DNA of 64,000 nt from Natrinema sp. CBA1119. Its GTDB lineage: Archaea > Halobacteriota > Halobacteria > Halobacteriales > Natrialbaceae. Location: contig NZ_PDBS01000001.1 in assembly GCF_002572525.1 (NCBI RefSeq), positions 186,001-250,000 of the forward strand, written 5' to 3'. A program made the position numbers and the translations under genes. How positions within the stretch are numbered: position 1 is the stretch's first letter; each line of letters begins with the position of its first letter. A model generated the notes under the pieces. That model searched no databases, was not told the DNA's origin, and was given only the letters and a program-made list of their open reading frames with translations. Shown here piece after piece: positions 1 through 64,000 of the stretch.

Positions 1-144
1 ATGGAGGGGACTTCCCGACTGTCGCCGGAAAGTCGGACATCCGAGGGGATGCGACCGAAGTGATTTTGCCTTTGTGAAAAAATCTCCTTTGATTCTTGTG
101 GTGTTATCGTGCACTAATGGCCGGGTGGAAGAGATAAAAGTAAC

Positions 145-153
145 TTCTATACC
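145..153 (+). promoter_or_regulatory. TATA-like box of the sdh operon
   Basis: TTCTATACC lies about 30 bases before the sdhC ATG at 182, the spacing expected for a haloarchaeal promoter with a very short leader. Assigned by spacing and composition only. Confidence 0.5.
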
Positions 154-181
154 CCCGCGGTCTAACGCACCACATGAGCGT

Positions 182-613
182 ATGAGTCAGTCTTACAATC
201 GCGGTCTCATCGAGGACTTCGGTCGCTGGAAGGAGTTCTCGGCCGGCATGTGGGCGTGGATCTTCCACAAGTTCACCGGATGGGTGCTAATCGGCTACCT
301 GTTCACTCACATCGCCGTGCTGAGTACCTCTATCGGTGGCGCACAGGGCGAAACGACGATGGTCGACGGAGAAGCGGTTAACGTGTATACCGCGACGCTA
401 CAGGGGCTCGAGGGCCTGTTTCTCGTCCGTCTGCTCGAGATCGGCCTGCTCGCGGTGGCCGTCTTCCACATCCTGAACGGCCTCCGCCTGCTGATGGTCG
501 ATCTCGGCGTCGGGCTCGAGGCACAGGACAAGAGTTTCTACGCCTCGCTGGTGCTGACGGGTGCGATCACCGTCGCCAGCGTCCCCACGTTCCTCGCGGG
601 GGTGTCGATCTAA
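182..613 (+). CDS. sdhC: Succinate dehydrogenase, cytochrome b556 subunit
   Basis: This 143-residue membrane protein is one of two anchors of succinate dehydrogenase (complex II), which feeds electrons from succinate into the quinone pool. Three hydrophobic segments are visible at about residues 27-47, 75-97 and 115-137. His residues in [10 protein letters not shown] and [11 protein letters not shown] are candidate haem b ligands. I chose the ATG at 182 because the frame upstream is not protein-like and a TATA-like box sits about 30 bases before it. The stop overlaps the sdhD start by one base (TAATG), and sdhB and sdhA follow, so this is the first gene of a four-gene operon. Confidence 0.93.
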
Positions 614-978
614 TGGCGGAGCGCTACTCTTCCTTTACGCCCGGCGGCACCGGCTGGTTCCTCCAGCGCGTCACCGCCGCGTTCCTCGTCGTCGTTCTCG
701 CCTTCCACTTCTTCCTCCTGCACTTCGTCAACCACGCGTACGAGGTAACCTTCTTGGGTACCGAAGCCCGAATGCAAAACATCGGTTACTTCCTCACGAT
801 GGTGCTGTTCCTGATCACCGCCGCGTTCCACGGCGTCAACGGCGTCTACAACGCGCTAGTCAATCAGGGCCTCGAGGGGACCCAGAAGAAGGTCGTGCTG
901 GCGGTGCTGGTCATCGCCGGCGTCGCGCTCGTCGCGCAGGGAATCTACGTCGCACTCGCAATGAGAGGGATGATCTAA
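613..978 (+). CDS. sdhD: Succinate dehydrogenase, second membrane anchor
   Basis: A 121-residue protein with three predicted membrane helices (about 17-38, 54-76, 94-115), matching the second hydrophobic anchor of archaeal succinate dehydrogenase. His residues in AFHFFLLHFVNH and TAAFHGVNG may bind haem or line the quinone site. The ATG overlaps the sdhC stop by one base, implying translational coupling, and sdhB starts one base after its stop. The role rests mainly on operon position and topology, because this subunit is poorly conserved. Confidence 0.9.
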   Translation: MAERYSSFTPGGTGWFLQRVTAAFLVVVLAFHFFLLHFVNHAYEVTFLGTEARMQNIGYFLTMVLFLITAAFHGVNGVYNALVNQGLEGTQKKVVLAVLVIAGVALVAQGIYVALAMRGMI

Positions 979-979
979 T

Positions 980-1858
980 ATGAGCACGCAACAGGCCGAA
1001 CCCGAGAGCCAGGAAGCACCGGAAGACCCGGAGATGAAAGGCACGCAGTCGCCCCAGGAGCGGCGACTCGACGACAAAGACGACGGGATGGTCGACGAAC
1101 ACGCCGAAAAGGAGGCCGAACTTCAGGGGGAGACGGTCCTCATCAAGGTGTTCCGCTACGACCCCGAAGTCGAGGGGAAACAGGAACCCCGATTCGACGA
1201 CTTCCACGTCCCCTTCGAGAAGGGGATGACCGTCCTCGACGCGGTCATGTACGCCCGCGACGAGTACGATTCGTCGCTGACGTTCCGACACTCCTGTCGG
1301 CAGGCCGTCTGTGGCTCCGATGCCTTCTTCGTCAACGGGAGGCAGCGACTGGGCTGTAAGACCCAGATCTCCGACCTCGAGCAGCCGGTTCGCATCGAGC
1401 CCCTGCCCCACCAGGAGGTCGTCAAGGACCTGGTCGTCGACATGGACCACTTCTACGACCAGATGCACACGGTCGAGCCGTACTTTCAGGACGAGGACAC
1501 ACCCGCGACCGACGACCTCGAAGAGCAGCGCCAGAGCCCCGAAAACCGCGAGAAGATCAAGATGTCCTCGCGGTGTATCTGGTGTGGTGCGTGCATGTCC
1601 TCCTGTAACATCGCGGCCGGCGACAACGAGTATCTGGGCCCCGCGGCGATCAACAAGGCCTACAAGTTCGCGATGGACGACCGCGAGGGCGAGGAGATCA
1701 AAGAGCACCGACTCCGCATTCTCGAGCAGGAACACGGCGTCTGGCGGTGCCAGACCCAGTTCTCCTGTACCGAGGTGTGTCCGAAAGACATCCCGCTCAC
1801 CGAGCACATTCAGGAGCTCAAGCGGGAGGCAGTCAAGAAGAACCTGAAATTCTGGTAA
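980..1858 (+). CDS. sdhB: Succinate dehydrogenase iron-sulfur subunit
   Basis: A 292-residue protein that carries electrons from the flavin subunit to the membrane anchors. The [2Fe-2S] site is CRQAVCGSD with C106, C111 and C126; Asp114 replaces the third Cys, as in E. coli SdhB. The C-terminal part has IWCGACMSSC (C199, C202, C205, C209) plus C257, C263 and C267, giving the [4Fe-4S] and [3Fe-4S] clusters. An acidic extension of about 50 residues precedes the ferredoxin fold, longer than in bacterial SdhB and typical of halophile adaptation. It sits between sdhD and sdhA with gaps of 1 and 3 bases. Confidence 0.96.
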   Translation: MSTQQAEPESQEAPEDPEMKGTQSPQERRLDDKDDGMVDEHAEKEAELQGETVLIKVFRYDPEVEGKQEPRFDDFHVPFEKGMTVLDAVMYARDEYDSSLTFRHSCRQAVCGSDAFFVNGRQRLGCKTQISDLEQPVRIEPLPHQEVVKDLVVDMDHFYDQMHTVEPYFQDEDTPATDDLEEQRQSPENREKIKMSSRCIWCGACMSSCNIAAGDNEYLGPAAINKAYKFAMDDREGEEIKEHRLRILEQEHGVWRCQTQFSCTEVCPKDIPLTEHIQELKREAVKKNLKFW

Positions 1859-1861
1859 TCC

Positions 1862-3700
1862 ATGTACGAACACGACGTTATCGTGGTCGGCGCAGGCGGC
1901 GCTGGCCTCCGAGCCGCGATCGCAGCACACGAAGCGGGAGCCGACGTGGCAATGGTCTCGAAGCTCCACCCCGTCCGCAGCCACACCGGCGCGGCGGAGG
2001 GCGGAATCAACGCCGCGCTCCAGGAGGGCGACGACTGGGAACTCCACGCCTACGACACGATGAAGGGGTCGGACTACCTGGCCGACGCCCCGGCGGTCGA
2101 GGCCCTCGCGCAGAACTCTCCCGAAGAGACGATCAATTTAGAGCACTGGGGAATGCCGTTCTCCCGCGAGGACGACGGCCGGGTCTCCCAGCGACCGTTC
2201 GGCGGGCTCTCGTATCCGCGGACCACCTACGCCGGTGCCGAGACGGGACATCACCTGCTGCACACGATGTACGAGCAGGTCGTCAAGCGAGGCATTCAGG
2301 TCTACGACGAGTGGTACGTGATGGACCTCGCGACGACGGACGAACCGGATCCGAACGACCGTGAGTGCCACGGCGTCGTCGCTTACGACGTCCAATCCGG
2401 CACGATCGAGGGCTTCAAGGCCAACGGCGGGGTCGTCCTCGCGACCGGCGGTCCCGGGCAGGCGTTCGATCACACCACCAACGCCGTCTCCTGTACCGGC
2501 GACGGCCACGCGATGGCGTATCGCGCCGGCGCACCGCTCGAGGACATGGAGTTCATCCAGTTTCACCCGACCTCGCTGCCCTCGACCGGCGTGCTCATCA
2601 GCGAGGGTGTCCGCGGCGAAGGTGGCATCCTCTACAACAGCGAAGGCGAGCGGTTCATGTTCGAGCACGGCTACGCGAACAACTCCGGCGAGCTCGCCTC
2701 GCGGGACGTCGTCGCCCGCGCCGAACTGACCGAGGTCAACGAGGGCCGCGGCGTCGACGATGAGTACGTCCACCTCGATATGCGCCACCTCGGCGAGGAA
2801 CGGATTATGGACCGCCTCGAGAACATCCTCCACCTCGCGGAGGACTTCGAGGGCGTCGACGGCCTCGTCGAGCCGATGCCGGTCAAGCCCGGCCAGCACT
2901 ACGCGATGGGCGGCATCGAAGTCGACGAGAACGGGGAGAGCTGCGTCAACGGCCTCTACGCCGCCGGCGAGTGCGCCTGCGTCTCCGTCCACGGCGGCAA
3001 CCGCCTCGGCGGCAACGCCCTGCCGGAACTGATCGTCTTCGGCAAGCGCGCCGGTCGCCACGCAGCCGGTGATGATCTCGGCGAGCCCGAGATCCGGACC
3101 GGCTACGGCGACGATGTGGAGGACGAAACCGACACCGAACTCCCGGTCGCCCCCGGCGAAGCGGGACTCGATACGAGCGGAAGCGTCGCCGCAGACGGGG
3201 GCGTCACCGCCGACGCCGAGGGCATCCTCGAGCGGACCGTCGAAACGGCCCGCGAACGCGTCGACCACCTGATGGAGAAAGACGACGGCGTCCAGCACGC
3301 CGAGATCCGCGCGAAGCTCCAGAAAGCGATGACGGACTACGTCAACGTCTTCCGCACCGAAGAGGGGGTCAAGAAGGCGCTGAAGCTCATCCGCGAGTGC
3401 CGGCAGGAGTACCAGGACGTCTACGTGGACGACCCGTCGCGGACGTTCAACACCGACCTCCAGCAGACCATCGAGACGCGAAACCTGATCGACGTCGCCG
3501 AGACGATCGCGCTCGGCGCGCTCGTTCGCAACGAATTCCGCGGCGCTCACTGGCGACAGGAGAATCAGATCCGCGACGACGAGAACTGGCTCAAACACAC
3601 GCTCATCTCGTGGGACGATGGCGAACCCTCGATCTTCTACCGACCGGTCATCCTCGAGGGCGAGAACAAGACCTACGAGCCCAAAGAGCGTAGTTACTGA
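1862..3700 (+). CDS. sdhA: Succinate dehydrogenase flavoprotein subunit
   Basis: This 612-residue flavoprotein oxidises succinate to fumarate. The N-terminal Rossmann motif is VVGAGGAGLRAA, followed by RSHTGAAEGGINAAL with His41, the usual covalent FAD attachment site. HPTSLP and the segment HGGNRLGGNALPE supply substrate-binding and catalytic residues of the family. The length is within the normal range of about 570-620, with an acidic insertion around residues 400-445. It is the last gene of the sdhCDBA operon; T-rich tracts about 20-35 bases after the stop may end transcription. Confidence 0.97.
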   Translation: MYEHDVIVVGAGGAGLRAAIAAHEAGADVAMVSKLHPVRSHTGAAEGGINAALQEGDDWELHAYDTMKGSDYLADAPAVEALAQNSPEETINLEHWGMPFSREDDGRVSQRPFGGLSYPRTTYAGAETGHHLLHTMYEQVVKRGIQVYDEWYVMDLATTDEPDPNDRECHGVVAYDVQSGTIEGFKANGGVVLATGGPGQAFDHTTNAVSCTGDGHAMAYRAGAPLEDMEFIQFHPTSLPSTGVLISEGVRGEGGILYNSEGERFMFEHGYANNSGELASRDVVARAELTEVNEGRGVDDEYVHLDMRHLGEERIMDRLENILHLAEDFEGVDGLVEPMPVKPGQHYAMGGIEVDENGESCVNGLYAAGECACVSVHGGNRLGGNALPELIVFGKRAGRHAAGDDLGEPEIRTGYGDDVEDETDTELPVAPGEAGLDTSGSVAADGGVTADAEGILERTVETARERVDHLMEKDDGVQHAEIRAKLQKAMTDYVNVFRTEEGVKKALKLIRECRQEYQDVYVDDPSRTFNTDLQQTIETRNLIDVAETIALGALVRNEFRGAHWRQENQIRDDENWLKHTLISWDDGEPSIFYRPVILEGENKTYEPKERSY

Positions 3701-3717
3701 CCGCGGCGTCGCTTCCG

Positions 3718-3735
3718 TTTTCTCGTTCCGTTTTT
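3718..3735 (+). terminator. T-rich terminator after sdhA
   Basis: Two T tracts (3718-3721 and 3731-3735) lie just downstream of the sdhA stop. Archaeal RNA polymerase terminates at such tracts without needing a hairpin. The call is positional. Confidence 0.35.
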
Positions 3736-3770
3736 CGGCGTGCGATCCGGTCGTCATCTCGAGTAGAATC

Positions 3771-3780
3771 GTTTATACCC
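3771..3780 (+). promoter_or_regulatory. TATA box for small membrane protein gene
   Basis: GTTTATACCC is a strong archaeal TATA match, about 25 bases before the ATG at 3802, which predicts a leaderless transcript. Confidence 0.6.
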
Positions 3781-3801
3781 ATCCCGGCTATTGGGGAATC
3801 T

Positions 3802-3963
3802 ATGGGTACCGTTTTGCTGCTCGGCATCGTCGCGTCTCTCCTCAGCGCCTCCGTCCTGGCCGGTCCGTTGCTGTTCGTGGCGATAGTGTTCGCACCCGCG
3901 GCGCTCCTGATGGTGCTGTGGGTTCTCATGCGGCTTTTCTTCAGCACTGGGTCGGCGGCCTGA
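3802..3963 (+). CDS. Small two-helix membrane protein, unknown function
   Basis: A 53-residue protein made of two hydrophobic stretches (about residues 3-25 and 27-46) ending in a short polar tail. A convincing TATA box at leaderless spacing and high third-position GC argue that it is expressed. I recognise no family. It is convergent with a small XapX-like gene on the other strand, with only 31 bases between the stops. It does not belong to the sdh operon, since it has its own promoter. Confidence 0.6.
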   Translation: MGTVLLLGIVASLLSASVLAGPLLFVAIVFAPAALLMVLWVLMRLFFSTGSAA

Positions 3964-3994
3964 GCGCGGCCGACTCTCGTCGCTCGATCGGTCG

Positions 3995-4189
3995 CTACAA
4001 CCCCAGCGTCTCGAGAAGGTCGATGCCGACATCGGCGTATTCGATAACTTTGTATCCGAGGTAGATTCCGACGATACCCATGATACCGGGGAGTTCCGGT
4101 GGGGCAGGGATCGGGATATTAAAGAATCGAAACACTGCCCCGGTCAACAGTCCGGTCAGCAGCGCGAGGACGGTGAGTTGCGTCGACAT
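3995..4189 (-). CDS. XapX domain-like small membrane protein
   Basis: A 64-residue protein with two hydrophobic segments flanking FNIPIPAPPELPGIMGIVGI, which resembles the XapX (DUF1427) consensus, a short membrane family of unknown function. An ATG four codons upstream (4201) is possible. I prefer 4189 because a TATA-like element at 4214-4223 is 25-34 bases before it and GAGGGA precedes the codon. It stands alone, convergent with the small membrane protein at 3802. Confidence 0.75.
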   Translation of the reverse strand: MSTQLTVLALLTGLLTGAVFRFFNIPIPAPPELPGIMGIVGIYLGYKVIEYADVGIDLLETLGL

Positions 4190-4213
4190 TGGGTCCCTCA
4201 TATCGCCGACCGT

Positions 4214-4223
4214 AAGTTATACT
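4214..4223 (-). promoter_or_regulatory. TATA box for XapX-like gene
   Basis: On the minus strand the sequence reads AGTATAACTT, 25-34 bases before the chosen start at 4189; this spacing helped decide between two ATG codons. Confidence 0.5.
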
Positions 4224-4429
4224 GTCGGACGGCAGCCAGCGAAACGCCCGTCGCCGTCCCGCTAACGGTCGTCATCGCTCCCCGATCACGACGATTGCCT
4301 ATACCCGAGAACGGCCGCTCGAGCGGTCGGCCCGTAGTATCGCTGTAGGTTCGACGGATGACGTATACGGCATCGACAATGATGGCTGGCGTCTCGTCGC
4401 CGGATTTTCGACAATCGTTGTAGGCAGAG

Positions 4430-4438
4430 TTTATTATC
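4430..4438 (+). promoter_or_regulatory. TATA box for winged-helix gene
   Basis: TTTATTATC lies 23-31 bases before the ATG at 4461, consistent with a leaderless transcript. Confidence 0.55.
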
Positions 4439-4460
4439 GTCGAAAGAGAGACGTGGAAGT

Positions 4461-4685
4461 ATGGCGCAGCCAGCGACGACTGACCTTGCCGTCTCGGTAC
4501 CGACCGATCTCGATTCCGCTCGAGCGAAACTCGTCTACCTGTATCTCGCCGCGAGCGGTGGGGCGACCGCCGAAGACCTCTGTGACGACCTCGCGGTCAC
4601 GAAAGGGACGGTCCTCTCGATTACCGGAACGCTTCGGGATCGCGGGCATCTCGAGCGAGCGGACGGGCGATTCGAACTCGCCTGA
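4461..4685 (+). CDS. Small winged-helix DNA-binding protein (MarR/TrmB-like)
   Basis: A 74-residue protein that is essentially one winged-helix domain. Residues about 16-70 run LDSARAKLVYLYLAASGG, then a recognition-helix region LAVTKGTVLSITGTLRDRG and a short wing ending in FELA. There is no effector domain, so it is probably a small transcription regulator of the kind common in haloarchaea, related to TrmB/MarR N-terminal domains. Its targets are unknown. It is followed by the palindrome-rich gap at 4690-5092 and is convergent with the HD-domain gene. Confidence 0.75.
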   Translation: MAQPATTDLAVSVPTDLDSARAKLVYLYLAASGGATAEDLCDDLAVTKGTVLSITGTLRDRGHLERADGRFELA

Positions 4686-4751
4686 GGAGAGAGTAGCTGA
4701 CTCGAATGGCCGGGAGCGAGTTCCGAGCGTTGCGAGGAACTCGCGACCCTA

Positions 4752-5085
4752 CGGAAGAGCAAGCTCTTCCGAGCGGCGAGGGACCAGAGGTCCCTCGAGC
4801 AGTCGGCGTGCTCACAAATCGAAGATTTGTGGCATCACGAAACGGCTTCGCCGTTTCGAACGACTTCGCGCCGACGACCTCGCGGACGCGAGGCGCCCGC
4901 TCAACGGGGGAGGGCAGGCAGGTACCCGATACCCGCCACGAGCGCCTACGGCGCTCGCGGGCCGACGACTGATGTGAGCGAGCAGCGCGAGCGAACGGAG
5001 GGAGGAGTGCTTTTGCTCCAGCTTTTGCCGAGGGACGCCGCGCTGTGTGACGAAGTCACCAGCGCGGTAGACTGCAGGGCAAAAG
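4752..5085. repeat. Cluster of short palindromes (intergenic)
   Basis: This non-coding block between convergent genes holds at least six stem-loops. Perfect stems: 4752-4760/4763-4771 (9 bp), 4777-4785/4789-4797 (9 bp, loop AGA), 4813-4820/4824-4831 (8 bp, loop GAA), 4838-4846/4850-4858 (9 bp, loop TTC), 4939-4946/4950-4957 (8 bp, loop TAC). A longer hairpin 5038-5051/5055-5067 has one bulge and loop GAA, and is enclosed by an outer stem CTTTTGCC (5022-5029) with GGCAAAAG (5078-5085). Most loops are exactly three bases. No open frame here looks protein-like. Similar palindromic sequences occur between haloarchaeal genes; their role is unknown. Confidence 0.8.
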
Positions 5086-5092
5086 GTGGGTT

Positions 5093-5908
5093 TTACAGCT
5101 CGATCCGCTCGACCAACTGCTCGTGATTCTCGTTCGTGTTGAGCGCGACGATCCGGATCTCCTCTTCGAGGCCTGAGTCTTTGAGCTTGGCCTTGAGCAG
5201 GTTGTCGACCTGGTAGACGCCGGCGGCATTGGTCATCTCGATCTCGACCATCACGGGCGTGGTGTCGCCGGGCTGGAGCGAGACGCGCTTGATCGCCTGA
5301 CTCGAGAGGGTGTTGATACCGCGACCGCCGTACTCGTAGGGGATCCGGGAGCGACCGCTCTCCATGTCGAGGGCGTCGGCGACGCGAATGACGCCCGCTT
5401 CGGTGGTCAGCGGCGTTTCCGCGGTGTGGTGACAGAGGATCGCGTGGAGGATCTCGCCTTTCATCCGGACGGTGTCGCCGACGTCGTAGAACTCGGGCAG
5501 GACTCGATCGAGGATGTCCGCGGCCAGCGGAATCGAGTAATAGGCGTGGCTGTCGCGGTGGACGACGTGGCCGACGTCGTGTATCGTCGCCGCGAGTGCG
5601 ATGATGACCGATTCGTCCTCCTCGGCCAGTCCCTGCTGGCGCGCACCGTTGAAGTCGACGTCACCGGCCTTGAGCAGGTCGTAGAGACACAGCGCCCGGT
5701 TGCGGACGATCTCGATGTGTTTCGAGCCGTGGTCGTTGTACTGCATCCGGTCGACTGCGTTGACGTTCTGGGCCTCGAGATACGCGGTGATCTCCTCGTC
5801 GTCGTCGATGAACTCGAGAACCGAGTTCAGTTTCTCGTCGGGAAAGTCGTGATCGCTGTCGGGAAAGTAGATGCGGCGGGAATCCTCGTCGACGGGGGAG
5901 TTGCTCAT
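5093..5908 (-). CDS. HD-domain metal-dependent phosphohydrolase
   Basis: A 271-residue soluble protein with an HD fold. The metal-binding residues are visible as His60 (NDHGSKH), the HD pair His110-Asp111 in ATIHDVGH, His160-His161 in ILCHHTAE, and an Asp in VADALDMESGR. Such proteins hydrolyse phosphate esters, often nucleotides; the substrate here cannot be told from sequence. The C-terminal 70 residues (from about 200) form a separate beta-rich region of unknown role. It is monocistronic or leads no obvious operon; the peroxiredoxin gene 69 bases upstream is on the same strand. Confidence 0.85.
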   Translation of the reverse strand: MSNSPVDEDSRRIYFPDSDHDFPDEKLNSVLEFIDDDEEITAYLEAQNVNAVDRMQYNDHGSKHIEIVRNRALCLYDLLKAGDVDFNGARQQGLAEEDESVIIALAATIHDVGHVVHRDSHAYYSIPLAADILDRVLPEFYDVGDTVRMKGEILHAILCHHTAETPLTTEAGVIRVADALDMESGRSRIPYEYGGRGINTLSSQAIKRVSLQPGDTTPVMVEIEMTNAAGVYQVDNLLKAKLKDSGLEEEIRIVALNTNENHEQLVERIEL

Positions 5909-5977
5909 ATCTGAACGTCGGTTGCAGGCTAAAAAAGCCCTGCGACGGTCGCGGATCGAACGGTTCTCGGTGCAGCG

Positions 5978-6457
5978 TCAGGACAGGTTCTCGACGGCGG
6001 CTTCGACCTCGTCGTAGTCGGGTTCGACGCCGGGGTCGTCGCTAACCCACGAGTAGGCGATTTCGCCGTCGGCGTCGACGACGAACACCGAGCGCTTGGC
6101 CACGCCGTAGACGCCCAGATCGGCGAAGTCCATCGGGAGTTCGTAGTCGTCAATGATCTCCTTGTTGTAGTCGCTGATGAGACCGAACTCGAGGCCGTTC
6201 TGCTCGCGGAACTCGTTGAGCGTAAACGGCGAATCGCGGCTGACGCCGTAGACGGTGGCGTCTAATCCATTGAATGCGGCCAGGCGGTCCTGGAACGTAC
6301 ACATCTCGGTCGTACAGACGCCGGTGAACGCGCCGGGGAAGAAGGCGAGGACGATCGGTGCCTCGTCCTCGAGGCGCTCGGAGAGCGTGAACTCCTCGAT
6401 GTCGCCGTTTGCGAGCGGTGCGGTGAAGTCGGGTGCAGCATCGCCGGTCGTTACCAT
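5978..6457 (-). CDS. Peroxiredoxin (AhpC/TSA, BCP-like)
   Basis: A 159-residue thiol peroxidase that reduces hydrogen peroxide and organic peroxides. The active-site segment FFPGAFTGVCTTEMC carries the peroxidatic Cys48, with Cys53 five residues later as a possible resolving Cys, the spacing of the BCP/atypical 2-Cys group. The downstream SRDSPF motif and the length agree with the family. An open frame continues 34 codons upstream of 6457, but it is not protein-like and the fold starts with VTTGDAAPDFTAP, so I chose this ATG. The electron donor is not encoded nearby. Confidence 0.93.
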   Translation of the reverse strand: MVTTGDAAPDFTAPLANGDIEEFTLSERLEDEAPIVLAFFPGAFTGVCTTEMCTFQDRLAAFNGLDATVYGVSRDSPFTLNEFREQNGLEFGLISDYNKEIIDDYELPMDFADLGVYGVAKRSVFVVDADGEIAYSWVSDDPGVEPDYDEVEAAVENLS

Positions 6458-6641
6458 CGTTCGACAATACCGTACAAGCGGGAAAGACAGTTTCGTTCGC
6501 GGAACGGTTGGAGATTGCGATAGCGGTGTGAAACGAACCGGCGCGTTTCTCCCGTTCAATGTGAGGAGCTATCATTCTCGACGAATCACGTCCTCACACG
6601 GACTGTCGCGGTGTCTTGTTTACCTAAGCGGTCCAAAAAGG

Positions 6642-6649
6642 TTATAATT
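6642..6649 (+). promoter_or_regulatory. TATA box for tatA
   Basis: TTATAATT lies 26-33 bases before the tatA ATG at 6675, predicting a leaderless or nearly leaderless transcript. Confidence 0.6.
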
Positions 6650-6674
6650 GCCAGCGGGTAAGCCACGCATAGAG

Positions 6675-6992
6675 ATGGTAGCCGAAATTGCACCGCTGTT
6701 CATCCCCGGCGGCATGGGACCTCCGGAACTCGCAATCATCCTCATCATCGCGGTCTTGCTCTTCGGGGCGAACAAGATCCCGAAGCTCGCACGGTCGACC
6801 GGTGAGGCGATGGGTGAGTTCCAGAAGGGGCGCGAGAAAGTTGAAACGGAACTCGAAGAAATGCGTGACGGTAGCGGGAACGTCGACGAGGCAGACCGTA
6901 ACGACGACGAGTTCGTTGACACGGAGCCCGTCACCTCCGAAGAGGAGACGACCACCGACGCTGAAACCGAAGCGGAAACGGAAACCAACTAA
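6675..6992 (+). CDS. tatA: Sec-independent protein translocase TatA
   Basis: A 105-residue component of the twin-arginine translocase, which exports folded proteins and is the dominant export route in haloarchaea. Residues about 17-33 form the short membrane helix after the PPEL motif, followed by the hinge and amphipathic helix FGANKIPKLARSTGEAMGEF. The C-terminal third is highly acidic (E/T/D-rich), as is normal for halophile TatA. tatC is not in this window. A Tat-type lipoprotein signal in the tungstate-binding protein at 54732-55655 is a possible client. A T7 tract follows directly. Confidence 0.93.
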   Translation: MVAEIAPLFIPGGMGPPELAIILIIAVLLFGANKIPKLARSTGEAMGEFQKGREKVETELEEMRDGSGNVDEADRNDDEFVDTEPVTSEEETTTDAETEAETETN

Positions 6993-6994
6993 CG

Positions 6995-7001
6995 TTTTTT
7001 T
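6995..7001 (+). terminator. T7 terminator after tatA
   Basis: Seven consecutive T residues begin two bases after the tatA stop and eight bases before the tRNA gene, a typical archaeal intrinsic termination signal. Confidence 0.5.
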
Positions 7002-7008
7002 CACGCCG

Positions 7009-7081
7009 GGGCGTGTGGCCTAGCGGAGAGGGCAGGAGGTTCCTAACCTTCTGATCGCGGGTTCGAATCCCGCCACGCCCG
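7009..7081 (+). tRNA. tRNA-Arg (anticodon CCT)
   Basis: A complete 73-nt cloverleaf. The acceptor stem GGGCGTG pairs with CACGCCC, the D stem GCCT with GGGC, the anticodon stem GGAGG with CCTTC, and the T stem GCGGG with CCCGC around TTCGAAT. The anticodon CCT (7042-7044) reads AGG, so this is tRNA-Arg. The discriminator base is G and no CCA is encoded. There is no intron. Partial copies of its T-arm and 3' end follow at 7116-7129 (inverted) and 7175-7196 (direct). Confidence 0.96.
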
Positions 7082-7089
7082 TGCAACGA

Positions 7090-7196
7090 GCCACGGAGTG
7101 GCGAGTGAACCGGCATGGCGGGATTCGAATTAGAGAAGACGCAGCGCGAGCGAAGCGAGCGACCGTCTTCGCGTGGTTCGAATCCCGCTACGCCCG
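7090..7196. repeat. Palindromic element with partial tRNA-Arg copies
   Basis: Directly after the tRNA, 7175-7196 repeats tRNA bases 7060-7081 (22 bases, one mismatch), and 7116-7129 is an exact inverted copy of 7062-7075. The inverted and direct copies pair (7118-7129 with 7177-7188, 12 bp) and enclose an inner stem GAAGACG/CGTCTTC (7135-7141/7164-7170), so 7118-7188 is one long imperfect hairpin. A small stem GCCAC/GTGGC with loop GGA (7090-7102) precedes it. This could be a remnant attachment site, or a palindromic repeat that captured the T-arm. Confidence 0.7.
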
Positions 7197-7422
7197 TTTT
7201 ACAATTAGTCTCGAGGCCCAATGGGGTCCAAGTAGCGACGCAGGTGGCAGTCACGAACGACTATGACGCCCACTCGAGGAGTTGACGCCGATGCAGTCTC
7301 GCCCCCAGTTCAGCCCGTCGGTCACGTACTGTCGTCCTAGACGATCGTTCCATGTGAACGACGGGCATGCGGAGTGGACGACCGAAACTGGAAACGGAGA
7401 ACCGCCGGTCGCAAGCGAGTCG

Positions 7423-8664
7423 TCAGTGCTCCGTCCGTCGCTCTCGATTCGGATCGCCAAAGCGGGTCAGTGGCTCGAGTTCCTCCTCGGGAACGTTCTC
7501 GAAGGCGGCTCGAGCGATGACGCGACGGTGGACCTCGTCTGCGCCGTCGACGATGCGGAACTGCCGGACCGATTCGTAGAAGTCCGACAGCGGAAGGTCC
7601 TTCCCGATCCCGTTTGCACCACAACACTGGACGGCCAGATCGACTGCGTCCTGGGTGGTGTTTGCGGTGAACACTTTGCACATCGAGACGGGGATGCGGG
7701 CCTCGTCGCCGGCCGCGATCCGGTCGGCGGCGTCGCGGATTCCGGTTCGGGCCATGTGGAGTTTGGCCTCGGCGTCGGCGATTCGGTGGCGAAGCGACTG
7801 CTTGTCCGAGAGCGTGGAATCGAACCCGTCGCGTTCGCTCGTGTAGGCCTTCGCGATGTCGAGGGCGCGTTGGGCCATGCCGGAAAAACGCATACAGTGG
7901 GTCAGTCGGGCCGGGCCGAGGCGTTCCTGGGCGTGGACAAATCCCTGATTCAGCTCGCCGAGCAGGTGTTCTTCGGGCACGCGAACGTTCTCGTAGCGGA
8001 TTTCGGCGTGGGAAACCCCGTGACCGCCGCCGCCCATGTGGGGAACGTCGCGGATCACGTCGACGCCGTCGGCGTCCGCCGGCACGAGAAAGAGTGAACA
8101 GCCCTCGTAGGGGTGAGCGTCGGGATCGGTCCGGGCGAGGACGATCAGGACGTCGGCCTCGACGCCCTGTGTCGTCCACCACTTGTGGCCGTCGATGACC
8201 CACTCGTCGCCATCCCTTTCAGCCGTCGTCCGAATCATTTTCGGATCCGATCCCGCACCCTGCATCGGCTCGGTCATCGAGAAGCCGGACTTGATGTCGC
8301 CCGCGACCAGCGGCTCGAGGTAGGTTTCTTTCTGTAAGTCGTCGCCGACCAGTTCGAGGAGGTGCATGTTCCCCTCGTCGGGGGCGTCGACACGCATCGC
8401 GACCTGGCCGAGGAGACTGCGGCCCGCTTCCTCGAACGCGGGCAGCGAATCGCGGAAGCTCAGTCCCATGCCGCCGTACTCCTCGGGGATCTGTGGGGCG
8501 TAGATGTCGTACTCGCGAGCGGCCTCGCGCAGTTCCGCGACGGTACCGCTCGAGACGGCCATCCCGCCGGCCCGCTCGCGTTCGATCGGAAGAACGACTT
8601 CTTCCATCAAATCGTTGGCACGCTCGGCGACCTCGCGTGCTCGATCACTGTCATTGTATCGCAT
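7423..8664 (-). CDS. Acyl-CoA dehydrogenase
   Basis: A 413-residue flavoprotein of the acyl-CoA dehydrogenase family, which introduces the alpha-beta double bond in the first step of fatty-acid beta-oxidation. Visible features are the substrate/FAD segment FSMTEPMQGAGSDPKMI, the beta domain with DGHKWWTTQG, and the C-terminal helical domain with QCCGANGIG and RIVDGADEVHRRV. The acid in VDGADE sits near the usual catalytic region of the ACAD10/11-like group. The chain-length preference is unknown. It lies just downstream of an SDR and an acyl-CoA ligase on the same strand, which supports fatty-acid catabolism. Confidence 0.93.
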   Translation of the reverse strand: MRYNDSDRAREVAERANDLMEEVVLPIERERAGGMAVSSGTVAELREAAREYDIYAPQIPEEYGGMGLSFRDSLPAFEEAGRSLLGQVAMRVDAPDEGNMHLLELVGDDLQKETYLEPLVAGDIKSGFSMTEPMQGAGSDPKMIRTTAERDGDEWVIDGHKWWTTQGVEADVLIVLARTDPDAHPYEGCSLFLVPADADGVDVIRDVPHMGGGGHGVSHAEIRYENVRVPEEHLLGELNQGFVHAQERLGPARLTHCMRFSGMAQRALDIAKAYTSERDGFDSTLSDKQSLRHRIADAEAKLHMARTGIRDAADRIAAGDEARIPVSMCKVFTANTTQDAVDLAVQCCGANGIGKDLPLSDFYESVRQFRIVDGADEVHRRVIARAAFENVPEEELEPLTRFGDPNRERRTEH

Positions 8665-8796
8665 ACTGGAGGTAGCCCGGGTCGAAAGCTAAGCGTTCGG
8701 AGAACTACCAGGTGGTCACAACTACCCCCGTGATTTTTAGTGGAAAACGAGATCGGCCGAACGTAATCGGTTCGAACGCGCAGAAGAGCGGGCCCT

Positions 8797-9564
8797 CTAT
8801 CGCGACGTCCAGCCGCCGTCGGCCGCGAGCACGGAGCCGGTAACGTAACTCGCGGCCTCGCTCGCGAGGAAGACGACGGGGCCGGCGATTTCCTCGGGTT
8901 CGGCGAATCGATCCAGTGGCGTCCGGTCGAGGATCGACTGGCGCAGCCGATCGTTTTCCTCGAGTTCCGTGGTGAGTTCCGTCGAGACGTAGCCGGGCGC
9001 GACGGCGTTGACCCTGACGTCGGGAGCCCAATCCAGCGACATGCTCTTCGTGAGCCCGACGAGCCCGTGTTTCGAGGCCACGTAGGGATGCTGGCGCGGC
9101 AGTCCAACCAGTCCGCCGACGCTCGCGACGTTGATCACGGAACCGCCGTCGCTCTCGAGGAGGTGATCCGCCGCCGCGTGGGAGACCTCGTAGGCGCCGT
9201 TCAAGTTGACGTCCAGCACGCGGTCGAGGCTCTCGGTGTCGACGTCTTCTGGCCGGCCGAGCGCGTCGTCCGGATTGAAGCCGGCGTTGTTGACGACGAT
9301 ATCGACGCCGCCGAACTCGGCGGCGGCTCGGTCGATGACGTTTCGGACGGCGTCGGGATCGGTCACGTCCGCGGGGACGGCGACCGCGTCACCGCCCGCG
9401 TCTTCGATTGCCGCCGCGACGGCCTCGATCTCGTCCGCCGAGCGGGCGCTCGGGACCACCGCAGCCCCTGCGTTCGCCAGTTCGACGGCGATGGCGCGGC
9501 CGATGCCGCGTCCGCCGCCCGTTACCACTGCGACCCTCCCGTCGAGATCGAATAACTCGCTCAT
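8797..9564 (-). CDS. Short-chain dehydrogenase/reductase (FabG/3-hydroxyacyl type)
   Basis: A 255-residue NAD(P)-dependent oxidoreductase. The cofactor motif TGGGRGIG is near residues 16-23, NNAG is present, and the catalytic Ser (NVASVGG) and YxxxK (YVASK) are intact. It resembles FabG and 3-hydroxyacyl-CoA dehydrogenases of the SDR type. The ATG overlaps the stop of the upstream acyl-CoA ligase by four bases (ATGA), so the two are translationally coupled. With the acyl-CoA dehydrogenase downstream, a role in beta-oxidation or acyl-chain modification is likely, but the substrate is inferred. Confidence 0.92.
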   Translation of the reverse strand: MSELFDLDGRVAVVTGGGRGIGRAIAVELANAGAAVVPSARSADEIEAVAAAIEDAGGDAVAVPADVTDPDAVRNVIDRAAAEFGGVDIVVNNAGFNPDDALGRPEDVDTESLDRVLDVNLNGAYEVSHAAADHLLESDGGSVINVASVGGLVGLPRQHPYVASKHGLVGLTKSMSLDWAPDVRVNAVAPGYVSTELTTELEENDRLRQSILDRTPLDRFAEPEEIAGPVVFLASEAASYVTGSVLAADGGWTSR

Positions 9565-11180
9565 CGGTCCTCCGTTTCGGCGTCGCCTACGTCAAGCTTT
9601 TCGCGCAGTCCCTGCTTGTCGAACTTTCCTGTCGCCGTCTTGGGAATCCGCTCGAGGACGCGGATCTCGTCGGGGAGCCACCAGTCGGGCTGCTCGAGCG
9701 TTTCCCGCAAGTGCTCTTGGAGTTCGTCCTCGTCGGGATCTGCACCCTCGACAGTGACGACGGTTGCGAGCGGTCGCTCCTGCCATTTCTCGTGGGGCAC
9801 GCCGACCACTGCCGCCTCAACGACGTCCGGATTGGCCATCAGCGCGTTCTCGAGCGCGATCGAGGAGATCCACTCGCCGCCGCTCTTGATGACGTCCTTC
9901 GCGCGGTCGACGACCTCGATGTAGCCGTCCTCGTCGACGGAGACGATATCGCCCGTTTTCAGCCAGCTGTCCGCAAAGTCCTCCTCGTTGGCCTGCGGGC
10001 GGTTGTAGTACTCCGTGATGACCGTCGGCCCGCGGACCCACAGTTCGCCGGCCGACTCACCGTCCCACGGGACTTCCTCGCCCGCGTCGTTGACGACGCG
10101 CATCTCGAGGCCGGGAGAGAGCAGTCCCTGTTTCCGACGCTTCTCATACTTGCGGCTCGGGTCCCAGTCGGCCATTCGAGATTTCGGTCTCGAGACCGAG
10201 CCGATGCTCATCGTCTCGGTCATCCCCCAGGCGTGTTCGACGGTGACGTCGAACTCCTCGTCGTAGCGGCGCATCATCTCCTCCGGCGCGGCGCTGCCCC
10301 CGACGACGATCCGCTCGAGACTCGAGAGGTCGCCGCCGCGTTCGTCGACGTGCTCGAGGAGATTGATCCAGACCGTGGGAACGCCGGCGGTCATGGTGAC
10401 ACCCTCGCGCTCGATTAACTCGAGCAGGTCGGCCGCGCTCGGTGACGGACCGGGATAGACCTGCGTCGCCCCGGCCATCGTCGCGGCGTAGGGAAACTCC
10501 CAGGAGTTGACGTGGAACATCGGCACGACGGGCATGACCACGTCGCCTTCCTCGATGCCGAGGCCGGCAGGGGTCATCACCATCATAGCGTGGGCGTAGA
10601 TCATCTTGTGGGTGTACTCGACGCCCTTCGGCCGACCGGTCGTTCCCGAAGTGTAACACATCCCCGCGGGGTAGTCCTCCTCGAGGTCGGGGAGGTTGCC
10701 CTCGTCGACCGGGTCGTACTCCGCGATAAGATCCTCGTAGGCGACGGCGTCGATGTCGGTGTCGGGCACCGCCTCGCCCATCACGACGACTTCGTCGACC
10801 GCCAGCTCGTCCCACAGCCGCTCGATCGTCTCGAACGGCTCGCCCGGATCGACGAACAGGACGTCGTCATCGGCATCCTCGGCGATGTACGTGATATCGT
10901 CGTCGCCGAGTTGCACGTTGATCGTGTGCAACTGCGCGCCCGACAGCGGCGCGGCGTAGTAGGCCTCGAGGTGCCGGTGGTGGTTCCAGCCGAACGTCCC
11001 GATTCGATCCCCGTGACCGAAGCCGCGGTCGGCGAGCGCCGCGAGCAGCGATCGGACGCGGTCGCCGAACTCGCCGTAGGAACTCTCGACGATGCCGTCG
11101 TGCGTCCGCGAGACGAGTCGCGTCTCCGGGAAGAGGTGGGTCGGCCGCCAGAAGAACGGTCGGAGCGTCAGTCCCGTCAT
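9561..11180 (-). CDS. AMP-forming acyl-CoA ligase (long/medium-chain)
   Basis: A 539-residue adenylate-forming enzyme that activates a carboxylic acid to its CoA thioester with ATP. The P-loop-like motif YTSGTTGRPKGVEYTH, the linker DVIKSGGEWISS and the C-terminal catalytic lysine in PKTATGKFDKQGL are all present. Its closest family is the fatty-acyl-CoA ligases annotated as long-chain-fatty-acid-CoA ligase in haloarchaea. It is the first gene of the ligase-SDR pair (ATGA overlap). A TATA-like element (minus-strand GGACTATTCG, 11207-11216) sits 27-36 bases before the ATG. Confidence 0.94.
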   Translation of the reverse strand: MTGLTLRPFFWRPTHLFPETRLVSRTHDGIVESSYGEFGDRVRSLLAALADRGFGHGDRIGTFGWNHHRHLEAYYAAPLSGAQLHTINVQLGDDDITYIAEDADDDVLFVDPGEPFETIERLWDELAVDEVVVMGEAVPDTDIDAVAYEDLIAEYDPVDEGNLPDLEEDYPAGMCYTSGTTGRPKGVEYTHKMIYAHAMMVMTPAGLGIEEGDVVMPVVPMFHVNSWEFPYAATMAGATQVYPGPSPSAADLLELIEREGVTMTAGVPTVWINLLEHVDERGGDLSSLERIVVGGSAAPEEMMRRYDEEFDVTVEHAWGMTETMSIGSVSRPKSRMADWDPSRKYEKRRKQGLLSPGLEMRVVNDAGEEVPWDGESAGELWVRGPTVITEYYNRPQANEEDFADSWLKTGDIVSVDEDGYIEVVDRAKDVIKSGGEWISSIALENALMANPDVVEAAVVGVPHEKWQERPLATVVTVEGADPDEDELQEHLRETLEQPDWWLPDEIRVLERIPKTATGKFDKQGLREKLDVGDAETEDR

Positions 11181-11206
11181 CGACGATCACCACTGCCAGC
11201 GACGGT

Positions 11207-11216
11207 CGAATAGTCC
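11207..11216 (-). promoter_or_regulatory. TATA-like box for acyl-CoA ligase operon
   Basis: Minus-strand GGACTATTCG lies 27-36 bases before the ATG at 11180. The rest of the divergent gap up to 11542 holds no gene that I can see. Confidence 0.4.
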
Positions 11217-11542
11217 GCCCTCTGCCATCGAGGGAGTCGAACGCGTCTCGAACAGATCGGTGTGGTTCCAACGGTTACTGATAGCTTCCTTACGCATACT
11301 GGTTGGCATTGACAATCACGTTGAAAACAGGGAAAAGAGCGAATATAAGCGTGATGTATCTCTTCAGAGACGAACCGTTCTGAGTTTCGTGGCGTCACAC
11401 TGAATTCGGTAGTAAACGGAACCTCGAGTGACGTGAGACCACGAAGCAACGCAGAAACGGTCGAAACCCCGTACGCGCAGAATTATCAGAAATGGTAATG
11501 GGCGGATGAATTTTTTGAGGGATGACTGTTTGGATAGCTGCA

Positions 11543-14500
11543 ATGGCTATTGACGAGGCCGACCAATCGGATGCCGGGGACTTTTCTGAGGGGGAGGCGT
11601 CCGACCCTGCGTCGGAGGACGAACGGGCCCACGAGTCGGAGCCGATATCGAACTCGGCCATCCGCGTTGGGACGTACACGTGGGAAGAATTTATGGACGA
11701 ATACGGATACAGCGACGAGTCATCCGTCCTGTATCCAGACGATCCCGAACCGGCCGACGCGGACGATCAGCTCGGGCTCGACACTGACGAGGATGTCGGA
11801 ACGACGGTCCCCAGCGGGGACGACTGGAATCAGGTCGAATTCGATCCCGAAGCGTATCTCGGCCATCATCCGGACGACCTCGCGGGCCACGTGTTGCCGA
11901 TCGCCGGCGACAACGCTGACACGCTCTGGGAACGCTTCTGTGAGTACGCCGACCCCGAAACGACGCCGGTCGTCAAGGATACCTGGACCTGGGAGCACTA
12001 CAAGTGGGAATATTACTACGAGGACGACGGAAGTCGCCCACGAGACGGTGATGGCGAGATCATCCGCCACGACGAGGAGGATGCTCTTGGCTTCGATTCT
12101 GACACGGTAAAAGGACATCTTGCGGCCGGCAACGATGCAGCGCTGGAACTCGACGATATCGTCGAGGAACGGACCGTTAACATTCAAGAGGATATCGAGG
12201 AAGACGAGTTCTTCTCGACGGTTGCGGGCAATACCACCGTCTCCAATCGCTACGATCTCGAGAAAGCGGTGCCCTTCGAGAAGAAGACCCACTTCCGCGA
12301 GATCGAGCGGTACTGGGTAAACAAACCCTACGCCTACGTTATCATCTTCCACTCGGAGAAGGAAAACGAAAAGAAGTACTACATGATCGAGCCGTACCAA
12401 AACGAGATCGAGAACGAACTCCAAGAGTTCCTCTCGGGCAAACTCAGGACGGCGATCAAGTACTCCGAAGACGGTATCAAAGAGAAAGCGACCGAAGACG
12501 GCCGACGGACGGTTATCGAGGACGAAACGCGGCGGCTTCTCAAGCGATACGATCTCTTCGAGGCGACCTCCGGAGAGACCGCGGAGGGGATCCTCGAGAC
12601 GCTCCGAGGGCTCCTCGACGACGACGAAGACGAGTCGGAAGTCGACGACGGGCCGAGTCAACTCGGGGGGATCGAGGTCAGACCCGAGCCGGCGATCCTC
12701 GCGGACGATCCGGACACGTTGAGCGAGTACCAGGTCGAGAAACTGCTCTACCTGCTCAAGCGGGACTTCATCGGCTACGAGCGTATCGACGGCATCAAAC
12801 ACGACATCAACGTTGAGGACATCTCCGTCGACGGCTACAACTCGCCCGTCTTCGTCTACCACTCCGAGTACGAACAGATCATCTCGAACATTTACCACGG
12901 CGAGGACGAACTCGACGACTTCGTCGTCAAGCTTGCTCAGCGCTCGGGGAAGGGGATCAGCAAGCGGCTTCCACAGGTCGACGCGACGCTGCCGGACGGC
13001 TCGCGTGCACAGCTCACGCTCGGCAAGGAGGTGTCCGCTCACGGGACGAATTACACCATCCGCCAGTTCAAGGACGTCCCCTTCACCCCGATCGATCTCA
13101 TCAACTGGAACACCTTCTCGCTCGACGAAATGGCGTTCCTCTGGCTCGCCATCGAGAACCACAAGAGCCTGATTTTCGCCGGGGGGACCGCGTCCGGGAA
13201 GACGACCTCGTTGAACGCCGTTTCCCTGTTTATTCCCTCGAGCGCGAAGATCGTCTCCATCGAAGATACCCGCGAGGTCGAACTTCCCCAACGCAACTGG
13301 ATTGCCAGCGTCACCCGTCCCTCGTTCGCCGACGACGAGCAGGGCGACGTCGACGAGTTCGACTTGCTCGAGGCGGCACTGCGCCAGCGACCCGACTACA
13401 TCGTCATGGGTGAGATCCGCGGCGAAGAGGGGCGGACGCTGTTCCAGGTGATGTCGACCGGTCACACCACCTACACCACCTTCCACGCCGACTCCGTCGA
13501 CGAGGTCCTCAAGCGGTTCACGACGGACCCCATCAACGTCTCGAAGACGATGTTCACGGCGCTGGATCTGGTCTCAATCCAGACGCAAACCAGAGTGCAG
13601 GGCCGGAAGGTCCGCCGGAACAAGTCCCTGACCGAGATCAACCACTACGAGGCCGAACACGACGAAATCAACGTCCAAGACGTCTACCAGTGGCAGGCCG
13701 AGACCGACGAGTACCTCAAGATGGGGGACTCGAACACGTTAGAGGAGATCCAGTTCGACCGTGGCTGGAGCAACGAGAAACTCCAAGAAGAGCTGTTCAA
13801 GCGCGAAGTCATCCTCGCATATCTCATCAAGAAAGGGTTGAACACGTACGCGGAGGTCGCCGCGACGGTGCAGGCGTTCATCAACGACCCAGAGACGATC
13901 CTCACCCTCATCGCGAACGGCCAGCTCGAGGACAGTCTCGAGGATCTCCGCGAGATGGAGAGTGTCCTGATCGACGTCGACCCGGAAAAAGAGGAGCTCG
14001 TCCCGCGTCCGGACGCGAGCAGCGAGACGTACAACCTCTCGATGGACCTCCTCGAGCGGGCCGAAGAGTCCTTATTCGAGGAGTATCGGGGGCAGATCCC
14101 GAGCGGCCTCGCGAGCGCCCTCGGCGACGTCGAAGAGGAGAGCACGATTGACGTCGACCGCGCCGACAGCGAGGAGTTCGACTTCGCCGGTGAGGTCGAC
14201 GAGACCGTCGACGAGGACGAGTGGGAACTCGGCGCCGGCTCGTCGTCGTTCGCCGCCGAAGACGATGACGGCGGTGACGAACCGGCGTGGCTCAGCGAAG
14301 AGACAGGGTTCGCCATCGGCGGTGACAGTGACAGCGACGAGGCTACTGCGAGCGCGACCGACGCTGCTTCCCCAACCGATGCGAGTACGTCGGACAGTGC
14401 GTCCGACGCCGGCGGTCGTTCGACCGCGATCGAGCCGGCACCCACTGTCGATGAAACTTCGGACACTACCGCCTCGAGCGGCGGTTCACAGCCCTCGACT

Positions 14501-15499
14501 GCGCCGGGTACCGAATCGACGGTGGGAACGAAGACAGCCGATTCCGAAGCTGTCACCGGTGAGGAGGCGGAGACAACAGCGGATCTGTCAGCTGCCTCGA
14601 GTCCGCCCGCCGGAGCAGACGGTGAGAGAGCGGACTCGACTCACCACGAATCGACGGTACTCCCGACCGACGACGCCGAGGACGGCGATCTAGGCGGACT
14701 GTTCGACGATATGGGCGAGACGATCGACGAATTGGATGATCCCGACGCCGGCCGACCGGAGCGCAGCGAGGAGACGACAACCGCCCAACCGGACACCTCC
14801 GGCTTCGACTCGATGTTCCCGGAGGACGACCTCGCTTCGATCTTCGATCCGGATTCGTCCGACGACGAGCCGGCGAACGAATTCGATGCGGAGCCCGACG
14901 AGCCCGGTACCACCTCGGCGGCCGCGACCGACGCCGATACCGGTCGATCGCCGGCCACGAGCGACGCGGACGGGCCGGAGACCCCCACGATCGACGTCGA
15001 CAGCGAGTCAGCCTCCGATCGGAACGAGTCGAACACTGAACCGCCGACGATTGATATCGATGACGATACTTCGGATCCGCCGGACGACGGGACTGAAGAC
15101 GCGAACGACGACACGGAGGCGGCAACCGGCGAGCCGGCAGCGATCGACGACGCCACCGATACCGACGCCGACACCGATTCCGATAGCACTGTCGCCACCG
15201 ATGCCGACGATGGCGTCGATGCCGAATCTGATACCCCCTCCGACACGGATACCGACGCCGAAAACGGTGGCGACGATGGCGACTCGATATTCGGCGGCGG
15301 ATCCGACTCCATCTTCGGCGACGACGAGGACGGAGCCGACGATGACGACGGGTCGCTGTTCGACGGGAGCGAGACGGATGACAACGGGTCGATCTTCAGA
15401 GACGACGAGACGGATTCCGGTGACGAACCGACGGACGGCAATACCGGGATTTTCGACGACGAAACCGACGCGGACGGCACTGAAGAGGACGACGCATGA
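11543..15499 (+). CDS. pilB: Type IV pilus-like assembly ATPase PilB, long acidic tail
   Basis: A 1318-residue secretion ATPase of the VirB11/PilB (archaeal GspE) superfamily that powers pilin assembly. An acidic N-terminal part precedes the ATPase core; Walker A is GGTASGKT at about residues 547-554, and YIVMGEIRGEE at about 619-629 holds the Walker B region, followed by the His box STGHTTYTTFHADS. From about residue 850 to the end there is an acidic, Ser/Thr/Asp-rich disordered tail with at least eight IF/LF-acid motifs. Typical relatives lack so long a tail. An upstream ATG at 11522 is possible, but a T-rich TATA-like stretch at 11509-11516 fits the 11543 start. The pilC start overlaps its last codon. 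Confidence 0.93.
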   Translation: MAIDEADQSDAGDFSEGEASDPASEDERAHESEPISNSAIRVGTYTWEEFMDEYGYSDESSVLYPDDPEPADADDQLGLDTDEDVGTTVPSGDDWNQVEFDPEAYLGHHPDDLAGHVLPIAGDNADTLWERFCEYADPETTPVVKDTWTWEHYKWEYYYEDDGSRPRDGDGEIIRHDEEDALGFDSDTVKGHLAAGNDAALELDDIVEERTVNIQEDIEEDEFFSTVAGNTTVSNRYDLEKAVPFEKKTHFREIERYWVNKPYAYVIIFHSEKENEKKYYMIEPYQNEIENELQEFLSGKLRTAIKYSEDGIKEKATEDGRRTVIEDETRRLLKRYDLFEATSGETAEGILETLRGLLDDDEDESEVDDGPSQLGGIEVRPEPAILADDPDTLSEYQVEKLLYLLKRDFIGYERIDGIKHDINVEDISVDGYNSPVFVYHSEYEQIISNIYHGEDELDDFVVKLAQRSGKGISKRLPQVDATLPDGSRAQLTLGKEVSAHGTNYTIRQFKDVPFTPIDLINWNTFSLDEMAFLWLAIENHKSLIFAGGTASGKTTSLNAVSLFIPSSAKIVSIEDTREVELPQRNWIASVTRPSFADDEQGDVDEFDLLEAALRQRPDYIVMGEIRGEEGRTLFQVMSTGHTTYTTFHADSVDEVLKRFTTDPINVSKTMFTALDLVSIQTQTRVQGRKVRRNKSLTEINHYEAEHDEINVQDVYQWQAETDEYLKMGDSNTLEEIQFDRGWSNEKLQEELFKREVILAYLIKKGLNTYAEVAATVQAFINDPETILTLIANGQLEDSLEDLREMESVLIDVDPEKEELVPRPDASSETYNLSMDLLERAEESLFEEYRGQIPSGLASALGDVEEESTIDVDRADSEEFDFAGEVDETVDEDEWELGAGSSSFAAEDDDGGDEPAWLSEETGFAIGGDSDSDEATASATDAASPTDASTSDSASDAGGRSTAIEPAPTVDETSDTTASSGGSQPSTAPGTESTVGTKTADSEAVTGEEAETTADLSAASSPPAGADGERADSTHHESTVLPTDDAEDGDLGGLFDDMGETIDELDDPDAGRPERSEETTTAQPDTSGFDSMFPEDDLASIFDPDSSDDEPANEFDAEPDEPGTTSAAATDADTGRSPATSDADGPETPTIDVDSESASDRNESNTEPPTIDIDDDTSDPPDDGTEDANDDTEAATGEPAAIDDATDTDADTDSDSTVATDADDGVDAESDTPSDTDTDAENGGDDGDSIFGGGSDSIFGDDEDGADDDDGSLFDGSETDDNGSIFRDDETDSGDEPTDGNTGIFDDETDADGTEEDDA

Positions 15500-17565
15500 G
15501 TCTGCAAACTGACGACAGTGGCGGCTCAGGGATGTCGGCCAGCTCCGACGCGCTGGGTGACCGGTTCTATCCGGTGTACGATCGCCTGTTCGGCGAGGAC
15601 AACGAGTTCGTCGCCGACATCGAGACGAAGCTCGCACAGGCTCGGATGAGCGATACGGTCGAACTCTACCTCTCACGGGCGATCGGAATCGGGTTCATCA
15701 GCGGCCTAAGTCTCTGGCTGGTCGGCCTGATGCTCGGCTACGGCATCTTCGCGATCGGTCTCCTCTCGAACGAGGCACTTATCGGTATTCCGGTCGGTCA
15801 CGGACTCCTCCTCAGCATCATCGAACTGCTTCGGGTACCGGCCGTCGTCTTCTTCACCGGGCTGGTGTTCGGCTCGATCGGCTTCGCGATCGGCTTTGGC
15901 TCGATGGTCGCGATTCCCTACTCGCGCGCCTCGGCCCGCAAGCGCGAGATCAACATGCTGATGACCGACTCGGTCTCGTTTATGTACGCCCTGTCGGTCG
16001 GCGGCCTAAACCAACTCGAGATAATCGAGGCGATGGCTCAGGCCGACGATACCTACGGCGAGGTCGCAAAGGAGTTCCAGAGCATCGTCAAGGAGACCGA
16101 ATACTTTGATATCGACTACCGGACGGCGATCCGGAAACAGGCACTCCAGACGCCAAGCGACGACCTCTCGCAGTTCCTGACCGACATGCTCTCGATCGTC
16201 AACAGCGGCGGCGACATCGAGAGCTTCCTCGAGGACAAGAAAGAAAAGCACATGCGCACCGCGAAGCAAGAACAGGAGCTCACCCTCGAGACGCTCGAAC
16301 TCTTCGGCGAGATGTACATGACGCTGTCGCTGTTCCCGCTCCTGTTGATCATCATCATGGTCGTCATGAAGATGATACCGAACGCGAACGTAACGGACCA
16401 GATGCTCTACATGGTCGTCTACGGGCTAATTCCAATGATCGGCGTTGGGTTTCTCGTTCTCGTGTCGACGGTCAAGCACGACGAGCCCGGCGACGGCTAC
16501 CTCTCGATGGGAAACACCAGCCAACGGACCGAAACCGGGCAGAAAGGCGGATTGCTGAGCCTCGGACTCGTCGAGCAGTTTACCGGCGCGCACAGCGTCT
16601 TCGACCGGGTCAAGAACCGCGAGGGGACCTACGAGACGCTCGAGGTGCTGCGGAAGCCACACCTCTTCTTCCGAGATAATCCCCTGGTGACGCTCGCGTT
16701 GACCGTACCGATGGTGTTGGTCATCGTCGTGACGGCCATGGTAACCGGGTCGGCTCCCACCTCCTGGCAGGGGATGCTCGACAAGCCGATCTGGGGGACG
16801 TTCATCTACGTCTATCTCCCCCTCTACATCACGGCGATCCCGCTCTCGATCTTCCGCGAGTGGAACGTTCGACACCGTAACTCCGTCGTCAACAAGCTCT
16901 CGGAGGACCTGCGAAAGCTCTCGAGTTCGAACGATACCGGGTTGACCCTGCTCGAGTCGCTCAAGTCCGTCTCCGATACCACGAACGGGAAACTCGCTCG
17001 CGAGTTCGAGATGATGCACACGAAGGTCAACTACGGGACGAGCCTGAAGGAGGCGCTCATCGAGTTCAACAACAAGTACCACATTCCGCGACTCGCCAGG
17101 ACGACTCGACTGATCACCGAGGCCCAGGAAGCGTCGAACCAGATCTCGGACGTGCTCCGGACGGCTGCGACTGCGAGCGAGAACCACGACGATATCGAGC
17201 GCGAACGGAAGTCCCGGACCCGCATGCAGATCGTGATCATCATCATGACGTTCATGACGGTGCTCGCGGTGATCGCTATCCTCAAGACGCAGTTCATCGA
17301 CACGATGGCGGGACTCAACGCCGGCGGTGGTGGTGCCGAAGCCAGCTCCAGTGCTGGCGGGGGAAGCGGAATGGAAGGAGCCAACCTCAGCGAGAACATC
17401 GACGTCGACATGCTGTCGGTGTTGTTCTTCCACGCGGTGACGCTGCAGGCGATCATCTCCGGATTCATCTGTGGATACATCCGGGATGCAGACCTATTGA
17501 GCGGATTGAAGTACGCGATCGGTCTGTCCTCGATCGCACTCATCGGCTGGATGTTGGTGGCCTAA
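15496..17565 (+). CDS. pilC: Type IV pilus-like membrane platform protein PilC
   Basis: A 689-residue polytopic membrane protein with two T2SSF (GspF/TadC-like) domains, the platform on which PilB acts. The first domain covers about residues 140-290 and ends in helices such as LFPLLLIIIMVVMKM; the second covers about 450-600. Hydrophobic segments also occur near residues 55-85, 100-135, 390-440 and at the C-terminus. The ATG overlaps the pilB stop by four bases, so the products are made together. The prepilin-like gene that follows starts one base after the stop. Confidence 0.92.
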   Translation: MSLQTDDSGGSGMSASSDALGDRFYPVYDRLFGEDNEFVADIETKLAQARMSDTVELYLSRAIGIGFISGLSLWLVGLMLGYGIFAIGLLSNEALIGIPVGHGLLLSIIELLRVPAVVFFTGLVFGSIGFAIGFGSMVAIPYSRASARKREINMLMTDSVSFMYALSVGGLNQLEIIEAMAQADDTYGEVAKEFQSIVKETEYFDIDYRTAIRKQALQTPSDDLSQFLTDMLSIVNSGGDIESFLEDKKEKHMRTAKQEQELTLETLELFGEMYMTLSLFPLLLIIIMVVMKMIPNANVTDQMLYMVVYGLIPMIGVGFLVLVSTVKHDEPGDGYLSMGNTSQRTETGQKGGLLSLGLVEQFTGAHSVFDRVKNREGTYETLEVLRKPHLFFRDNPLVTLALTVPMVLVIVVTAMVTGSAPTSWQGMLDKPIWGTFIYVYLPLYITAIPLSIFREWNVRHRNSVVNKLSEDLRKLSSSNDTGLTLLESLKSVSDTTNGKLAREFEMMHTKVNYGTSLKEALIEFNNKYHIPRLARTTRLITEAQEASNQISDVLRTAATASENHDDIERERKSRTRMQIVIIIMTFMTVLAVIAILKTQFIDTMAGLNAGGGGAEASSSAGGGSGMEGANLSENIDVDMLSVLFFHAVTLQAIISGFICGYIRDADLLSGLKYAIGLSSIALIGWMLVA

Positions 17566-17566
17566 G

Positions 17567-18109
17567 ATGATCGGGAAACGAACGAACAAACGGGGTCATC
17601 GGCTGCATACGGGGCGACCGGGAACGATTTCGGTCTCCTTCGATGAGCGAGGGCAGACCACGCAAGACTTCGCCGTCGGAATCGGCGTCTTCCTGCTAGC
17701 GATCGCCTTCGTCTTCTCGTTTCTGCCGTCGGTCATCACACCCTTCGACTCGTCGGTCGGTGGGGCCGAGACGGCACAAGCCGATCGGATAGCGGATCTG
17801 GTCGTTCATAACGTTTCAACGGAGACAGCAAACAATGTCAGCCGAGATAAGTTCAATGACACATATGTGAACGCGAGCGGAAACCTGACCGAAACGCTTG
17901 GTCTTCGGTCTAGCAATGGGAACCAAATCGATCGGGTAAATATACGTTTTGAACCCCTCAATGAGAGCGCACCTCTTGGAAGCTCAAATACGTGGGCCGC
18001 TGGGGATGCGTACGACAATCAATCAGCGGCCAGTTCGGCGCGGATCGTCACGATAGAGGACGACGGAAAGTGCGATCCCGCATGTAGACTCGTTGTGAGG
18101 GTCTGGTGA
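17567..18109 (+). CDS. Prepilin-like protein, RGQTTQDF type
   Basis: A 180-residue single-pass protein. After about 28 basic and polar residues comes ERGQTTQDFAVGIGVFLLAI, which looks like a class III (type IV prepilin) signal: a charged stretch, a Gly-Gln cleavage site and a hydrophobic helix. The rest is an extracellular-type domain rich in Asn, Ser and Thr with several possible N-glycosylation sequons. From memory, this corresponds to a haloarchaeal family listed as DUF7287; I could not check this. It follows pilC directly and is likely a minor or structural pilin of the PilB/PilC machine. Confidence 0.8.
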   Translation: MIGKRTNKRGHRLHTGRPGTISVSFDERGQTTQDFAVGIGVFLLAIAFVFSFLPSVITPFDSSVGGAETAQADRIADLVVHNVSTETANNVSRDKFNDTYVNASGNLTETLGLRSSNGNQIDRVNIRFEPLNESAPLGSSNTWAAGDAYDNQSAASSARIVTIEDDGKCDPACRLVVRVW

Positions 18110-18113
18110 AACG

Positions 18114-18764
18114 ATGCCCAGCATAGATATCACCGATTCAGAAACCGACCGCGGACAGGCCTACACCCTCGAGGGATTCATCGGTGCGATGGTCGTTCTG
18201 ATGGCCGTCCTGTTCGCGCTACAGTCGGTCGTGATCATGCCGACGACGGGCGGCTTAGCCGACCGGACGGTTCAGGCGCAGATCCAGCAGGAGATACAGG
18301 ATGCCCTAGTTGTCTCGAACCAGGACGGAAACCTCTCAGAAACAATTCGGCGGTGGAACGAAAGCGACGGTGGGTTCGAAGGGGCGAATCAACCGGCAGC
18401 ACCTGGCAATGACGACACCGAAGAGAACCAGACGTACTCCGTGGACCGATTCGCGAACGAATCCGAACTCGGACAGATTCTGAAGGAACGCTTCGCTGAA
18501 AAGGGGTGGAGCTATAATGTGGAACTCCATCCGGAGAGCGGCGACGAGCGAACGCTCGTGTATCAGGGGAGTCCCCCAGCGAGCGCTCAGACGGCGAGTT
18601 ATACGGTTACGCTGTACGACAATCAGTCGGTAACGTCAGAGAGCGGTGGCGATGACACTCTCAAAGGGGCAGCAGAGGACGAGAGATACGCGGTTATTAC
18701 GCGCGAACACGGGAATGACACGCCCCTGTACAGCGTCGTTGAAGTTCGGGTGATACTATGGTAA
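18114..18764 (+). CDS. Prepilin-like protein, RGQAYTLEG type
   Basis: A 216-residue protein with a short N-terminus ending in DRGQAYTLEGFIGAMVVLMA, again a Gly-Gln prepilin-type site before one hydrophobic helix (about residues 19-42). The remaining 170 residues are polar and predicted to be outside the membrane. It belongs, I believe, to the haloarchaeal family called DUF7288. It lies five bases after the previous gene and its stop overlaps the next start, so it is part of the pil operon. Confidence 0.8.
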   Translation: MPSIDITDSETDRGQAYTLEGFIGAMVVLMAVLFALQSVVIMPTTGGLADRTVQAQIQQEIQDALVVSNQDGNLSETIRRWNESDGGFEGANQPAAPGNDDTEENQTYSVDRFANESELGQILKERFAEKGWSYNVELHPESGDERTLVYQGSPPASAQTASYTVTLYDNQSVTSESGGDDTLKGAAEDERYAVITREHGNDTPLYSVVEVRVILW

Positions 18765-19213
18765 GCGAGCGCCGAGAGCGTGCGCAGGTAATCCTCATCG
18801 GTGCCATCGCCCTCGCGTTTATCATTCTGGGCATCGTCGTCGTCTTCAACGGCGTTCTCTACACGGAAACCCTGTCCTCGGGTGGGACGAGCCAGACCGC
18901 GAGCAACGCTGATGTCATCGAACTCGAGATTGAGCAAGGTGTCGGCTGCCTCCTTGAACGGGTCGAGAACGAATCTGCCCAGAACGGAACCGATTTGCAG
19001 AATCAAACGAGAGAGAATATCTCGGCGTTCAGTTCGTCCTATCAAAATACGACTGTTCGGTCGACGACAACGTCTGTGAATCTCACCGCCATTGAGGTAC
19101 ACACCAGCGACACCAACAAATCTCATATCGAGAATGCAAGTCTAACGATCGAATACTACTCAAACAGCCTTAGTTATAAACAAAATCGCACCATCGTAAC
19201 GGGGTGTCCGTGA
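18758..19213 (+). CDS. Prepilin-like protein, RAQVILIGA type
   Basis: A 151-residue protein starting MVSERRERAQVILIGAIALA, with a charged N-terminus, a short R-A-Q junction and one hydrophobic helix at about residues 10-32. The domain that follows has several NxT/NxS sequons and two Cys residues (one near the C-terminus in VTGCP) that may form a disulfide. It resembles the haloarchaeal DUF7261 group as I remember it. The start overlaps the upstream stop by seven bases, and the next gene begins one base after its stop. Confidence 0.78.
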   Translation: MVSERRERAQVILIGAIALAFIILGIVVVFNGVLYTETLSSGGTSQTASNADVIELEIEQGVGCLLERVENESAQNGTDLQNQTRENISAFSSSYQNTTVRSTTTSVNLTAIEVHTSDTNKSHIENASLTIEYYSNSLSYKQNRTIVTGCP

Positions 19214-19214
19214 A

Positions 19215-19709
19215 ATGGATCCGATCGAGACACAACCGGGACGAGATCGTGCCGTCTCGATCACGATCACCCACGTCCTGACGATCGGCATCACGACGAT
19301 CCTCATCGCCATGTTGCTGACCAGCGCCGGGACCATGCTGGAAACCGAGAAGGATCGCAGTGCTGACTCCTCACTCGAGACGATCGGCGAGCGACTGGCC
19401 GACGAGATCGGTAACGTCGACCAGATTGGAAACCAAGCGAATGATAAGGTGACCGTCAGGACCGACCATCCGCGAACGGTCGCGAACTCGCGGTACACTG
19501 TCGAGTTACTGAACGACGCTGAATGTAAGAAGGCACCCCTGATCGACGAGAATACCGATTGCGTGAGGCTGACGGCACAGGACGTCGATGCGACCGTCCA
19601 CGTCCCGATCAAAACCACTGCGACTATCAACGAGAGTTCGACGGCCGGCGGAACGATCGAAATCGTCTCCGAGAGCGGCGAGATACACATCGAGGACGGG
19701 AGCCAATGA
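19215..19709 (+). CDS. Prepilin-like protein, RAVSITITH type
   Basis: A 164-residue protein beginning with about 11 polar residues, then RDRAVSITITHVLTIGITTI, a prepilin-type R-A-V junction and a single membrane helix. A domain of about 120 residues with two Cys follows. It is likely the family I know as DUF7266. It is in the middle of the prepilin-like series, with its stop overlapping the next ATG by four bases. Confidence 0.78.
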   Translation: MDPIETQPGRDRAVSITITHVLTIGITTILIAMLLTSAGTMLETEKDRSADSSLETIGERLADEIGNVDQIGNQANDKVTVRTDHPRTVANSRYTVELLNDAECKKAPLIDENTDCVRLTAQDVDATVHVPIKTTATINESSTAGGTIEIVSESGEIHIEDGSQ

Positions 19710-20503
19710 GACGGACACATCCGAAGACATCGACAAAGCGACGGGATCACGACCGCGCGGTATCCGATGTACTCGCGTTTATCCTCGTCTTCGCGATCAT
19801 CCTAAGTTCCGTTGCGCTGCTGTCGATGACCGGTTTTCAGGCGATGGAGGACTATCAGGAGGGTGAGCAACTGCAAAATGCCGAACGGGCGATGGACGCG
19901 CTCGCAGTGAACTTCAACGACGTTATCCGGTACGACGGGATCGAGCAGCGCTACGGTGAACTCTCGCTTCGGGAAGGGACGGTTTCCACCGGCGATACCG
20001 GGACGAAACTGAACATCAATGTCAGTGGGGATCCAATTGAGAATACCAGCAATGAGTTCGCCGGCTACGGCAGCGGAGCGACGGTCGATCTCGGCGAGTT
20101 CACGTACACAACCCCTGATGGGAATCGAATCACGTACGAGGGCGGTGGCCTCGTTCGAGGCGACGAGTCGGAGTCGTGGAGTACCGTCCTCAAACGCCCA
20201 CAGCTTCGGTGTGGCGACGACGTTGCTATCATCTCGCTCGTAAGGATTTCGGCGGACGATCGATCGATTCAGAGCGGCGGCGGGCTCGGGCTCACGATGA
20301 GCGTCGAAGATCGCAGCAGCAAAGTCTATCCCAATAAAGAGAAAGTTTCCGTAGCCGTTTCGGATACTACACCTACGTACGAGGATGCCTGGGACGAGAC
20401 GCTCGAGGACAGCAAGTGGAATACGGGCACGTGTGACTTCGGTGGCTCCGGTAGTTCCGGACGGGTCGTCGTCACCATCGTCGACGTCGATCTCGAGTAC
20501 TGA
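19706..20503 (+). CDS. Prepilin-like protein, RAVSDVLAF type (largest)
   Basis: A 265-residue protein whose N-terminus HDRAVSDVLAFILVFAII matches archaeal type IV pilin/archaellin N-termini (compare DRAVSPVIG of many haloarchaeal pilins). The hydrophobic helix covers about residues 18-42, followed by a large extracellular domain with two Cys (RCGDD and TGTCDFG). I believe it is the DUF7289 family. The ATG at 19706 is inside the upstream stop (ATGA), which fixes the start. It ends the pilB-pilC operon, 14 bases before a convergent gene. Confidence 0.82.
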   Translation: MRRTHPKTSTKRRDHDRAVSDVLAFILVFAIILSSVALLSMTGFQAMEDYQEGEQLQNAERAMDALAVNFNDVIRYDGIEQRYGELSLREGTVSTGDTGTKLNINVSGDPIENTSNEFAGYGSGATVDLGEFTYTTPDGNRITYEGGGLVRGDESESWSTVLKRPQLRCGDDVAIISLVRISADDRSIQSGGGLGLTMSVEDRSSKVYPNKEKVSVAVSDTTPTYEDAWDETLEDSKWNTGTCDFGGSGSSGRVVVTIVDVDLEY

Positions 20504-20517
20504 TCGCTAACTCCTCC

Positions 20518-21744
20518 TCACTCCGTCTCCCAGTCCCCGGTGAGCATCGCTCGCAGTCCCGCTCGAGCGGCCAGCGCCTCGACGCGGGCGGCACGCTCGT
20601 CGATGTCGCCCGCGGTCTCGAGAACGAGGCCGTTCGCGAGTCGCTCCGGGTTGTCCATCGGTGAGCCGTCGGCGCGAGTAGGATTAGCGTTGAGAACCGT
20701 TCGTTCGCCCTCATCTGGAGACCAAGGAACGTCGACGCCTGCCAGACCGCGCTCGAGGAGGTAGTCGGCGGCCTCCACGAGTGCCCCTGCAGACGTCGAG
20801 TGGCCGATCGCACCGATCGAGCTCCGATCGTTGAAGAATCGCACGACGTATTCGCCGTCCTCGTCGCCCTCTCGTTCCTGGCTTTTGTCGTCATCCGTCT
20901 CCGTATCGGTCGTCGTCCGGGTCGAGTCCCCGTCTCGAGCGGGAGTTCCCGATCGGTCGGCGGTTCCGGTCGCATTCGAACCGTCTGTCTCGCTTTCGGG
21001 AGCTGTATCCGCACTCGAGTCTGTGTCGACGGCCCGCTCACTCGGCGACTCGTCCTCGCTGATCGTCGACTCGCTGAACCGGATCGAGACGTCCGTGGCG
21101 TCGTCCGGTGACGGTCTTCCGTCTTCGGTGAACGCGACGACGAGCTGATCGAGGAATCTGTCAGCCGCGGCTTCGAACTCGTCAGCGTAGAGCTCACCCT
21201 GTGCGGTGTCGTCCGCGAGTCCCTCGGCGATCGATCCGACGAGCCTCGGCCGTTCGACCGCGAGCCGTCTGGCGACGTGGCCCCGGGTGTGTCGTCCGAG
21301 TCGCTGTCCGACCGCTGTCCGCGAATAGTCAGCGATTATCGACTCGTTCGCGGGGAGTTCGGCGCGTTCGAGCGCGTGGTATTCGACGTCCGTCGTTCCG
21401 GCCAACAGGAGGTACTGGCGGCCGTTCGTGTAGATCGCGCGGTCGACGCCCGTCCACGACATCGCCCGGCGGAGGGCGTTCGCTCGCGACTCCTCGAGCG
21501 AGTCAGTCGCGGACTCGACGGCGACGAACAGGCCGGGCACCGAGTCGACGGTCGGCGCGTACTCGAGACGAACGTTGTCGACGATCCGATCGGTCACGCA
21601 CGACTCGGCGCGGACGGTCCAGCCAAGCGTCTCGAGGAAGGGCTCGACGAGCCACGTTCGGGTCTCCCGCAGGGTGGTGGGCGGTGAGGAATCGACCAGC
21701 GCCGCGGTGCGGGCGACGAACGCATCGAGGCCGAGCGAAGGCAT
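20518..21744 (-). CDS. HsdR N-terminal-like protein, probably inactive nuclease fold
   Basis: A 408-residue protein in three parts. Residues 1-190 resemble the N-terminal nuclease domain of type I restriction R subunits: ETRTWLVEPFLETLGW, a core GLFVAVESA and SWTGVDRAIYTNGRQYLLL. Where the nuclease has ExK, this protein has VES, so the catalytic Lys appears lost. Residues about 215-290 are an acidic low-complexity linker. Residues 295-408 form a second domain (YVVRFFNDRSSIGAIG). No restriction methylase or helicase is nearby. It lies downstream of the che operon and may be co-transcribed with cheR. Confidence 0.7.
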   Translation of the reverse strand: MPSLGLDAFVARTAALVDSSPPTTLRETRTWLVEPFLETLGWTVRAESCVTDRIVDNVRLEYAPTVDSVPGLFVAVESATDSLEESRANALRRAMSWTGVDRAIYTNGRQYLLLAGTTDVEYHALERAELPANESIIADYSRTAVGQRLGRHTRGHVARRLAVERPRLVGSIAEGLADDTAQGELYADEFEAAADRFLDQLVVAFTEDGRPSPDDATDVSIRFSESTISEDESPSERAVDTDSSADTAPESETDGSNATGTADRSGTPARDGDSTRTTTDTETDDDKSQEREGDEDGEYVVRFFNDRSSIGAIGHSTSAGALVEAADYLLERGLAGVDVPWSPDEGERTVLNANPTRADGSPMDNPERLANGLVLETAGDIDERAARVEALAARAGLRAMLTGDWETE

Positions 21745-21873
21745 TCGTCGGATGTATTCGGCGGACCAACATGTAACGATTGGTTGTCTTCCACCTCGCG
21801 AACCCGCGTCGTCTCGATCGCAGTCGAAACCTGAAATTACAACCTCCCGTTACGGACGTCGGTAGCCGACGAG

Positions 21874-22818
21874 TTAGGACTCGGAACTCGAGTTCGGACG
21901 CCGGGTGAGTCGGTCAGCATCCGAACCGTTGCCCTCTCGCTGGTAAATCCGAAGGCGCGCCTCGCGGACGTCGAACGCCGACTTGAGTGTCGGCGGAATC
22001 GTCTCGGCCTTGCCGATGACGAGGTAGCCGTCCCGTCGAAGCGACCGCGCGATCGTCTCGAGCATCGACTCCTTGTACGCGTTGTCGATGTAGATGAACA
22101 GGTTGCGACAGATGACGAGGTCGAATCCCGACTTCGGCTCGTCGTTGATCAGATCGTGGCGCTGGAAGCGGACGGATCGTTTCACGGCGTCGCCGATCCG
22201 GTAGGTCCGGCCGTCGACATCGACATAGCGGTGATAGTCGTCGAGAAAGGAAAGTTGGTCGTCCAGATCGATGGTCCGCGATTCCTCGTAGACCCCGTTG
22301 CGTGCCGTCTCGAGTGCCGGAGAACTGATGTCGGTCCCGAGAACGGAGACGGCCGACTCGTCGATTTCAGGGTCGTCGTGGGCGAGCATCGACACCGAGT
22401 ACGGCTCCCGGCCGTCGGCACAGGCGGCGCTCCAGACCCGGACCGTGTCCGCTGTCTCGGAGAGCCGACGGAGGATCGTCCGAATTCCGGCCCAGACGTC
22501 CGGGTTGCGAAAGAACCCCGTGACGTTGATGCTCAGCGCTTCGAGGAGCGCGTCCTGTTCGTCCGGATCGGAGCGAAGCGTTTCGAAGTACGTCGCGTAG
22601 CTGTCGTTCTGGGTGCGCCGCATTCGGGAGGAAACGCGGCGATCGAGATAGCTGTCGTTGTAGTGGCTCGTCGCGAACGCCAGTTCGTCCTCGACGAATT
22701 CGAGAAGGGTGGTAAACGCGTCGTCACTGGCGACAGCTTCCTCATCGTCAGCGTCGGAACCGGTTCCGGCAGCGCCGTTGGCGGTCGTGTCCGTATCGCC
22801 ACCGCCGTCGCCAATCAC
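21874..22818 (-). CDS. cheR: Chemotaxis receptor methyltransferase CheR
   Basis: A 314-residue SAM-dependent methyltransferase that methylates glutamates on chemoreceptors. After an acidic N-terminal segment, the helical CheR-N domain contains SRMRRTQND and ALSINVTGFFRNPDVW; the catalytic domain has RVWSAACADGREPYS, VLGTDISSPALETAR and VICRNLFIYI. The start overlaps the cheD stop by four bases. It is the last recognisable gene of the che operon and opposes the CheB methylesterase. Confidence 0.95.
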   Translation of the reverse strand: MIGDGGGDTDTTANGAAGTGSDADDEEAVASDDAFTTLLEFVEDELAFATSHYNDSYLDRRVSSRMRRTQNDSYATYFETLRSDPDEQDALLEALSINVTGFFRNPDVWAGIRTILRRLSETADTVRVWSAACADGREPYSVSMLAHDDPEIDESAVSVLGTDISSPALETARNGVYEESRTIDLDDQLSFLDDYHRYVDVDGRTYRIGDAVKRSVRFQRHDLINDEPKSGFDLVICRNLFIYIDNAYKESMLETIARSLRRDGYLVIGKAETIPPTLKSAFDVREARLRIYQREGNGSDADRLTRRPNSSSES

Positions 22819-23330
22819 AGCTCCGTCACTCCGTTGTCGCCGTCCGAGGTCTTGATGGTGAGTACTCCCGTTCCCGGCGTGAATTCGACGGTCCGACCGT
22901 ATTCCCCACCGACGTCTTCTGCCTCGAGCGGGACGCCGAGCTTCTCGAGTTCGCTCTTCGCGGCGGCGATGTTTCGCTGGCCGACGCCCTCTCCGAAACT
23001 CTCGAATTCGAACATATCGCTGCCGCCGGCGATTTTCGCCTCAACGGTGGTGTAGTTGGCGCCCTGCTCGACCATCCGGCGCAGCAGTGCGCGGATCGCC
23101 GTGTCGGCGTACTTCCCGGGTTTGCGATCGCTGTTATCCGCGGCGTCGCCGTCCGGCAACATGACGTGTGCCAGCCCACCGATTCCCGATCCGGGATCGT
23201 ACAGCGCGATGGCCAGGCACGAACCCAGCCCGTAGGATTTGAGCGTGTCGTCGCCGTCACTGACGACGAGTTCCGAGATGCCGACCTGGACCGGCGTCGG
23301 TGCGCCCGGTTCGGTACCGTAGGTTTTCAT
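22815..23330 (-). CDS. cheD: Chemoreceptor glutamine deamidase CheD
   Basis: A 171-residue protein that deamidates receptor glutamines and binds CheC. The motif GLGSCLAIALYDP holds the catalytic Cys, and GGLAHVMLP carries the catalytic His; a Thr in DTAIRALL completes the family triad. Overlaps of four bases with both cheC2 upstream and cheR downstream indicate tight coupling within the operon. Confidence 0.95.
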   Translation of the reverse strand: MKTYGTEPGAPTPVQVGISELVVSDGDDTLKSYGLGSCLAIALYDPGSGIGGLAHVMLPDGDAADNSDRKPGKYADTAIRALLRRMVEQGANYTTVEAKIAGGSDMFEFESFGEGVGQRNIAAAKSELEKLGVPLEAEDVGGEYGRTVEFTPGTGVLTIKTSDGDNGVTEL

Positions 23331-24595
23331 GTGGTATCGACTTCCTGAAACTCAGCCGTCGTCGGGGCCTCCTCGATCCGATCGACGTCGAGGTTGTTCA
23401 GCGCCCGCTCGAGGTCCGACTCGTCGGGGATCGCGTACACTTCGCAGTCGAACTCGCGGCCGTCGGCCATGACGACGGTGTCGAAGACGAACGCGAACTC
23501 CTGATTCTCGCCGAGTTGGATGATCACCGGGTCGACAGCCGCCGCACCGATATCGTGGATGAACTCCGGCGGCGAGTGATCGATCGTCGTATCGAGGACG
23601 TTCGCCCAGCCGTCGAGAAAGCCACTGGCCATGATGTTGCCCAGTTCCTTGATCGCGCTGGTTCCCATCTCGCCGAAGCCGTCTTCGTCGACTTCCATCG
23701 GCACCATCGCGTCGACGATCTCGTGGGCCGACTCCTCGTCGAACAGGAAGAGGAGATAGCCGCTTGGCATCCCGTCGAACTCGAAGGCGACGCCGACGAG
23801 TTTCTCGTTCGCTACCTGTTCGGGGATCGCCTCGAGCGAGACGAAGTTGAGCCGACGGATCTCGACGCTGGTGTCGATCCCCGTCAGCGTGGTCGCCGTC
23901 TTGGCGACCTCCTCGGCACCCCGCTCGGCCATCCGGTCGAAGCCGTCGAGTTTGTCGTACTCGATGCCCTCGCTGGTTCGCAGTTGCTCGAGGAGCGTCG
24001 CCATCGACTCGCGTTTCGGGAAGAGGTAGTGACTGAATCCGACCTCGGTGCCGACGGTCTCGATCCGGCTCTGGAAGAGCAAGGCGAGATCGTCGTCGCC
24101 CGGGGCTTCGTCGATGTCTCCGAAGAACGGCTCGGCGGATTGACCCTCGACGAACTCCGGCGTCGAGACGTCGATGACCGCCTCGAGCACGTCGGCCCAG
24201 CCGTCGATGAAGCCGCTGTTGATGATGTGGCCGACCTCGGTCGCGGCGCTCTCGGTCATCTCGTCGAACTCGTCGATCTCGCCGGCATCGGTATCGACGT
24301 CCGCGTCGGGACCCGCTTCCGCGAGCAACGTCTCGACGATTCGCAGCGCGTTCTCGCGCTCGAAGACGACGACAGAATAGCCCTCGATCGCGCCGGTCAG
24401 CTTGACCCGGACGCCGACCTTCTCGGTCGAGTCCTCGAAATCGCGCCGGATCTCCTGGCCCCGCATGAAGTTGAGTTTCGTCACGCCAAGCTGCGTCTCG
24501 ACGCCGAGCATGTGCGTGAGTCGGCCCGCCGCGAGGCCGGCCCCCTCTCGAGCCATTCGGTAGAACGTACCGAGCGCGTTGACGTCGAGTTTCAT
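23327..24595 (-). CDS. cheC: Two-module CheC-like chemotaxis protein
   Basis: A 422-residue protein with two CheC-type modules (about residues 1-200 and 210-400), a tandem form seen in haloarchaea. CheC removes phosphate from CheY~P and acts with CheD. The second module has the catalytic pattern ELGNIMASGFLDGWANVL (Glu-x2-Asn), while the first has EVGHIINSGFIDGWADVL, with His in place of Asn, so the first module may be inactive. Each module also contains a CheC-like membrane or receptor-facing segment. It overlaps the next CheC-like gene upstream and cheD downstream by four bases each. Confidence 0.9.
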   Translation of the reverse strand: MKLDVNALGTFYRMAREGAGLAAGRLTHMLGVETQLGVTKLNFMRGQEIRRDFEDSTEKVGVRVKLTGAIEGYSVVVFERENALRIVETLLAEAGPDADVDTDAGEIDEFDEMTESAATEVGHIINSGFIDGWADVLEAVIDVSTPEFVEGQSAEPFFGDIDEAPGDDDLALLFQSRIETVGTEVGFSHYLFPKRESMATLLEQLRTSEGIEYDKLDGFDRMAERGAEEVAKTATTLTGIDTSVEIRRLNFVSLEAIPEQVANEKLVGVAFEFDGMPSGYLLFLFDEESAHEIVDAMVPMEVDEDGFGEMGTSAIKELGNIMASGFLDGWANVLDTTIDHSPPEFIHDIGAAAVDPVIIQLGENQEFAFVFDTVVMADGREFDCEVYAIPDESDLERALNNLDVDRIEEAPTTAEFQEVDTT

Positions 24596-25197
24596 GCGGG
24601 GTGGACTTCGATGCCGTTGACCATTTCCACGAACTCCTCGAGGTCCGGGAACGCGTAGATCTCGGCTTCGATCTGGTAGCTCGGGACCGACAGGTCCGAA
24701 TCGAAGAACAGCGCGAGGTCGTCGCCACCGAGCCCGGCCGTCCGGGTGACGATGTCACCGGTCGGCGCGTAGACGAGCTGGGGGGCGGCGATATCGATTG
24801 CGCGCCCGAGCACGTCGGCCCAGCCGTCGATGAAGCCGCTTGCCATCATGTTCCCCATCTCCTCGACGGCGCTGCGGGCCATCTTGCCGGAGACGTCTCC
24901 CATGTCATCGACGACATCGCGAAGCATGATCGCCGTGATCTTCTTCGCGCTCGCCTCTGGGAAGAGGATGAGGATGTGTCCGTGTGGTGGGTCCAGTAGT
25001 CGGACGCGGACGCCGACTCGCTTCCCGCCGTCGAGCTGAGACCCGATGTCGTCGACGTCGATGAAGTTCGTCTTGGTCACCTCCATCTGGGCGTCTTCGC
25101 CGGTCAGTTTACTCATGTTGTTGGCGACGCCGTTCGTCCCGACCTTCGCCATTTCGTTTATGAAGCTCAGCTTTCGAATGTCGACCATCATCGTCAT
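24592..25197 (-). CDS. cheC: Single-module CheC-like protein
   Basis: A 201-residue CheC phosphatase homologue. The segment EEMGNMMASGFIDGWADVLG retains the Glu-x2-Asn catalytic pattern. The first four residues, MTMM, offer several possible starts within 9 bases; I kept the longest. It lies 34 bases downstream of cheA and overlaps the tandem CheC gene. Having three CheC modules in one operon suggests layered control of CheY dephosphorylation. Confidence 0.9.
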   Translation of the reverse strand: MTMMVDIRKLSFINEMAKVGTNGVANNMSKLTGEDAQMEVTKTNFIDVDDIGSQLDGGKRVGVRVRLLDPPHGHILILFPEASAKKITAIMLRDVVDDMGDVSGKMARSAVEEMGNMMASGFIDGWADVLGRAIDIAAPQLVYAPTGDIVTRTAGLGGDDLALFFDSDLSVPSYQIEAEIYAFPDLEEFVEMVNGIEVHPA

Positions 25198-25231
25198 AGA
25201 TTCCTCCGTAGGGTTGGGTGGTTGCGTTCGT

Positions 25232-28200
25232 TCATAGTGTCGTCACGTCAAGGATGTTGACTACCTCTCCCCGTCCCCGAACCGTCGCACCGCTTATCCC
25301 CGGCACGCCGCTCATGAAGCCCTCGAAGGGCTTGACGACGACCTCCTGCTGACCGTGGACGTGGTCGCAGTGCAACGCGACGTCGCGGACCTCACCGCGG
25401 ATCCGGACGACCATCCCGTCGCCGTTCGCGCCGGGAGTCGGCGTCTCGAGGACGTCGGCCAGCGAGACGACGGGATAGTCGCTGCCGTCGCCGGGGAGGA
25501 CGGATTCGCCGTCCACCGTCTCGATCGCCCCGGCGGACTCGATGTCCTGGACGGCTTTGGTCGGGACGCCGAACTCTTCGCCACCGCTTTCGACGAACAG
25601 GATCTCGTCAATAGCGACCGTTACCGGGAGCCGCATCGTGACGGTTGTCCCCTCGCCCGCCTCGCTGTCGATCGAGACCGTGCCGTCCAGCTCTTCGACC
25701 GTCCGCTTGACGACGTCCATCCCGACGCCGCGACCGCTAACGTCGGTCACCTCGTCGACCGTCGAGAGGCCGGGATGGAAGATGAGGTCGTAGGCCTCGT
25801 CGTCGGACATCGCCGCCGCTTCCTCCTCGTCGAGGATGTCAGCCGCGACGGCTTCCGAGCGAAGTCGGTCGGGGTCGAGCCCGGCACCGTCGTCTTCGAC
25901 CGTGATCGTCACGCGATCGCGCGCGCGATCGGCGTGTACCTCGACGGTCCCCTCGCGGGGTTTCCCGCCCCCCTCGCGGTCTTCCGGCGGTTCGATCCCG
26001 TGGTCGACGGCGTTGCGGACCAGGTGGATCAGCGGATCGCCGATCCGATCGAGGATACTCCGGTCGAGTTCCACGTCCTCGCCGGTCATCTCGAACTCGA
26101 CCGCCTTGTCCTGATCGCGGGCGATGTCGCGGACGACCCGCGGCAAGCGGTTCGTCACCGTCTCGAGGGGCACCAGACGGATGTCCATCACCGTCTCCTG
26201 CAGATCGGTCGTCAGGCCCGACAGCGCGTCGAGTTCCGTCTCGAGCGCGTCGTCGCCGTCGTCGTCGGCCTCGGCCGCATGACGGAGTCGGACGCGGCTC
26301 GTCACCAGCCCCTCGACGAGCGTGAGCAGCGAGTCGATCTGTTCGACATCGACCCTGACCGATTGGATTTCGTCGGTTTCGGCATCGGCGTCGGGCCGAT
26401 CGCTCGACTCGGGGATGTCGATCTCCGGACGCTCGAATTCGGGTTCGTCGATGATCCGGACGGCCGCTTCATCGTCCGTGTCGGCGTCCGAATCGGCCGC
26501 ATCGTCGCCGAATGACGCCGCCGACGGTTCGCTCGAGTCGTCGTCTTCCCCAGACGCGGCGGGCGAGTCCAAGTCGACCCCGCCGATGTCGAACTCATCG
26601 GTTCCGGCGAACGCCTCGTCGTCGAGGTCGTCGGACAGATCGTCCCCGAACTCGCTTTCGAAGTCATCGTCCGCGTCTGAATCATCCGACTCGGTCGCGG
26701 GGTCATCGAACACATCGTCGTCGAACGTTCCCTCATCCTCGTCATCGAACGGATCCGAGTCGTCCGTCGCCTCCTCGAGGTCGTCGCTGAAGGCCGCCGT
26801 CGGCTCGAACTCCGCTTCGACGTCAGCATCAGCACCGAAGGAACCGCCGGATACGGTGTCATCGTCCGTAGCGGTGGCTTGCTCGACATCGTCTGGCGCG
26901 GACTCGAGGCCATCGTCGTTTTCGAAACCGCCGCCGGTTTCGTCGGTCTCGAGGGTGGAATCGTCGCCTTCGACGGGAGCATCGTCGGTCGACTCGGTTT
27001 CGGTTGCATCGGTGGCTGTCGGGGACTCGTCAGCGTCGCCGACCGGTTCGGCGTCAGCGGTATCGGCCGCGGCGATACCGTCGTCGGCTGCATCGTCGTC
27101 GACTCCGTTGGCGTCAGTCTCATCGGTATCGTCGCTGACTGTGTCGTCCGCAACTGATTCGTCGACAGCGTGTTCGTCCGCAACTGATTCGTCGACAGCG
27201 TGTTCGTCCGCAACTGGTTCGTCGGCGATTTGCTCGTCCGCAACGGCGTCAGAAGTCGAGTCGGCCGCCGCGACGTCCCCAACGGGAGCTTCGTCGGCCG
27301 TTGCGTCGTCCTCGGCCGTGGCTGTCTCGACCGGATCGTCGCTGGGAACGTCGGATTTCGAGTCCGTTGGTTCGGACTCGTCGATCCGATCAGGTGCGGA
27401 TGCGGCCTCGATCTCGTCGTCCGGTCCGCCAGCCACATCATCCGTTTCGGCAGCAGCCACGTTATCATCCGCTTCGGCACCGGCTACGTCATCGTCATCG
27501 GCGATCACGTCCTCGTCCGGCTCGGTCGCCGGCTCGAGGCCGCTGTCGTCCGCCACAGAGTCTTCGTCCACGCCGACGGCCGCCGTCGTGTCGACACCGG
27601 ATGTTTCGGTCTCGTCCTCGTCATCGGCCGCGTCCGCAGCGAGGGCCTCGTCCGACTCCGCATCGACCAGGATGTCGTCGACCGCGCTCTCGGACGGCTC
27701 CTCGCCGTCGAGGAACGCGTCGTCGTCGACGTCCTCACCGAGGAGCTCGTCCATACCAACCTCGTCCTCGTCGTCGAACTCGTCGAACTCGAGTTCCGCG
27801 AGTTCGTCCTGCAACTCGTCGAAGCCGACCATTTCGACCTCGTCTTTGAGTTCGTCGAAGACCGCGCCGGCGTCGTCGACATTGTCGGCTTCGGCCGTTG
27901 AGTCCGCCTCAGCCGTATCGGGGTTGTCGTCGGTCGCCGTCTCCGAGTCGGGAGTCGCCGCGTCGTCGGCCTCGTCGAGAGGCGTTGCGGGCGGTTCTCG
28001 CGGCTCGGCGTCGAGATCATCCTCGTCCAACAGGTCGTCGAACGAGCCGGCCTCGCCCATGTTCTCGAAGACCTCGAGTTCGTCGTCACCGACGTCCTCG
28101 ACCATCTCGTCTAAGTCGTCGAACTCGGTGAACTCGTCGAGCAGGTCGTCAACCTCGAGATCTTGGGCTTCCTCGGGCGAAATATCGTCGGCCCGCTCGG

Positions 28201-28972
28201 CCGAATCCGCAAGCTGATCCGCCGTCGGCGCCGCCTCGTCGGCTGTCTCGAACCGATCGGAGACGTCGACGAGTTCGAAGTCCGCGACCTCTTCGACCGG
28301 CTCGAGACCGGAGGAGATCGCGCTCTCGCCGACCGCGGTGGCGAAGACGGCGTCGAACTGGTCGCCGTGGGCCCCGGCCTCGATCGTCTCGCGGGGCGGA
28401 TCGGTCCCGATCAGATCGAACGCGTCGATCAATGCGTCGACGACCAACTCGCCGTTGTTGACGCCCTCCCGCTCGGCGATCGAAAGCCGTGCGAGATAGA
28501 CGTCGTGACCGGCGTCGGCCGGCGGCTCGAACCGCGAGCACACGTCGTCGATCTCGTCCGCCGCGGGCGTGACGAGTCCGGTTGCCGCCTCGTTCTCGAC
28601 GTCCTCGAGGTGCGTTCGAAGCGCCTCGATCGTCGCCGACGGATCCGTCTCGATCTCGCCGGTCGCGGCGACTTCGTCGACCATCGTCTCGAGCTCGTCG
28701 ACGCCGTCGAAGACGACGTCCATCAGCTCCGGCGTCACGTCGATCTCGTCCCCGCGGACGGCGTCGAGCAGATCCTCGATCGCGTGGGCGAGGTCGCTGG
28801 CCGCATCCAGCCCCATCGCCCCGCAGTTCCCCTTGAGGGTGTGGGCGATCCGGAAGATGTTCTCCATCGCCTCCTCGTCGTCGGGGTCCCGCTCGAGGGT
28901 GAGCAAGGCGTTGTTCAGTTCCGTAATTCGTTCTTCGCTCTCCTGAACGAAGTCTGTCAGATAATCAGTCAT
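25232..28972 (-). CDS. cheA: Chemotaxis histidine kinase CheA, with giant acidic linker
   Basis: A 1246-residue sensor kinase. The Hpt domain has IFRIAHTLKGNCG with phospho-acceptor His44; a P2-like domain follows at about 130-275. From about 280 to 845 the protein is an acidic low-complexity linker, including a 10-residue tandem repeat. The C-terminal part has dimerisation helices, the HATPase N box HLVRNAVDHGIEP, G boxes (DDGAGLD, GRGVGMDVVK) and a CheW-like regulatory domain. Typical CheA is 650-750 residues. The ATG at 28972 starts the Hpt domain and overlaps the cheB stop by eight bases. Confidence 0.96.
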   Translation of the reverse strand: MTDYLTDFVQESEERITELNNALLTLERDPDDEEAMENIFRIAHTLKGNCGAMGLDAASDLAHAIEDLLDAVRGDEIDVTPELMDVVFDGVDELETMVDEVAATGEIETDPSATIEALRTHLEDVENEAATGLVTPAADEIDDVCSRFEPPADAGHDVYLARLSIAEREGVNNGELVVDALIDAFDLIGTDPPRETIEAGAHGDQFDAVFATAVGESAISSGLEPVEEVADFELVDVSDRFETADEAAPTADQLADSAERADDISPEEAQDLEVDDLLDEFTEFDDLDEMVEDVGDDELEVFENMGEAGSFDDLLDEDDLDAEPREPPATPLDEADDAATPDSETATDDNPDTAEADSTAEADNVDDAGAVFDELKDEVEMVGFDELQDELAELEFDEFDDEDEVGMDELLGEDVDDDAFLDGEEPSESAVDDILVDAESDEALAADAADDEDETETSGVDTTAAVGVDEDSVADDSGLEPATEPDEDVIADDDDVAGAEADDNVAAAETDDVAGGPDDEIEAASAPDRIDESEPTDSKSDVPSDDPVETATAEDDATADEAPVGDVAAADSTSDAVADEQIADEPVADEHAVDESVADEHAVDESVADDTVSDDTDETDANGVDDDAADDGIAAADTADAEPVGDADESPTATDATETESTDDAPVEGDDSTLETDETGGGFENDDGLESAPDDVEQATATDDDTVSGGSFGADADVEAEFEPTAAFSDDLEEATDDSDPFDDEDEGTFDDDVFDDPATESDDSDADDDFESEFGDDLSDDLDDEAFAGTDEFDIGGVDLDSPAASGEDDDSSEPSAASFGDDAADSDADTDDEAAVRIIDEPEFERPEIDIPESSDRPDADAETDEIQSVRVDVEQIDSLLTLVEGLVTSRVRLRHAAEADDDGDDALETELDALSGLTTDLQETVMDIRLVPLETVTNRLPRVVRDIARDQDKAVEFEMTGEDVELDRSILDRIGDPLIHLVRNAVDHGIEPPEDREGGGKPREGTVEVHADRARDRVTITVEDDGAGLDPDRLRSEAVAADILDEEEAAAMSDDEAYDLIFHPGLSTVDEVTDVSGRGVGMDVVKRTVEELDGTVSIDSEAGEGTTVTMRLPVTVAIDEILFVESGGEEFGVPTKAVQDIESAGAIETVDGESVLPGDGSDYPVVSLADVLETPTPGANGDGMVVRIRGEVRDVALHCDHVHGQQEVVVKPFEGFMSGVPGISGATVRGRGEVVNILDVTTL
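27155..27244. repeat. Tandem 30-bp repeat inside cheA
   Basis: Two identical 30-base units (27155-27184, 27185-27214) and a third diverged unit (27215-27244) encode ten-residue repeats like ADEHAVDESV in the acidic CheA linker. The unit length keeps the frame, so copy-number changes would alter linker length only. Confidence 0.85.
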
Positions 28973-30182
28973 CGGTCTCACCGTCCGTCGTGAACGCGTT
29001 GACGATCGCGTCGGCGATGTCGTGGGCGGGTGCGACCGCGTCGACGCAGCCCGTTTCGATCGCCCGACACGGGATGCCAAAGACGGGGCTCGTTTCCTCG
29101 TCTTGAGCGATCGTTCGACCGCCCGCGGCCTTGACCGCCTCGATGCCGGCCGCGCCGTCGCGGCCCATCCCGGTCAGCACGACGCCACAGAGCGCGTCGG
29201 AGACCCGTTCGGCGGCGCTTTCCATCGTCACGTCGATCGCCGGCCGCACGCCGTGGACCCGCTCGCCGTCGTCGAGTCGCAGGCGGAGGCGGCCGCCGAC
29301 GTCGCTCGCAACCTCGAGGTGGGCGTTTCCCGGTGCGACCGCGGCCTCGCCGGCCGCGAGCCGATCGCGATCCGCGGCTTCGGTGACGTCGTACGCGCTC
29401 CGAGCGTCGAGTCGCTCGGCGAAGCGGGTCGTAAAGTCGGGGGGCATGTGCTGGACGACCAGCACCTTCGCCTCGAGAGCCGCCGGCAGCCGTTCGAACA
29501 GCCGTTCGACGATCTTCGGGCCGCCGGTCGACGCGCCGAGGACGATCGTCGGCGCGTCCGCCCGGTCACCGTCAACGGCGATCGGTTCGGCCGCTTCGTC
29601 GGTGGCGGACGTAGTCCCGATATCCGGAGTGGCGTCGGGACCGGTCGTCCCGCTGTCGTGGCGAAGCTGTGCGTCGGATCCGCCGCCCGCGACCGCGTTT
29701 CCGGTCACAGTGTTGTGTCCCGGGCCGCCGGCGCGTCCCGATCGGGTCGAGTGGGCCGCCGCGGTGGCACGAGCGAGCGCGACCGACGAGACGTTCGCCT
29801 CGGCGAAGTCGTCGACTTTCGCGACGACCTCGTCCGTGAGGTGGGCGATGTTGCGCGAGTCGGAGCCGTCGGGCTTGTGAAGGAAATCGACGGCACCGCG
29901 CTCGAGAGCGTCGAGCGTGGCCTCCGTACCGCGTTCAGTGTGAACGCTGAGCATGAGGATCATGGTCGGATTCGTCGCCATGATCCGCTCGACGGCGTCG
30001 ATGCCACCCATCTCGGGCATTTCGACGTCCATCGTGACGACGTCCGGGTCGAAGGTCGAGGCGAGTTCCACACCGTCCGCACCGTTCGCCGCCGTTTCGA
30101 CCTCGTAGCCGGCCTCGTCGAGCGCGTTGCCGATGACTGTCCGCATGAACCTCGAGTCGTCGACAACGAGTACTCGCGTCAT
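28965..30182 (-). CDS. cheB: Chemotaxis methylesterase CheB
   Basis: A 405-residue response regulator that removes methyl groups from chemoreceptors. The receiver domain has Asp8/Asp9, phospho-acceptor Asp52 (VTMDVEMPEM) and Lys103 (LHKP). A linker of about 100 residues, rich in Gly, Ala and Asp, leads to the esterase domain with the triad Ser218 (LGASTGG), His245 (VQHMP) and Asp342 (GMGRDG). It overlaps cheY upstream by four bases and cheA downstream by eight. Confidence 0.96.
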   Translation of the reverse strand: MTRVLVVDDSRFMRTVIGNALDEAGYEVETAANGADGVELASTFDPDVVTMDVEMPEMGGIDAVERIMATNPTMILMLSVHTERGTEATLDALERGAVDFLHKPDGSDSRNIAHLTDEVVAKVDDFAEANVSSVALARATAAAHSTRSGRAGGPGHNTVTGNAVAGGGSDAQLRHDSGTTGPDATPDIGTTSATDEAAEPIAVDGDRADAPTIVLGASTGGPKIVERLFERLPAALEAKVLVVQHMPPDFTTRFAERLDARSAYDVTEAADRDRLAAGEAAVAPGNAHLEVASDVGGRLRLRLDDGERVHGVRPAIDVTMESAAERVSDALCGVVLTGMGRDGAAGIEAVKAAGGRTIAQDEETSPVFGIPCRAIETGCVDAVAPAHDIADAIVNAFTTDGETDD

Positions 30183-30541
30183 GCCGCGACGACGTCTGAG
30201 AGGGCCTTTCTAACGCTGGGCTCTTCGAACGGTTTCGTCACGTAGCCGTCCGCACCAGCTTTCACGGCGAGTTTCATTTTCTCACGCTGTCCAACGCTCG
30301 TACACATGATGACGCGGGCGTCCGGATCGATTTTCTTGATCGCCGCGGTCGCCTTGATGCCGTTGCATTTCGGCATCACGATATCCATCATGACGATGTC
30401 GGGGTCGTGTTCTTTGTACAGTTTGACGGCTTCTGCTCCGTTGGACGCTTCTCCGAGAATGCGGTAATCTTGTTCCAAGATCTGCCGCAGTAGGTTCCGC
30501 ATAAAATGAGAGTCGTCCACGATGAGCACCCCTGTCGACAT
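30179..30541 (-). CDS. cheY: Chemotaxis response regulator CheY
   Basis: A 120-residue single receiver domain. Asp9, Asp10, phospho-acceptor Asp53 (VMMDIVMP), Thr81 and Lys103 are in place. Phosphorylated by CheA, archaeal CheY signals to the archaellum motor through CheF-type adaptors; those genes are not in this window. It is the first gene of the che operon; a TATA-like element lies about 40 bases upstream. Confidence 0.96.
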   Translation of the reverse strand: MSTGVLIVDDSHFMRNLLRQILEQDYRILGEASNGAEAVKLYKEHDPDIVMMDIVMPKCNGIKATAAIKKIDPDARVIMCTSVGQREKMKLAVKAGADGYVTKPFEEPSVRKALSDVVAA

Positions 30542-30577
30542 TCAGTAGTACACCAAACGTCCGTAGAGATACAACTA

Positions 30578-30587
30578 CCATAAATGC
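30578..30587 (-). promoter_or_regulatory. TATA-like box of the che operon
   Basis: Minus-strand GCATTTATGG lies 37-46 bases before the cheY ATG, placing the transcription start about 10-15 bases before the gene. Confidence 0.45.
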
Positions 30588-30679
30588 TGTCTCTCGATTA
30601 TCAGTCATGATAAATGTCGAATCTGCCCCGGAGACCCCACTCAGAGCAGTGGATCGATAACCGCCGGTTCGCAGCAGTT

Positions 30680-31471
30680 TTACCGGTTTCCCGACGCCAA
30701 CAGCAGTCGGTCGATATCGACGAGTGCGGTCGCTTCGACGATGATCTCCTGTGTCGAATCGTCCCTCTTGCCCTCATCGATGTCGTCGCCGGTGTCCTCG
30801 TCCGATTCGATCTCGAACGCCTCCCCGATCGGTTCGCCGACGCCGCTCGTGCGACGAGCCGACGACAGCGCCGCAGAATCGCCGCCACCGACTGTTGCTC
30901 CGGCCTCAGGTGTCTCGACACCGCTGTCGGTCGATCCGTCCGTGGTCACGTGTCCGACGCGCGGCTCCGGTTCCGGTTTTCGTTCCTGCGTCACGAGTGC
31001 GAGGACCAGGGGATGGTCGAGGGCCTCGCCCGACAGCTCACTGGCATCGACGGTGTCCGCGTCGATCACGTCGCTCTCGGGGACGGTCTCGACGCCGATC
31101 ACCTCGTCGACGCGGATCGCGGCCGACTGTCGGTCGCTCGAGCGATCGAGCACGAGCAGTCGTTCGCGGCCCGAGCGGGATTCGGAAACCGGGAAGTGAA
31201 CCCGCGGATCGATGACGGCCGTGATCTCGCCCCTGAGGTCCATCAGCCCCTCGATCGCGGGTGGCGCGCGTGGGACGCGGGTCAGCTCCGCCGGTGGTTC
31301 GGTGATCGTTCTGACCGCGTCGACCGGCAGCGCGAGTCGGTGTTCACCGACGCCGACGAAGACGAACTGGCGGAGTTCTTCCTGCTCGTCGTCCCCGCCG
31401 TCCGAATCGCGGGTGCGATCGGCATCGTCGATATCGATTCCGAGGAGCTTCTCGGAGAGGTCCGGGGCCAT
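30680..31471 (-). CDS. cheW: Chemotaxis coupling protein CheW
   Basis: A 263-residue CheW that links receptors to CheA. The beta-barrel fold is seen in FVFVGVGEHRLALPVDAV, LMDLRGEITAVIDPRVHF and RIAVDEVIGVE-like segments at about residues 35-160. Both the N-terminal 30 residues and an acidic insertion of about 60 residues near 165-235 are additions; the C-terminal LVDIDRLLLASG closes the fold. It precedes cheY on the same strand with a gap of 138 bases. Confidence 0.92.
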   Translation of the reverse strand: MAPDLSEKLLGIDIDDADRTRDSDGGDDEQEELRQFVFVGVGEHRLALPVDAVRTITEPPAELTRVPRAPPAIEGLMDLRGEITAVIDPRVHFPVSESRSGRERLLVLDRSSDRQSAAIRVDEVIGVETVPESDVIDADTVDASELSGEALDHPLVLALVTQERKPEPEPRVGHVTTDGSTDSGVETPEAGATVGGGDSAALSSARRTSGVGEPIGEAFEIESDEDTGDDIDEGKRDDSTQEIIVEATALVDIDRLLLASGNR

Positions 31472-31583
31472 GGTCTCGTTCGTGTATCAGCGTCCATCAC
31501 TAAAACGTTGACTCCATCACGTATGTTCAATATACTGATTGTTTTCCGAACGGGTTCACCCACGTCGCGCACCGGAAGGCTTA

Positions 31584-31594
31584 TTTTCCGAACG
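31584..31594 (+). promoter_or_regulatory. Direct repeat TTTTCCGAACG at the cheW-like promoter
   Basis: The 11-base sequence TTTTCCGAACG occurs here and at 31542-31552, 42 bases apart centre to centre, in the divergent gap between the two cheW genes. The downstream copy overlaps the TATA-like TTATTTTCC 23-32 bases before the ATG at 31612, so a regulator could act here. Confidence 0.35.
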
Positions 31595-31611
31595 AGAAGT
31601 CTTCAGACGAA

Positions 31612-32070
31612 ATGGTATCGGCTTCGAATGACGAAACCGGCACCGACGACGAACGCGTGACCGTCCTCACGTTCGACCTCGAGGAGCGGCGATACTGCGT
31701 CAGGGCCGAGTCCGTGGCCTCCGTGCTGGGCGTCGCTGACGATGCGTCCCTCGCCGACGCCACCGATCCGTGGAACGCGGGGACGATCACCGTCGCCGGT
31801 GAACGGGTCAGAGTGGTCGACCTCCCTCGAGTGTTCGGATCGACGTTTCAAACGGCGACCCGGGTCGACGATCCGAAACTGCTCGTCTTCGCCGTCACCG
31901 ACGAGACGGACCGCTACTATAGCTGGCTCGTCGACCACGTCGATGCGACCAGAACCGTCCGAACAGCCGCGCTCGAGCCACCACACGCGAACACGACCCA
32001 CGTCAAAGGCCGACTCGAGATGGACGGCTCGGACGTCATCTGGCTCGACGAACGAACGATACACGGCTGA
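31612..32070 (+). CDS. cheW: Second CheW-like protein
   Basis: A 152-residue protein with a compact CheW fold. VLTFDLEERRYCVRAESVASVLG opens the first subdomain, ITVAGERVRVVDLPRVFG the second, and SWLVDHVDATRTV with VIWLDERTI the end. It lacks the long insertion of the neighbouring CheW. It is transcribed away from the che operon from its own promoter, and may couple a different receptor group to CheA. Confidence 0.88.
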   Translation: MVSASNDETGTDDERVTVLTFDLEERRYCVRAESVASVLGVADDASLADATDPWNAGTITVAGERVRVVDLPRVFGSTFQTATRVDDPKLLVFAVTDETDRYYSWLVDHVDATRTVRTAALEPPHANTTHVKGRLEMDGSDVIWLDERTIHG

Positions 32071-32130
32071 GCGGCCGTCTCAACCGAGAGCAGCAAACAC
32101 TGAATCTGCGGAAAAGAGACGTCGAACTAA

Positions 32131-32901
32131 CTACAGGAGTCCCGGCGGTCCGCCGTCGGAATCGTCGTCGACGTCGACGCCGAACTCCTCTCGTTCCTCC
32201 CGGAGTCGCTTGACCTGTCGGTAGTAGTAGCCGATCCCGATGCCGCCGATGAGGACGACAGCCCCGATGAGACCGAGGAACAGCGGGATGTCACGCGCGA
32301 GGTAGTATCGAAGCGAGATCGTACTGTCCTCGTCGATCTCCTCCCAGTAGAGTCGCTCCCGATCGTCGGCGACCGTGCGCTCGTACCCGTTCGGTGAAAC
32401 GTCGCCGAACAGGAAGTTCGAGGTCCGATGCCCCTCGGGAACCAGCACCTCGTAGGAGCCCCCGACGTATGCCGGCTGTTGGAACGTCTTGCGCCCGGCC
32501 TCGCCGGAGAACGCGAGCGTGCCGTCCCCGTCAGGAACCTGGACGGTGGTCATCGATCCGCCCTGTTCGATCTCGAGTTCCGAGCCCGTGAGTTCGGTGC
32601 CGTTGGGATGCCAGTAGCGGACGCTGTGGATGTTCAGCGGTTCGTCGCTAAAGAGGGTCGACTGGTACAGCTCCAGTTCGTCGGTCCCGTCGAGGTCGTA
32701 GACGGCCCGGAACTCGCCGCCGCCGAGCAGGTTGCCGTCCTCGAGCGCGATGGTGACGTCGGCGTCGGTGTCACGGATGTCGCTGTAGTTCTGTTCCTGA
32801 TCGAGTTGCTCGTCCGAGATCCCACCGGAGAACGCCGAACAGCCCGCTCCCAGTATCAACAACGCGGCCGCAATCGTCGCGAAAACGAGCCGTCGGTTCA
32901 T
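32131..32901 (-). CDS. Lipoprotein with C-terminal membrane helix (DUF5803-like)
   Basis: A 256-residue exported protein. The N-terminus ends in a lipobox (LILGAGC), so Cys21 is probably lipid-modified. A beta-rich outside domain follows, then a membrane helix at about residues 208-230 (PLFLGLIGAVVLIGGIGIG) and a charged cytoplasmic tail. I recall this as the DUF5803 family, of unknown function. It begins one base after the DUF2110 stop, so it is the third gene of the tfe operon, an unexpected partner for a transcription factor. Confidence 0.82.
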   Translation of the reverse strand: MNRRLVFATIAAALLILGAGCSAFSGGISDEQLDQEQNYSDIRDTDADVTIALEDGNLLGGGEFRAVYDLDGTDELELYQSTLFSDEPLNIHSVRYWHPNGTELTGSELEIEQGGSMTTVQVPDGDGTLAFSGEAGRKTFQQPAYVGGSYEVLVPEGHRTSNFLFGDVSPNGYERTVADDRERLYWEEIDEDSTISLRYYLARDIPLFLGLIGAVVLIGGIGIGYYYRQVKRLREEREEFGVDVDDDSDGGPPGLL

Positions 32902-32902
32902 G

Positions 32903-33607
32903 CTAGGGAACGACACAGCGGAGTTCGGCCGGAAGGTACTCGCCGACGCTCGCGAGGAGTCCCGGCGGGTCGGTGTTTTCGGTACAGATGACGCTCTGCT
33001 CGAGCAGCCCGAGTCGTTCGACGGTGACGTAGTCTTGCGCGTGGCCAGCGCGGTTGAGCGTGGCCCGAACCTCGGCTCGCGTCGCGCTGTTGACGTTGAG
33101 CCGGCCGTCACCGCGGGTCCACTCGTAGAGCCGATCCTGTTCGGCATCGGCGAGCCGGGACGGAGTGACGTCGGCGTCATCGTCGCTATCCGCATCGCCG
33201 CCGTACACGAACTGCAACGGCAGGTGCTGAACGAGTCCGTACCGCTCGCGGATTTGCGTCGCCGACCCCGGGCCGAGCCCGAGTTCGTCGGTCGGGATTC
33301 GAACGCCGTCGCCCTGTCCCGCGTCGAGGACGAATCCGTCGTCGTCCCAGGACTCGAGCGTGCCGACGTACGTTTCGCCGGCCTCGAGATCGGGGACGAT
33401 CTCGCCGAACTCTTCGCGGAGGACGTTTCTCGCGACAGTGGCGTCGTCACCCTCGATTGTCACCGACGGGAAGTCGTCGTGACGGATCCCGATTTCGAAC
33501 TCGACGTCGAGTTCTCCGATTTCGTTATCGACCAGCGACCGCAGCGAATCCAGCGAGCGCTCGCGGGCGTCGCCCTCGACGTACAGCTTGGTTGCGAGTA
33601 CGACCAT
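32903..33607 (-). CDS. DUF2110 family protein
   Basis: A 234-residue soluble protein of the archaeal DUF2110 family, commonly found beside the transcription factor TFE. The N-terminal half (about 1-95) and the middle segment ETYVGTLESWDDDGFVLDAG suggest a small beta-barrel, possibly nucleic acid binding; this is inference. An acidic insertion sits at about 150-165. The ATG overlaps the tfe stop by one base (TAATG). Confidence 0.85.
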   Translation of the reverse strand: MVVLATKLYVEGDARERSLDSLRSLVDNEIGELDVEFEIGIRHDDFPSVTIEGDDATVARNVLREEFGEIVPDLEAGETYVGTLESWDDDGFVLDAGQGDGVRIPTDELGLGPGSATQIRERYGLVQHLPLQFVYGGDADSDDDADVTPSRLADAEQDRLYEWTRGDGRLNVNSATRAEVRATLNRAGHAQDYVTVERLGLLEQSVICTENTDPPGLLASVGEYLPAELRCVVP

Positions 33608-34125
33608 TAGGCGTCCAGGTTGAGTTCGTCCTCGAGCGACGCGAGGCGGTCGTCCATCGCGTTGACCAAGCGGTCGTTATCCATCGATTCAAGCGGCGAG
33701 CCACACTCCGGACACTCGAAGCCGAAGTCCATCGCTTCGCCGAACTCGAACCGGATCGAACAGATCTCGCAGAGGTAGAACTCGTGGTTTCGCTCGTACT
33801 CTCGGCGGTCGTCGAGCGCCTCGTGGAGCCGGTACATCTCCTCCTCGAGATTCTCCGGAATGTTGTCGTACTCGAACGTCCAGAGGTAGGTCAGCCACCC
33901 CGAATCCTCGTCGCGCAGTCGCCGATACGTGGCGAGATCGTTTTCGTACAGAATGAACAGCGCGCGCCGCACGTCGTTCAACTCGAGGTCCAGTTCCTCT
34001 GCGAGCTCCTCGTCGGTCACTTCGCCGTCCGGCGGTGCCGCAGCGACGGGCATCCCCTTGGGACCGACCAGCTCGTGCAAATATTTCTGGATTACCGGAT
34101 CCTCGAGCAGGTCCTCAAAAGCCAT
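33607..34125 (-). CDS. tfe: Transcription initiation factor TFE alpha subunit
   Basis: A 172-residue archaeal TFE, which helps open promoter DNA and stabilises the open complex with RNA polymerase. An extended winged helix (about 1-100: EVTDEELAEELDLELNDVRR) is followed by a zinc ribbon with C119-x2-C122 and C138-x2-C141. The start at 34125 is preceded by a TATA-like element at leaderless spacing; an ATG nine codons upstream would lie inside the promoter. First gene of tfe-DUF2110-DUF5803. Confidence 0.95.
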   Translation of the reverse strand: MAFEDLLEDPVIQKYLHELVGPKGMPVAAAPPDGEVTDEELAEELDLELNDVRRALFILYENDLATYRRLRDEDSGWLTYLWTFEYDNIPENLEEEMYRLHEALDDRREYERNHEFYLCEICSIRFEFGEAMDFGFECPECGSPLESMDNDRLVNAMDDRLASLEDELNLDA

Positions 34126-34150
34126 TACCTCTATGTAACGGCATGGAGCC

Positions 34151-34160
34151 ATTAAAGCTT
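34151..34160 (-). promoter_or_regulatory. TATA box for tfe operon
   Basis: Minus-strand AAGCTTTAAT lies 26-35 bases before the tfe ATG at 34125. Confidence 0.55.
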
Positions 34161-34364
34161 GTCAAGTGCCCTTCCCCATCGAGTCGGGATCCGAAGGGGT
34201 GGTATCGCGCTGGGACGAGACTCCATTTCTCTCTCGGAGAGACGGTTCGATGAAACGCCCACTGAGCAGATCGAGGCAAATTCCGCCACGAACGCGATGA
34301 ATCCGACCGTCGGCTGCGCGTTCGGACGCGACGTTTATCAAGCTGGATCTCACTTCTCGAGATA

Positions 34365-35360
34365 ATGACGACCGACATTTCTTGCAGCCCCGTTCGAGCC
34401 GACGACGCTCTCTCGCGGATCCATCGCCTCGAGTTCGACGTTCCCTGGCCACCGAAACACGTCGCCGCCTACCTCCTCGACGGGCCGGAACCGATTCTGA
34501 TCGACGCGGGCGCGCCGGACGACGCGGGCGAGGCGGAACTGCGCGAGGGACTCGAGGCCGTCGGTTTCGAGCCGGCCGATATCGACCACGTGCTCGTGAC
34601 CCACGTTCACAGCGACCATATCGGGCAGCTACCGTCTCTCAGAGCGGCCGACGCGACGGTTCACGTCCCCCGAACCGGGCTGTCCAGACTCGATCGCGAT
34701 CTCGAGACCGCCCGCGAGGGCTTTCATGAGATGACGACGGCAGCGGGCTACGTGGGCGACGAGCGCACGGAAGTCGTCGAGGAGGAACTCGAGGAGCTGC
34801 ACCGCGATCGGCGGCTGGTCGAACCCGAGACCGCCCGCGCGGTCGAGCCCAACGCGACGGTCACGATCGGCGACCAGGAGTTCGAGACGTTCGAAACGCC
34901 GGGCCACGCAGTCGATCACCTGTGTTTCGAGACGACGGTCGCGGGGACGACGGTCCTCTTTTCGGGCGACGCGCTCATCGAGCCGTTCCGTGCCGGGGCC
35001 TTTCAGGTCGGGCTCGATCGGGGTGCCGATGAGGCCATCGACGCCTACTACGAGGCGATGGAGCGGCTGACCGAGACGACTGCCACTCACGTCTTCCCCG
35101 GCCACGGCCCGACCTTCGAGGACCCCCAGCGGACCGTCGGCACGACGCGCGACCGACTCGACGCGCTCCTCGAGGAGACGCGAGCGGCGACCGCGGCGAT
35201 CGAACCCGCCACGGCGCTCGAGATCGCCGAAGAGCGCGCCGGCAACGTTCGGCACATGGCACCGGTGCTCGACACGATCGGAGCGCTCGGCACGCTCGAA
35301 AATCGGGACGACGTAACGTACGAAACCGACGACGGCGTCCGGTACTACGAGACGGCGTAG
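34365..35360 (+). CDS. Metallo-beta-lactamase fold hydrolase
   Basis: A 331-residue MBL-fold enzyme. The metal site motif THVHSDHIG gives His80, His82, Asp84 and His85; further ligands are in TPGHAVDHL, FSGDAL and VFPGHGP. The domain order (MBL core, then helical C-terminus from about 265) resembles glyoxalase II/LACTB2-like thioesterases. The substrate is unknown. It stands alone, between the tfe operon and an AT-rich gap. Confidence 0.9.
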   Translation: MTTDISCSPVRADDALSRIHRLEFDVPWPPKHVAAYLLDGPEPILIDAGAPDDAGEAELREGLEAVGFEPADIDHVLVTHVHSDHIGQLPSLRAADATVHVPRTGLSRLDRDLETAREGFHEMTTAAGYVGDERTEVVEEELEELHRDRRLVEPETARAVEPNATVTIGDQEFETFETPGHAVDHLCFETTVAGTTVLFSGDALIEPFRAGAFQVGLDRGADEAIDAYYEAMERLTETTATHVFPGHGPTFEDPQRTVGTTRDRLDALLEETRAATAAIEPATALEIAEERAGNVRHMAPVLDTIGALGTLENRDDVTYETDDGVRYYETA

Positions 35361-35468
35361 GCACTGCCCAGCCGAGTTCAACACCAGGAAGTACCAGAAA
35401 TAGGGGTTGGCAGAGTACTATCAATCAGCACCTAATTAGCCGGAGAGACGTGTCTGACTAAACCAATA

Positions 35469-35478
35469 AAATTATACA
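35469..35478 (+). promoter_or_regulatory. TATA box for small membrane protein
   Basis: AAATTATACA lies 22-31 bases before the ATG at 35500, in an AT-rich stretch. Confidence 0.5.
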
Positions 35479-35499
35479 CTCGATGCTGTATCATAAAAT

Positions 35500-35709
35500 A
35501 TGAGTAGAAATGACACTGGAACTGAAAGATTCTTTTCCTCGCTCCACCGATCACTCCTTGGCTATCTACTCGCGCTAGCTGGTCTAGCCGGTCTCGGGCT
35601 GGTGACGCAAGGCGATAGCTTGCTATCCAGCATTGTCGGAGTCGTCGTTGTTGGTACTACAGGATGTTGGATCGGGTATCTGTTCATCGACGGTCTGCGA
35701 GAGCGATAA
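35500..35709 (+). CDS. Small two-helix membrane protein, unknown function
   Basis: A 69-residue protein with two hydrophobic helices (about residues 18-38 and 43-63), a polar N-terminus and a basic C-terminus. Codons are less GC-rich than in neighbouring genes and the flanks are AT-rich, which may mean recent acquisition. No family recognised. A TATA box at leaderless spacing supports expression. Confidence 0.55.
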   Translation: MSRNDTGTERFFSSLHRSLLGYLLALAGLAGLGLVTQGDSLLSSIVGVVVVGTTGCWIGYLFIDGLRER

Positions 35710-35847
35710 TGCTGTCAGGTAGAGACGCCGCGACTCTCACGTTACATCTCGATCATCGGATAGGACAACGCCAAGCGGAACTGTTCGATGATACCCGTTG
35801 AACCGAATCGCCAGCTTTTCCGTAAACGCCGATAGCCGAAATTGCTG

Positions 35848-37425
35848 CTACTCTTCGTCGTCTGCCAGCTTGAACTTCTGAATCTTCCCGGAGGTCGTTC
35901 GCGGGAGTTCGTCGATAAACTCGATCTCGCGGGGATGTTTGTAGCTGGCCACTTCCTCGAGACAGAACTCCGTGAGATCCTCGGCGGTCACGTCGCTGCC
36001 GGGCTCGACGCCCTCGGCGGGGACGATGAACGCCTTTGGCACCTCGTTGCGTCGTTCGTCCGGGATTCCGACGACGGCCGCGTCCGCGACGGCCTCGTGC
36101 TCGAGGAGGAGGTTCTCGAGTTCGCTGGGGTAGACGTTGTAGCCGGCGGTGTTGATCATGTGCTTTTTCCGGTCGACGATCTCGTAGTAGTTGTTCCCGT
36201 CGCGGCGGGCGATGTCGCCGGTCCGAAAGTAGCCGTGCTCGGTGAAGGCCTGCTCGGTGGCCTCGGGCAAGTTGAGATACCCTTTCATGACCTGCGGGCC
36301 GCGGACGACGAGTTCGCCTTTCTCACCGGGCGCGACCTCATCCCCAGCCTCGTCGACGATCTTGCAGTCGGTCATCCGCAGGGGCTGGCCGATCGTCCCG
36401 TGTTTCAGGCCGAACGTCGAGCCGCTCTGGGTGTGGGTCGCGCCGTGGGTCTCGGTGAGGCCGTACCCCTCCGAGATGTCGACGCCTGCGGTCTCCTCGA
36501 ACCGCTCTTGGACCGCGGTCGAGAGCTTCGCGCCGCCCTCGGAAGCCGACTCGAGACTGCTGAGATCGTACTCGCCGAAGTCATCGGAGTCGACCATGTC
36601 GGCGTACATCGTTGTCACGCCGACGAAGTGGGTGATCCCCTCGTCTTCGATGAGTTGCATACACTCCTGGGCGTCCCACTCGAGGGCGCTGCGGAAGTAG
36701 AGGCGGCCGCCGCCGACCAGCGGCTGGAGCGCCGTGTGGGTGAAGCCGGTGATGTGGTAGAGGGGGAGCCACGTGAGACTGCGGACGTCCTCGGGCTCGA
36801 CGTCGACGTTCGAGGCGGTCAGGGGCCACATGAGCTGAGCCCGGGTGTTCTCGTGTGTGAGCTGGACGCCTTTCGGGTCGCCCGTCGTCCCGGAAGTGTA
36901 TGGCAACAGGGCCACGTCGTCGTCCGCACGATCGACCAGCGTCGGCTCGCCGCGCAGTTCCTCGAAGGCGCGGTCCGCGTCGTCCCGCGGCCAGTCCTCG
37001 CTCCGGATGGTGATGATTTCGGGCTCCATCTCGGCGTCCTCGATCGCTTGATCGACGACTTCCCGCAGCGCCGGATGGGTCACGATCGCGCTCGCGTCCG
37101 TGTCCTCCAGCTGATAGGCCACTTCGCGGCGCTTGTACTGTGGATTGACCGGCGATATTTCGACGCCGGCCTTGAACGCACCGATCGAGGCGACGAGGTA
37201 CTGCGGACAGTTCGGCAGGAAGAGCAGCATTCGGTCGCCGGGCTCGAGACCGATATCGTGGAGTCCGCCGGCGAGTTCGGCGGTCCAGTCGCGGACCTCC
37301 TCGTGGGTCCAGCGGCGACCGTGGTGTTCCATCGCCTGTGCATCCCCGTGTTGTGCGGCGGTCTGGTCGAACAGTTTTGCGACGTTGCCCGCTCGAGCGG
37401 ACTGATCGACCGCTTCCAGATCCAT
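35848..37425 (-). CDS. AMP-forming acyl-CoA ligase (medium/long-chain)
   Basis: A 525-residue adenylate-forming enzyme activating a carboxylic acid, probably a fatty acid, to acyl-CoA. YTSGTTGDPKGVQLTH, EGYGLTETHG, KKHMINTAGYNVYPSELEN and the catalytic lysine in PRTTSGKIQKFKL are complete. It is distinct from the ligase at 9561-11180, both in the linker motif and in partners. It is monocistronic, divergent from the membrane HTH gene at 37602. Confidence 0.94.
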   Translation of the reverse strand: MDLEAVDQSARAGNVAKLFDQTAAQHGDAQAMEHHGRRWTHEEVRDWTAELAGGLHDIGLEPGDRMLLFLPNCPQYLVASIGAFKAGVEISPVNPQYKRREVAYQLEDTDASAIVTHPALREVVDQAIEDAEMEPEIITIRSEDWPRDDADRAFEELRGEPTLVDRADDDVALLPYTSGTTGDPKGVQLTHENTRAQLMWPLTASNVDVEPEDVRSLTWLPLYHITGFTHTALQPLVGGGRLYFRSALEWDAQECMQLIEDEGITHFVGVTTMYADMVDSDDFGEYDLSSLESASEGGAKLSTAVQERFEETAGVDISEGYGLTETHGATHTQSGSTFGLKHGTIGQPLRMTDCKIVDEAGDEVAPGEKGELVVRGPQVMKGYLNLPEATEQAFTEHGYFRTGDIARRDGNNYYEIVDRKKHMINTAGYNVYPSELENLLLEHEAVADAAVVGIPDERRNEVPKAFIVPAEGVEPGSDVTAEDLTEFCLEEVASYKHPREIEFIDELPRTTSGKIQKFKLADDEE

Positions 37426-37601
37426 GTATCGTGGTACCGAAGCCCGCGCTTAAAATCGTATCCATCTTACAGCCCGGGTGCGGAACTAATCAGCCACCCG
37501 TCCCGGCTACACGTCCGGGTTCGCGAGCCGGCCGATCACGCGAACAGATCGACCCCTTTCGAGCGATACACTTAGTACCGTTCCTGTTTTATCCCCAATA
37601 T

Positions 37602-38258
37602 ATGGTCCCCGAATTCGCCGCCTGGACTCGCGACCAAATCGGGCTCTCCGATATCATTTCTGCCGTCGGTATCGCCGTCGTTCTCTCGTTTCTGGGGGTC
37701 GATCTGAACGTCATCGGGACGCTACTCGGGATCGCAATCGGCGCGCCGCTTCTCGAGGGCGTGTTCGACAGATACGATGTCGATCCGGCGCTCGCCTGGC
37801 TCGGTCTCGGGCTGTTCACCGCCGCTGTTGGAGGGATCCAACTACGGGAAGGCGGGTACTGGTTTGGCGGGTCGCTGCTCGCCGTCGGCTGCTGGATCTG
37901 TCTCGACGGCCTGTACGCGCGGCGGACCGACGGCTCGAGCGGTACCGACGAGGACCTGACGGACGACGACTACCACCTCGCCGCCCTCCACAGCGGCTGG
38001 CTCCTCGAGGAGCTCCGCGAGGCCGACCGCCCGCTCACGAAGACGGAGCTCTGTGACCGAACCGGGCTGCTGGCGGAGGACTTCGACCGCCTCCTCGAGA
38101 TCCACGGCGAATCGGGAGCGATTGAACGGACCGGCAACGGCTACGCGATCGACGAGGACGAGATGGGATCCACCGCAGCCGTCCGAAGCCTCCTTAGAAC
38201 GGTCAAGAGCAGGCTGTTCCGGCCGTTTCGGCTCTTCAGACCGGCCGGCTACCGCTGA
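37602..38258 (+). CDS. Membrane protein with C-terminal winged-helix-like domain
   Basis: A 218-residue protein. The N-terminal half has three or four hydrophobic segments (about residues 18-52, 62-81, 86-106). The C-terminal half (about 125-185) is polar, with a helix-turn-helix-like sequence RPLTKTELCDRTGLLAEDFDRLLE. This would be a membrane-bound DNA-binding or protein-binding module. The start at 37602 follows ATATATGG; the frame upstream is not protein-like. No named family. Confidence 0.65.
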   Translation: MVPEFAAWTRDQIGLSDIISAVGIAVVLSFLGVDLNVIGTLLGIAIGAPLLEGVFDRYDVDPALAWLGLGLFTAAVGGIQLREGGYWFGGSLLAVGCWICLDGLYARRTDGSSGTDEDLTDDDYHLAALHSGWLLEELREADRPLTKTELCDRTGLLAEDFDRLLEIHGESGAIERTGNGYAIDEDEMGSTAAVRSLLRTVKSRLFRPFRLFRPAGYR

Positions 38259-38281
38259 GAACGAGCCTCGAAATCACTCGA

Positions 38282-38866
38282 CTACTCGCCGTTCGACTGG
38301 TGTTCCCGGTCCGAATCGGGCTCCGAATCCGCTGATTCGACGCGTTTGCCCGTCTCCATCGGGATCACGCGCCGGTCGGCGTTTTGCCAGTCCCGCTCGA
38401 GTTCCCGGCCCTCGAAGAGCCGATCGAGAAAGACCGCCAGCCCGGCCACTTCGGAGTGGGGCTGGTTGGTGACGCCGACGTTCCAGTCGGCCTCCTCGTA
38501 GACATCAAAGGAGACCTTCTCGGAGCCGACGACGAGCAAGAGCGGTTCTCCCTCGGACAGGTGGGCCGTCCGAATATCGGCTTCCACGTCCTGAACGCGC
38601 TCCCCGTACATCGTGAGGTGAACGACCCGTCCCTCCCAGTTCCGGATGATCCGAAGGGGCGAATCGGTCAGTTCGGCCGCGAAGGGGCCCCCGAACCGGT
38701 CGGTGATGTCCGCGACCGTCTCGAGCGACTGGCCGGCGTTGTCGGGGAAGATGACGCGGTCGGCCCCCAGCGCCCGCGCGGTCAGGCCGACGTGGGTCGT
38801 CATCCGTTCGTCTCGGCCGGGGCGGTGGCCGAGCCGAAGGACGGCGACCTCGCTATCGTCGTGCAT
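38282..38866 (-). CDS. trm56: tRNA (cytidine(56)-2'-O)-methyltransferase
   Basis: A 194-residue archaeal SPOUT methyltransferase that methylates the 2'-O of C56 in the tRNA T-loop. Family motifs seen are VLRLGHRPGRDERMTTHVGL at the N-terminus, RNWEGRVVHLTMYG, and the knot region LLLVVGSEKV and VGVTNQPHSEVAGLAVFLDR. I chose the ATG at 38866 because the conserved fold begins within six residues of it. The gene stop lies 23 bases from the convergent gene. Confidence 0.93.
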   Translation of the reverse strand: MHDDSEVAVLRLGHRPGRDERMTTHVGLTARALGADRVIFPDNAGQSLETVADITDRFGGPFAAELTDSPLRIIRNWEGRVVHLTMYGERVQDVEADIRTAHLSEGEPLLLVVGSEKVSFDVYEEADWNVGVTNQPHSEVAGLAVFLDRLFEGRELERDWQNADRRVIPMETGKRVESADSEPDSDREHQSNGE

Positions 38867-39290
38867 ACCGCTAGCCACTCTCGGCGGCGGTTAGGGGGTT
38901 TCGTTTTCCACGTGCCGAGCCTGTTTGCGGCCAGTGCGACGATTCAGTTAGTAGAGACGGACTATGTTTCACTCCGGACCGGCCAGCCGGCGTTCGGTGG
39001 CGCGCGCTGGCGGCCGTCCGAGCGTCGCGAGGTGCGAACACAGTGAGCACCTCGGAAAGCGAACGGTGACCGGAGGGAACCGTGAGCCAAGCGAGGGCGG
39101 CCGCCAATACTGCGCGAGGGATGAGCGAGTGAGCAGAGCGAACGAGTGAATCGGCTGGGGAGGGCGTGGCGACTCCCTGGTGCCACGATAGCAGGACACT
39201 TCTTTCACCGTATTCTTATCAGAACCCACTGTTCCATACTCGCGACTACTACACGGCGAATCATCCGCGACGCCCGAGGGTGACACGAAA
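38867..39290. repeat. Intergenic region with inverted repeats
   Basis: No gene is seen in this 420-base divergent gap. From about 39000 to 39150 it contains short inverted repeats, such as CGAGGTGC/GCACCTCG (39028-39035/39047-39054) and ACGGT/ACCGT (39063-39067/39079-39083), followed by repeated GAGCGA/GAGTGA-type words. The composition is like the palindrome block at 4752-5085, but the stems are less perfect. Confidence 0.55.
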
Positions 39291-39300
39291 GTATACATAA
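39291..39300 (+). promoter_or_regulatory. TATA box for first cupin gene
   Basis: GTATACATAA lies 22-31 bases before the ATG at 39322. Confidence 0.6.
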
Positions 39301-39321
39301 TTGACGTGAGTAACAGATAGT

Positions 39322-39798
39322 ATGGAAACGATCAACGAGTCGGCCGTCGACTGGAAAGAGTACGATCGAGAGCAAACGGCGTTCCGGCGGAAGGAACTCT
39401 CCACCGCCGTCGGGGCCTCGGACCTCGGCTGCAGCCTCTATGAACTCCCGCCCGGGATGCGCTCGTGGCCCTACCACTACCACACGGCCAACGAGGAAGC
39501 GATCTACGTGCTGGCAGGCGAGGGGCAACTGAAGACGGAAGACGGCCTCGAGCCCCTGACGGCCGGCGACTACGCCACCTTTCCCGCCGACGAGTCGGGC
39601 GGCCATCGGGTCGTCAACGACGGCGACGAACCGCTCCGATATCTGGCGATATCGACGATGAACGAGCCGGATATCACGGTCTACCCGGAGATGAATAAGT
39701 TCGGCGTCTACGTCGGCTCGCCGCCGGGCGGTCGCGACGACCGGTCGCTCGAGGGCTACTACCGCACCGATGACGAGACGGAGTACTGGGACGAGTAG
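39322..39798 (+). CDS. Cupin-domain protein
   Basis: A 158-residue single-cupin protein. The first cupin motif is PYHYHTANEEAIYVLAGEG with two His and a Glu ligand; the second motif is degenerate (GGHRVVNDG). Such small cupins may bind sugars or act as isomerases or sensors; the function is not set by sequence. A second cupin gene follows on the same strand after 53 bases with its own promoter. Confidence 0.88.
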   Translation: METINESAVDWKEYDREQTAFRRKELSTAVGASDLGCSLYELPPGMRSWPYHYHTANEEAIYVLAGEGQLKTEDGLEPLTAGDYATFPADESGGHRVVNDGDEPLRYLAISTMNEPDITVYPEMNKFGVYVGSPPGGRDDRSLEGYYRTDDETEYWDE

Positions 39799-39820
39799 CG
39801 ATTCTGAAACGCGGGGGTGG

Positions 39821-39829
39821 AATTAACTG
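39821..39829 (+). promoter_or_regulatory. TATA-like box for second cupin gene
   Basis: AATTAACTG lies 23-31 bases before the ATG at 39852. A more TATA-like GTTATATTC at 39836-39844 is too close to the ATG to drive a transcript that includes it. Confidence 0.4.
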
Positions 39830-39851
39830 TTCTCCGTTATATTCTACAGAT

Positions 39852-40217
39852 ATGCGATCAGTACACAAATCTGATGCGCCGGCACTGAGCCGAGACGACG
39901 GACTCGTGTCCCACATTCTGCACTCCCAGCGGGACGCCTCGGAGACGGACCTGACGATCACCTGGGTCGACGTCGAGCCGGGTGCGCGGCAAGTCCGCCA
40001 CGAACACGACCCGGAACAGGTCTACGTCATCGTTTCCGGCGAGGGCGTGATGTCCGTCGGCGACGACGAGCGCGCGGTCGAGGCCGGCGAGCTGGTCCAC
40101 ATCCCGGCGAACACCGAACACGGCCTCGAGAACACCGGCGACAGCACGCTCGAGTACGTCTCCGCCGCGACGCCGGCGTTCCCGGACGCCGAAGTCGACG
40201 AATTCTACGAGCGGTGA
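39852..40217 (+). CDS. Cupin-domain protein
   Basis: A 121-residue cupin with a complete metal site: RHEHDPEQVYVIVSGEG (two His, Glu-like position as Gln) and IPANTEHGLEN with the third His. It is more typical of the family than the upstream cupin and unrelated beyond the fold. A small soluble protein; substrate unknown. Confidence 0.88.
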   Translation: MRSVHKSDAPALSRDDGLVSHILHSQRDASETDLTITWVDVEPGARQVRHEHDPEQVYVIVSGEGVMSVGDDERAVEAGELVHIPANTEHGLENTGDSTLEYVSAATPAFPDAEVDEFYER

Positions 40218-40354
40218 ATTCACTGCGGGCGACCGCACGTCGACTGAACAGCACCGGTGAGAAGGGGAACGAGTACTCGACCTACCGAGGCGCTCGAGGA
40301 GAGCGGGAGTGCGGGAATGCATGGATATTAGTTAGCACGCGACCTACGGCCGGT

Positions 40355-40582
40355 ATGAGCAACGAGCCGAACGACGAGCGGTGGTCGACGTTCACGGAGG
40401 GATTCGTCGTTCCGATCACCGGACTGTTGGCGCTGCTGTTCGCCGTCATGGCCGGAATGACCGTTCAGCCCGCTCTGTCAGGATCCGCGTCGGATCTGCT
40501 AACACCGATCATTTTCGCCGGTGTCGCCCTCCTCTGTTTCCGCCTCCGCCAGCGAGCGGTCGCGGCTCGAGAGGACGACTGA
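40355..40582 (+). CDS. Small two-helix membrane protein, unknown function
   Basis: A 75-residue protein with two hydrophobic segments (about 16-38 and 46-64) and a charged C-terminus. I chose the ATG at 40355 because the first predicted helix follows it and the frame before it is unlike protein. No family recognised; it lies between cupin and Usp genes with no clear partner. Confidence 0.6.
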   Translation: MSNEPNDERWSTFTEGFVVPITGLLALLFAVMAGMTVQPALSGSASDLLTPIIFAGVALLCFRLRQRAVAAREDD

Positions 40583-40702
40583 GTCCGGCTGCTATCACGC
40601 GCACCCACACGGCGGTCGGGCACGCCGAAACTGACTGACAGTCGTCCGTCTGAGACGCGATCGAACGGCGGGTCCGTGTCGAATCGGGACCACCGCCGAC
40701 CC

Positions 40703-40921
40703 TTACTGTTGTTTCGCCTGCTCGAGCGAGAAGAAGAAGCCGAAGTAGGCGACGATGCCGGCGAGCATGAACATGTAGAACACCCATCTGGGTGCATCGA
40801 CGAAGACGAAGTCGAAGAGGAAGCTCACTATGGCGACCCAGACGACGGCGAACAGCAGATCGTAGACCATACCGGTTCCGTTTTCCTCGACGTGTTCGCG
40901 CAAGCGATCAACGACGCTCAT
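40703..40921 (-). CDS. Small two-helix membrane protein, unknown function
   Basis: A 72-residue protein: a charged N-terminal helix (VVDRLREHVEENG), then hydrophobic segments at about 18-40 and 45-65 (aromatic-rich FYMFMLAGIVAYFGFFF). The arrangement is common among haloarchaeal small membrane proteins. It is 86 bases downstream of the UspA gene of the acetate operon, same strand, so it might be its last member. Confidence 0.65.
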   Translation of the reverse strand: MSVVDRLREHVEENGTGMVYDLLFAVVWVAIVSFLFDFVFVDAPRWVFYMFMLAGIVAYFGFFFSLEQAKQQ

Positions 40922-41007
40922 TGCGGCGATTCTCCTGTCCGTGGGCAGTGGTGTCGTGGCATGTCGAAAGAATGGAGTCGGTCGTCCGTCAGTCTTGTGC
41001 GTCCGAG

Positions 41008-41469
41008 TCAGTCCTCGTCGTCGTAGTCGACGACCAGCACGGGGACAGTCGTCGAGCGGAGTACGCGCTCGGTGACGCTCCCGAGCAGCGCCCGGCGGAC
41101 GCCGGAGCGACCGTGACTGCCGATCACGATGAGGTCGATGTCGTTGTCCTCGGCGTAGTCGGCGATCATCCGATGGGGCTGGCCGCCGGCGTGACGCTCG
41201 TGGGCAGTCAGGCCGGCCGCCTCGGCGGCGTCCGTAACGTAGCCGGTCGCCGCCTCGGCGTCTTCGCGCAGCTCGGTCATTCCCTGGAACTGACCCTGTC
41301 GGATCCGGTCGACCTGTTCGGTCCCTAACCCGTACGCGATTGCGTCCGTGTCGGCGACGAACAGCGAGTGGACTTCCGCGTCGTATTTCGTGGCGATATC
41401 GATCGCCTGGTCGACCGCTGCCTCAGCGACGTTGCTCCCATCGGTGGGAACGAGTATTCGTTCGTACAT
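41008..41469 (-). CDS. Universal stress protein (UspA family)
   Basis: A 153-residue UspA-fold protein. ILVPTDGSNVAEAAVDQAID opens the fold and GSHGRSGVRRALLGSVTE holds the ATP-binding G-x2-G-x9-G(S/T) motif. It begins two bases after the symporter stop, the last gene of acs-DUF4212-symporter-usp. Usp proteins often pair with transporters in haloarchaea and may regulate them by ATP binding. Confidence 0.92.
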   Translation of the reverse strand: MYERILVPTDGSNVAEAAVDQAIDIATKYDAEVHSLFVADTDAIAYGLGTEQVDRIRQGQFQGMTELREDAEAATGYVTDAAEAAGLTAHERHAGGQPHRMIADYAEDNDIDLIVIGSHGRSGVRRALLGSVTERVLRSTTVPVLVVDYDDED

Positions 41470-41471
41470 GG

Positions 41472-43211
41472 TCAGTCATCCGCAGGTGCGTTTCCGTCTC
41501 GGTTCTTCTCGGCGACGATGTCCGCCGCGGTCTTGTCCTTGGGCATCGGATCCGGACTGTGACACTGCCGGACCATCTGTTTGGTCTCGAGGGGCGGTTC
41601 ACTGGTCACGAGCGAGACGATGATCGTGACCGCGAACACGATGGGCGTGCCGATGAGCGCCGAGCCGATGGCGGGCATCCACGTCGAGATGGCGTCGATG
41701 GCGAGTCCACCGTCGATGAGGCCGAAGTTCCCCTCGTTGAGCATGGGGATGAACCAGACGATGATGCCGGTCGTCATCCCGCTGAGCGCACCCGGCCGGT
41801 TCGTGTTCTCCCACCAGAGACCGAGGAAGAACATCGGGAACAGCACGATGGCCGCGAGCGAGAACGCGAACCCGACGAGTGCCGCGATCGGCTGCTGGGG
41901 GTTCAGCGCGAAGATGATCGTGAGCAGACCGATCAGGATGATGCTCAGGCGACCGACGAGCACCTGCTGGCGCTGGGTCGCGTCTTCGTTGATGATGTTC
42001 GCGTAGATGTCGTGGGAGATCGCTGACGAGGCGGCGATGAACAGGCCGGCGGTCGTCGCCACGGCCGCGGCGATACCGCCCGCCGCGACGAAGCCGACGA
42101 ACCACGACGGCAGACCCGCGAGCTGTGCGGCCAACACGACGAGAACGTCACCGGCCGCGCTGGTCATGCCGGGATCGCCGTAAACGGCACCGACCTCCTC
42201 GCCGTACAGGGCGGTCCCGACGGCGGCGAAGGCGGGCGCGCTGAGGTACAGCAGCGAGATGAAGAACAGTCCCCAGGTGCACGACCAGCGGGCGACTCGC
42301 TCGTTCTTGACCGTGTAGAACCTGACCAGCACGTGGGGCAGTCCGCAGGTCCCGAAGACCAGGCTGAAACAGGTCGCGACCCACAGGTAGTAGCTGCCGC
42401 CCGCGAACGGGGCGGAGAACTCGCTCCCGAGGGTATCTATCATCATCCCGTACTCGAGTTGCGGGAGCACCGTCGTGAAGCCGCCGGACCAGCCGGTCAC
42501 GACCAGTCCGAGCAGGAACGCGACGATGAGGATGACGTACTGCAGGACCATGTTCTTTGTCGCGCCGAGCATCCCCGACAGCGAGAGGTAGGCGACGGTG
42601 ATGACCATGAAGATCACCATCATCGTCTGGTAGGCGGACAGCGCGCCGCCGGTGATCGCCGACCAGTCGCCGAGGATGTACAGTCCGACGAGCCCCATCC
42701 CGCGAGCCTGACCGAGCGCGTAGACGAAGCCGATCAGGAACGTGGTGAGCGCCGCGAGGGCGCGCGCGGCGTCGGAGTTGAAGCGGTCGCCGACGAAGTC
42801 CGGCGCGGTGTATTTCCCGAACCGCCGCATCTGGGCGGCCATGAAGATCAGCAGGATGAAGTAGCCCGTCGTCCAGCCGATGACGTACGCCAGGCCGTAG
42901 ACCCCTGAAATCGCGACGGTCGCGGCCACTCCGAGGTACGTCGCCGCCGACATCCAGTTGGCCCCGATGGCCATCCCGTTCTCGATGTTCCCGATCGACC
43001 GGCCGGCGACCCACATGTCGTCCGTGTCGGCGACCTGAAACATGAAGCCGGCGACGATGAACAGCCCCATCATCCCGATGACGATGATCGCCGGGAGCAG
43101 TTTGAACGAGACGTTCAAGTCCTCCGGAAGCAGCGCTTCGCTCGACTGCAACGGCATCGTCTCCATCGCTCCGATCGCGAGGTCCGCCAGCATCGGTGCG
43201 CCGTCGATCAT
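41472..43211 (-). CDS. Sodium:solute symporter (acetate-type), large subunit
   Basis: A 579-residue polytopic carrier of the SSS family with about 13 hydrophobic segments. Family motifs such as VAGRSIGNIENGMAIGANWM and GFVYALGQARGMG are clear. Together with the DUF4212 small subunit and acetyl-CoA synthetase in the same operon, acetate or a similar monocarboxylate is the likely substrate, carried in with Na+. The start overlaps the DUF4212 stop by four bases (ATGA). Confidence 0.92.
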   Translation of the reverse strand: MIDGAPMLADLAIGAMETMPLQSSEALLPEDLNVSFKLLPAIIVIGMMGLFIVAGFMFQVADTDDMWVAGRSIGNIENGMAIGANWMSAATYLGVAATVAISGVYGLAYVIGWTTGYFILLIFMAAQMRRFGKYTAPDFVGDRFNSDAARALAALTTFLIGFVYALGQARGMGLVGLYILGDWSAITGGALSAYQTMMVIFMVITVAYLSLSGMLGATKNMVLQYVILIVAFLLGLVVTGWSGGFTTVLPQLEYGMMIDTLGSEFSAPFAGGSYYLWVATCFSLVFGTCGLPHVLVRFYTVKNERVARWSCTWGLFFISLLYLSAPAFAAVGTALYGEEVGAVYGDPGMTSAAGDVLVVLAAQLAGLPSWFVGFVAAGGIAAAVATTAGLFIAASSAISHDIYANIINEDATQRQQVLVGRLSIILIGLLTIIFALNPQQPIAALVGFAFSLAAIVLFPMFFLGLWWENTNRPGALSGMTTGIIVWFIPMLNEGNFGLIDGGLAIDAISTWMPAIGSALIGTPIVFAVTIIVSLVTSEPPLETKQMVRQCHSPDPMPKDKTAADIVAEKNRDGNAPADD

Positions 43212-43666
43212 TCGTCGATACCTCCGTCAGTCGCGGCCGCGTCGTCCGGGACGGAGTCGGTGTCGGTCGTCTCCGGTTCGGCAACGCCCTGTTCGATCCC
43301 GTACTTCTCGTCGATCTGATCGCGCTTGCGCGCGTACCACACCGAGAGGACGAGCGCCGCGCCCGGCCCGACGATCGCGAGCAGGAAGTAGTGAAGCGGG
43401 AATCCGATGAGCGGCATCGTCTGCGTCATCAGATCGGGTGCGAGACGCGTCGCCGTGATCGGTGCGAACGTCGTCAAAACCCAGATGCCAAAGCCGATCC
43501 AGATGATTTTCAGGTGATCCCGCATGAACGGGGTCGCCGGCTTCAACAGGTTGATCTCGACGTCCATGTAGTCGATCTGTCGTTCGCGCTCGACGTCGCT
43601 CATCCCACCGTCGGTCGCTATCTGGTGGGTATCGTCGTTCATATCGTGTCTGTTTTTGTCTGACAT
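43208..43666 (-). CDS. DUF4212 symporter small subunit
   Basis: A 152-residue protein of the DUF4212 family, the small partner of SSS-type carriers. Two membrane helices are seen at about residues 50-73 and 88-110; the C-terminal 40 residues are acidic. Internal Met codons are possible starts, but the 43666 ATG gives the longest reading without conflict. It lies 73 bases after acs and overlaps the symporter gene. Confidence 0.9.
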   Translation of the reverse strand: MSDKNRHDMNDDTHQIATDGGMSDVERERQIDYMDVEINLLKPATPFMRDHLKIIWIGFGIWVLTTFAPITATRLAPDLMTQTMPLIGFPLHYFLLAIVGPGAALVLSVWYARKRDQIDEKYGIEQGVAEPETTDTDSVPDDAAATDGGIDE

Positions 43667-43739
43667 GGTTTCGTGTATCGTGTTTCAGTTCGTGTCGTTG
43701 TTTCGTTCAGTTCGAAGAGATAGTTCTGAACGGACCGCG

Positions 43740-45719
<1,980 letters not shown>

Positions 45720-45744
45720 GGTACACCCAATCAATCTCCAACGA

Positions 45745-45754
45745 GCATAGTAAA
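45745..45754 (-). promoter_or_regulatory. TATA box for acs operon
   Basis: Minus-strand TTTACTATGC, 26-35 bases before the acs ATG. A second TATA-like CAATATATGC lies further up (about 45806-45815). Confidence 0.5.
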
Positions 45755-45990
45755 GACGGCCTCTAGTTGTGCAAAATCGACCCGATACGCGGAAGGGAAC
45801 CTAGCATATATTGACTGTATTAGGACCTGATATTCGGTCGTCGCTCGCTCGAACGGGACGAATCGAGAGCGAAACGAGCTGATCTCCCTCGAAGCGGGCT
45901 TTTATACTACATTTTCGTGCGGGGATAGAACGGCACCTCTAGAGACGTAGCCCCCATCGGATCAGGTGACGATCCCTCGCGACGCCGTGA

Positions 45991-48224
45991 CTACTCGGCC
46001 GGATCGTCGAAGAACGTCCGAAGCAACTCGTGTTGGCCCTTCCGCAGGTGGTTGTGCAGCGTCGGCGAGGAGACGCCCATCGCGTCCGCGACTTCCTCGG
46101 CTGTGCTCTCCCGGGGCCAATCGTAGTAGCCGCCGAAATACGCCGCCCGGAGCGCGGCTTCCTGTCGGTCCGTCAGTCGATCCTCGAGCCCCTCTCGGAA
46201 CTCGCGGGCGGTCTGGACGGCCCGCTCGGTCTCGCGTTTTCCGACCAGTTCGGAGTCCGGAAACGCGGATCGGAGGCCGTCGACGATGGTCCGAAGGTCC
46301 GCGTCGACGGCGCAATCGCCGGTGATCGTCGCCGTGCCGCCCTCGAAGACCGCCTCGTGAACCGTCACACCGTACTCCGTGAGCGTCACGATGGGACAGG
46401 AGCCGTCGACGACGACTTCGATGCGCCAGCCCTCCTCGTCGGTCTCGACCAGCCGACAGTCCTCGATCCCGGGCTCGTCGTCGGCGAGGTCGAAGACGTC
46501 GGCCGGCGACGCGTCCTCGAGGCGGACGTAGTAGAGCTGTGTCGACTCGTCGATCGGGACCAGCGAGTCGAGTTCGAACCGACAGTCGAGTCGGCGCGAA
46601 ACGTCGACGAAGAACGACCGGTCGTCGCGGCAGACGACCTCGAGTTCGGTCACTCGGTCGGACAGCAGGAGGTTTCGGCGGCGGATGGCAGCGATCGCGT
46701 AGCCGACCTGCCGACCGATCGTCGCGAGCCACGCGCGCTCGTCGTCGCCGAACGCCGCCGGGCGCTCGGTCGCGACGGAGAGCGTCCCGTAGACGGTATC
46801 GCCGTACGCCAGCGGAATCCGGGCGACGGCACCCTCGAACGCGTCGTTCTCGAACGAATCGGCCTCGAGCGTCGCCGTCACGTCGTCTGCGACGAGCACG
46901 GTCCGGTCCCCGTAGCGGTCATCGGACACCGCGGTCGCGTCCGTGAGGTCGGCGATCGGCTCCTCGTCGTCCCACTCGTCGGGGGCGATCCGCTCGACAG
47001 CGTCGGGATCGATCCCGCTGGATGCGCGCCACTCGCGGCGGCGATCCGACACCGTTGCGCGGTCGATCCACGCGAACTCGTAGGCTCGACCGTCGGCGAG
47101 CGCTCCACAGGTCGCCGTCTCGATCTCCTCGTGGTCGGTCGAATCGAGCAGCGCGTGGGTCACGGCGCGGTGCTGGCCGGCGACGGCGTACAGTCTATCG
47201 AGCTCGTTGCGTTGTTCGCGCGCGTCCGCTAACTCCTCGTGTGCGGCCGTGACATCGCGGACGAAAACGGCGAACCCCCGGTGGTCCCCCGATCGTCCCG
47301 CAGCGGCGAGACGACCTCGGTCGCACGGAACTGCGACCCGTCCTCGTGGACGCGCCACCCGTCGGTTTCGGTGCCCGATTCCTCGAGGGCCTGTGAGAGA
47401 GCCCGCTCGGGAGCGCCGTCCTCGACGGCGCTGTCGGGATAGAACGTCGAGACGTGCGTGCCGACGATCTCGCCGGCCCGGTAACCGAACATCGCGGCCG
47501 CGCTGCGATTCCAGCGTTCGACGTAGCCATCCGCGTCGAGTCGGAGCAGCGCGTATCGGTCGCTCGCGGCCAGCAACAGGCGGATGACGCTATCGTCGCC
47601 CACCACCGGCCCGGATCGGCCGCCCGATCGTCCGTGGCCGGCCCCCGACGGTCGTTCGACGGCATCGAACGCGTCGACGATCTCGGCGTCCGTCGGCTCG
47701 GGGAGATAGGACTCGAGGGCCTCGAAACTGCGCCAGCCGCCCGCAGTCTTGACGACCCGGGGGTTGATGTCGTGTTCGGCCAGGGCAGTGTGAGCGAAGT
47801 ACTGCCGGAGATCGCTCGTAGAGGCGTCGGAGAGCCCGGCCTCGTCGGACAGCTCGCTCGCTCGCTCGGCCACGTCCGAAACCAGCATCTGGAGCCGACG
47901 GGGCGTGACCGAAAAGATCCGATCGGCGCTCGAGAGATCGTTACTCCGGGCGTATCGTCGGAGTTCGCGCTCGACTCGGGTCGGCAGGTACGCGGTCCGG
48001 TCCCGCGCGCCGTCGTCGGTCGACACCCGAATCAGGTACCGCGGCGGATCGATCCGAACCTGCTCGATATCGCCGATCGTGAGCCGCGCCAGTTCGGGCG
48101 GTCGGAGCCCGACGTCGCCACAGAGACGGATCACCAGCGCCTCGCGGTAGGTTTCGGCGGCGTCGAGAAGCGACTCGTACTCCCGACGCTCGAGTACTGT
48201 CTCGGTCCCCCCCTCGAGGCTCAT
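45991..48224 (-). pseudogene. Bat-type regulator, interrupted by a frameshift
   Basis: Two overlapping frames make one protein of about 744 residues if one base is restored. The 5' frame (47229-48224) has an integrase-like helical domain and the first part of a PAS domain (LLLAASDRYALLRLDADGYV). The 3' frame (45991-47358) continues with the end of PAS (GFAVFVRDVTAAHEEL), a GAF-like domain, and the HTH_10 domain (LTDRQEAALRAAYFGGYYDW). The junction is near C5 at 47286-47290, where one more C would rejoin the frames. Bat proteins regulate bacterioopsin and other genes. It lies between two acs genes and may control one of them. A sequencing error is a possible cause. Confidence 0.82.
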
Positions 48225-48352
48225 GGTTCGCTCGTTCTGGAGACGCGAACATAATTGTATCGCCTCTCGTCGATAGTCGTAACCGTTCGCCTGATTCGAC
48301 GGGTGAGAGCGGACAGTCCTGGTTTCGCGATACTTGATTCTGCGAAACGAGA

Positions 48353-50341
48353 TCAGTCGAAGTCGCTCTCGTCGCCGATCTCAGCCTGAATTTCGCCGAC
48401 GATCTCCGGATTGCGGAGCGCGCTGGTATCACCCAACTTCTCGCCGTTGGCGACGTCCTCGAGCAGGCGGCGCATGATTTTGCCCGAGCGAGTCTTGGGC
48501 AGTTCCGGCGTGAAGATCAACTCCGCGGGGTGGGCGATCGGACCGATCGCGGATTCGATGCTCTCGAGGATCGCCCGCCGAATCGTCGCGTCGGACTCGT
48601 GGCCGCTCTCCGTGCTGACGTACGCGTAGATCTCGGTGTCCTCGGTCTCGCTCGAGCGGCCGACGACGGCGGCTTCGGCGACGCCGTCGACGTCGGCGAT
48701 CGCGCCCTCGATCTCCATCGTTCCGAGTCGGTGGCCGGAGACGGTGATTACGTCGTCGACCCGGCCGAGGACGGTGATGTAGCCGTCGTCGTCGGCTCGA
48801 GCCGTATCGCCGCTGAAGTAGCGCCAGTCGTCGGTTTCGGGATCGGAGAAGCGCCGCCAGTACTCCGCGACGAACCGCTCGTCGTTGTCGTACAGCGTCC
48901 GCGCCATCCCCGGCCACGGGCGCTCGATCGTGAGGTAGCCGGCCTCGCCGGGAGCGACTTGCTCGCCCTTCGCGTCGACCACGCTGGCGTCGATCCCCGG
49001 TAACGGCGGCCCCGCTGAGCCCGGTTTCATCTCGTCGATACCCGGCAGCGTCGAGATGGTCACCGCACCGGTCTCCGTCTGCCACCAGGTGTCGACGACC
49101 GGACAGTCCCCGTCTCCGATGTGTTCGCGATACCAGTTCCAGGGCCGGGGGCTGATCGGCTCGCCGACCGTGCCGAGCAGGCGCAGCGAGGAGAGGTCGT
49201 GGCGCGCGGGGTAGTCCGAGCCCCACTTCATGAACGCACGAATCGCCGTCGGCGCGGTGTAGAAGACGTCGACGGCGTTCCGATCGACGATCTCCCAGAG
49301 TCGGTCCCGGTCGGGATAGTCGGGCGTCCCCTCGTACATCACGGTCGTCGTCCCCAGCGCGAGCGGCCCGTAGACGATGTAGGAGTGCCCCGTGATCCAG
49401 CCGATGTCGGCCGCACACCAGTAGGTGTCTTCGGGTTTGACGTCGAGGACGGCGTGAGTCGTCCACGCGACGTGCGCGAGGTAGCCCCCCGTCGAGTGGA
49501 CGACGCCCTTTGGTTCACCGGTCGTCCCCGAGGTGTACATCAGAAATAGCATGTCCTCCGCGTCGCGCGAGACCGGCTCGACCGTTTCGCCCGCGAACTC
49601 GTCGCGAAGCTCATGGTAGTCCCACTCGCCGTCTCCGAGGACGTGTGGGAGGTCATCGCCGAGCCGGTCGACGACGACCGTTCGCACGTCCTGCTCGAGG
49701 TCGATGCGGGCGTTGTCGGCCTTGCTCTTCTGGTTGAAGGCGTCGCCCCGCCGGTAGTAGCCGTCGCAGGTGACGAGAAACTCGCTGTCCGCGGCGTCCA
49801 TCCGCGTCGCGAGCGCGTCCGCGGAGAGGCCGGCGAAAACGACGCTGTGGGGCGCACCGATCCGGGCGCAGGCAAGCATCGCGATCGGCAACTCGGGGAT
49901 CATCGGCAGGTAGATCGTCACGACATCGTCTTCCGCGACGCCGAGGTCGCGCAGGGCCGCCGCGAGCTCGTTGACTTCGACGTAGAGATCCCGATAGGTG
50001 TAGGTCCGGCGCTCGCCCTGTTTCCCCTCCCAGCGGATCGCGGCGTGGTTCTTGCGCCCCGACTCGAGGTGGCGATCCAGACAGTTGTACGAGGCGTTGA
50101 GCCGACCGTCCGCGAACCAGCGATAGAACGGAGCATCCGCCGTCTCGAGGACGGTGTCGTACGCCTCGTCCCACGAGAGGAGGTCAGCCGCACGCGTCCA
50201 GCAGTTCGGCCAGTTCCTCTCGAACGTCTCATGGAGCGTCGGATCGGTGACGTTCGCCTGCTCGATGAAGGAGTCGGGAGGACTGTAGGGGGAGCCGGTC
50301 AGTGCGGACGCGTCTCGATCCGGCCCGTTCCGTTCGACCAT
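48353..50341 (-). CDS. acs: Acetyl-CoA synthetase, second copy
   Basis: A 662-residue AMP-forming acetyl-CoA synthetase, a paralogue of the one at 43740-45719, with the same motifs: MYTSGTTGEPKGVVHSTGG, WWQTETGAVT, DDVITVSGHRLGT and PKTRSGKIMRRLLED. The substitution of MMITTLPG by VTISTLPG and other differences show that it is not a recent duplicate. It has its own TATA box and is monocistronic, unlike the first. Propionate or another short acid could be the preferred substrate. Confidence 0.95.
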   Translation of the reverse strand: MVERNGPDRDASALTGSPYSPPDSFIEQANVTDPTLHETFERNWPNCWTRAADLLSWDEAYDTVLETADAPFYRWFADGRLNASYNCLDRHLESGRKNHAAIRWEGKQGERRTYTYRDLYVEVNELAAALRDLGVAEDDVVTIYLPMIPELPIAMLACARIGAPHSVVFAGLSADALATRMDAADSEFLVTCDGYYRRGDAFNQKSKADNARIDLEQDVRTVVVDRLGDDLPHVLGDGEWDYHELRDEFAGETVEPVSRDAEDMLFLMYTSGTTGEPKGVVHSTGGYLAHVAWTTHAVLDVKPEDTYWCAADIGWITGHSYIVYGPLALGTTTVMYEGTPDYPDRDRLWEIVDRNAVDVFYTAPTAIRAFMKWGSDYPARHDLSSLRLLGTVGEPISPRPWNWYREHIGDGDCPVVDTWWQTETGAVTISTLPGIDEMKPGSAGPPLPGIDASVVDAKGEQVAPGEAGYLTIERPWPGMARTLYDNDERFVAEYWRRFSDPETDDWRYFSGDTARADDDGYITVLGRVDDVITVSGHRLGTMEIEGAIADVDGVAEAAVVGRSSETEDTEIYAYVSTESGHESDATIRRAILESIESAIGPIAHPAELIFTPELPKTRSGKIMRRLLEDVANGEKLGDTSALRNPEIVGEIQAEIGDESDFD

Positions 50342-50368
50342 GTATCGTCCGAACGGTAGTCGGTCAGA

Positions 50369-50378
50369 GGAATAAACG
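50369..50378 (-). promoter_or_regulatory. TATA box for second acs
   Basis: Minus-strand CGTTTATTCC lies 28-37 bases before the ATG at 50341. Confidence 0.55.
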
Positions 50379-50446
50379 TTCCTCCCAATCGCCGTGCAGT
50401 GTACGGATCTCGATCCCGCTGCTCGAGGTGACGTTCCTCGGGCCGA

Positions 50447-50947
50447 TCAGAGATCGTCCTGGGTCGAATCGATATCGGCCATCTCCTCGGGATCGATTTC
50501 GTGACCGGGTTCGCGAACGACGTAGACGTCGTATCGGTGGTCGTTCGCGACCGGGCTCCCGACGCTCGACTGGGGCGCGATGACCGAGCCCGCGTTCTCG
50601 GAGCCGATGAAGACGACGGAGGCCTCGATCTCGCCGGCGATCCGTCGGATCTCGCGGACGACGTTCGTCGTCGATGTCGCAGTGGGCTCGTCGGAACTGA
50701 CCCGCTCGATCCGAACGGTCGCCTCCGGCGCGACCTCCTTGGCCCGGGTCTGCATTCCCGTCGCGATCGCGTCCGGATCGAACGGCTCGCCCTGCGTGAT
50801 CCAGCCGCGATCGCGCGCGTACTCGGCATCGTCCGGAATCACTGTCAGCACGATGACCTCCTCGTCGAGCAGGTCGCCGAATGCGTCGGCTCGCTCGAGC
50901 GCTTTCGTCGCTAACTTCGACCCGTCGAATGGAACGAGCAGTGACAT
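50447..50947 (-). CDS. Universal stress protein-like, atypical nucleotide motif
   Basis: A 166-residue UspA-fold protein: LLVPFDGSKLATKALERADAF starts the fold and YDVYVVREPG ends it. The ATP motif region reads FIGSENAGSVIAPQSSVGS, which does not follow G-x2-G-x9-G(S/T), so ATP binding is doubtful. It lies just upstream of acs copy 2 on the same strand, with 105 bases between. Confidence 0.85.
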   Translation of the reverse strand: MSLLVPFDGSKLATKALERADAFGDLLDEEVIVLTVIPDDAEYARDRGWITQGEPFDPDAIATGMQTRAKEVAPEATVRIERVSSDEPTATSTTNVVREIRRIAGEIEASVVFIGSENAGSVIAPQSSVGSPVANDHRYDVYVVREPGHEIDPEEMADIDSTQDDL

Positions 50948-51001
50948 ACGACTATTTCATACGACAGCAGAGGTAAATGTTCTCCCTCCGCTCGACCCCA
51001 C

Positions 51002-51493
51002 TCAGACATCGCTCCCGTCGGCGTTGTGCGGTGACTCACCGTTCGACCGGTCATCGACCCGCTCGCCGCCGCCACCGACGACCAGCACGGGCCGGTCCGC
51101 GATCCTGACGACTCTGTCGACGGTGCTCCCGAGCAGCGCCCCCTTGAACGACGAGCGGCCGCGAGAACCGAGAACGATCGCCCCGGCGTCCCGATCGGCC
51201 GCTTCGTCGAGGATCTCCTCGTGGGGAACGCCGGACTGAACGGTCGTCTCGACGGTCACGCCGGCCTCTGTCGCCGTCGACTCCAGTTCCTCGAGCCAGC
51301 CCGCTGCGCGCTCTTGTAGGTGCTGGCGTGCCTCTTCGGGATCGACGATACCGGTATCGTATTCGGTGCGCTCGTCGACGACGGCGATGCCATACAGCGG
51401 CGCGTCGAAGCGCTCGGCGAGCGCGATTGCGTGATCGACCGCGGTCGCCGCGGCCTCGCTCCCGTCGGTCGCGACCAGAATGGACTCGTACAT
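51002..51493 (-). CDS. Universal stress protein (UspA family)
   Basis: A 163-residue UspA-fold protein with ILVATDGSEAAATAVDHAI and an intact nucleotide motif GSRGRSSFKGALLGSTVDR. The C-terminal 25 residues are polar and not part of the fold. I chose the ATG at 51493 because the preceding frame is not protein-like. It is 54 bases upstream of the next Usp gene, on the same strand. Confidence 0.9.
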   Translation of the reverse strand: MYESILVATDGSEAAATAVDHAIALAERFDAPLYGIAVVDERTEYDTGIVDPEEARQHLQERAAGWLEELESTATEAGVTVETTVQSGVPHEEILDEAADRDAGAIVLGSRGRSSFKGALLGSTVDRVVRIADRPVLVVGGGGERVDDRSNGESPHNADGSDV

Positions 51494-51631
51494 GGGCGTC
51501 AGTACGTGCCCCCTCGAGAAAGCATTGGGGCTCGCGGGGCGGCGTCCTCGGACGTGGTTACCCGCCCCGTCCGAGTACCATCCGAACGCTCCAGAACGAT
51601 TATTTCTCGTCAAATAGTCACCAGTTGTATA

Positions 51632-52294
51632 ATGTCGCAGGAATTGGGTTCCCGCGCTCGAGAGTTGTCGAAGCCCTATTACGACGACGGCCTTCCGGCG
51701 CACGATCTGTTCCACGCTGCCCGAGTCAGAAACGTCTCGATTCGGTTAGCAGCGGACTGCGAGAGCGGGGTCGACAGAGCCGTCCTTTCCGCGGCGGCAT
51801 GGTTACACGATATCGGTCGCCCGCGGGAGAGAACGGGAGCGATCGACGATCACGCCGAGTGGGCGGCGGCCGAAGCCGCGGAGCTTCTCGAGACGGACGG
51901 AGTGACGGCGGATCGAATCGACGCGGTCACGCACTGCATTCGGGCGCACAGTATTCGGGCGAACTCTCCGGAGCCGGAGACGCTCGAGGCCAAACTGCTC
52001 TTCGATGCGGACAAGTTAGACGCTGCCGGAGCACGCGGTATCGTTCGAATGGCCTGTATCGTCGGCGAGCGGTCGGGCAGAGCCGGGGAAAAGTACGCGG
52101 TCATCGACGATGCATCGGTGTCCGGAGTGGATTCGTCGGACCGTCCCGACATCACGCTCCTCCGGGAGTGGGCCCAGGAGCGTCTAAACGAGCTGTATAC
52201 CCCGCCGGGACGACGTCTCGGCGACTCGCGACGACAGTTCATGGACGATTTCTTCGCACAGTTCGAGAGCGAAATCGGCGAGGGAAGACAATAA
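51632..52294 (+). CDS. HD-domain hydrolase
   Basis: A 220-residue HD protein resembling the uncharacterised YedJ/HDOD-free hydrolases. Metal ligands: His28 (HDLFHAARV), His59-Asp60 (AAWLHDIGR), His74 (DDHAEWAAA) and the Asp in LLFDADKLDA. It probably hydrolyses a phosphate ester or nucleotide. TATA-like TTATTTC is about 30 bases before the ATG at 51632. It is unrelated in sequence to the HD protein at 5093-5908. Confidence 0.87.
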   Translation: MSQELGSRARELSKPYYDDGLPAHDLFHAARVRNVSIRLAADCESGVDRAVLSAAAWLHDIGRPRERTGAIDDHAEWAAAEAAELLETDGVTADRIDAVTHCIRAHSIRANSPEPETLEAKLLFDADKLDAAGARGIVRMACIVGERSGRAGEKYAVIDDASVSGVDSSDRPDITLLREWAQERLNELYTPPGRRLGDSRRQFMDDFFAQFESEIGEGRQ

Positions 52295-52351
52295 GTTGGA
52301 CTTCGACGAGTCTCGAGAGAGAGAGACGGCTGATAAGGATTCGAAGGACTG

Positions 52352-53086
52352 TCAGTCTCCAGTATCCTCGCGTGAGCGATCTTCGACCCCGACACCACGC
52401 GCCGCCGTCGCCTTTACCGAGGCCACGATCGATCGCCCGGGCTCGAGCCCCAGCGTCTCGACGCTCCGCCGCGTGACCAGCGCGACGAGTTCGGTGTCGC
52501 TCCCGCCGTCGCCACCGTCTGCATCCTCGAGATCGAGCCCCACTCGAGCGACGGCGTCCCCGGCCTCGAGCCACGAGACGGTCCCCGGGAACCGGTTCCG
52601 AACGCTCGTCCCCTCGGCTCGCGGCACGTCGCTTGGCGCGTGGAGACTCACGGCGTCGGAGCGGATCGTCACGGACGCCGTCGCGGCGTCGGCCGGAACG
52701 ACGGCCAGAATCTCCCCCGCAGCGGTCTCGACGGTCGCGAGTTCCCCGTCGCGGTCGATAACCACACCCCCGAGCACCGTCTCGTCGACGCGGGCGACGC
52801 CCTCGTAGGCCGCGACCAGCCGGTCGAATCGGGCCAGCAGCTCACGCGCCGTCGGCGTCAGCGAACTGCCACCGCCGTCGGCTCCGCCGCGAGTGCGCTC
52901 GACCAGAGGGCCGATCGCCTCCTCGAGCGCCACTACCCGCTGCTGGAGGCGGGGGTAGGATCGCTCGAGGGCGTCGGCAGCCCCCGACAGCGAGCCGCGG
53001 TCGTCGATCGCGCGCAACATCGCGACGTCACTGCGATCGACGGCAATGTCCTCGATCCGCAGGTAGGTGTCGAACTCCTTTTCCAT
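52352..53086 (-). CDS. ModE-like molybdate/tungstate regulator
   Basis: A 244-residue transcription regulator. The N-terminal LysR-type helix-turn-helix (DVAMLRAIDDRGSLSGAADA, PRLQQRVVALEEAIG) is the ModE domain; the C-terminal part (about 105-235) has TOBE/Mop-like repeats, for example LVALVTRRSVETLGLEPG, which bind molybdate or tungstate. A start at 53092 is equally possible. The tungstate-type ABC transporter begins 75 bases away on the same strand, so this is probably its regulator. Confidence 0.9.
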   Translation of the reverse strand: MEKEFDTYLRIEDIAVDRSDVAMLRAIDDRGSLSGAADALERSYPRLQQRVVALEEAIGPLVERTRGGADGGGSSLTPTARELLARFDRLVAAYEGVARVDETVLGGVVIDRDGELATVETAAGEILAVVPADAATASVTIRSDAVSLHAPSDVPRAEGTSVRNRFPGTVSWLEAGDAVARVGLDLEDADGGDGGSDTELVALVTRRSVETLGLEPGRSIVASVKATAARGVGVEDRSREDTGD

Positions 53087-53161
53087 GGTCATCGGTGAAT
53101 TATGCGGCGGTTCCACTCGAATCGAAGGCGGTTTCCGAGTCGCTCGAACCTCTCTTGGCGT

Positions 53162-53965
53162 TCACGCGAGAAGTTCGTTTTCATCGTACAATAGGTCTCC
53201 GTTGACGAACCGTGCGGTTCGCTCGTCGCGGGGATCGTCGAAGATCCGCTCGGGCGGGCCGACCTCGATCAGTTCGCCCTCGAGCAGGAAAGCGACGCGA
53301 TCCGAGATCCGCTCGGCCTGGTGCATGTCGTGGGTCGCGAGCAAGACGCCGTGATCGCGCTCGCGAGCGCGTCCGATCGCGCGCTCGAGGATGGCCGTGT
53401 TCCGCGGATCGAGGTCCGAGGTCGGTTCGTCGAGGACCAGCAGGTCCGGCCCCGCGGCGAGCGCGCGAGCGAAGGACACCCGCTGTGCCTCGCCGCCCGA
53501 CAGCGAGCCCGCGTCGCGGTCCCACGCCTCCCGGAGCCCGACGAGGTCGAGGGCCTCGAGCGTCCGGTCGTCGACCGTCGGCGCGCTCCGGATCCACCGG
53601 TCTGCGACCCGTCGGACGAATCCCCGAATGCGCTGCGACCACGGCCGGCGAACCCGTTGGCCGATATCGACGTTCCGCGCGACCGAGGTCTCGAACAGAC
53701 TCGCTTGCTGGAAGACCATGCCGATCCGCCGACGGAACTCGAGTCGGTCGTCTCGCGACAGCGACCACGGATCCGTCCCGTCACAGCGGACGACACCGTC
53801 GGTCGGCCGCTCGAACAGCGCGGCCAGCCGCAACAGCGTCGTCTTGCCGGCTCCCGAGGGGCCGATCACCGTCACGATTTCGCCGGACCTGAGAGTCAGC
53901 GAGACATCGTCCAGAATGTCCGTGTCGTCGACGCCGTCGGACGCGTGCTCGAGCTCGAGGTTCAT
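53162..53965 (-). CDS. tupC: Tungstate-type ABC transporter, ATP-binding subunit
   Basis: A 267-residue ABC ATPase that powers oxyanion uptake. Walker A GPSGAGKT (about 35-42), signature LSGGEAQRV, Walker B LLVLDEPTSDLD and the His switch LATHDMHQ are complete. It lacks a TOBE domain, unlike ModC. The partners are a TupB-like permease (54000-54671) and a TupA-like binding protein, so the substrate is most likely tungstate, possibly molybdate. Confidence 0.9.
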   Translation of the reverse strand: MNLELEHASDGVDDTDILDDVSLTLRSGEIVTVIGPSGAGKTTLLRLAALFERPTDGVVRCDGTDPWSLSRDDRLEFRRRIGMVFQQASLFETSVARNVDIGQRVRRPWSQRIRGFVRRVADRWIRSAPTVDDRTLEALDLVGLREAWDRDAGSLSGGEAQRVSFARALAAGPDLLVLDEPTSDLDPRNTAILERAIGRARERDHGVLLATHDMHQAERISDRVAFLLEGELIEVGPPERIFDDPRDERTARFVNGDLLYDENELLA

Positions 53966-53999
53966 CGCTGATCCGCCTCCATTGCAGTCGCTCGAATCA

Positions 54000-54671
54000 T
54001 TATCGACCTCCGAGCCGCAAGACGATCCCGTTGACGAGCAAGACGAGGACGAGCAACACCGCGCCGAGAACAAGCGCCGTCTCGAACTCGCCGCGGCGCG
54101 TCTCGAGCGTGATCGCGGTCGTGATCGTCCGCGTTTTCGACGTCCCGTCGGCGTAGGCGATGTTGCCGCCCACGATCAGGACCGATCCGACCTCGCTGAT
54201 CGCACGACCGAAGCCAGCGAGGATCCCCGTGATGACGCCGTATCGGGCTTCCTTGAGGGTGATCAGTGCGACATCGGCTCGAGTCCCTCCGACGCCGTAT
54301 GCCGCGTCCCGAACGGCGTCGTCGACGCTCTCGATGGCCGACAGGGCGACGCCGGTGATCACCGGCGCGGCGAGGACGCACTGGGAGATGATCATGGCTT
54401 GGGGCGTGTAAACGAGCTCGAGCGCCCCGAGCGGGCCGTTGTTCGAGAGGGCCATCAGGACGAGCAGTCCGACGACGACGCTCGGAAAGCCCATCCCCGT
54501 GTTGATGACGGCCGTGATCAGTCGCTTTCCGCGGAAATCCGCGAAGCCGACGACGAAGGCGATCGGCAGACTGAGGAGGGTACTCAACAGGATGGCGGTC
54601 AGGCTGACCGTCAGCGAGACCTGAATGATGCTCCGGAGATAGTTCGGTTCGGCGAGGGACTCGAATGGCAT
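54000..54671 (-). CDS. tupB: Tungstate-type ABC transporter, permease subunit
   Basis: A 223-residue permease with five or six hydrophobic segments. The segment [22 protein letters not shown] is the EAA loop that contacts the ATPase. It resembles TupB/WtpB-like permeases. It begins 60 bases after the binding-protein stop and ends 34 bases before the ATPase start. Confidence 0.9.
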
Positions 54672-54731
54672 CGGTAGTAGGTTGTTTCGTCCGGATAGTG
54701 AGTCGTTTCGTCCGGGTAGTGGGTCTGTCGA

Positions 54732-55655
54732 TCACTCCTCGCTCGAGGCCGGTTGCCATCCCTCCGGGACGTACTGCTGGAAGTTCGGGTCCGCCGACAG
54801 GGCCTCGGGGTAGAACAGCTGTTCGCCGTTCGCCGTGTAGTCCCCGACGAGTTCCTGACCCTCCGGGCTCGTGAAAAAGCCGATGTAGGCCATCGCGAGG
54901 TCGTAGTTGACGTTCGAGTGGATCTCCGGATTGGCCGCCATGATCCCGTAGGGGTTCGCGAGCAGCTCCGGCCCGCCCTCGATCGGGCCCTGAAGCAGGA
55001 TCTCGAGGTCGACGTTATCCTGCATCGAAAGGAACGTCCCCCGATCGGCGAGCGTGTACGAACCCGACTCGCTCGCGTTGTTCAACGTGTTGCCCATCCC
55101 GTCACCGAGTTCCTGGTACCACTCGCCGCCGGGCTCGGCACCCGATTCGTCCCAGATCGCTCCCTCTTTCGTGTGCGTGCCCGAGTCGTCGCCGCGCGAA
55201 ACGAACTGCGCTTTCGCGCTCGCGATGGCCTCGAAGGCCGCCGTTGCCTGCTCTGTGTCGCCGACCCCCGCCGGATCGTCGCTCGGCCCGACAATCACGA
55301 AGTCGTTGAACATCAGGCTCCGCCGGTTGACCCCGTGTCCGTCCCGCATGAACTCGTCCTCGAGCGAGCGGGCGTGGACCAGAATCACGTCGGCGTTGCC
55401 GTTGCGAGCGGACTCGATCGCGGCGCCCGTCCCCTGAGCGTTGGCCGCGACGGGCGTTCCGAACCGCTCCTGGAACGCAGTGTTGATCTCGTCAAGCAGC
55501 CCCGTATCGTACGTGCTGGTCGTCGTCGCGAGCGCGAGTTCCTCGCCGGCGATCGACCCCTCACCCTGGTCGCTCCCGAGCCCGAGACAGCCGCCAACGG
55601 CGGCGGCGATCCCCGCCGCACTCGCCCCGAGGAGCTCTCGTCGTCGATATTCCAT
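54732..55655 (-). CDS. tupA: Tungstate-type ABC transporter, substrate-binding lipoprotein
   Basis: A 307-residue periplasmic-type binding protein. The N-terminus has a twin-Arg signal ([10 protein letters not shown]) and lipobox (AVGGC, Cys23), so it is exported folded by Tat and anchored by lipid. [20 protein letters not shown] is the tungstate-binding TTTS motif of TupA. Later segments ([12 protein letters not shown]) also fit the family. First gene of the transporter operon; the start at 55655 was chosen for the signal peptide. Confidence 0.92.
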
Positions 55656-55801
55656 ATTGGGAACAACGATGGAACACAGTGGCATAAACGTACCGCTCAG
55701 GGTATCCGACAGTGGTTACCGAAACCGCTCTCGAGTGAGATACGGGTGAAAACGTAACTGTAACCGATTACGTCAACGGGACCGATTCGATCGACGCCTG
55801 G

Positions 55802-55903
55802 TCAAACCTCGTCGGACTCCGCCACCGCTACCACGACGTTCCGAACGGAGCGCATGCTCGTCGCGATGGCCATGATCCCGCCCATCAGCGCCTGCCGGGA
55901 CAC
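55802..55903 (-). other. Possible small peptide gene or gene remnant
   Basis: A 33-residue frame starting at a GTG: hydrophobic, ending in VVVAVAESDEV, with high third-position GC like a real coding sequence. The frame stays open further upstream, but there it becomes an Arg-rich shadow of the acidic gene. It could be a tiny gene, or the end of a decayed gene. Low certainty. Confidence 0.2.
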
Positions 55904-56009
55904 AGTCGGGATAGATTCGAGACTCCACTTGCACAGTCTCCGCTTCGCGAAGCTGACAGGAGACGCCCGCCTCGAGCCGGAATCGGGCGAGCGACCCGAA
56001 TCCGCGCTC

Positions 56010-56873
56010 TCAGTGCTTGTCCGGCATCGTCGAGTGCCGCGTCGTCTTGCGCATATCCGCCCGTTTGGACGGCGGCGGTGCCATCGTCGAGTGGCGGCTG
56101 GGGCCGCTCGACGCCGTTCCACGCTCTTCCTCGCCGCCGAGACCTGATCCCAGAAGACCCTCGTCGTCCTCGTCAGCGTCCGCCTCGTCCGCTTCATCGT
56201 CGACTGTCGCTTCGTCGGCGGCATCGGCGTCGCCTGCGGTCTCACTATCGGCGCTTCCGGCGCTCGCCGACTCGAGTCGCTCTTTGAGCTGCTGGACGTC
56301 GTCCCCGAACTGCTCGAACGAGGATTCCATCGACGATCGGAGGCGGTCCCCGAGATCGTCGGCCGTCTCGTCCGCTTCCGACTCGGCCGCGTCGTCTTCG
56401 GTAGCCGGTGACTCGTCGTCCGGCGCGTCCTCGTCGGCTTTGCTCTCCGCTTCCTCGGCTGCTTGGGCGTCGGATTCGGCCCGTTCGCTCACCGTTTCTC
56501 GGAGATCACCGACAGCCCCTTCGAAGCTATCGTCGTCAGCCCGGTCGGCGAGGTTCGCGAGGTGGAGCAATCGCTGGAGGTCCTCGAGGTTCTCCCGCTC
56601 GCCGCGAGCGATAGCGTCCGGAATCGAATCCGGTTCGGAGCCGTCTTCGAACGTGTCCAGGCCGACCGCCGCGAGCAGTTCGTCTGGGTCGGCCGACTCG
56701 AGGAGGTCGTTCGCCTCCCGAGCGGTCTCGAGCAGGTCCCGTTCGGCCGACTCGCTCTCATCGCCCGAGTCGCTCTCGCCATCCGAATCACTGCCGGAAA
56801 CGATCGACCCGCTGAACGCGTCGGCTTCGTCCAGTACCTCGTGCACTCGATCGTGGAGTTGTGAGTCGGTCAT
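56010..56873 (-). CDS. Acidic protein, unknown function (cluster member 4)
   Basis: A 287-residue cytoplasmic-type protein, fourth in a same-strand cluster of unknown function. Residues 1-120 contain a helical region (LLETAREANDLLESADPDEL, NLEDLQRLLHLANLADRADD); 120-250 is acidic and low in complexity; the last 30 residues are basic and contain RHSTM twice. No signal peptide, no membrane segment. No family recognised. It is 87 bases after the gene at 56961-57911. Confidence 0.65.
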   Translation of the reverse strand: MTDSQLHDRVHEVLDEADAFSGSIVSGSDSDGESDSGDESESAERDLLETAREANDLLESADPDELLAAVGLDTFEDGSEPDSIPDAIARGERENLEDLQRLLHLANLADRADDDSFEGAVGDLRETVSERAESDAQAAEEAESKADEDAPDDESPATEDDAAESEADETADDLGDRLRSSMESSFEQFGDDVQQLKERLESASAGSADSETAGDADAADEATVDDEADEADADEDDEGLLGSGLGGEEERGTASSGPSRHSTMAPPPSKRADMRKTTRHSTMPDKH

Positions 56874-56960
56874 CTGTAGCCCTCGGATATCCCGCCGTTC
56901 GTGCGCGGTAGTCGGCTCGGGAGCGACGGAGTACAGTCGATCGTCTCGTCCCGGCAGCCG

Positions 56961-57911
56961 TCACTCGGCTTCCGCTTCCGTTTCCGACTCCCCGTCCGAG
57001 TCGGAGTCAGGCTCCTCGTCCGTTACCGTCTCGATAATCTCGTCGGTCATCTCCTCTCGGCTGAGGTTCGCCTTCACATCGACGTCCTTCGCGACCGACT
57101 GCAGATCGCTGTAGGACATCACGCCGAGGAAGTCCTCGAGCGTGTCCTTCCGGAGATCCTCGAGGTCCTCCGCGGACGGCTCGTCTGCGCCCGCTTCGGA
57201 CGGTTCGGCTTCGTCGGTCGATTCTTCGCGTTCGTCAGCCGCCTCGTCACCGTCGGCAGCCGATTCGTCAGCTTCGTCGCCCGTCTCGTCGCCGTCCTCG
57301 CTCTCTCCGCCGACCGTCTCTTTGGCTTTGCTGGCAGCTCCTTCGACCGATTCTTTGGCCGTATCGGCGGTCTCTTTAACTGACTCCGTGGTGCTCGTTT
57401 CGTCGCTTTCAGTGCCGTCTTCCGCCTGTGTGTCCGTTTCGTCCGTCCGCTCCTCGTCTTCGGATTCTGCCTGTTCTTCGCCATCGGATTCGTCCTCATC
57501 GGTCTCGTCGGCCTCGTCGCTTCCAACGCCGTCGAGGAGTCCCTCGAGACTACTGCTGTCGGTCACGCCCCTGGCCATGGACTCGAGCGAGTCGCGGCCC
57601 TCTACGTTCGCGACCGACTCGCGGAGGGCGTCCCGAACCGCCGTCGAGAGATCCGTTCGGATCTCGTCGAGTTCCTTCCCGTCCTCGACGCCCGCGGCGA
57701 TCGTCTCGTGGACCTCTCGACCGATGGACGCGCCGACTTCGCGCCCGAACCGTTCGCCGAACTGGCGACCGACCGAAGCGCCGACCTCGCCGCCGTCGAT
57801 GTTGTCCTCAAGGCTCCCGTCACCGAGCATATCGGCGACATCGAGTTGGTTGCTGACCTCGTCGGCAACCATGCTCTTCAGTCCACCGGACTCGTCACTC
57901 ACAGCGACCAC
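56961..57911 (-). CDS. Acidic protein with glycine-zipper and SAP-like ends
   Basis: A 316-residue protein in the same cluster. Residues about 35-75 form a glycine zipper (GGEVGASVGRQFGERFGREV). Residues about 165-190 contain ESVKETADTAKESVEGAASK, of apolipoprotein/LEA-like heptad type. The long acidic middle is low complexity. The C-terminal 55 residues have SYSDLQSVAKDVDVKANLSR, which resembles a SAP/Rho-N helix-extended-helix motif, often nucleic-acid binding. The overall function is unknown; the zipper resembles that of its neighbour at 57956-58435. Confidence 0.65.
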   Translation of the reverse strand: MVAVSDESGGLKSMVADEVSNQLDVADMLGDGSLEDNIDGGEVGASVGRQFGERFGREVGASIGREVHETIAAGVEDGKELDEIRTDLSTAVRDALRESVANVEGRDSLESMARGVTDSSSLEGLLDGVGSDEADETDEDESDGEEQAESEDEERTDETDTQAEDGTESDETSTTESVKETADTAKESVEGAASKAKETVGGESEDGDETGDEADESAADGDEAADEREESTDEAEPSEAGADEPSAEDLEDLRKDTLEDFLGVMSYSDLQSVAKDVDVKANLSREEMTDEIIETVTDEEPDSDSDGESETEAEAE

Positions 57912-57955
57912 CTCGAGTCGATTCGTGGAGCGAGTGCGTTCCCTGAATCACAGTC

Positions 57956-58435
57956 TTATTCCTCGGCTTCGGCCGTCTGCTCTGATTCGTCGTCCGCCGA
58001 TTCCTCATCCGCCGCGTCCGATTCGTCGTCGCCTTGCGCCTCGCTCTCGTCGGCATCAGCCTCGGATTCGTTCTCGGCGCTCTCGTCGTCACTCTCGGCG
58101 TCGGTCTCTTCTGCATCCGCTTCGTCCGCGTCGGCTTCTTCGTCGGACTCATCGCCGTCTTCGGCACTACCTTCGTCGGACTCCTCATCCGTTTCATCCG
58201 CTTCTTCGCCGGAACTGAGGAGTTCGTCAACGACCATATTCCCGATCGTCCGCCCGAGGGATTCGCCGATCGCCCGGCCGAGGATTGCGCCGATCTGTCC
58301 GCCCAGCGCCTCTCCGAGCGGCTTGTCCCCGTCGATCTCGTCTTCCCACTCGGTTCCCTCGACCAGTTCGTCGACGTCGATGTTCTCGGTGATCTTCTCG
58401 GTATCGACCCGCTGTGTGAGTGACTCGTCGCTCAT
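57956..58435 (-). CDS. Acidic protein with glycine zipper
   Basis: A 159-residue protein. Residues about 35-70 carry a glycine zipper (GEALGGQIGAILGRAIGESL); from about 80 on, the tail is almost only Asp, Glu, Ser and Ala. It shares the D-x-I-D-G plus glycine-zipper layout with the gene at 56961-57911, so the two may be paralogous modules. The start overlaps the stop of the upstream gene by one base (TAATG). Unknown function. Confidence 0.65.
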   Translation of the reverse strand: MSDESLTQRVDTEKITENIDVDELVEGTEWEDEIDGDKPLGEALGGQIGAILGRAIGESLGRTIGNMVVDELLSSGEEADETDEESDEGSAEDGDESDEEADADEADAEETDAESDDESAENESEADADESEAQGDDESDAADEESADDESEQTAEAEE

Positions 58436-59424
58436 TATGCTGCCTCCGCCTGTGACGGCTCCGCCTGTCCACCGCTCTCTTCGTCTTGATCCGGCTCGAG
58501 TTGCTCGAGCAACTGTTCGAGCGTCGCGCTAACGATCGCCGAGACGATCTCCTCGGTGGGGACGCTCGGAACGAGTTCGGCCAGCTTCTCTCTCACCCAG
58601 CTCGCCGCCCCCATGACTCCGTCCTTCAGACGCTGTACCGCCGACGAGAGCGGACCGGGGGACTCCTCTTCACTTTCGGACGCTTCTTCCTCTTCGGCGT
58701 CCGCCTCGCTCGCTTCCTCGTCCCCGCCGAAGAGCCCCGTGAGCTTTTCGACGGGCTTGTTCAGCAGACTTTTGACGAACTCGATCGGCTTGCTCAACAG
58801 CGATTTCGCCGTGTCGATCATCGCGCCGGGGCCGTCCAGCAGCCCCGATACCGCCGACAGCAGATTCCCCAGCAGGTTGTTCTCGCCCGGTCGCGCCGAG
58901 ACATCCAGCGTCACCGGATCGAGGTTGACCTCGAGTCCGAGCAGATCGAGGAACAACCCGTCGAGATCAAGGTGGACGACGCCCGACGCGTCGTCGCCCT
59001 GGTAGACCTCGTCGGCACCCTCGACGTGGTACTCGTTTTCGTCCGCCTCGCCCTCGTCTTCGTCCGCATCCTCGCCCTCGCTTTCGGCTTCGATCTCCGG
59101 TTCCTCCGCCGACTCGTCTTCAGCCTCCGACTCATCCTCGGTTTCCGCTTCGTCCTCGGTTTCTGGCTCGTCTTCGGATTCCGCCTCCGCAGCTTCGCCT
59201 TCGGGCTCTTCCACACCCTGTCCTTCATCTCCGGATGCTTCCTCGCTCGAGTCGTCGTCTCGCTCGGCGTCGGACTCCTCCATCTCCGCCTGCCCGCCAT
59301 CGGTGAGCACCCGGCGTGGCGGTCCTGGCATCAACTCGGCCTCGTCGGGACGGCTCGAGGCCCGTTCGGCTCCGTCGAGATCCGAACGTTCCTCGGCGCC
59401 GTCGGATGCGAGATCCTCGATCAT
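58435..59424 (-). CDS. Acidic protein with GNLLGNLL module and amphipathic helices
   Basis: A 329-residue protein, first of the cluster. The first 150 residues are acidic. Residues about 160-215 contain DLDGLFLDLLGLEVNLDPVT then GNLLGNLLSAVSGLLDGPG, which matches a small module I recall from many halophile and bacterial proteins of unknown function. Then follow amphipathic helices (SLLSKPIEFVKSLLNKPVEK) that could touch membrane or protein surfaces. The C-terminus has one more helix pair. Start at 59424, as the frame before it is not protein-like. Confidence 0.65.
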   Translation of the reverse strand: MIEDLASDGAEERSDLDGAERASSRPDEAELMPGPPRRVLTDGGQAEMEESDAERDDDSSEEASGDEGQGVEEPEGEAAEAESEDEPETEDEAETEDESEAEDESAEEPEIEAESEGEDADEDEGEADENEYHVEGADEVYQGDDASGVVHLDLDGLFLDLLGLEVNLDPVTLDVSARPGENNLLGNLLSAVSGLLDGPGAMIDTAKSLLSKPIEFVKSLLNKPVEKLTGLFGGDEEASEADAEEEEASESEEESPGPLSSAVQRLKDGVMGAASWVREKLAELVPSVPTEEIVSAIVSATLEQLLEQLEPDQDEESGGQAEPSQAEAA

Positions 59425-59533
59425 TATACGAAACCACAGACGAGAGTGAGCGTTGTGGGGGTTGGCCTTGCGTATGCGACTGTCCGACGGACTGCGACAG
59501 AACACCCCGCGACGGCCGAACCGATCGACCGCG

Positions 59534-60829
59534 TTACTCGAGGGAACCGACGCGAAGCGCGTACTCGCCGCGCGTCTCGCCCTCGTCGTGGTACTCGACC
59601 GGCTCCTCGACGGCTGCGACCGTTCCGCTATCGACGGCCGCCGCCGTAGCGATTCCGTCGAGGTGCTCGTAACCGCTTACGCCGGACTCGAGATCGAACC
59701 AGCGAACGGCGTGGGTATCCGGATCGCGAACCCGGAAGTTCTGTGCGCAGGGGGTGACCAGTCGCCCATCGTCGGCGGCAAGTCCGTGAACGAAGCCACG
59801 GACGTCGTCGTCCCAGACGAGGTCTCCGTCGGCGTCGAACGCGGCGATACGGTGTTCGTTCGGGTGTCGACTCTCGGTCTCACGGCTCTCGACCGCGTAG
59901 GTATTGCCCGTCACGAACGCCACTCGGCCGTCGCTCGCGTACGCGTGATTCGGATAGGCGTACAGCGTCTCTCCCTCGATTTCGGTCTCGACGGCGAGAT
60001 CGACGTGCCAGCGCTCAGCACCGCCGGGCCCGAGGAGATAGCCGCGTTTGTCGCCGTGACTCGAGACCGCGATTGAGTCCCCGTCGACGGAAACGTCGCC
60101 GACGCGCCGGTCGCCGTCCGTTCCGGGGTCCCAGGTCCACTCGAGGTCGCCCGAATCGGCCTCGAGGACGACGAGCCCGGTGTCGTGCTCGCCCATACAG
60201 CGGTTATAACCGACCGCGAGCCGTTCGCCCGACGAATCGAGATCGAGCGCGATCGGTGAGGCGTCGGTCTCGTACGTCCAGCGGACCGAGCCGTCGGCGC
60301 CGAACGCGTAGACGGTACTGTGCCACCGTCGGGTTTCGCCGTCGCGCTCGTAGCGTCGCGCGGCGGCGTACAGCCGCTCGTTGCCGTCGGAATCGGTTCC
60401 GGTCTCGAGCGCGACGACGTAGGGCAGGTAGAAAACAGTCTCCTTGACCGCCTCGCCGACGTCGTCGACGGTGTCGTACCGCCAGCGCCGGTCGCCCGTT
60501 TCGGCGTCGTAGGCCGCGATCGTCCCCATTTCGCCGCGGCCGGCGACGACTATCGTGTCCGCACCCTCATCGATAGCGGCCTCGAGCGACGCGATCCCGA
60601 CCGCGTGGTCCGGATGATCGACGGTCCAGCGGGTCTCGAGCGTGTCGGCGTCGCGAGCGGTGACGGTTCCGTCCCACGTCCCCGTGACGACGAGCCCACC
60701 GGACTCGGCGACGTGGACCGCGGATCGAGTCCACATGTGGCGGCTGCGGGCGGTCTCGATCTGGCCGAGTGGAACCCGACGGAAATTCACTGTGCGTTCG
60801 GCTTCAGGTACAGTTTCGCTCATCGTCAC
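59534..60829 (-). CDS. PQQ-like beta-propeller protein
   Basis: A 431-residue protein with repeated propeller blades (GLVVTGTWDGTVTARDADTL, AGRGEMGTIAAYDAETGDRR, and others). It has no signal peptide, so it is probably cytoplasmic. The same protein is found in haloarchaeal cobalamin clusters beside cbiX; its role there is unknown. The ATG at 60829 overlaps the DUF3209 stop by four bases, supporting a link with that operon. Confidence 0.85.
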   Translation of the reverse strand: MTMSETVPEAERTVNFRRVPLGQIETARSRHMWTRSAVHVAESGGLVVTGTWDGTVTARDADTLETRWTVDHPDHAVGIASLEAAIDEGADTIVVAGRGEMGTIAAYDAETGDRRWRYDTVDDVGEAVKETVFYLPYVVALETGTDSDGNERLYAAARRYERDGETRRWHSTVYAFGADGSVRWTYETDASPIALDLDSSGERLAVGYNRCMGEHDTGLVVLEADSGDLEWTWDPGTDGDRRVGDVSVDGDSIAVSSHGDKRGYLLGPGGAERWHVDLAVETEIEGETLYAYPNHAYASDGRVAFVTGNTYAVESRETESRHPNEHRIAAFDADGDLVWDDDVRGFVHGLAADDGRLVTPCAQNFRVRDPDTHAVRWFDLESGVSGYEHLDGIATAAAVDSGTVAAVEEPVEYHDEGETRGEYALRVGSLE

Positions 60830-61197
60830 TCCTCGACCGGGAACGTTTCGTGGAGTGTATCGTGGGCGTCGCCCAGCCCGTCCACGATACTCTCACCCTG
60901 CGCGCGCAGCCGCTGAACCGCCCGCTCGGCGTCGCGGACCGCCAGCAGTCGCCCGCGCGTGTAGTCGTATTCGGGGTCGTCGCTGTCCATCGACGCGACT
61001 TCCTCCTCTAAGTCGACCAGCGCAGCGTCGAGGTGGCGTTCGATCTCCGCGAGGCTGTCCGCCTCCGCGAGGCCCTGAATGGGGCCCTCGAGGTGGCCCT
61101 CGAGTTCGGTCTCCGCGTGATCGCGGGTGCTGTCGTCCCCGACGCCGAGGACGGTCATCAGTCCGAGTCGTAGCGCTTCGATTTCGTAGCAGCTCAT
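60826..61197 (-). CDS. DUF3209 family protein
   Basis: A 123-residue helical protein (MSCYEIEALRLGLMTVLGVG, then charged helices) of the DUF3209 family, seen next to CbiX in haloarchaea. It may assist the cobaltochelatase step; this is inferred from location only. It lies 44 bases after cbiX and overlaps the propeller gene. Confidence 0.87.
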   Translation of the reverse strand: MSCYEIEALRLGLMTVLGVGDDSTRDHAETELEGHLEGPIQGLAEADSLAEIERHLDAALVDLEEEVASMDSDDPEYDYTRGRLLAVRDAERAVQRLRAQGESIVDGLGDAHDTLHETFPVEE

Positions 61198-61241
61198 TGG
61201 TTGGATATCGTGAAATGTTGATTTCGCGTCGGTCGGTTCGA

Positions 61242-62474
61242 TTACAGTGTCTGATCGACGAGGTCGCTGACGATGCGGTCCCGGTCGAGGTGGTCGGCCA
61301 CGATCCGTTCGGCGTCGTCGTCTTCGACGTCGCCGTACCAGATTCCATCCGGATACACCGCGACCATCGGCCCGTCGCCGCAGCGTCCGAGACACGAGGA
61401 GCGGGTGATACGGGCGTCACAGTGGTCGGAATCCCGGACTTCCTGGCGCAGGCGCTCGAGGACCGCCGGCGCCCCCATCTTGGCACAGGTCTGGTTGGTA
61501 CAGACCGCGACGTGCTTTTCCGGCGCGTCGTGACTGTGCGGTTCGTCGTCGATGTCCTCGCGGTCGGCGTGAGCCTCCTGATGAGCCAGCGCGCGCAGCA
61601 TGGCTCGAGCCCCGCCGACGTCCTCCTCGTAGCCCTCGAGGTCGACCTTGTACTTGCACGTGTCACAGGACATCTCGACGCTGTCGGTGCGGGCCTCCTC
61701 CCAGCGGTCGGCGAAGACGTCGAGCAGCCGGGAGTCCGTTCCGAGCGGGTCGCCAGCGAGCGCGTCGACGTACGGATAGTCCTCGTCGAACTCCGCCGTC
61801 CAGTCCCGAACCCGCTGCGTGAGAACGCCGTCGCCGAGCATGTAGGGCAGGACGACGACCGCGTCGGGCCGGTGCTTCGAGAGTCCGTGGAGGCTCTCCT
61901 CGAGCGTCGGTTCGGTGACGCCGATGAACGACGCCTCGACCCGGTCGAACTCGCGGCCCTCGTAGAGCAGCCGGGCCAGCTTGTGCACGTCGCCGTTAGC
62001 GTCCGGATCGCTCGAGCCGCGGCCGCAGACGACGACGGCGACGTCGTCCGCCTCGCGGTCGACGCCCAGTTCACGTTCGACGGCCGCGGCGCGGTCGTCC
62101 AACAGGTCCAGAATTGCGGGATGGACTCCCAAATGCGCGCCGTTGGCGATCTCGAGGTCGCGCTCGGCTCGGGCCTGTTCGATCGCCAGGGGAACGTCGT
62201 TCTTGACGTGGCTCGCGGCGAACAGCGAGCAGTGGACGACGGTAACCTGCGACGCGACGGGTTCGAGCCCCGCGAAGGCCTCGTCGATCGCCGGCTCCGC
62301 GAGCTCGAGGAACGCGGCGTCGACCGGGATCCCCAGCCGGGACTCGAGGTCGGCGGCCAGTTCGCGGACCTGTTCGTTCGACTTCTCGCGCCGGGAGCCG
62401 TGCCCGATCAGCAGGACGGCCTCGTCGTCGAAGCCGGCCGCGGACGCGGGTGTGGTCTGGTCGGGAGTGCTCAT
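61242..62474 (-). CDS. cbiX: CbiX-type cobaltochelatase fused to ferredoxin-like domain
   Basis: A 410-residue protein. Residues 1-270 contain two chelatase half-modules: VLLIGHGSRR with His25 and VVVCGRGSSDPDANGD, as in CbiX, which inserts cobalt into sirohydrochlorin. The C-terminal 140 residues are a thioredoxin-like [2Fe-2S] ferredoxin domain (CTNQTCAKMG, SSCLGRCGDGP), preceded by a CDTCKYK pair. Such a fusion is known in haloarchaea. Start at 62474, 13 bases after the upstream gene. Confidence 0.93.
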   Translation of the reverse strand: MSTPDQTTPASAAGFDDEAVLLIGHGSRREKSNEQVRELAADLESRLGIPVDAAFLELAEPAIDEAFAGLEPVASQVTVVHCSLFAASHVKNDVPLAIEQARAERDLEIANGAHLGVHPAILDLLDDRAAAVERELGVDREADDVAVVVCGRGSSDPDANGDVHKLARLLYEGREFDRVEASFIGVTEPTLEESLHGLSKHRPDAVVVLPYMLGDGVLTQRVRDWTAEFDEDYPYVDALAGDPLGTDSRLLDVFADRWEEARTDSVEMSCDTCKYKVDLEGYEEDVGGARAMLRALAHQEAHADREDIDDEPHSHDAPEKHVAVCTNQTCAKMGAPAVLERLRQEVRDSDHCDARITRSSCLGRCGDGPMVAVYPDGIWYGDVEDDDAERIVADHLDRDRIVSDLVDQTL

Positions 62475-62487
62475 CGATTGTGGTGTC

Positions 62488-63216
62488 CTACGTCTCGTCG
62501 CCGTCGTACGCCGACGCCTGCTCGAGGCTCTTCTCGAGTTTGCGGCGGCGACTCGGCGCGAACAGGCCGGTTTCCTCGCAGTTCTCGTAGAGCCACGTGC
62601 CGAAGTCGGGCGCGGCGTCGTCGTCGACGCCGAACCAGTAGCCGCCCGACGAGGTTTCCGAGAGGTCGCCCATCGGAGCATCGATGGGGCACTCCGCGAT
62701 CAGCTCACGGGCAAACTCGAGCAACTCCTCGTCATCGTGGACGAACGAGATGCCGACGGTACCACTCGAGGACTTGAAGCAGATGGTGCCACAGCCCTCG
62801 AGCAGCCCGCGGAGCAGTTCCCGATCGTAGCTCGAGAACGCGCCGAAGCGGTAGTTCCCGCGGCCGTCGACGGGGAGGCCGAGCGCGCCGCTGCGCCCGA
62901 GCAGGCCGGCATCGTCGCTCTCGCCGCTTCCACCTCCGTCACCGTCATCGCCGATCGAGAGCGTGTACTCGTCTTCGGTCCGCGTGATCGAGGTGTCGTG
63001 GGCGTAGTCGCGAGTGGTCGTGTCGTGCTCGAGGTCGCCGCCCGCGACCGCAGCAAGCACCTGCGCGGACGCCTCGTCGTTGGTGACGACCTCGATGCTG
63101 TCGTCCGAAACGTCGCCGCTCCCGGCGACGTGACCCCAGAAGTACGCCGTCGCGGCGTGGCCGGCCAGCGGGTCCGACGGGACCTCGATCTCGGTCGCGG
63201 ATTCCGCGTCGCTCAT
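62488..63216 (-). CDS. LAGLIDADG-like protein of the cobalamin operon, active acids lost
   Basis: A 242-residue protein, annotated in related genomes only as cobalamin biosynthesis protein. Two segments look like LAGLIDADG motifs: AYFWGHVAGSGDV (about residues 24-36) and ELLRGLLEGCGTICF (about 132-146), each followed by homing-endonuclease-type spacing. The catalytic acidic residue is replaced by Ser in the first and Cys in the second, so it is probably not a nuclease. It overlaps the ferredoxin gene by four bases (ATGA). Confidence 0.8.
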   Translation of the reverse strand: MSDAESATEIEVPSDPLAGHAATAYFWGHVAGSGDVSDDSIEVVTNDEASAQVLAAVAGGDLEHDTTTRDYAHDTSITRTEDEYTLSIGDDGDGGGSGESDDAGLLGRSGALGLPVDGRGNYRFGAFSSYDRELLRGLLEGCGTICFKSSSGTVGISFVHDDEELLEFARELIAECPIDAPMGDLSETSSGGYWFGVDDDAAPDFGTWLYENCEETGLFAPSRRRKLEKSLEQASAYDGDET

Positions 63217-63479
63217 TCGCCCACCTCCTCGACGATGATCGCGTCCGTCGGACAGGCCGCGGCGGCCTGCTGGGCCTCGTCGATGCGGTCGTCGTCGAAC
63301 GTCGCGACGACCCGTTCGTCGGTGTCGGTGACCTCGCCCTCGCAGTCGTAGACCGGATCCGCGCCGGGGTCGATCGTCGCGAGGCCGTCCTCGCCCTCGA
63401 CGAATCGCGGGTCGCGGGTCAGGCAGGCGAAGATGCCGTCGCAGGCGTCTTTCTCGATGGTAACTTCGTATCGTGACAT
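63213..63479 (-). CDS. Ferredoxin, three-/four-iron type
   Basis: An 88-residue ferredoxin. Cys13, Cys19 and Cys76 (AACPTDA) fit a [3Fe-4S] or [4Fe-4S] cluster; Cys46 in YDCEG lies in an insertion. It probably supplies electrons to a cobalamin ring reaction, such as the CbiH/CobG-type step. It lies 23 bases after cbiH and overlaps the next gene by four bases. Confidence 0.9.
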   Translation of the reverse strand: MSRYEVTIEKDACDGIFACLTRDPRFVEGEDGLATIDPGADPVYDCEGEVTDTDERVVATFDDDRIDEAQQAAAACPTDAIIVEEVGE

Positions 63480-63502
63480 TGTGGATGTGCTCCGAATCGC
63501 GC

Positions 63503-64000
63503 TCAGTAGTCGTACTTCGTCTCGTAGCCGCGCGGGGTCACCATCCGGTCGTCCCAGACGTAGGTGTCCTCGTTGCCGACGACGATCGTCGTCGTCATGT
63601 CGACGATCTCGCTCTCGCCGAGTTCCTCGAGTTCGCCGAGTTCGGTGATCAGCACCTGCTCGTCGTCGCGGCCGGCGCCGTGGACGATGCCGACCGGCGT
63701 GTCCGCGTCGCGGTGCGCCAGCAGGATCTCGCAGGCCTTCTCGAAGTTCTCCCGGCGCTTGCGGCTCCAGGGGTTGTAGATCGTGATCGTGAACGATTCC
63801 TTGGCCGCGGAGTGGAGTCGCGACTCGATCTCGGGCATCGGGACGAGGTGATCCGACAGCGAGATCGAGACGGTGTCGTTGACCAGCGGCGCGCCCAGCC
63901 GGGCCGCACAGGACTGGGCCGCCGGGACGCCCGGCACGGCCTCGAAGTCGACCATCGACGCCGTCGCGCCCTTGGACTCGAGGATCTCGAGTGCGAGGCC
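63503..64000 (-). CDS. cbiH: Precorrin/cobalt-factor III C17-methyltransferase, cut by window edge
   Basis: The C-terminal 165 residues of a tetrapyrrole methyltransferase; the frame is open to base 64000, so the N-terminus lies outside. Visible family motifs: GVPAAQSCAARLGAPLVNDT, SLSDHLVP, YNPWSRKRRENF and TTIVVGNEDTYVW. CbiH methylates C17 and contracts the corrin ring in anaerobic cobalamin synthesis. It leads into the ferredoxin and CbiX genes of the same operon. Confidence 0.92.
   Translation of the reverse strand, partial: GLALEILESKGATASMVDFEAVPGVPAAQSCAARLGAPLVNDTVSISLSDHLVPMPEIESRLHSAAKESFTITIYNPWSRKRRENFEKACEILLAHRDADTPVGIVHGAGRDDEQVLITELGELEELGESEIVDMTTTIVVGNEDTYVWDDRMVTPRGYETKYDY

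Follow-up and report, generated by a model that had tools for sequence, protein, structure and literature searches.

A likely gas-vesicle accessory module of four acidic proteins in Natrinema and other Halobacteria

Gas-vesicle protein GvpC contains helical repeats of 33 residues in cyanobacteria and of 32–38 residues in haloarchaea (PMC10903477). The accessory protein GvpI partners GvpH and restricts length (PMC9501494, PMC4390858), and an N-terminal extension of the Natrialba GvpI was noted earlier (PMC3403918). In Natrinema pellirubrum, Natrialba magadii, Halopiger and others, gvpC and gvpDE were found to be missing from the gvp clusters, and the species were reported to be Vac-negative; Natrinema, Natrialba, Halopiger and their relatives were described as having only 11 gvp genes (PMC4390858, PMC3403918). 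Table 1 of PMC9501494 enters gvpACNO for the same species. Contrary to that listing, the absence of gvpC was confirmed here in the genome under study and in the clusters examined. No replacement for GvpC in Natrinema, Natrialba, Halopiger and relatives is named in the literature found.

The stretch of DNA analysed here (the window, 64,000 nucleotides) comes from Natrinema sp. CBA1119, whose genome is 5.06 Mb. It contains four consecutive genes, named A to D, whose features are as follows.

58435..59424, minus strand: gene A, 329 aa, with an acidic N-terminal tail, an LDLDGLFLDLLGLEV...NNLLGNLL core, 11-residue amphipathic repeats and C-terminal amphipathic helices
58831..58983, minus strand: conserved core of A, residues 148-198, from alignments; the module also occurs in secreted bacterial proteins
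58732..58803, minus strand: repeats of A, SLLSKPIEFVK / SLLNKPVEKLT, 11 residues each, residues 208-231; copy number differs among species
57956..58435, minus strand: gene B, 159 aa, with an N-terminal glycine-zipper domain and an acidic low-complexity tail; TAATG overlap with A
58217..58318, minus strand: glycine-zipper helix of B, residues 40-73, from the B/C profile comparison
56961..57902, minus strand: gene C, 313 aa, GTG start, with a B-homologous N-terminal domain, an acidic linker and a SAP-like C-terminal domain
57015..57182, minus strand: SAP/Rho-N/LEM-like helix-loop-helix domain of C, residues 241-296; fold resemblance only, Z 4-5.5
56010..56873, minus strand: gene D, 287 aa, a divergent GvpI paralogue
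56013..56102, minus strand: C-terminal signature of D, RHSTMAPPPSKRADMRKTTRHSTMPDKH, common to GvpI, from comparison with GvpI
59450..59480, minus strand: conserved element GTCGCATACGCAAGGCCAACCCCCACAACGC, 5' of A; probable promoter or regulatory site, kept in 22 Natrinema loci

The arrangement given in the preliminary description, four consecutive open reading frames on one strand with a TAATG coupling of the first pair, was found as stated, base 58435 being common to A and B. High acidity had also been noted. Each of the four proteins does have a pI of 4.05 and 31–42% D+E, but such acidity is ordinary in this organism, whose GvpH, GvpI and GvpO contain 26–28% D+E. Cysteine is absent from all four, and searches against Pfam and NCBIfam gave nothing above cut-off for any of them. 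Joint travel of the four genes had been named as the support to look for, and they do travel together: the order A-B-C-D was kept in 21 of 21 Natrinema loci compared (20-kb loci from 21 genomes), downstream of the same genes, and A-B-C(-D) occurs in many other Halobacteria, including other haloarchaeal families. Chance acidic low-complexity reading frames are ruled out by the conserved gene order and domains. No match to A was found among PLSDB plasmids. On either side of the block lie cobalamin-type genes (CbiX, DUF3209-like, WD/PQQ-like) and a tungstate-type ABC transporter, named by sequence inspection. As to regulation, the 21-bp core of the 31-bp element upstream of A is a single site in the genome at up to three mismatches. 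An element common to the A and gvpA promoters was not apparent; the best shared 8-mer, tAGTCGCA, had p ~0.02 and longer windows were not significant.

It was suggested in the preliminary description that the four proteins coat a membrane, granule or nucleic-acid structure. The distribution of A argues for replacing that target with the gas vesicle. Among 322 Halobacteria genomes, the core of A was present in 105 and the marker GvpL/F, scored above the Pfam cut-off, in 130; both were found together in 104 genomes, A only in 1, gvp only in 26 and neither in 191 (Fisher p=3e-58, a value that is not a count of independent events since the genomes are related). Owing to this kinship, independent support for the association comes from linkage and decay. 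An orphan surface coat and a polyhydroxyalkanoate-granule or nucleoid coat were ruled out, as the co-distribution with gvp points elsewhere.

Linkage is seen from coordinates in 20 of the 104 genomes with both, where A lies at most ~7 kb from gvpL on the same contig. In other families the neighbours of A-B-C are gvp genes, for example at loci of Halocatena (L176, L184) and Halohasta (L200, L203) and at four others (L175, L199, L204, L227). The block stands beside gvpO or gvpM or, in Halocatena, between gvpH and gvpI, inside the gvp operon. In Natrialbaceae it has a chromosomal site of its own, well away from gvp. The gvp cluster of the genome under study is ~3.46 Mb away and consists of gvpO-gvpN-gvpA and gvpF-G-H-I-J-K-L-M. 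Matches to Pfam or NCBIfam families back the assignment of O, A, F, G, J, K, L, M and N, and gvpC and gvpDE are absent from the cluster.

Loss of the two loci also tends to coincide. The sole genome with A only (G159) retains a fused gvpJ'-gvpM remnant whose neighbours are those that flank gvp in Natrinema, which indicates that its gvp cluster has been largely deleted. A was detected in 29 of 41 relatives, a count that includes one remnant (G014) and one weak low-complexity match judged spurious (G034). GvpA was found among these relatives in the same 27 genomes as A, with G005 counted on the strength of a core-deleted A. The three Natrinema genomes without gvpA (G006, G014, G324) all lack the core of A, and G006 and G324 lack C as well. 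In G014, which has a remnant of A and no GvpA, a scar joins the N-terminus of A to the acidic tail of B, and D is gone. In G005, where gvp is present, the core of A is deleted and the end of D reads as frameshifted, so the block can decay while gvp stays. Taken together, distribution, linkage, co-decay and homologies make a gas-vesicle role for A-B-C-D very likely on comparative genomic grounds.

Protein D provides a direct tie to known gas-vesicle components. Its profile aligned with that of GvpI over the full length (hhalign 98.7%, E 2.6e-16), whereas comparisons with A, B and C and with 20 column shuffles stayed at or below 0.8% (shuffles alone, at or below 0.4%) and unrelated pairs gave less than 3%. 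The NPxxHSTMP...HSTVP C-terminal signature is common to D and the annotated Halobacterium GvpI of pNRC100 (45.8%, E 2e-4). D lies behind C rather than between gvpH and gvpJ, and the genome has a separate gvpI within its gvp cluster; D is therefore a divergent paralogue and not gvpI itself. Membership of each of the four in an unrelated known family would, according to the preliminary description, have spoken against it. Only D comes near to this, and its relationship to GvpI itself points to gas vesicles.

Protein A has a core with 25 invariant columns among 13 aligned sequences; the GNLLGNLL module ascribed to it reads NNLLGNLL in the window protein. Repeats of the form LLxKPxExLxx follow the core in none to several copies depending on the species. 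Self-matching at a lag of 11 residues was significant (p<0.01) in 36 of 41 loci, and the repeats of the window copy have a significant hydrophobic moment (p=0.001). The AF2 model of A consists of helices only at a pLDDT of 63, so that a shell-binding helix is a proposal drawn from sequence. A gave no Pfam match to the Halo_GVPC repeat PF05465 and, lacking homology, was ruled out as a plain GvpC homologue.

In their distribution, A and GvpC tend to be complementary. In a sample of 80 gas-vesicle genomes, in which Pfam-recognised multi-repeat Halo_GVPC proteins were counted, such a protein was found in 0 of 54 A-positive and 13 of 26 A-negative genomes (p=3.3e-8). A single marginal Halo_GVPC repeat was seen in one genome of each kind (G254, A-positive; G177, A-negative). 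The exclusivity is partly clade-structured; the complementarity is also kept within families f4, f5 and f12 and within genus g40, where G047 has A and G053 has GvpC. Both A and a recognised GvpC are missing from some twelve gas-vesicle genomes. All A-associated clusters examined have an empty gvpC slot, with a gap of ~500 nt or less between gvpA and gvpN/O; the gap reached 1.2–1.3 kb only in Halobacterium, where it holds gvpC, in the A-negative G257, where it holds a divergent GvpC-like reading frame, and in the second gvp cluster of G020. This last genome, a Natrinema, is A-positive and its second, separate cluster encodes a divergent GvpC-like protein missed by Pfam, which makes exclusivity a property of clusters and not strictly of genomes; beyond the examined loci, other A-positive genomes may contain divergent GvpC copies too. 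GvpN exceeded the cut-off in 13 of 13 GvpC genomes and also in 22 of the 54 with A; the exclusivity of A therefore does not simply extend to all classical genes. Strong GvpD matches (E <1e-70) were confined to 8 GvpC genomes.

B and C combine glycine-zipper helices with long acidic low-complexity regions. The glycine-zipper layout that the preliminary description saw in both turned out to reflect true homology over ~69 residues (hhalign 95%, E 3e-8, with unrelated pairs below 3%), and in G037 and G039 one protein joins the N-terminus of B to the SAP-like end of C. That end had been named from its sequence. The resemblance is seen in the predicted fold only, with AF2 pLDDT >90 and matches to SAP, Rho-N and LEM structures at Z 4–5.5; there is no Pfam SAP match. 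A Foldseek search with C returned no match at E <1. The SAP-like end also aligned with the C-terminal end of two divergent GvpC-like proteins (hhalign 19%; 100 shuffles at or below 4.1%), a similarity that was not used as evidence.

We consider it very likely that A-B-C-D serves gas vesicles as an accessory module, in which A plausibly binds the shell in place of GvpC. With its 11-residue amphipathic repeats A would attach to the outside of the GvpA shell, which it would stabilise or shape where GvpC is absent. The glycine-zipper helices of B and C could let these two proteins pair or oligomerise, B and C may connect A with assembly factors, and the GvpI-like D would modulate vesicle length with GvpH. 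A coat formed by the four proteins together, as predicted in the preliminary description, is compatible with the data. The specific mechanism by which A would substitute for GvpC is put forward tentatively, at somewhat less than even chances. A role in nucleation and assembly, in which A, B and C scaffold the early GvpA/J/M bicone, D sets length with GvpH and no protein stabilises the wall, would suit the kinship of D with GvpI, the GvpH partner that restricts length (PMC9501494, PMC4390858), as well as the place of A-B between gvpH and gvpI in some operons. Such a role seems unlikely, at about one chance in four, since by itself it leaves both the complementarity of A and GvpC and the variable-number amphipathic repeats of A unexplained.

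Clustering or tethering of vesicles, as by GvpT/GvpU in Bacillus, could draw on oligomerisation of the glycine-zipper helices and on the acidic disordered tails of B and C, and lineage-specific clustering factors have been described elsewhere (PMC10903477). This function would account neither for the replacement of GvpC nor for the homology of D to GvpI, and we regard it as improbable. The block might finally serve some other structure or process and merely hitch-hike with gas-vesicle lineages, given that it stands megabases from gvp in Natrialbaceae and that the core module of A is found in bacterial proteins with no gvp genes nearby. Against this stand the co-occurrence in 104 of 105 genomes with a gvp remnant in the exception, the linkage in 20 genomes, the co-decay in G014 and the relationship of D to GvpI, which together leave hitch-hiking very little probability.

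Gas vesicles themselves are known; what would be new here is an alternative accessory module for them. No description of the A–D proteins was found in the literature searched, from which most subscription-journal papers were outside. It is quite possible, at somewhat less than even chances, that haloarchaea have two alternative wall-finishing systems, one based on the classical GvpC and the other, without homology to it, on A-B-C(-D), the latter often at a second, unlinked locus. If true, this would explain why the incomplete-looking gvp clusters of Natrialbaceae lack gvpC. The block is a concrete candidate for the missing gas-vesicle parts, which makes the question of what replaces GvpC testable, and gas-vesicle engineering gains new candidates for parts that bind the shell. 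Reconstruction of gas vesicles from a gvp cluster alone may omit an unlinked locus.

Several described systems invite comparison. The ~50-residue core of A resembles the LFLDLGPIFLDLLGLEVDLS...GNLLGNLLCAV module of bacterial proteins (Chloroflexota, Bacillota, Planctomycetes), several of which look secreted by their N-termini and are encoded away from gvp genes; A, in contrast, is an acidic protein that lacks a signal peptide and is linked to gas vesicles. In its predicted fold the end of C resembles SAP, Rho N-terminal and LEM domains, but C is strongly acidic and shows no family-level sequence match, and nucleic-acid binding is not indicated. GvpT and GvpU, which cluster vesicles in Bacillota, are lineage-specific gas-vesicle accessory genes like A-B-C-D and possibly analogous, a likeness by role alone. 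GvpI of Halobacterium salinarum is matched by D in its full-length alignment and double HSTM/STVP C-terminal signature; D lacks the final RxYGxRF segment, is encoded beside A, B and C away from gvp, and coexists with a true gvpI. Haloarchaeal GvpC differs from A in that there is no detectable homology, in having repeats of 32–38 residues where A has 11-residue KPxE repeats, in lacking the LLGLEV/NLLGNLL core, and in being encoded between gvpA and gvpN/gvpO, whereas A is encoded with B, C and D. What the two have in common is similarity of kind, as far as can be predicted from the repeats: amphipathic helical repeats of variable number, an acidic tail and occurrence with gvpA, with A accompanying those gvp clusters that have no GvpC.

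In genome G159 all four genes A, B, C and D were still present, while the gvp cluster had been deleted down to a fusion of gvpJ' and gvpM. Ahead of A, the candidate GvpC stand-in, a short upstream element was strongly kept in 22 Natrinema loci, and a search of the strain's own genome returned this single site.

L238:7087-7791 (G159), fused gvpJ'-gvpM fragment, remnant of the deleted gvp cluster
59450-59480, 31-bp element 5' of A, conserved across 22 Natrinema loci

In some Natrinema there are second gvp clusters or a solitary additional gvpA, located on other replicons or at other sites (L092 in G021:C4, L090 in G020, L095 in G013:C3).

The conserved core module of A (~50 residues) also turned up in Chloroflexota and Salipaludibacillus proteins that appear to be secreted, and one Planctomycetaceae protein has numerous copies of it; these proteins belong to loci L189, L192, L193, L197, L201 and L205, where no gvp genes were found near the core-module proteins.

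In a comparison covering L089:8674-10649 and the gas-vesicle genomes, GvpN was absent from 32 of the 54 A-positive ones, and it accompanied GvpC in every GvpC genome compared. The gas-vesicle clusters of L209-L213 and L215-L220 lacked GvpC, and A was not detectable in them. Two other loci hold divergent GvpC-like ORFs that the Pfam Halo_GVPC repeat model PF05465 does not pick up:

L090:14554-15576, divergent GvpC-like ORF in the gvpA-gvpN slot
L214:11683-12933, divergent GvpC-like ORF in the gvpA-gvpN slot

Both end in a SAP-like segment with a faint likeness to the end of protein C.
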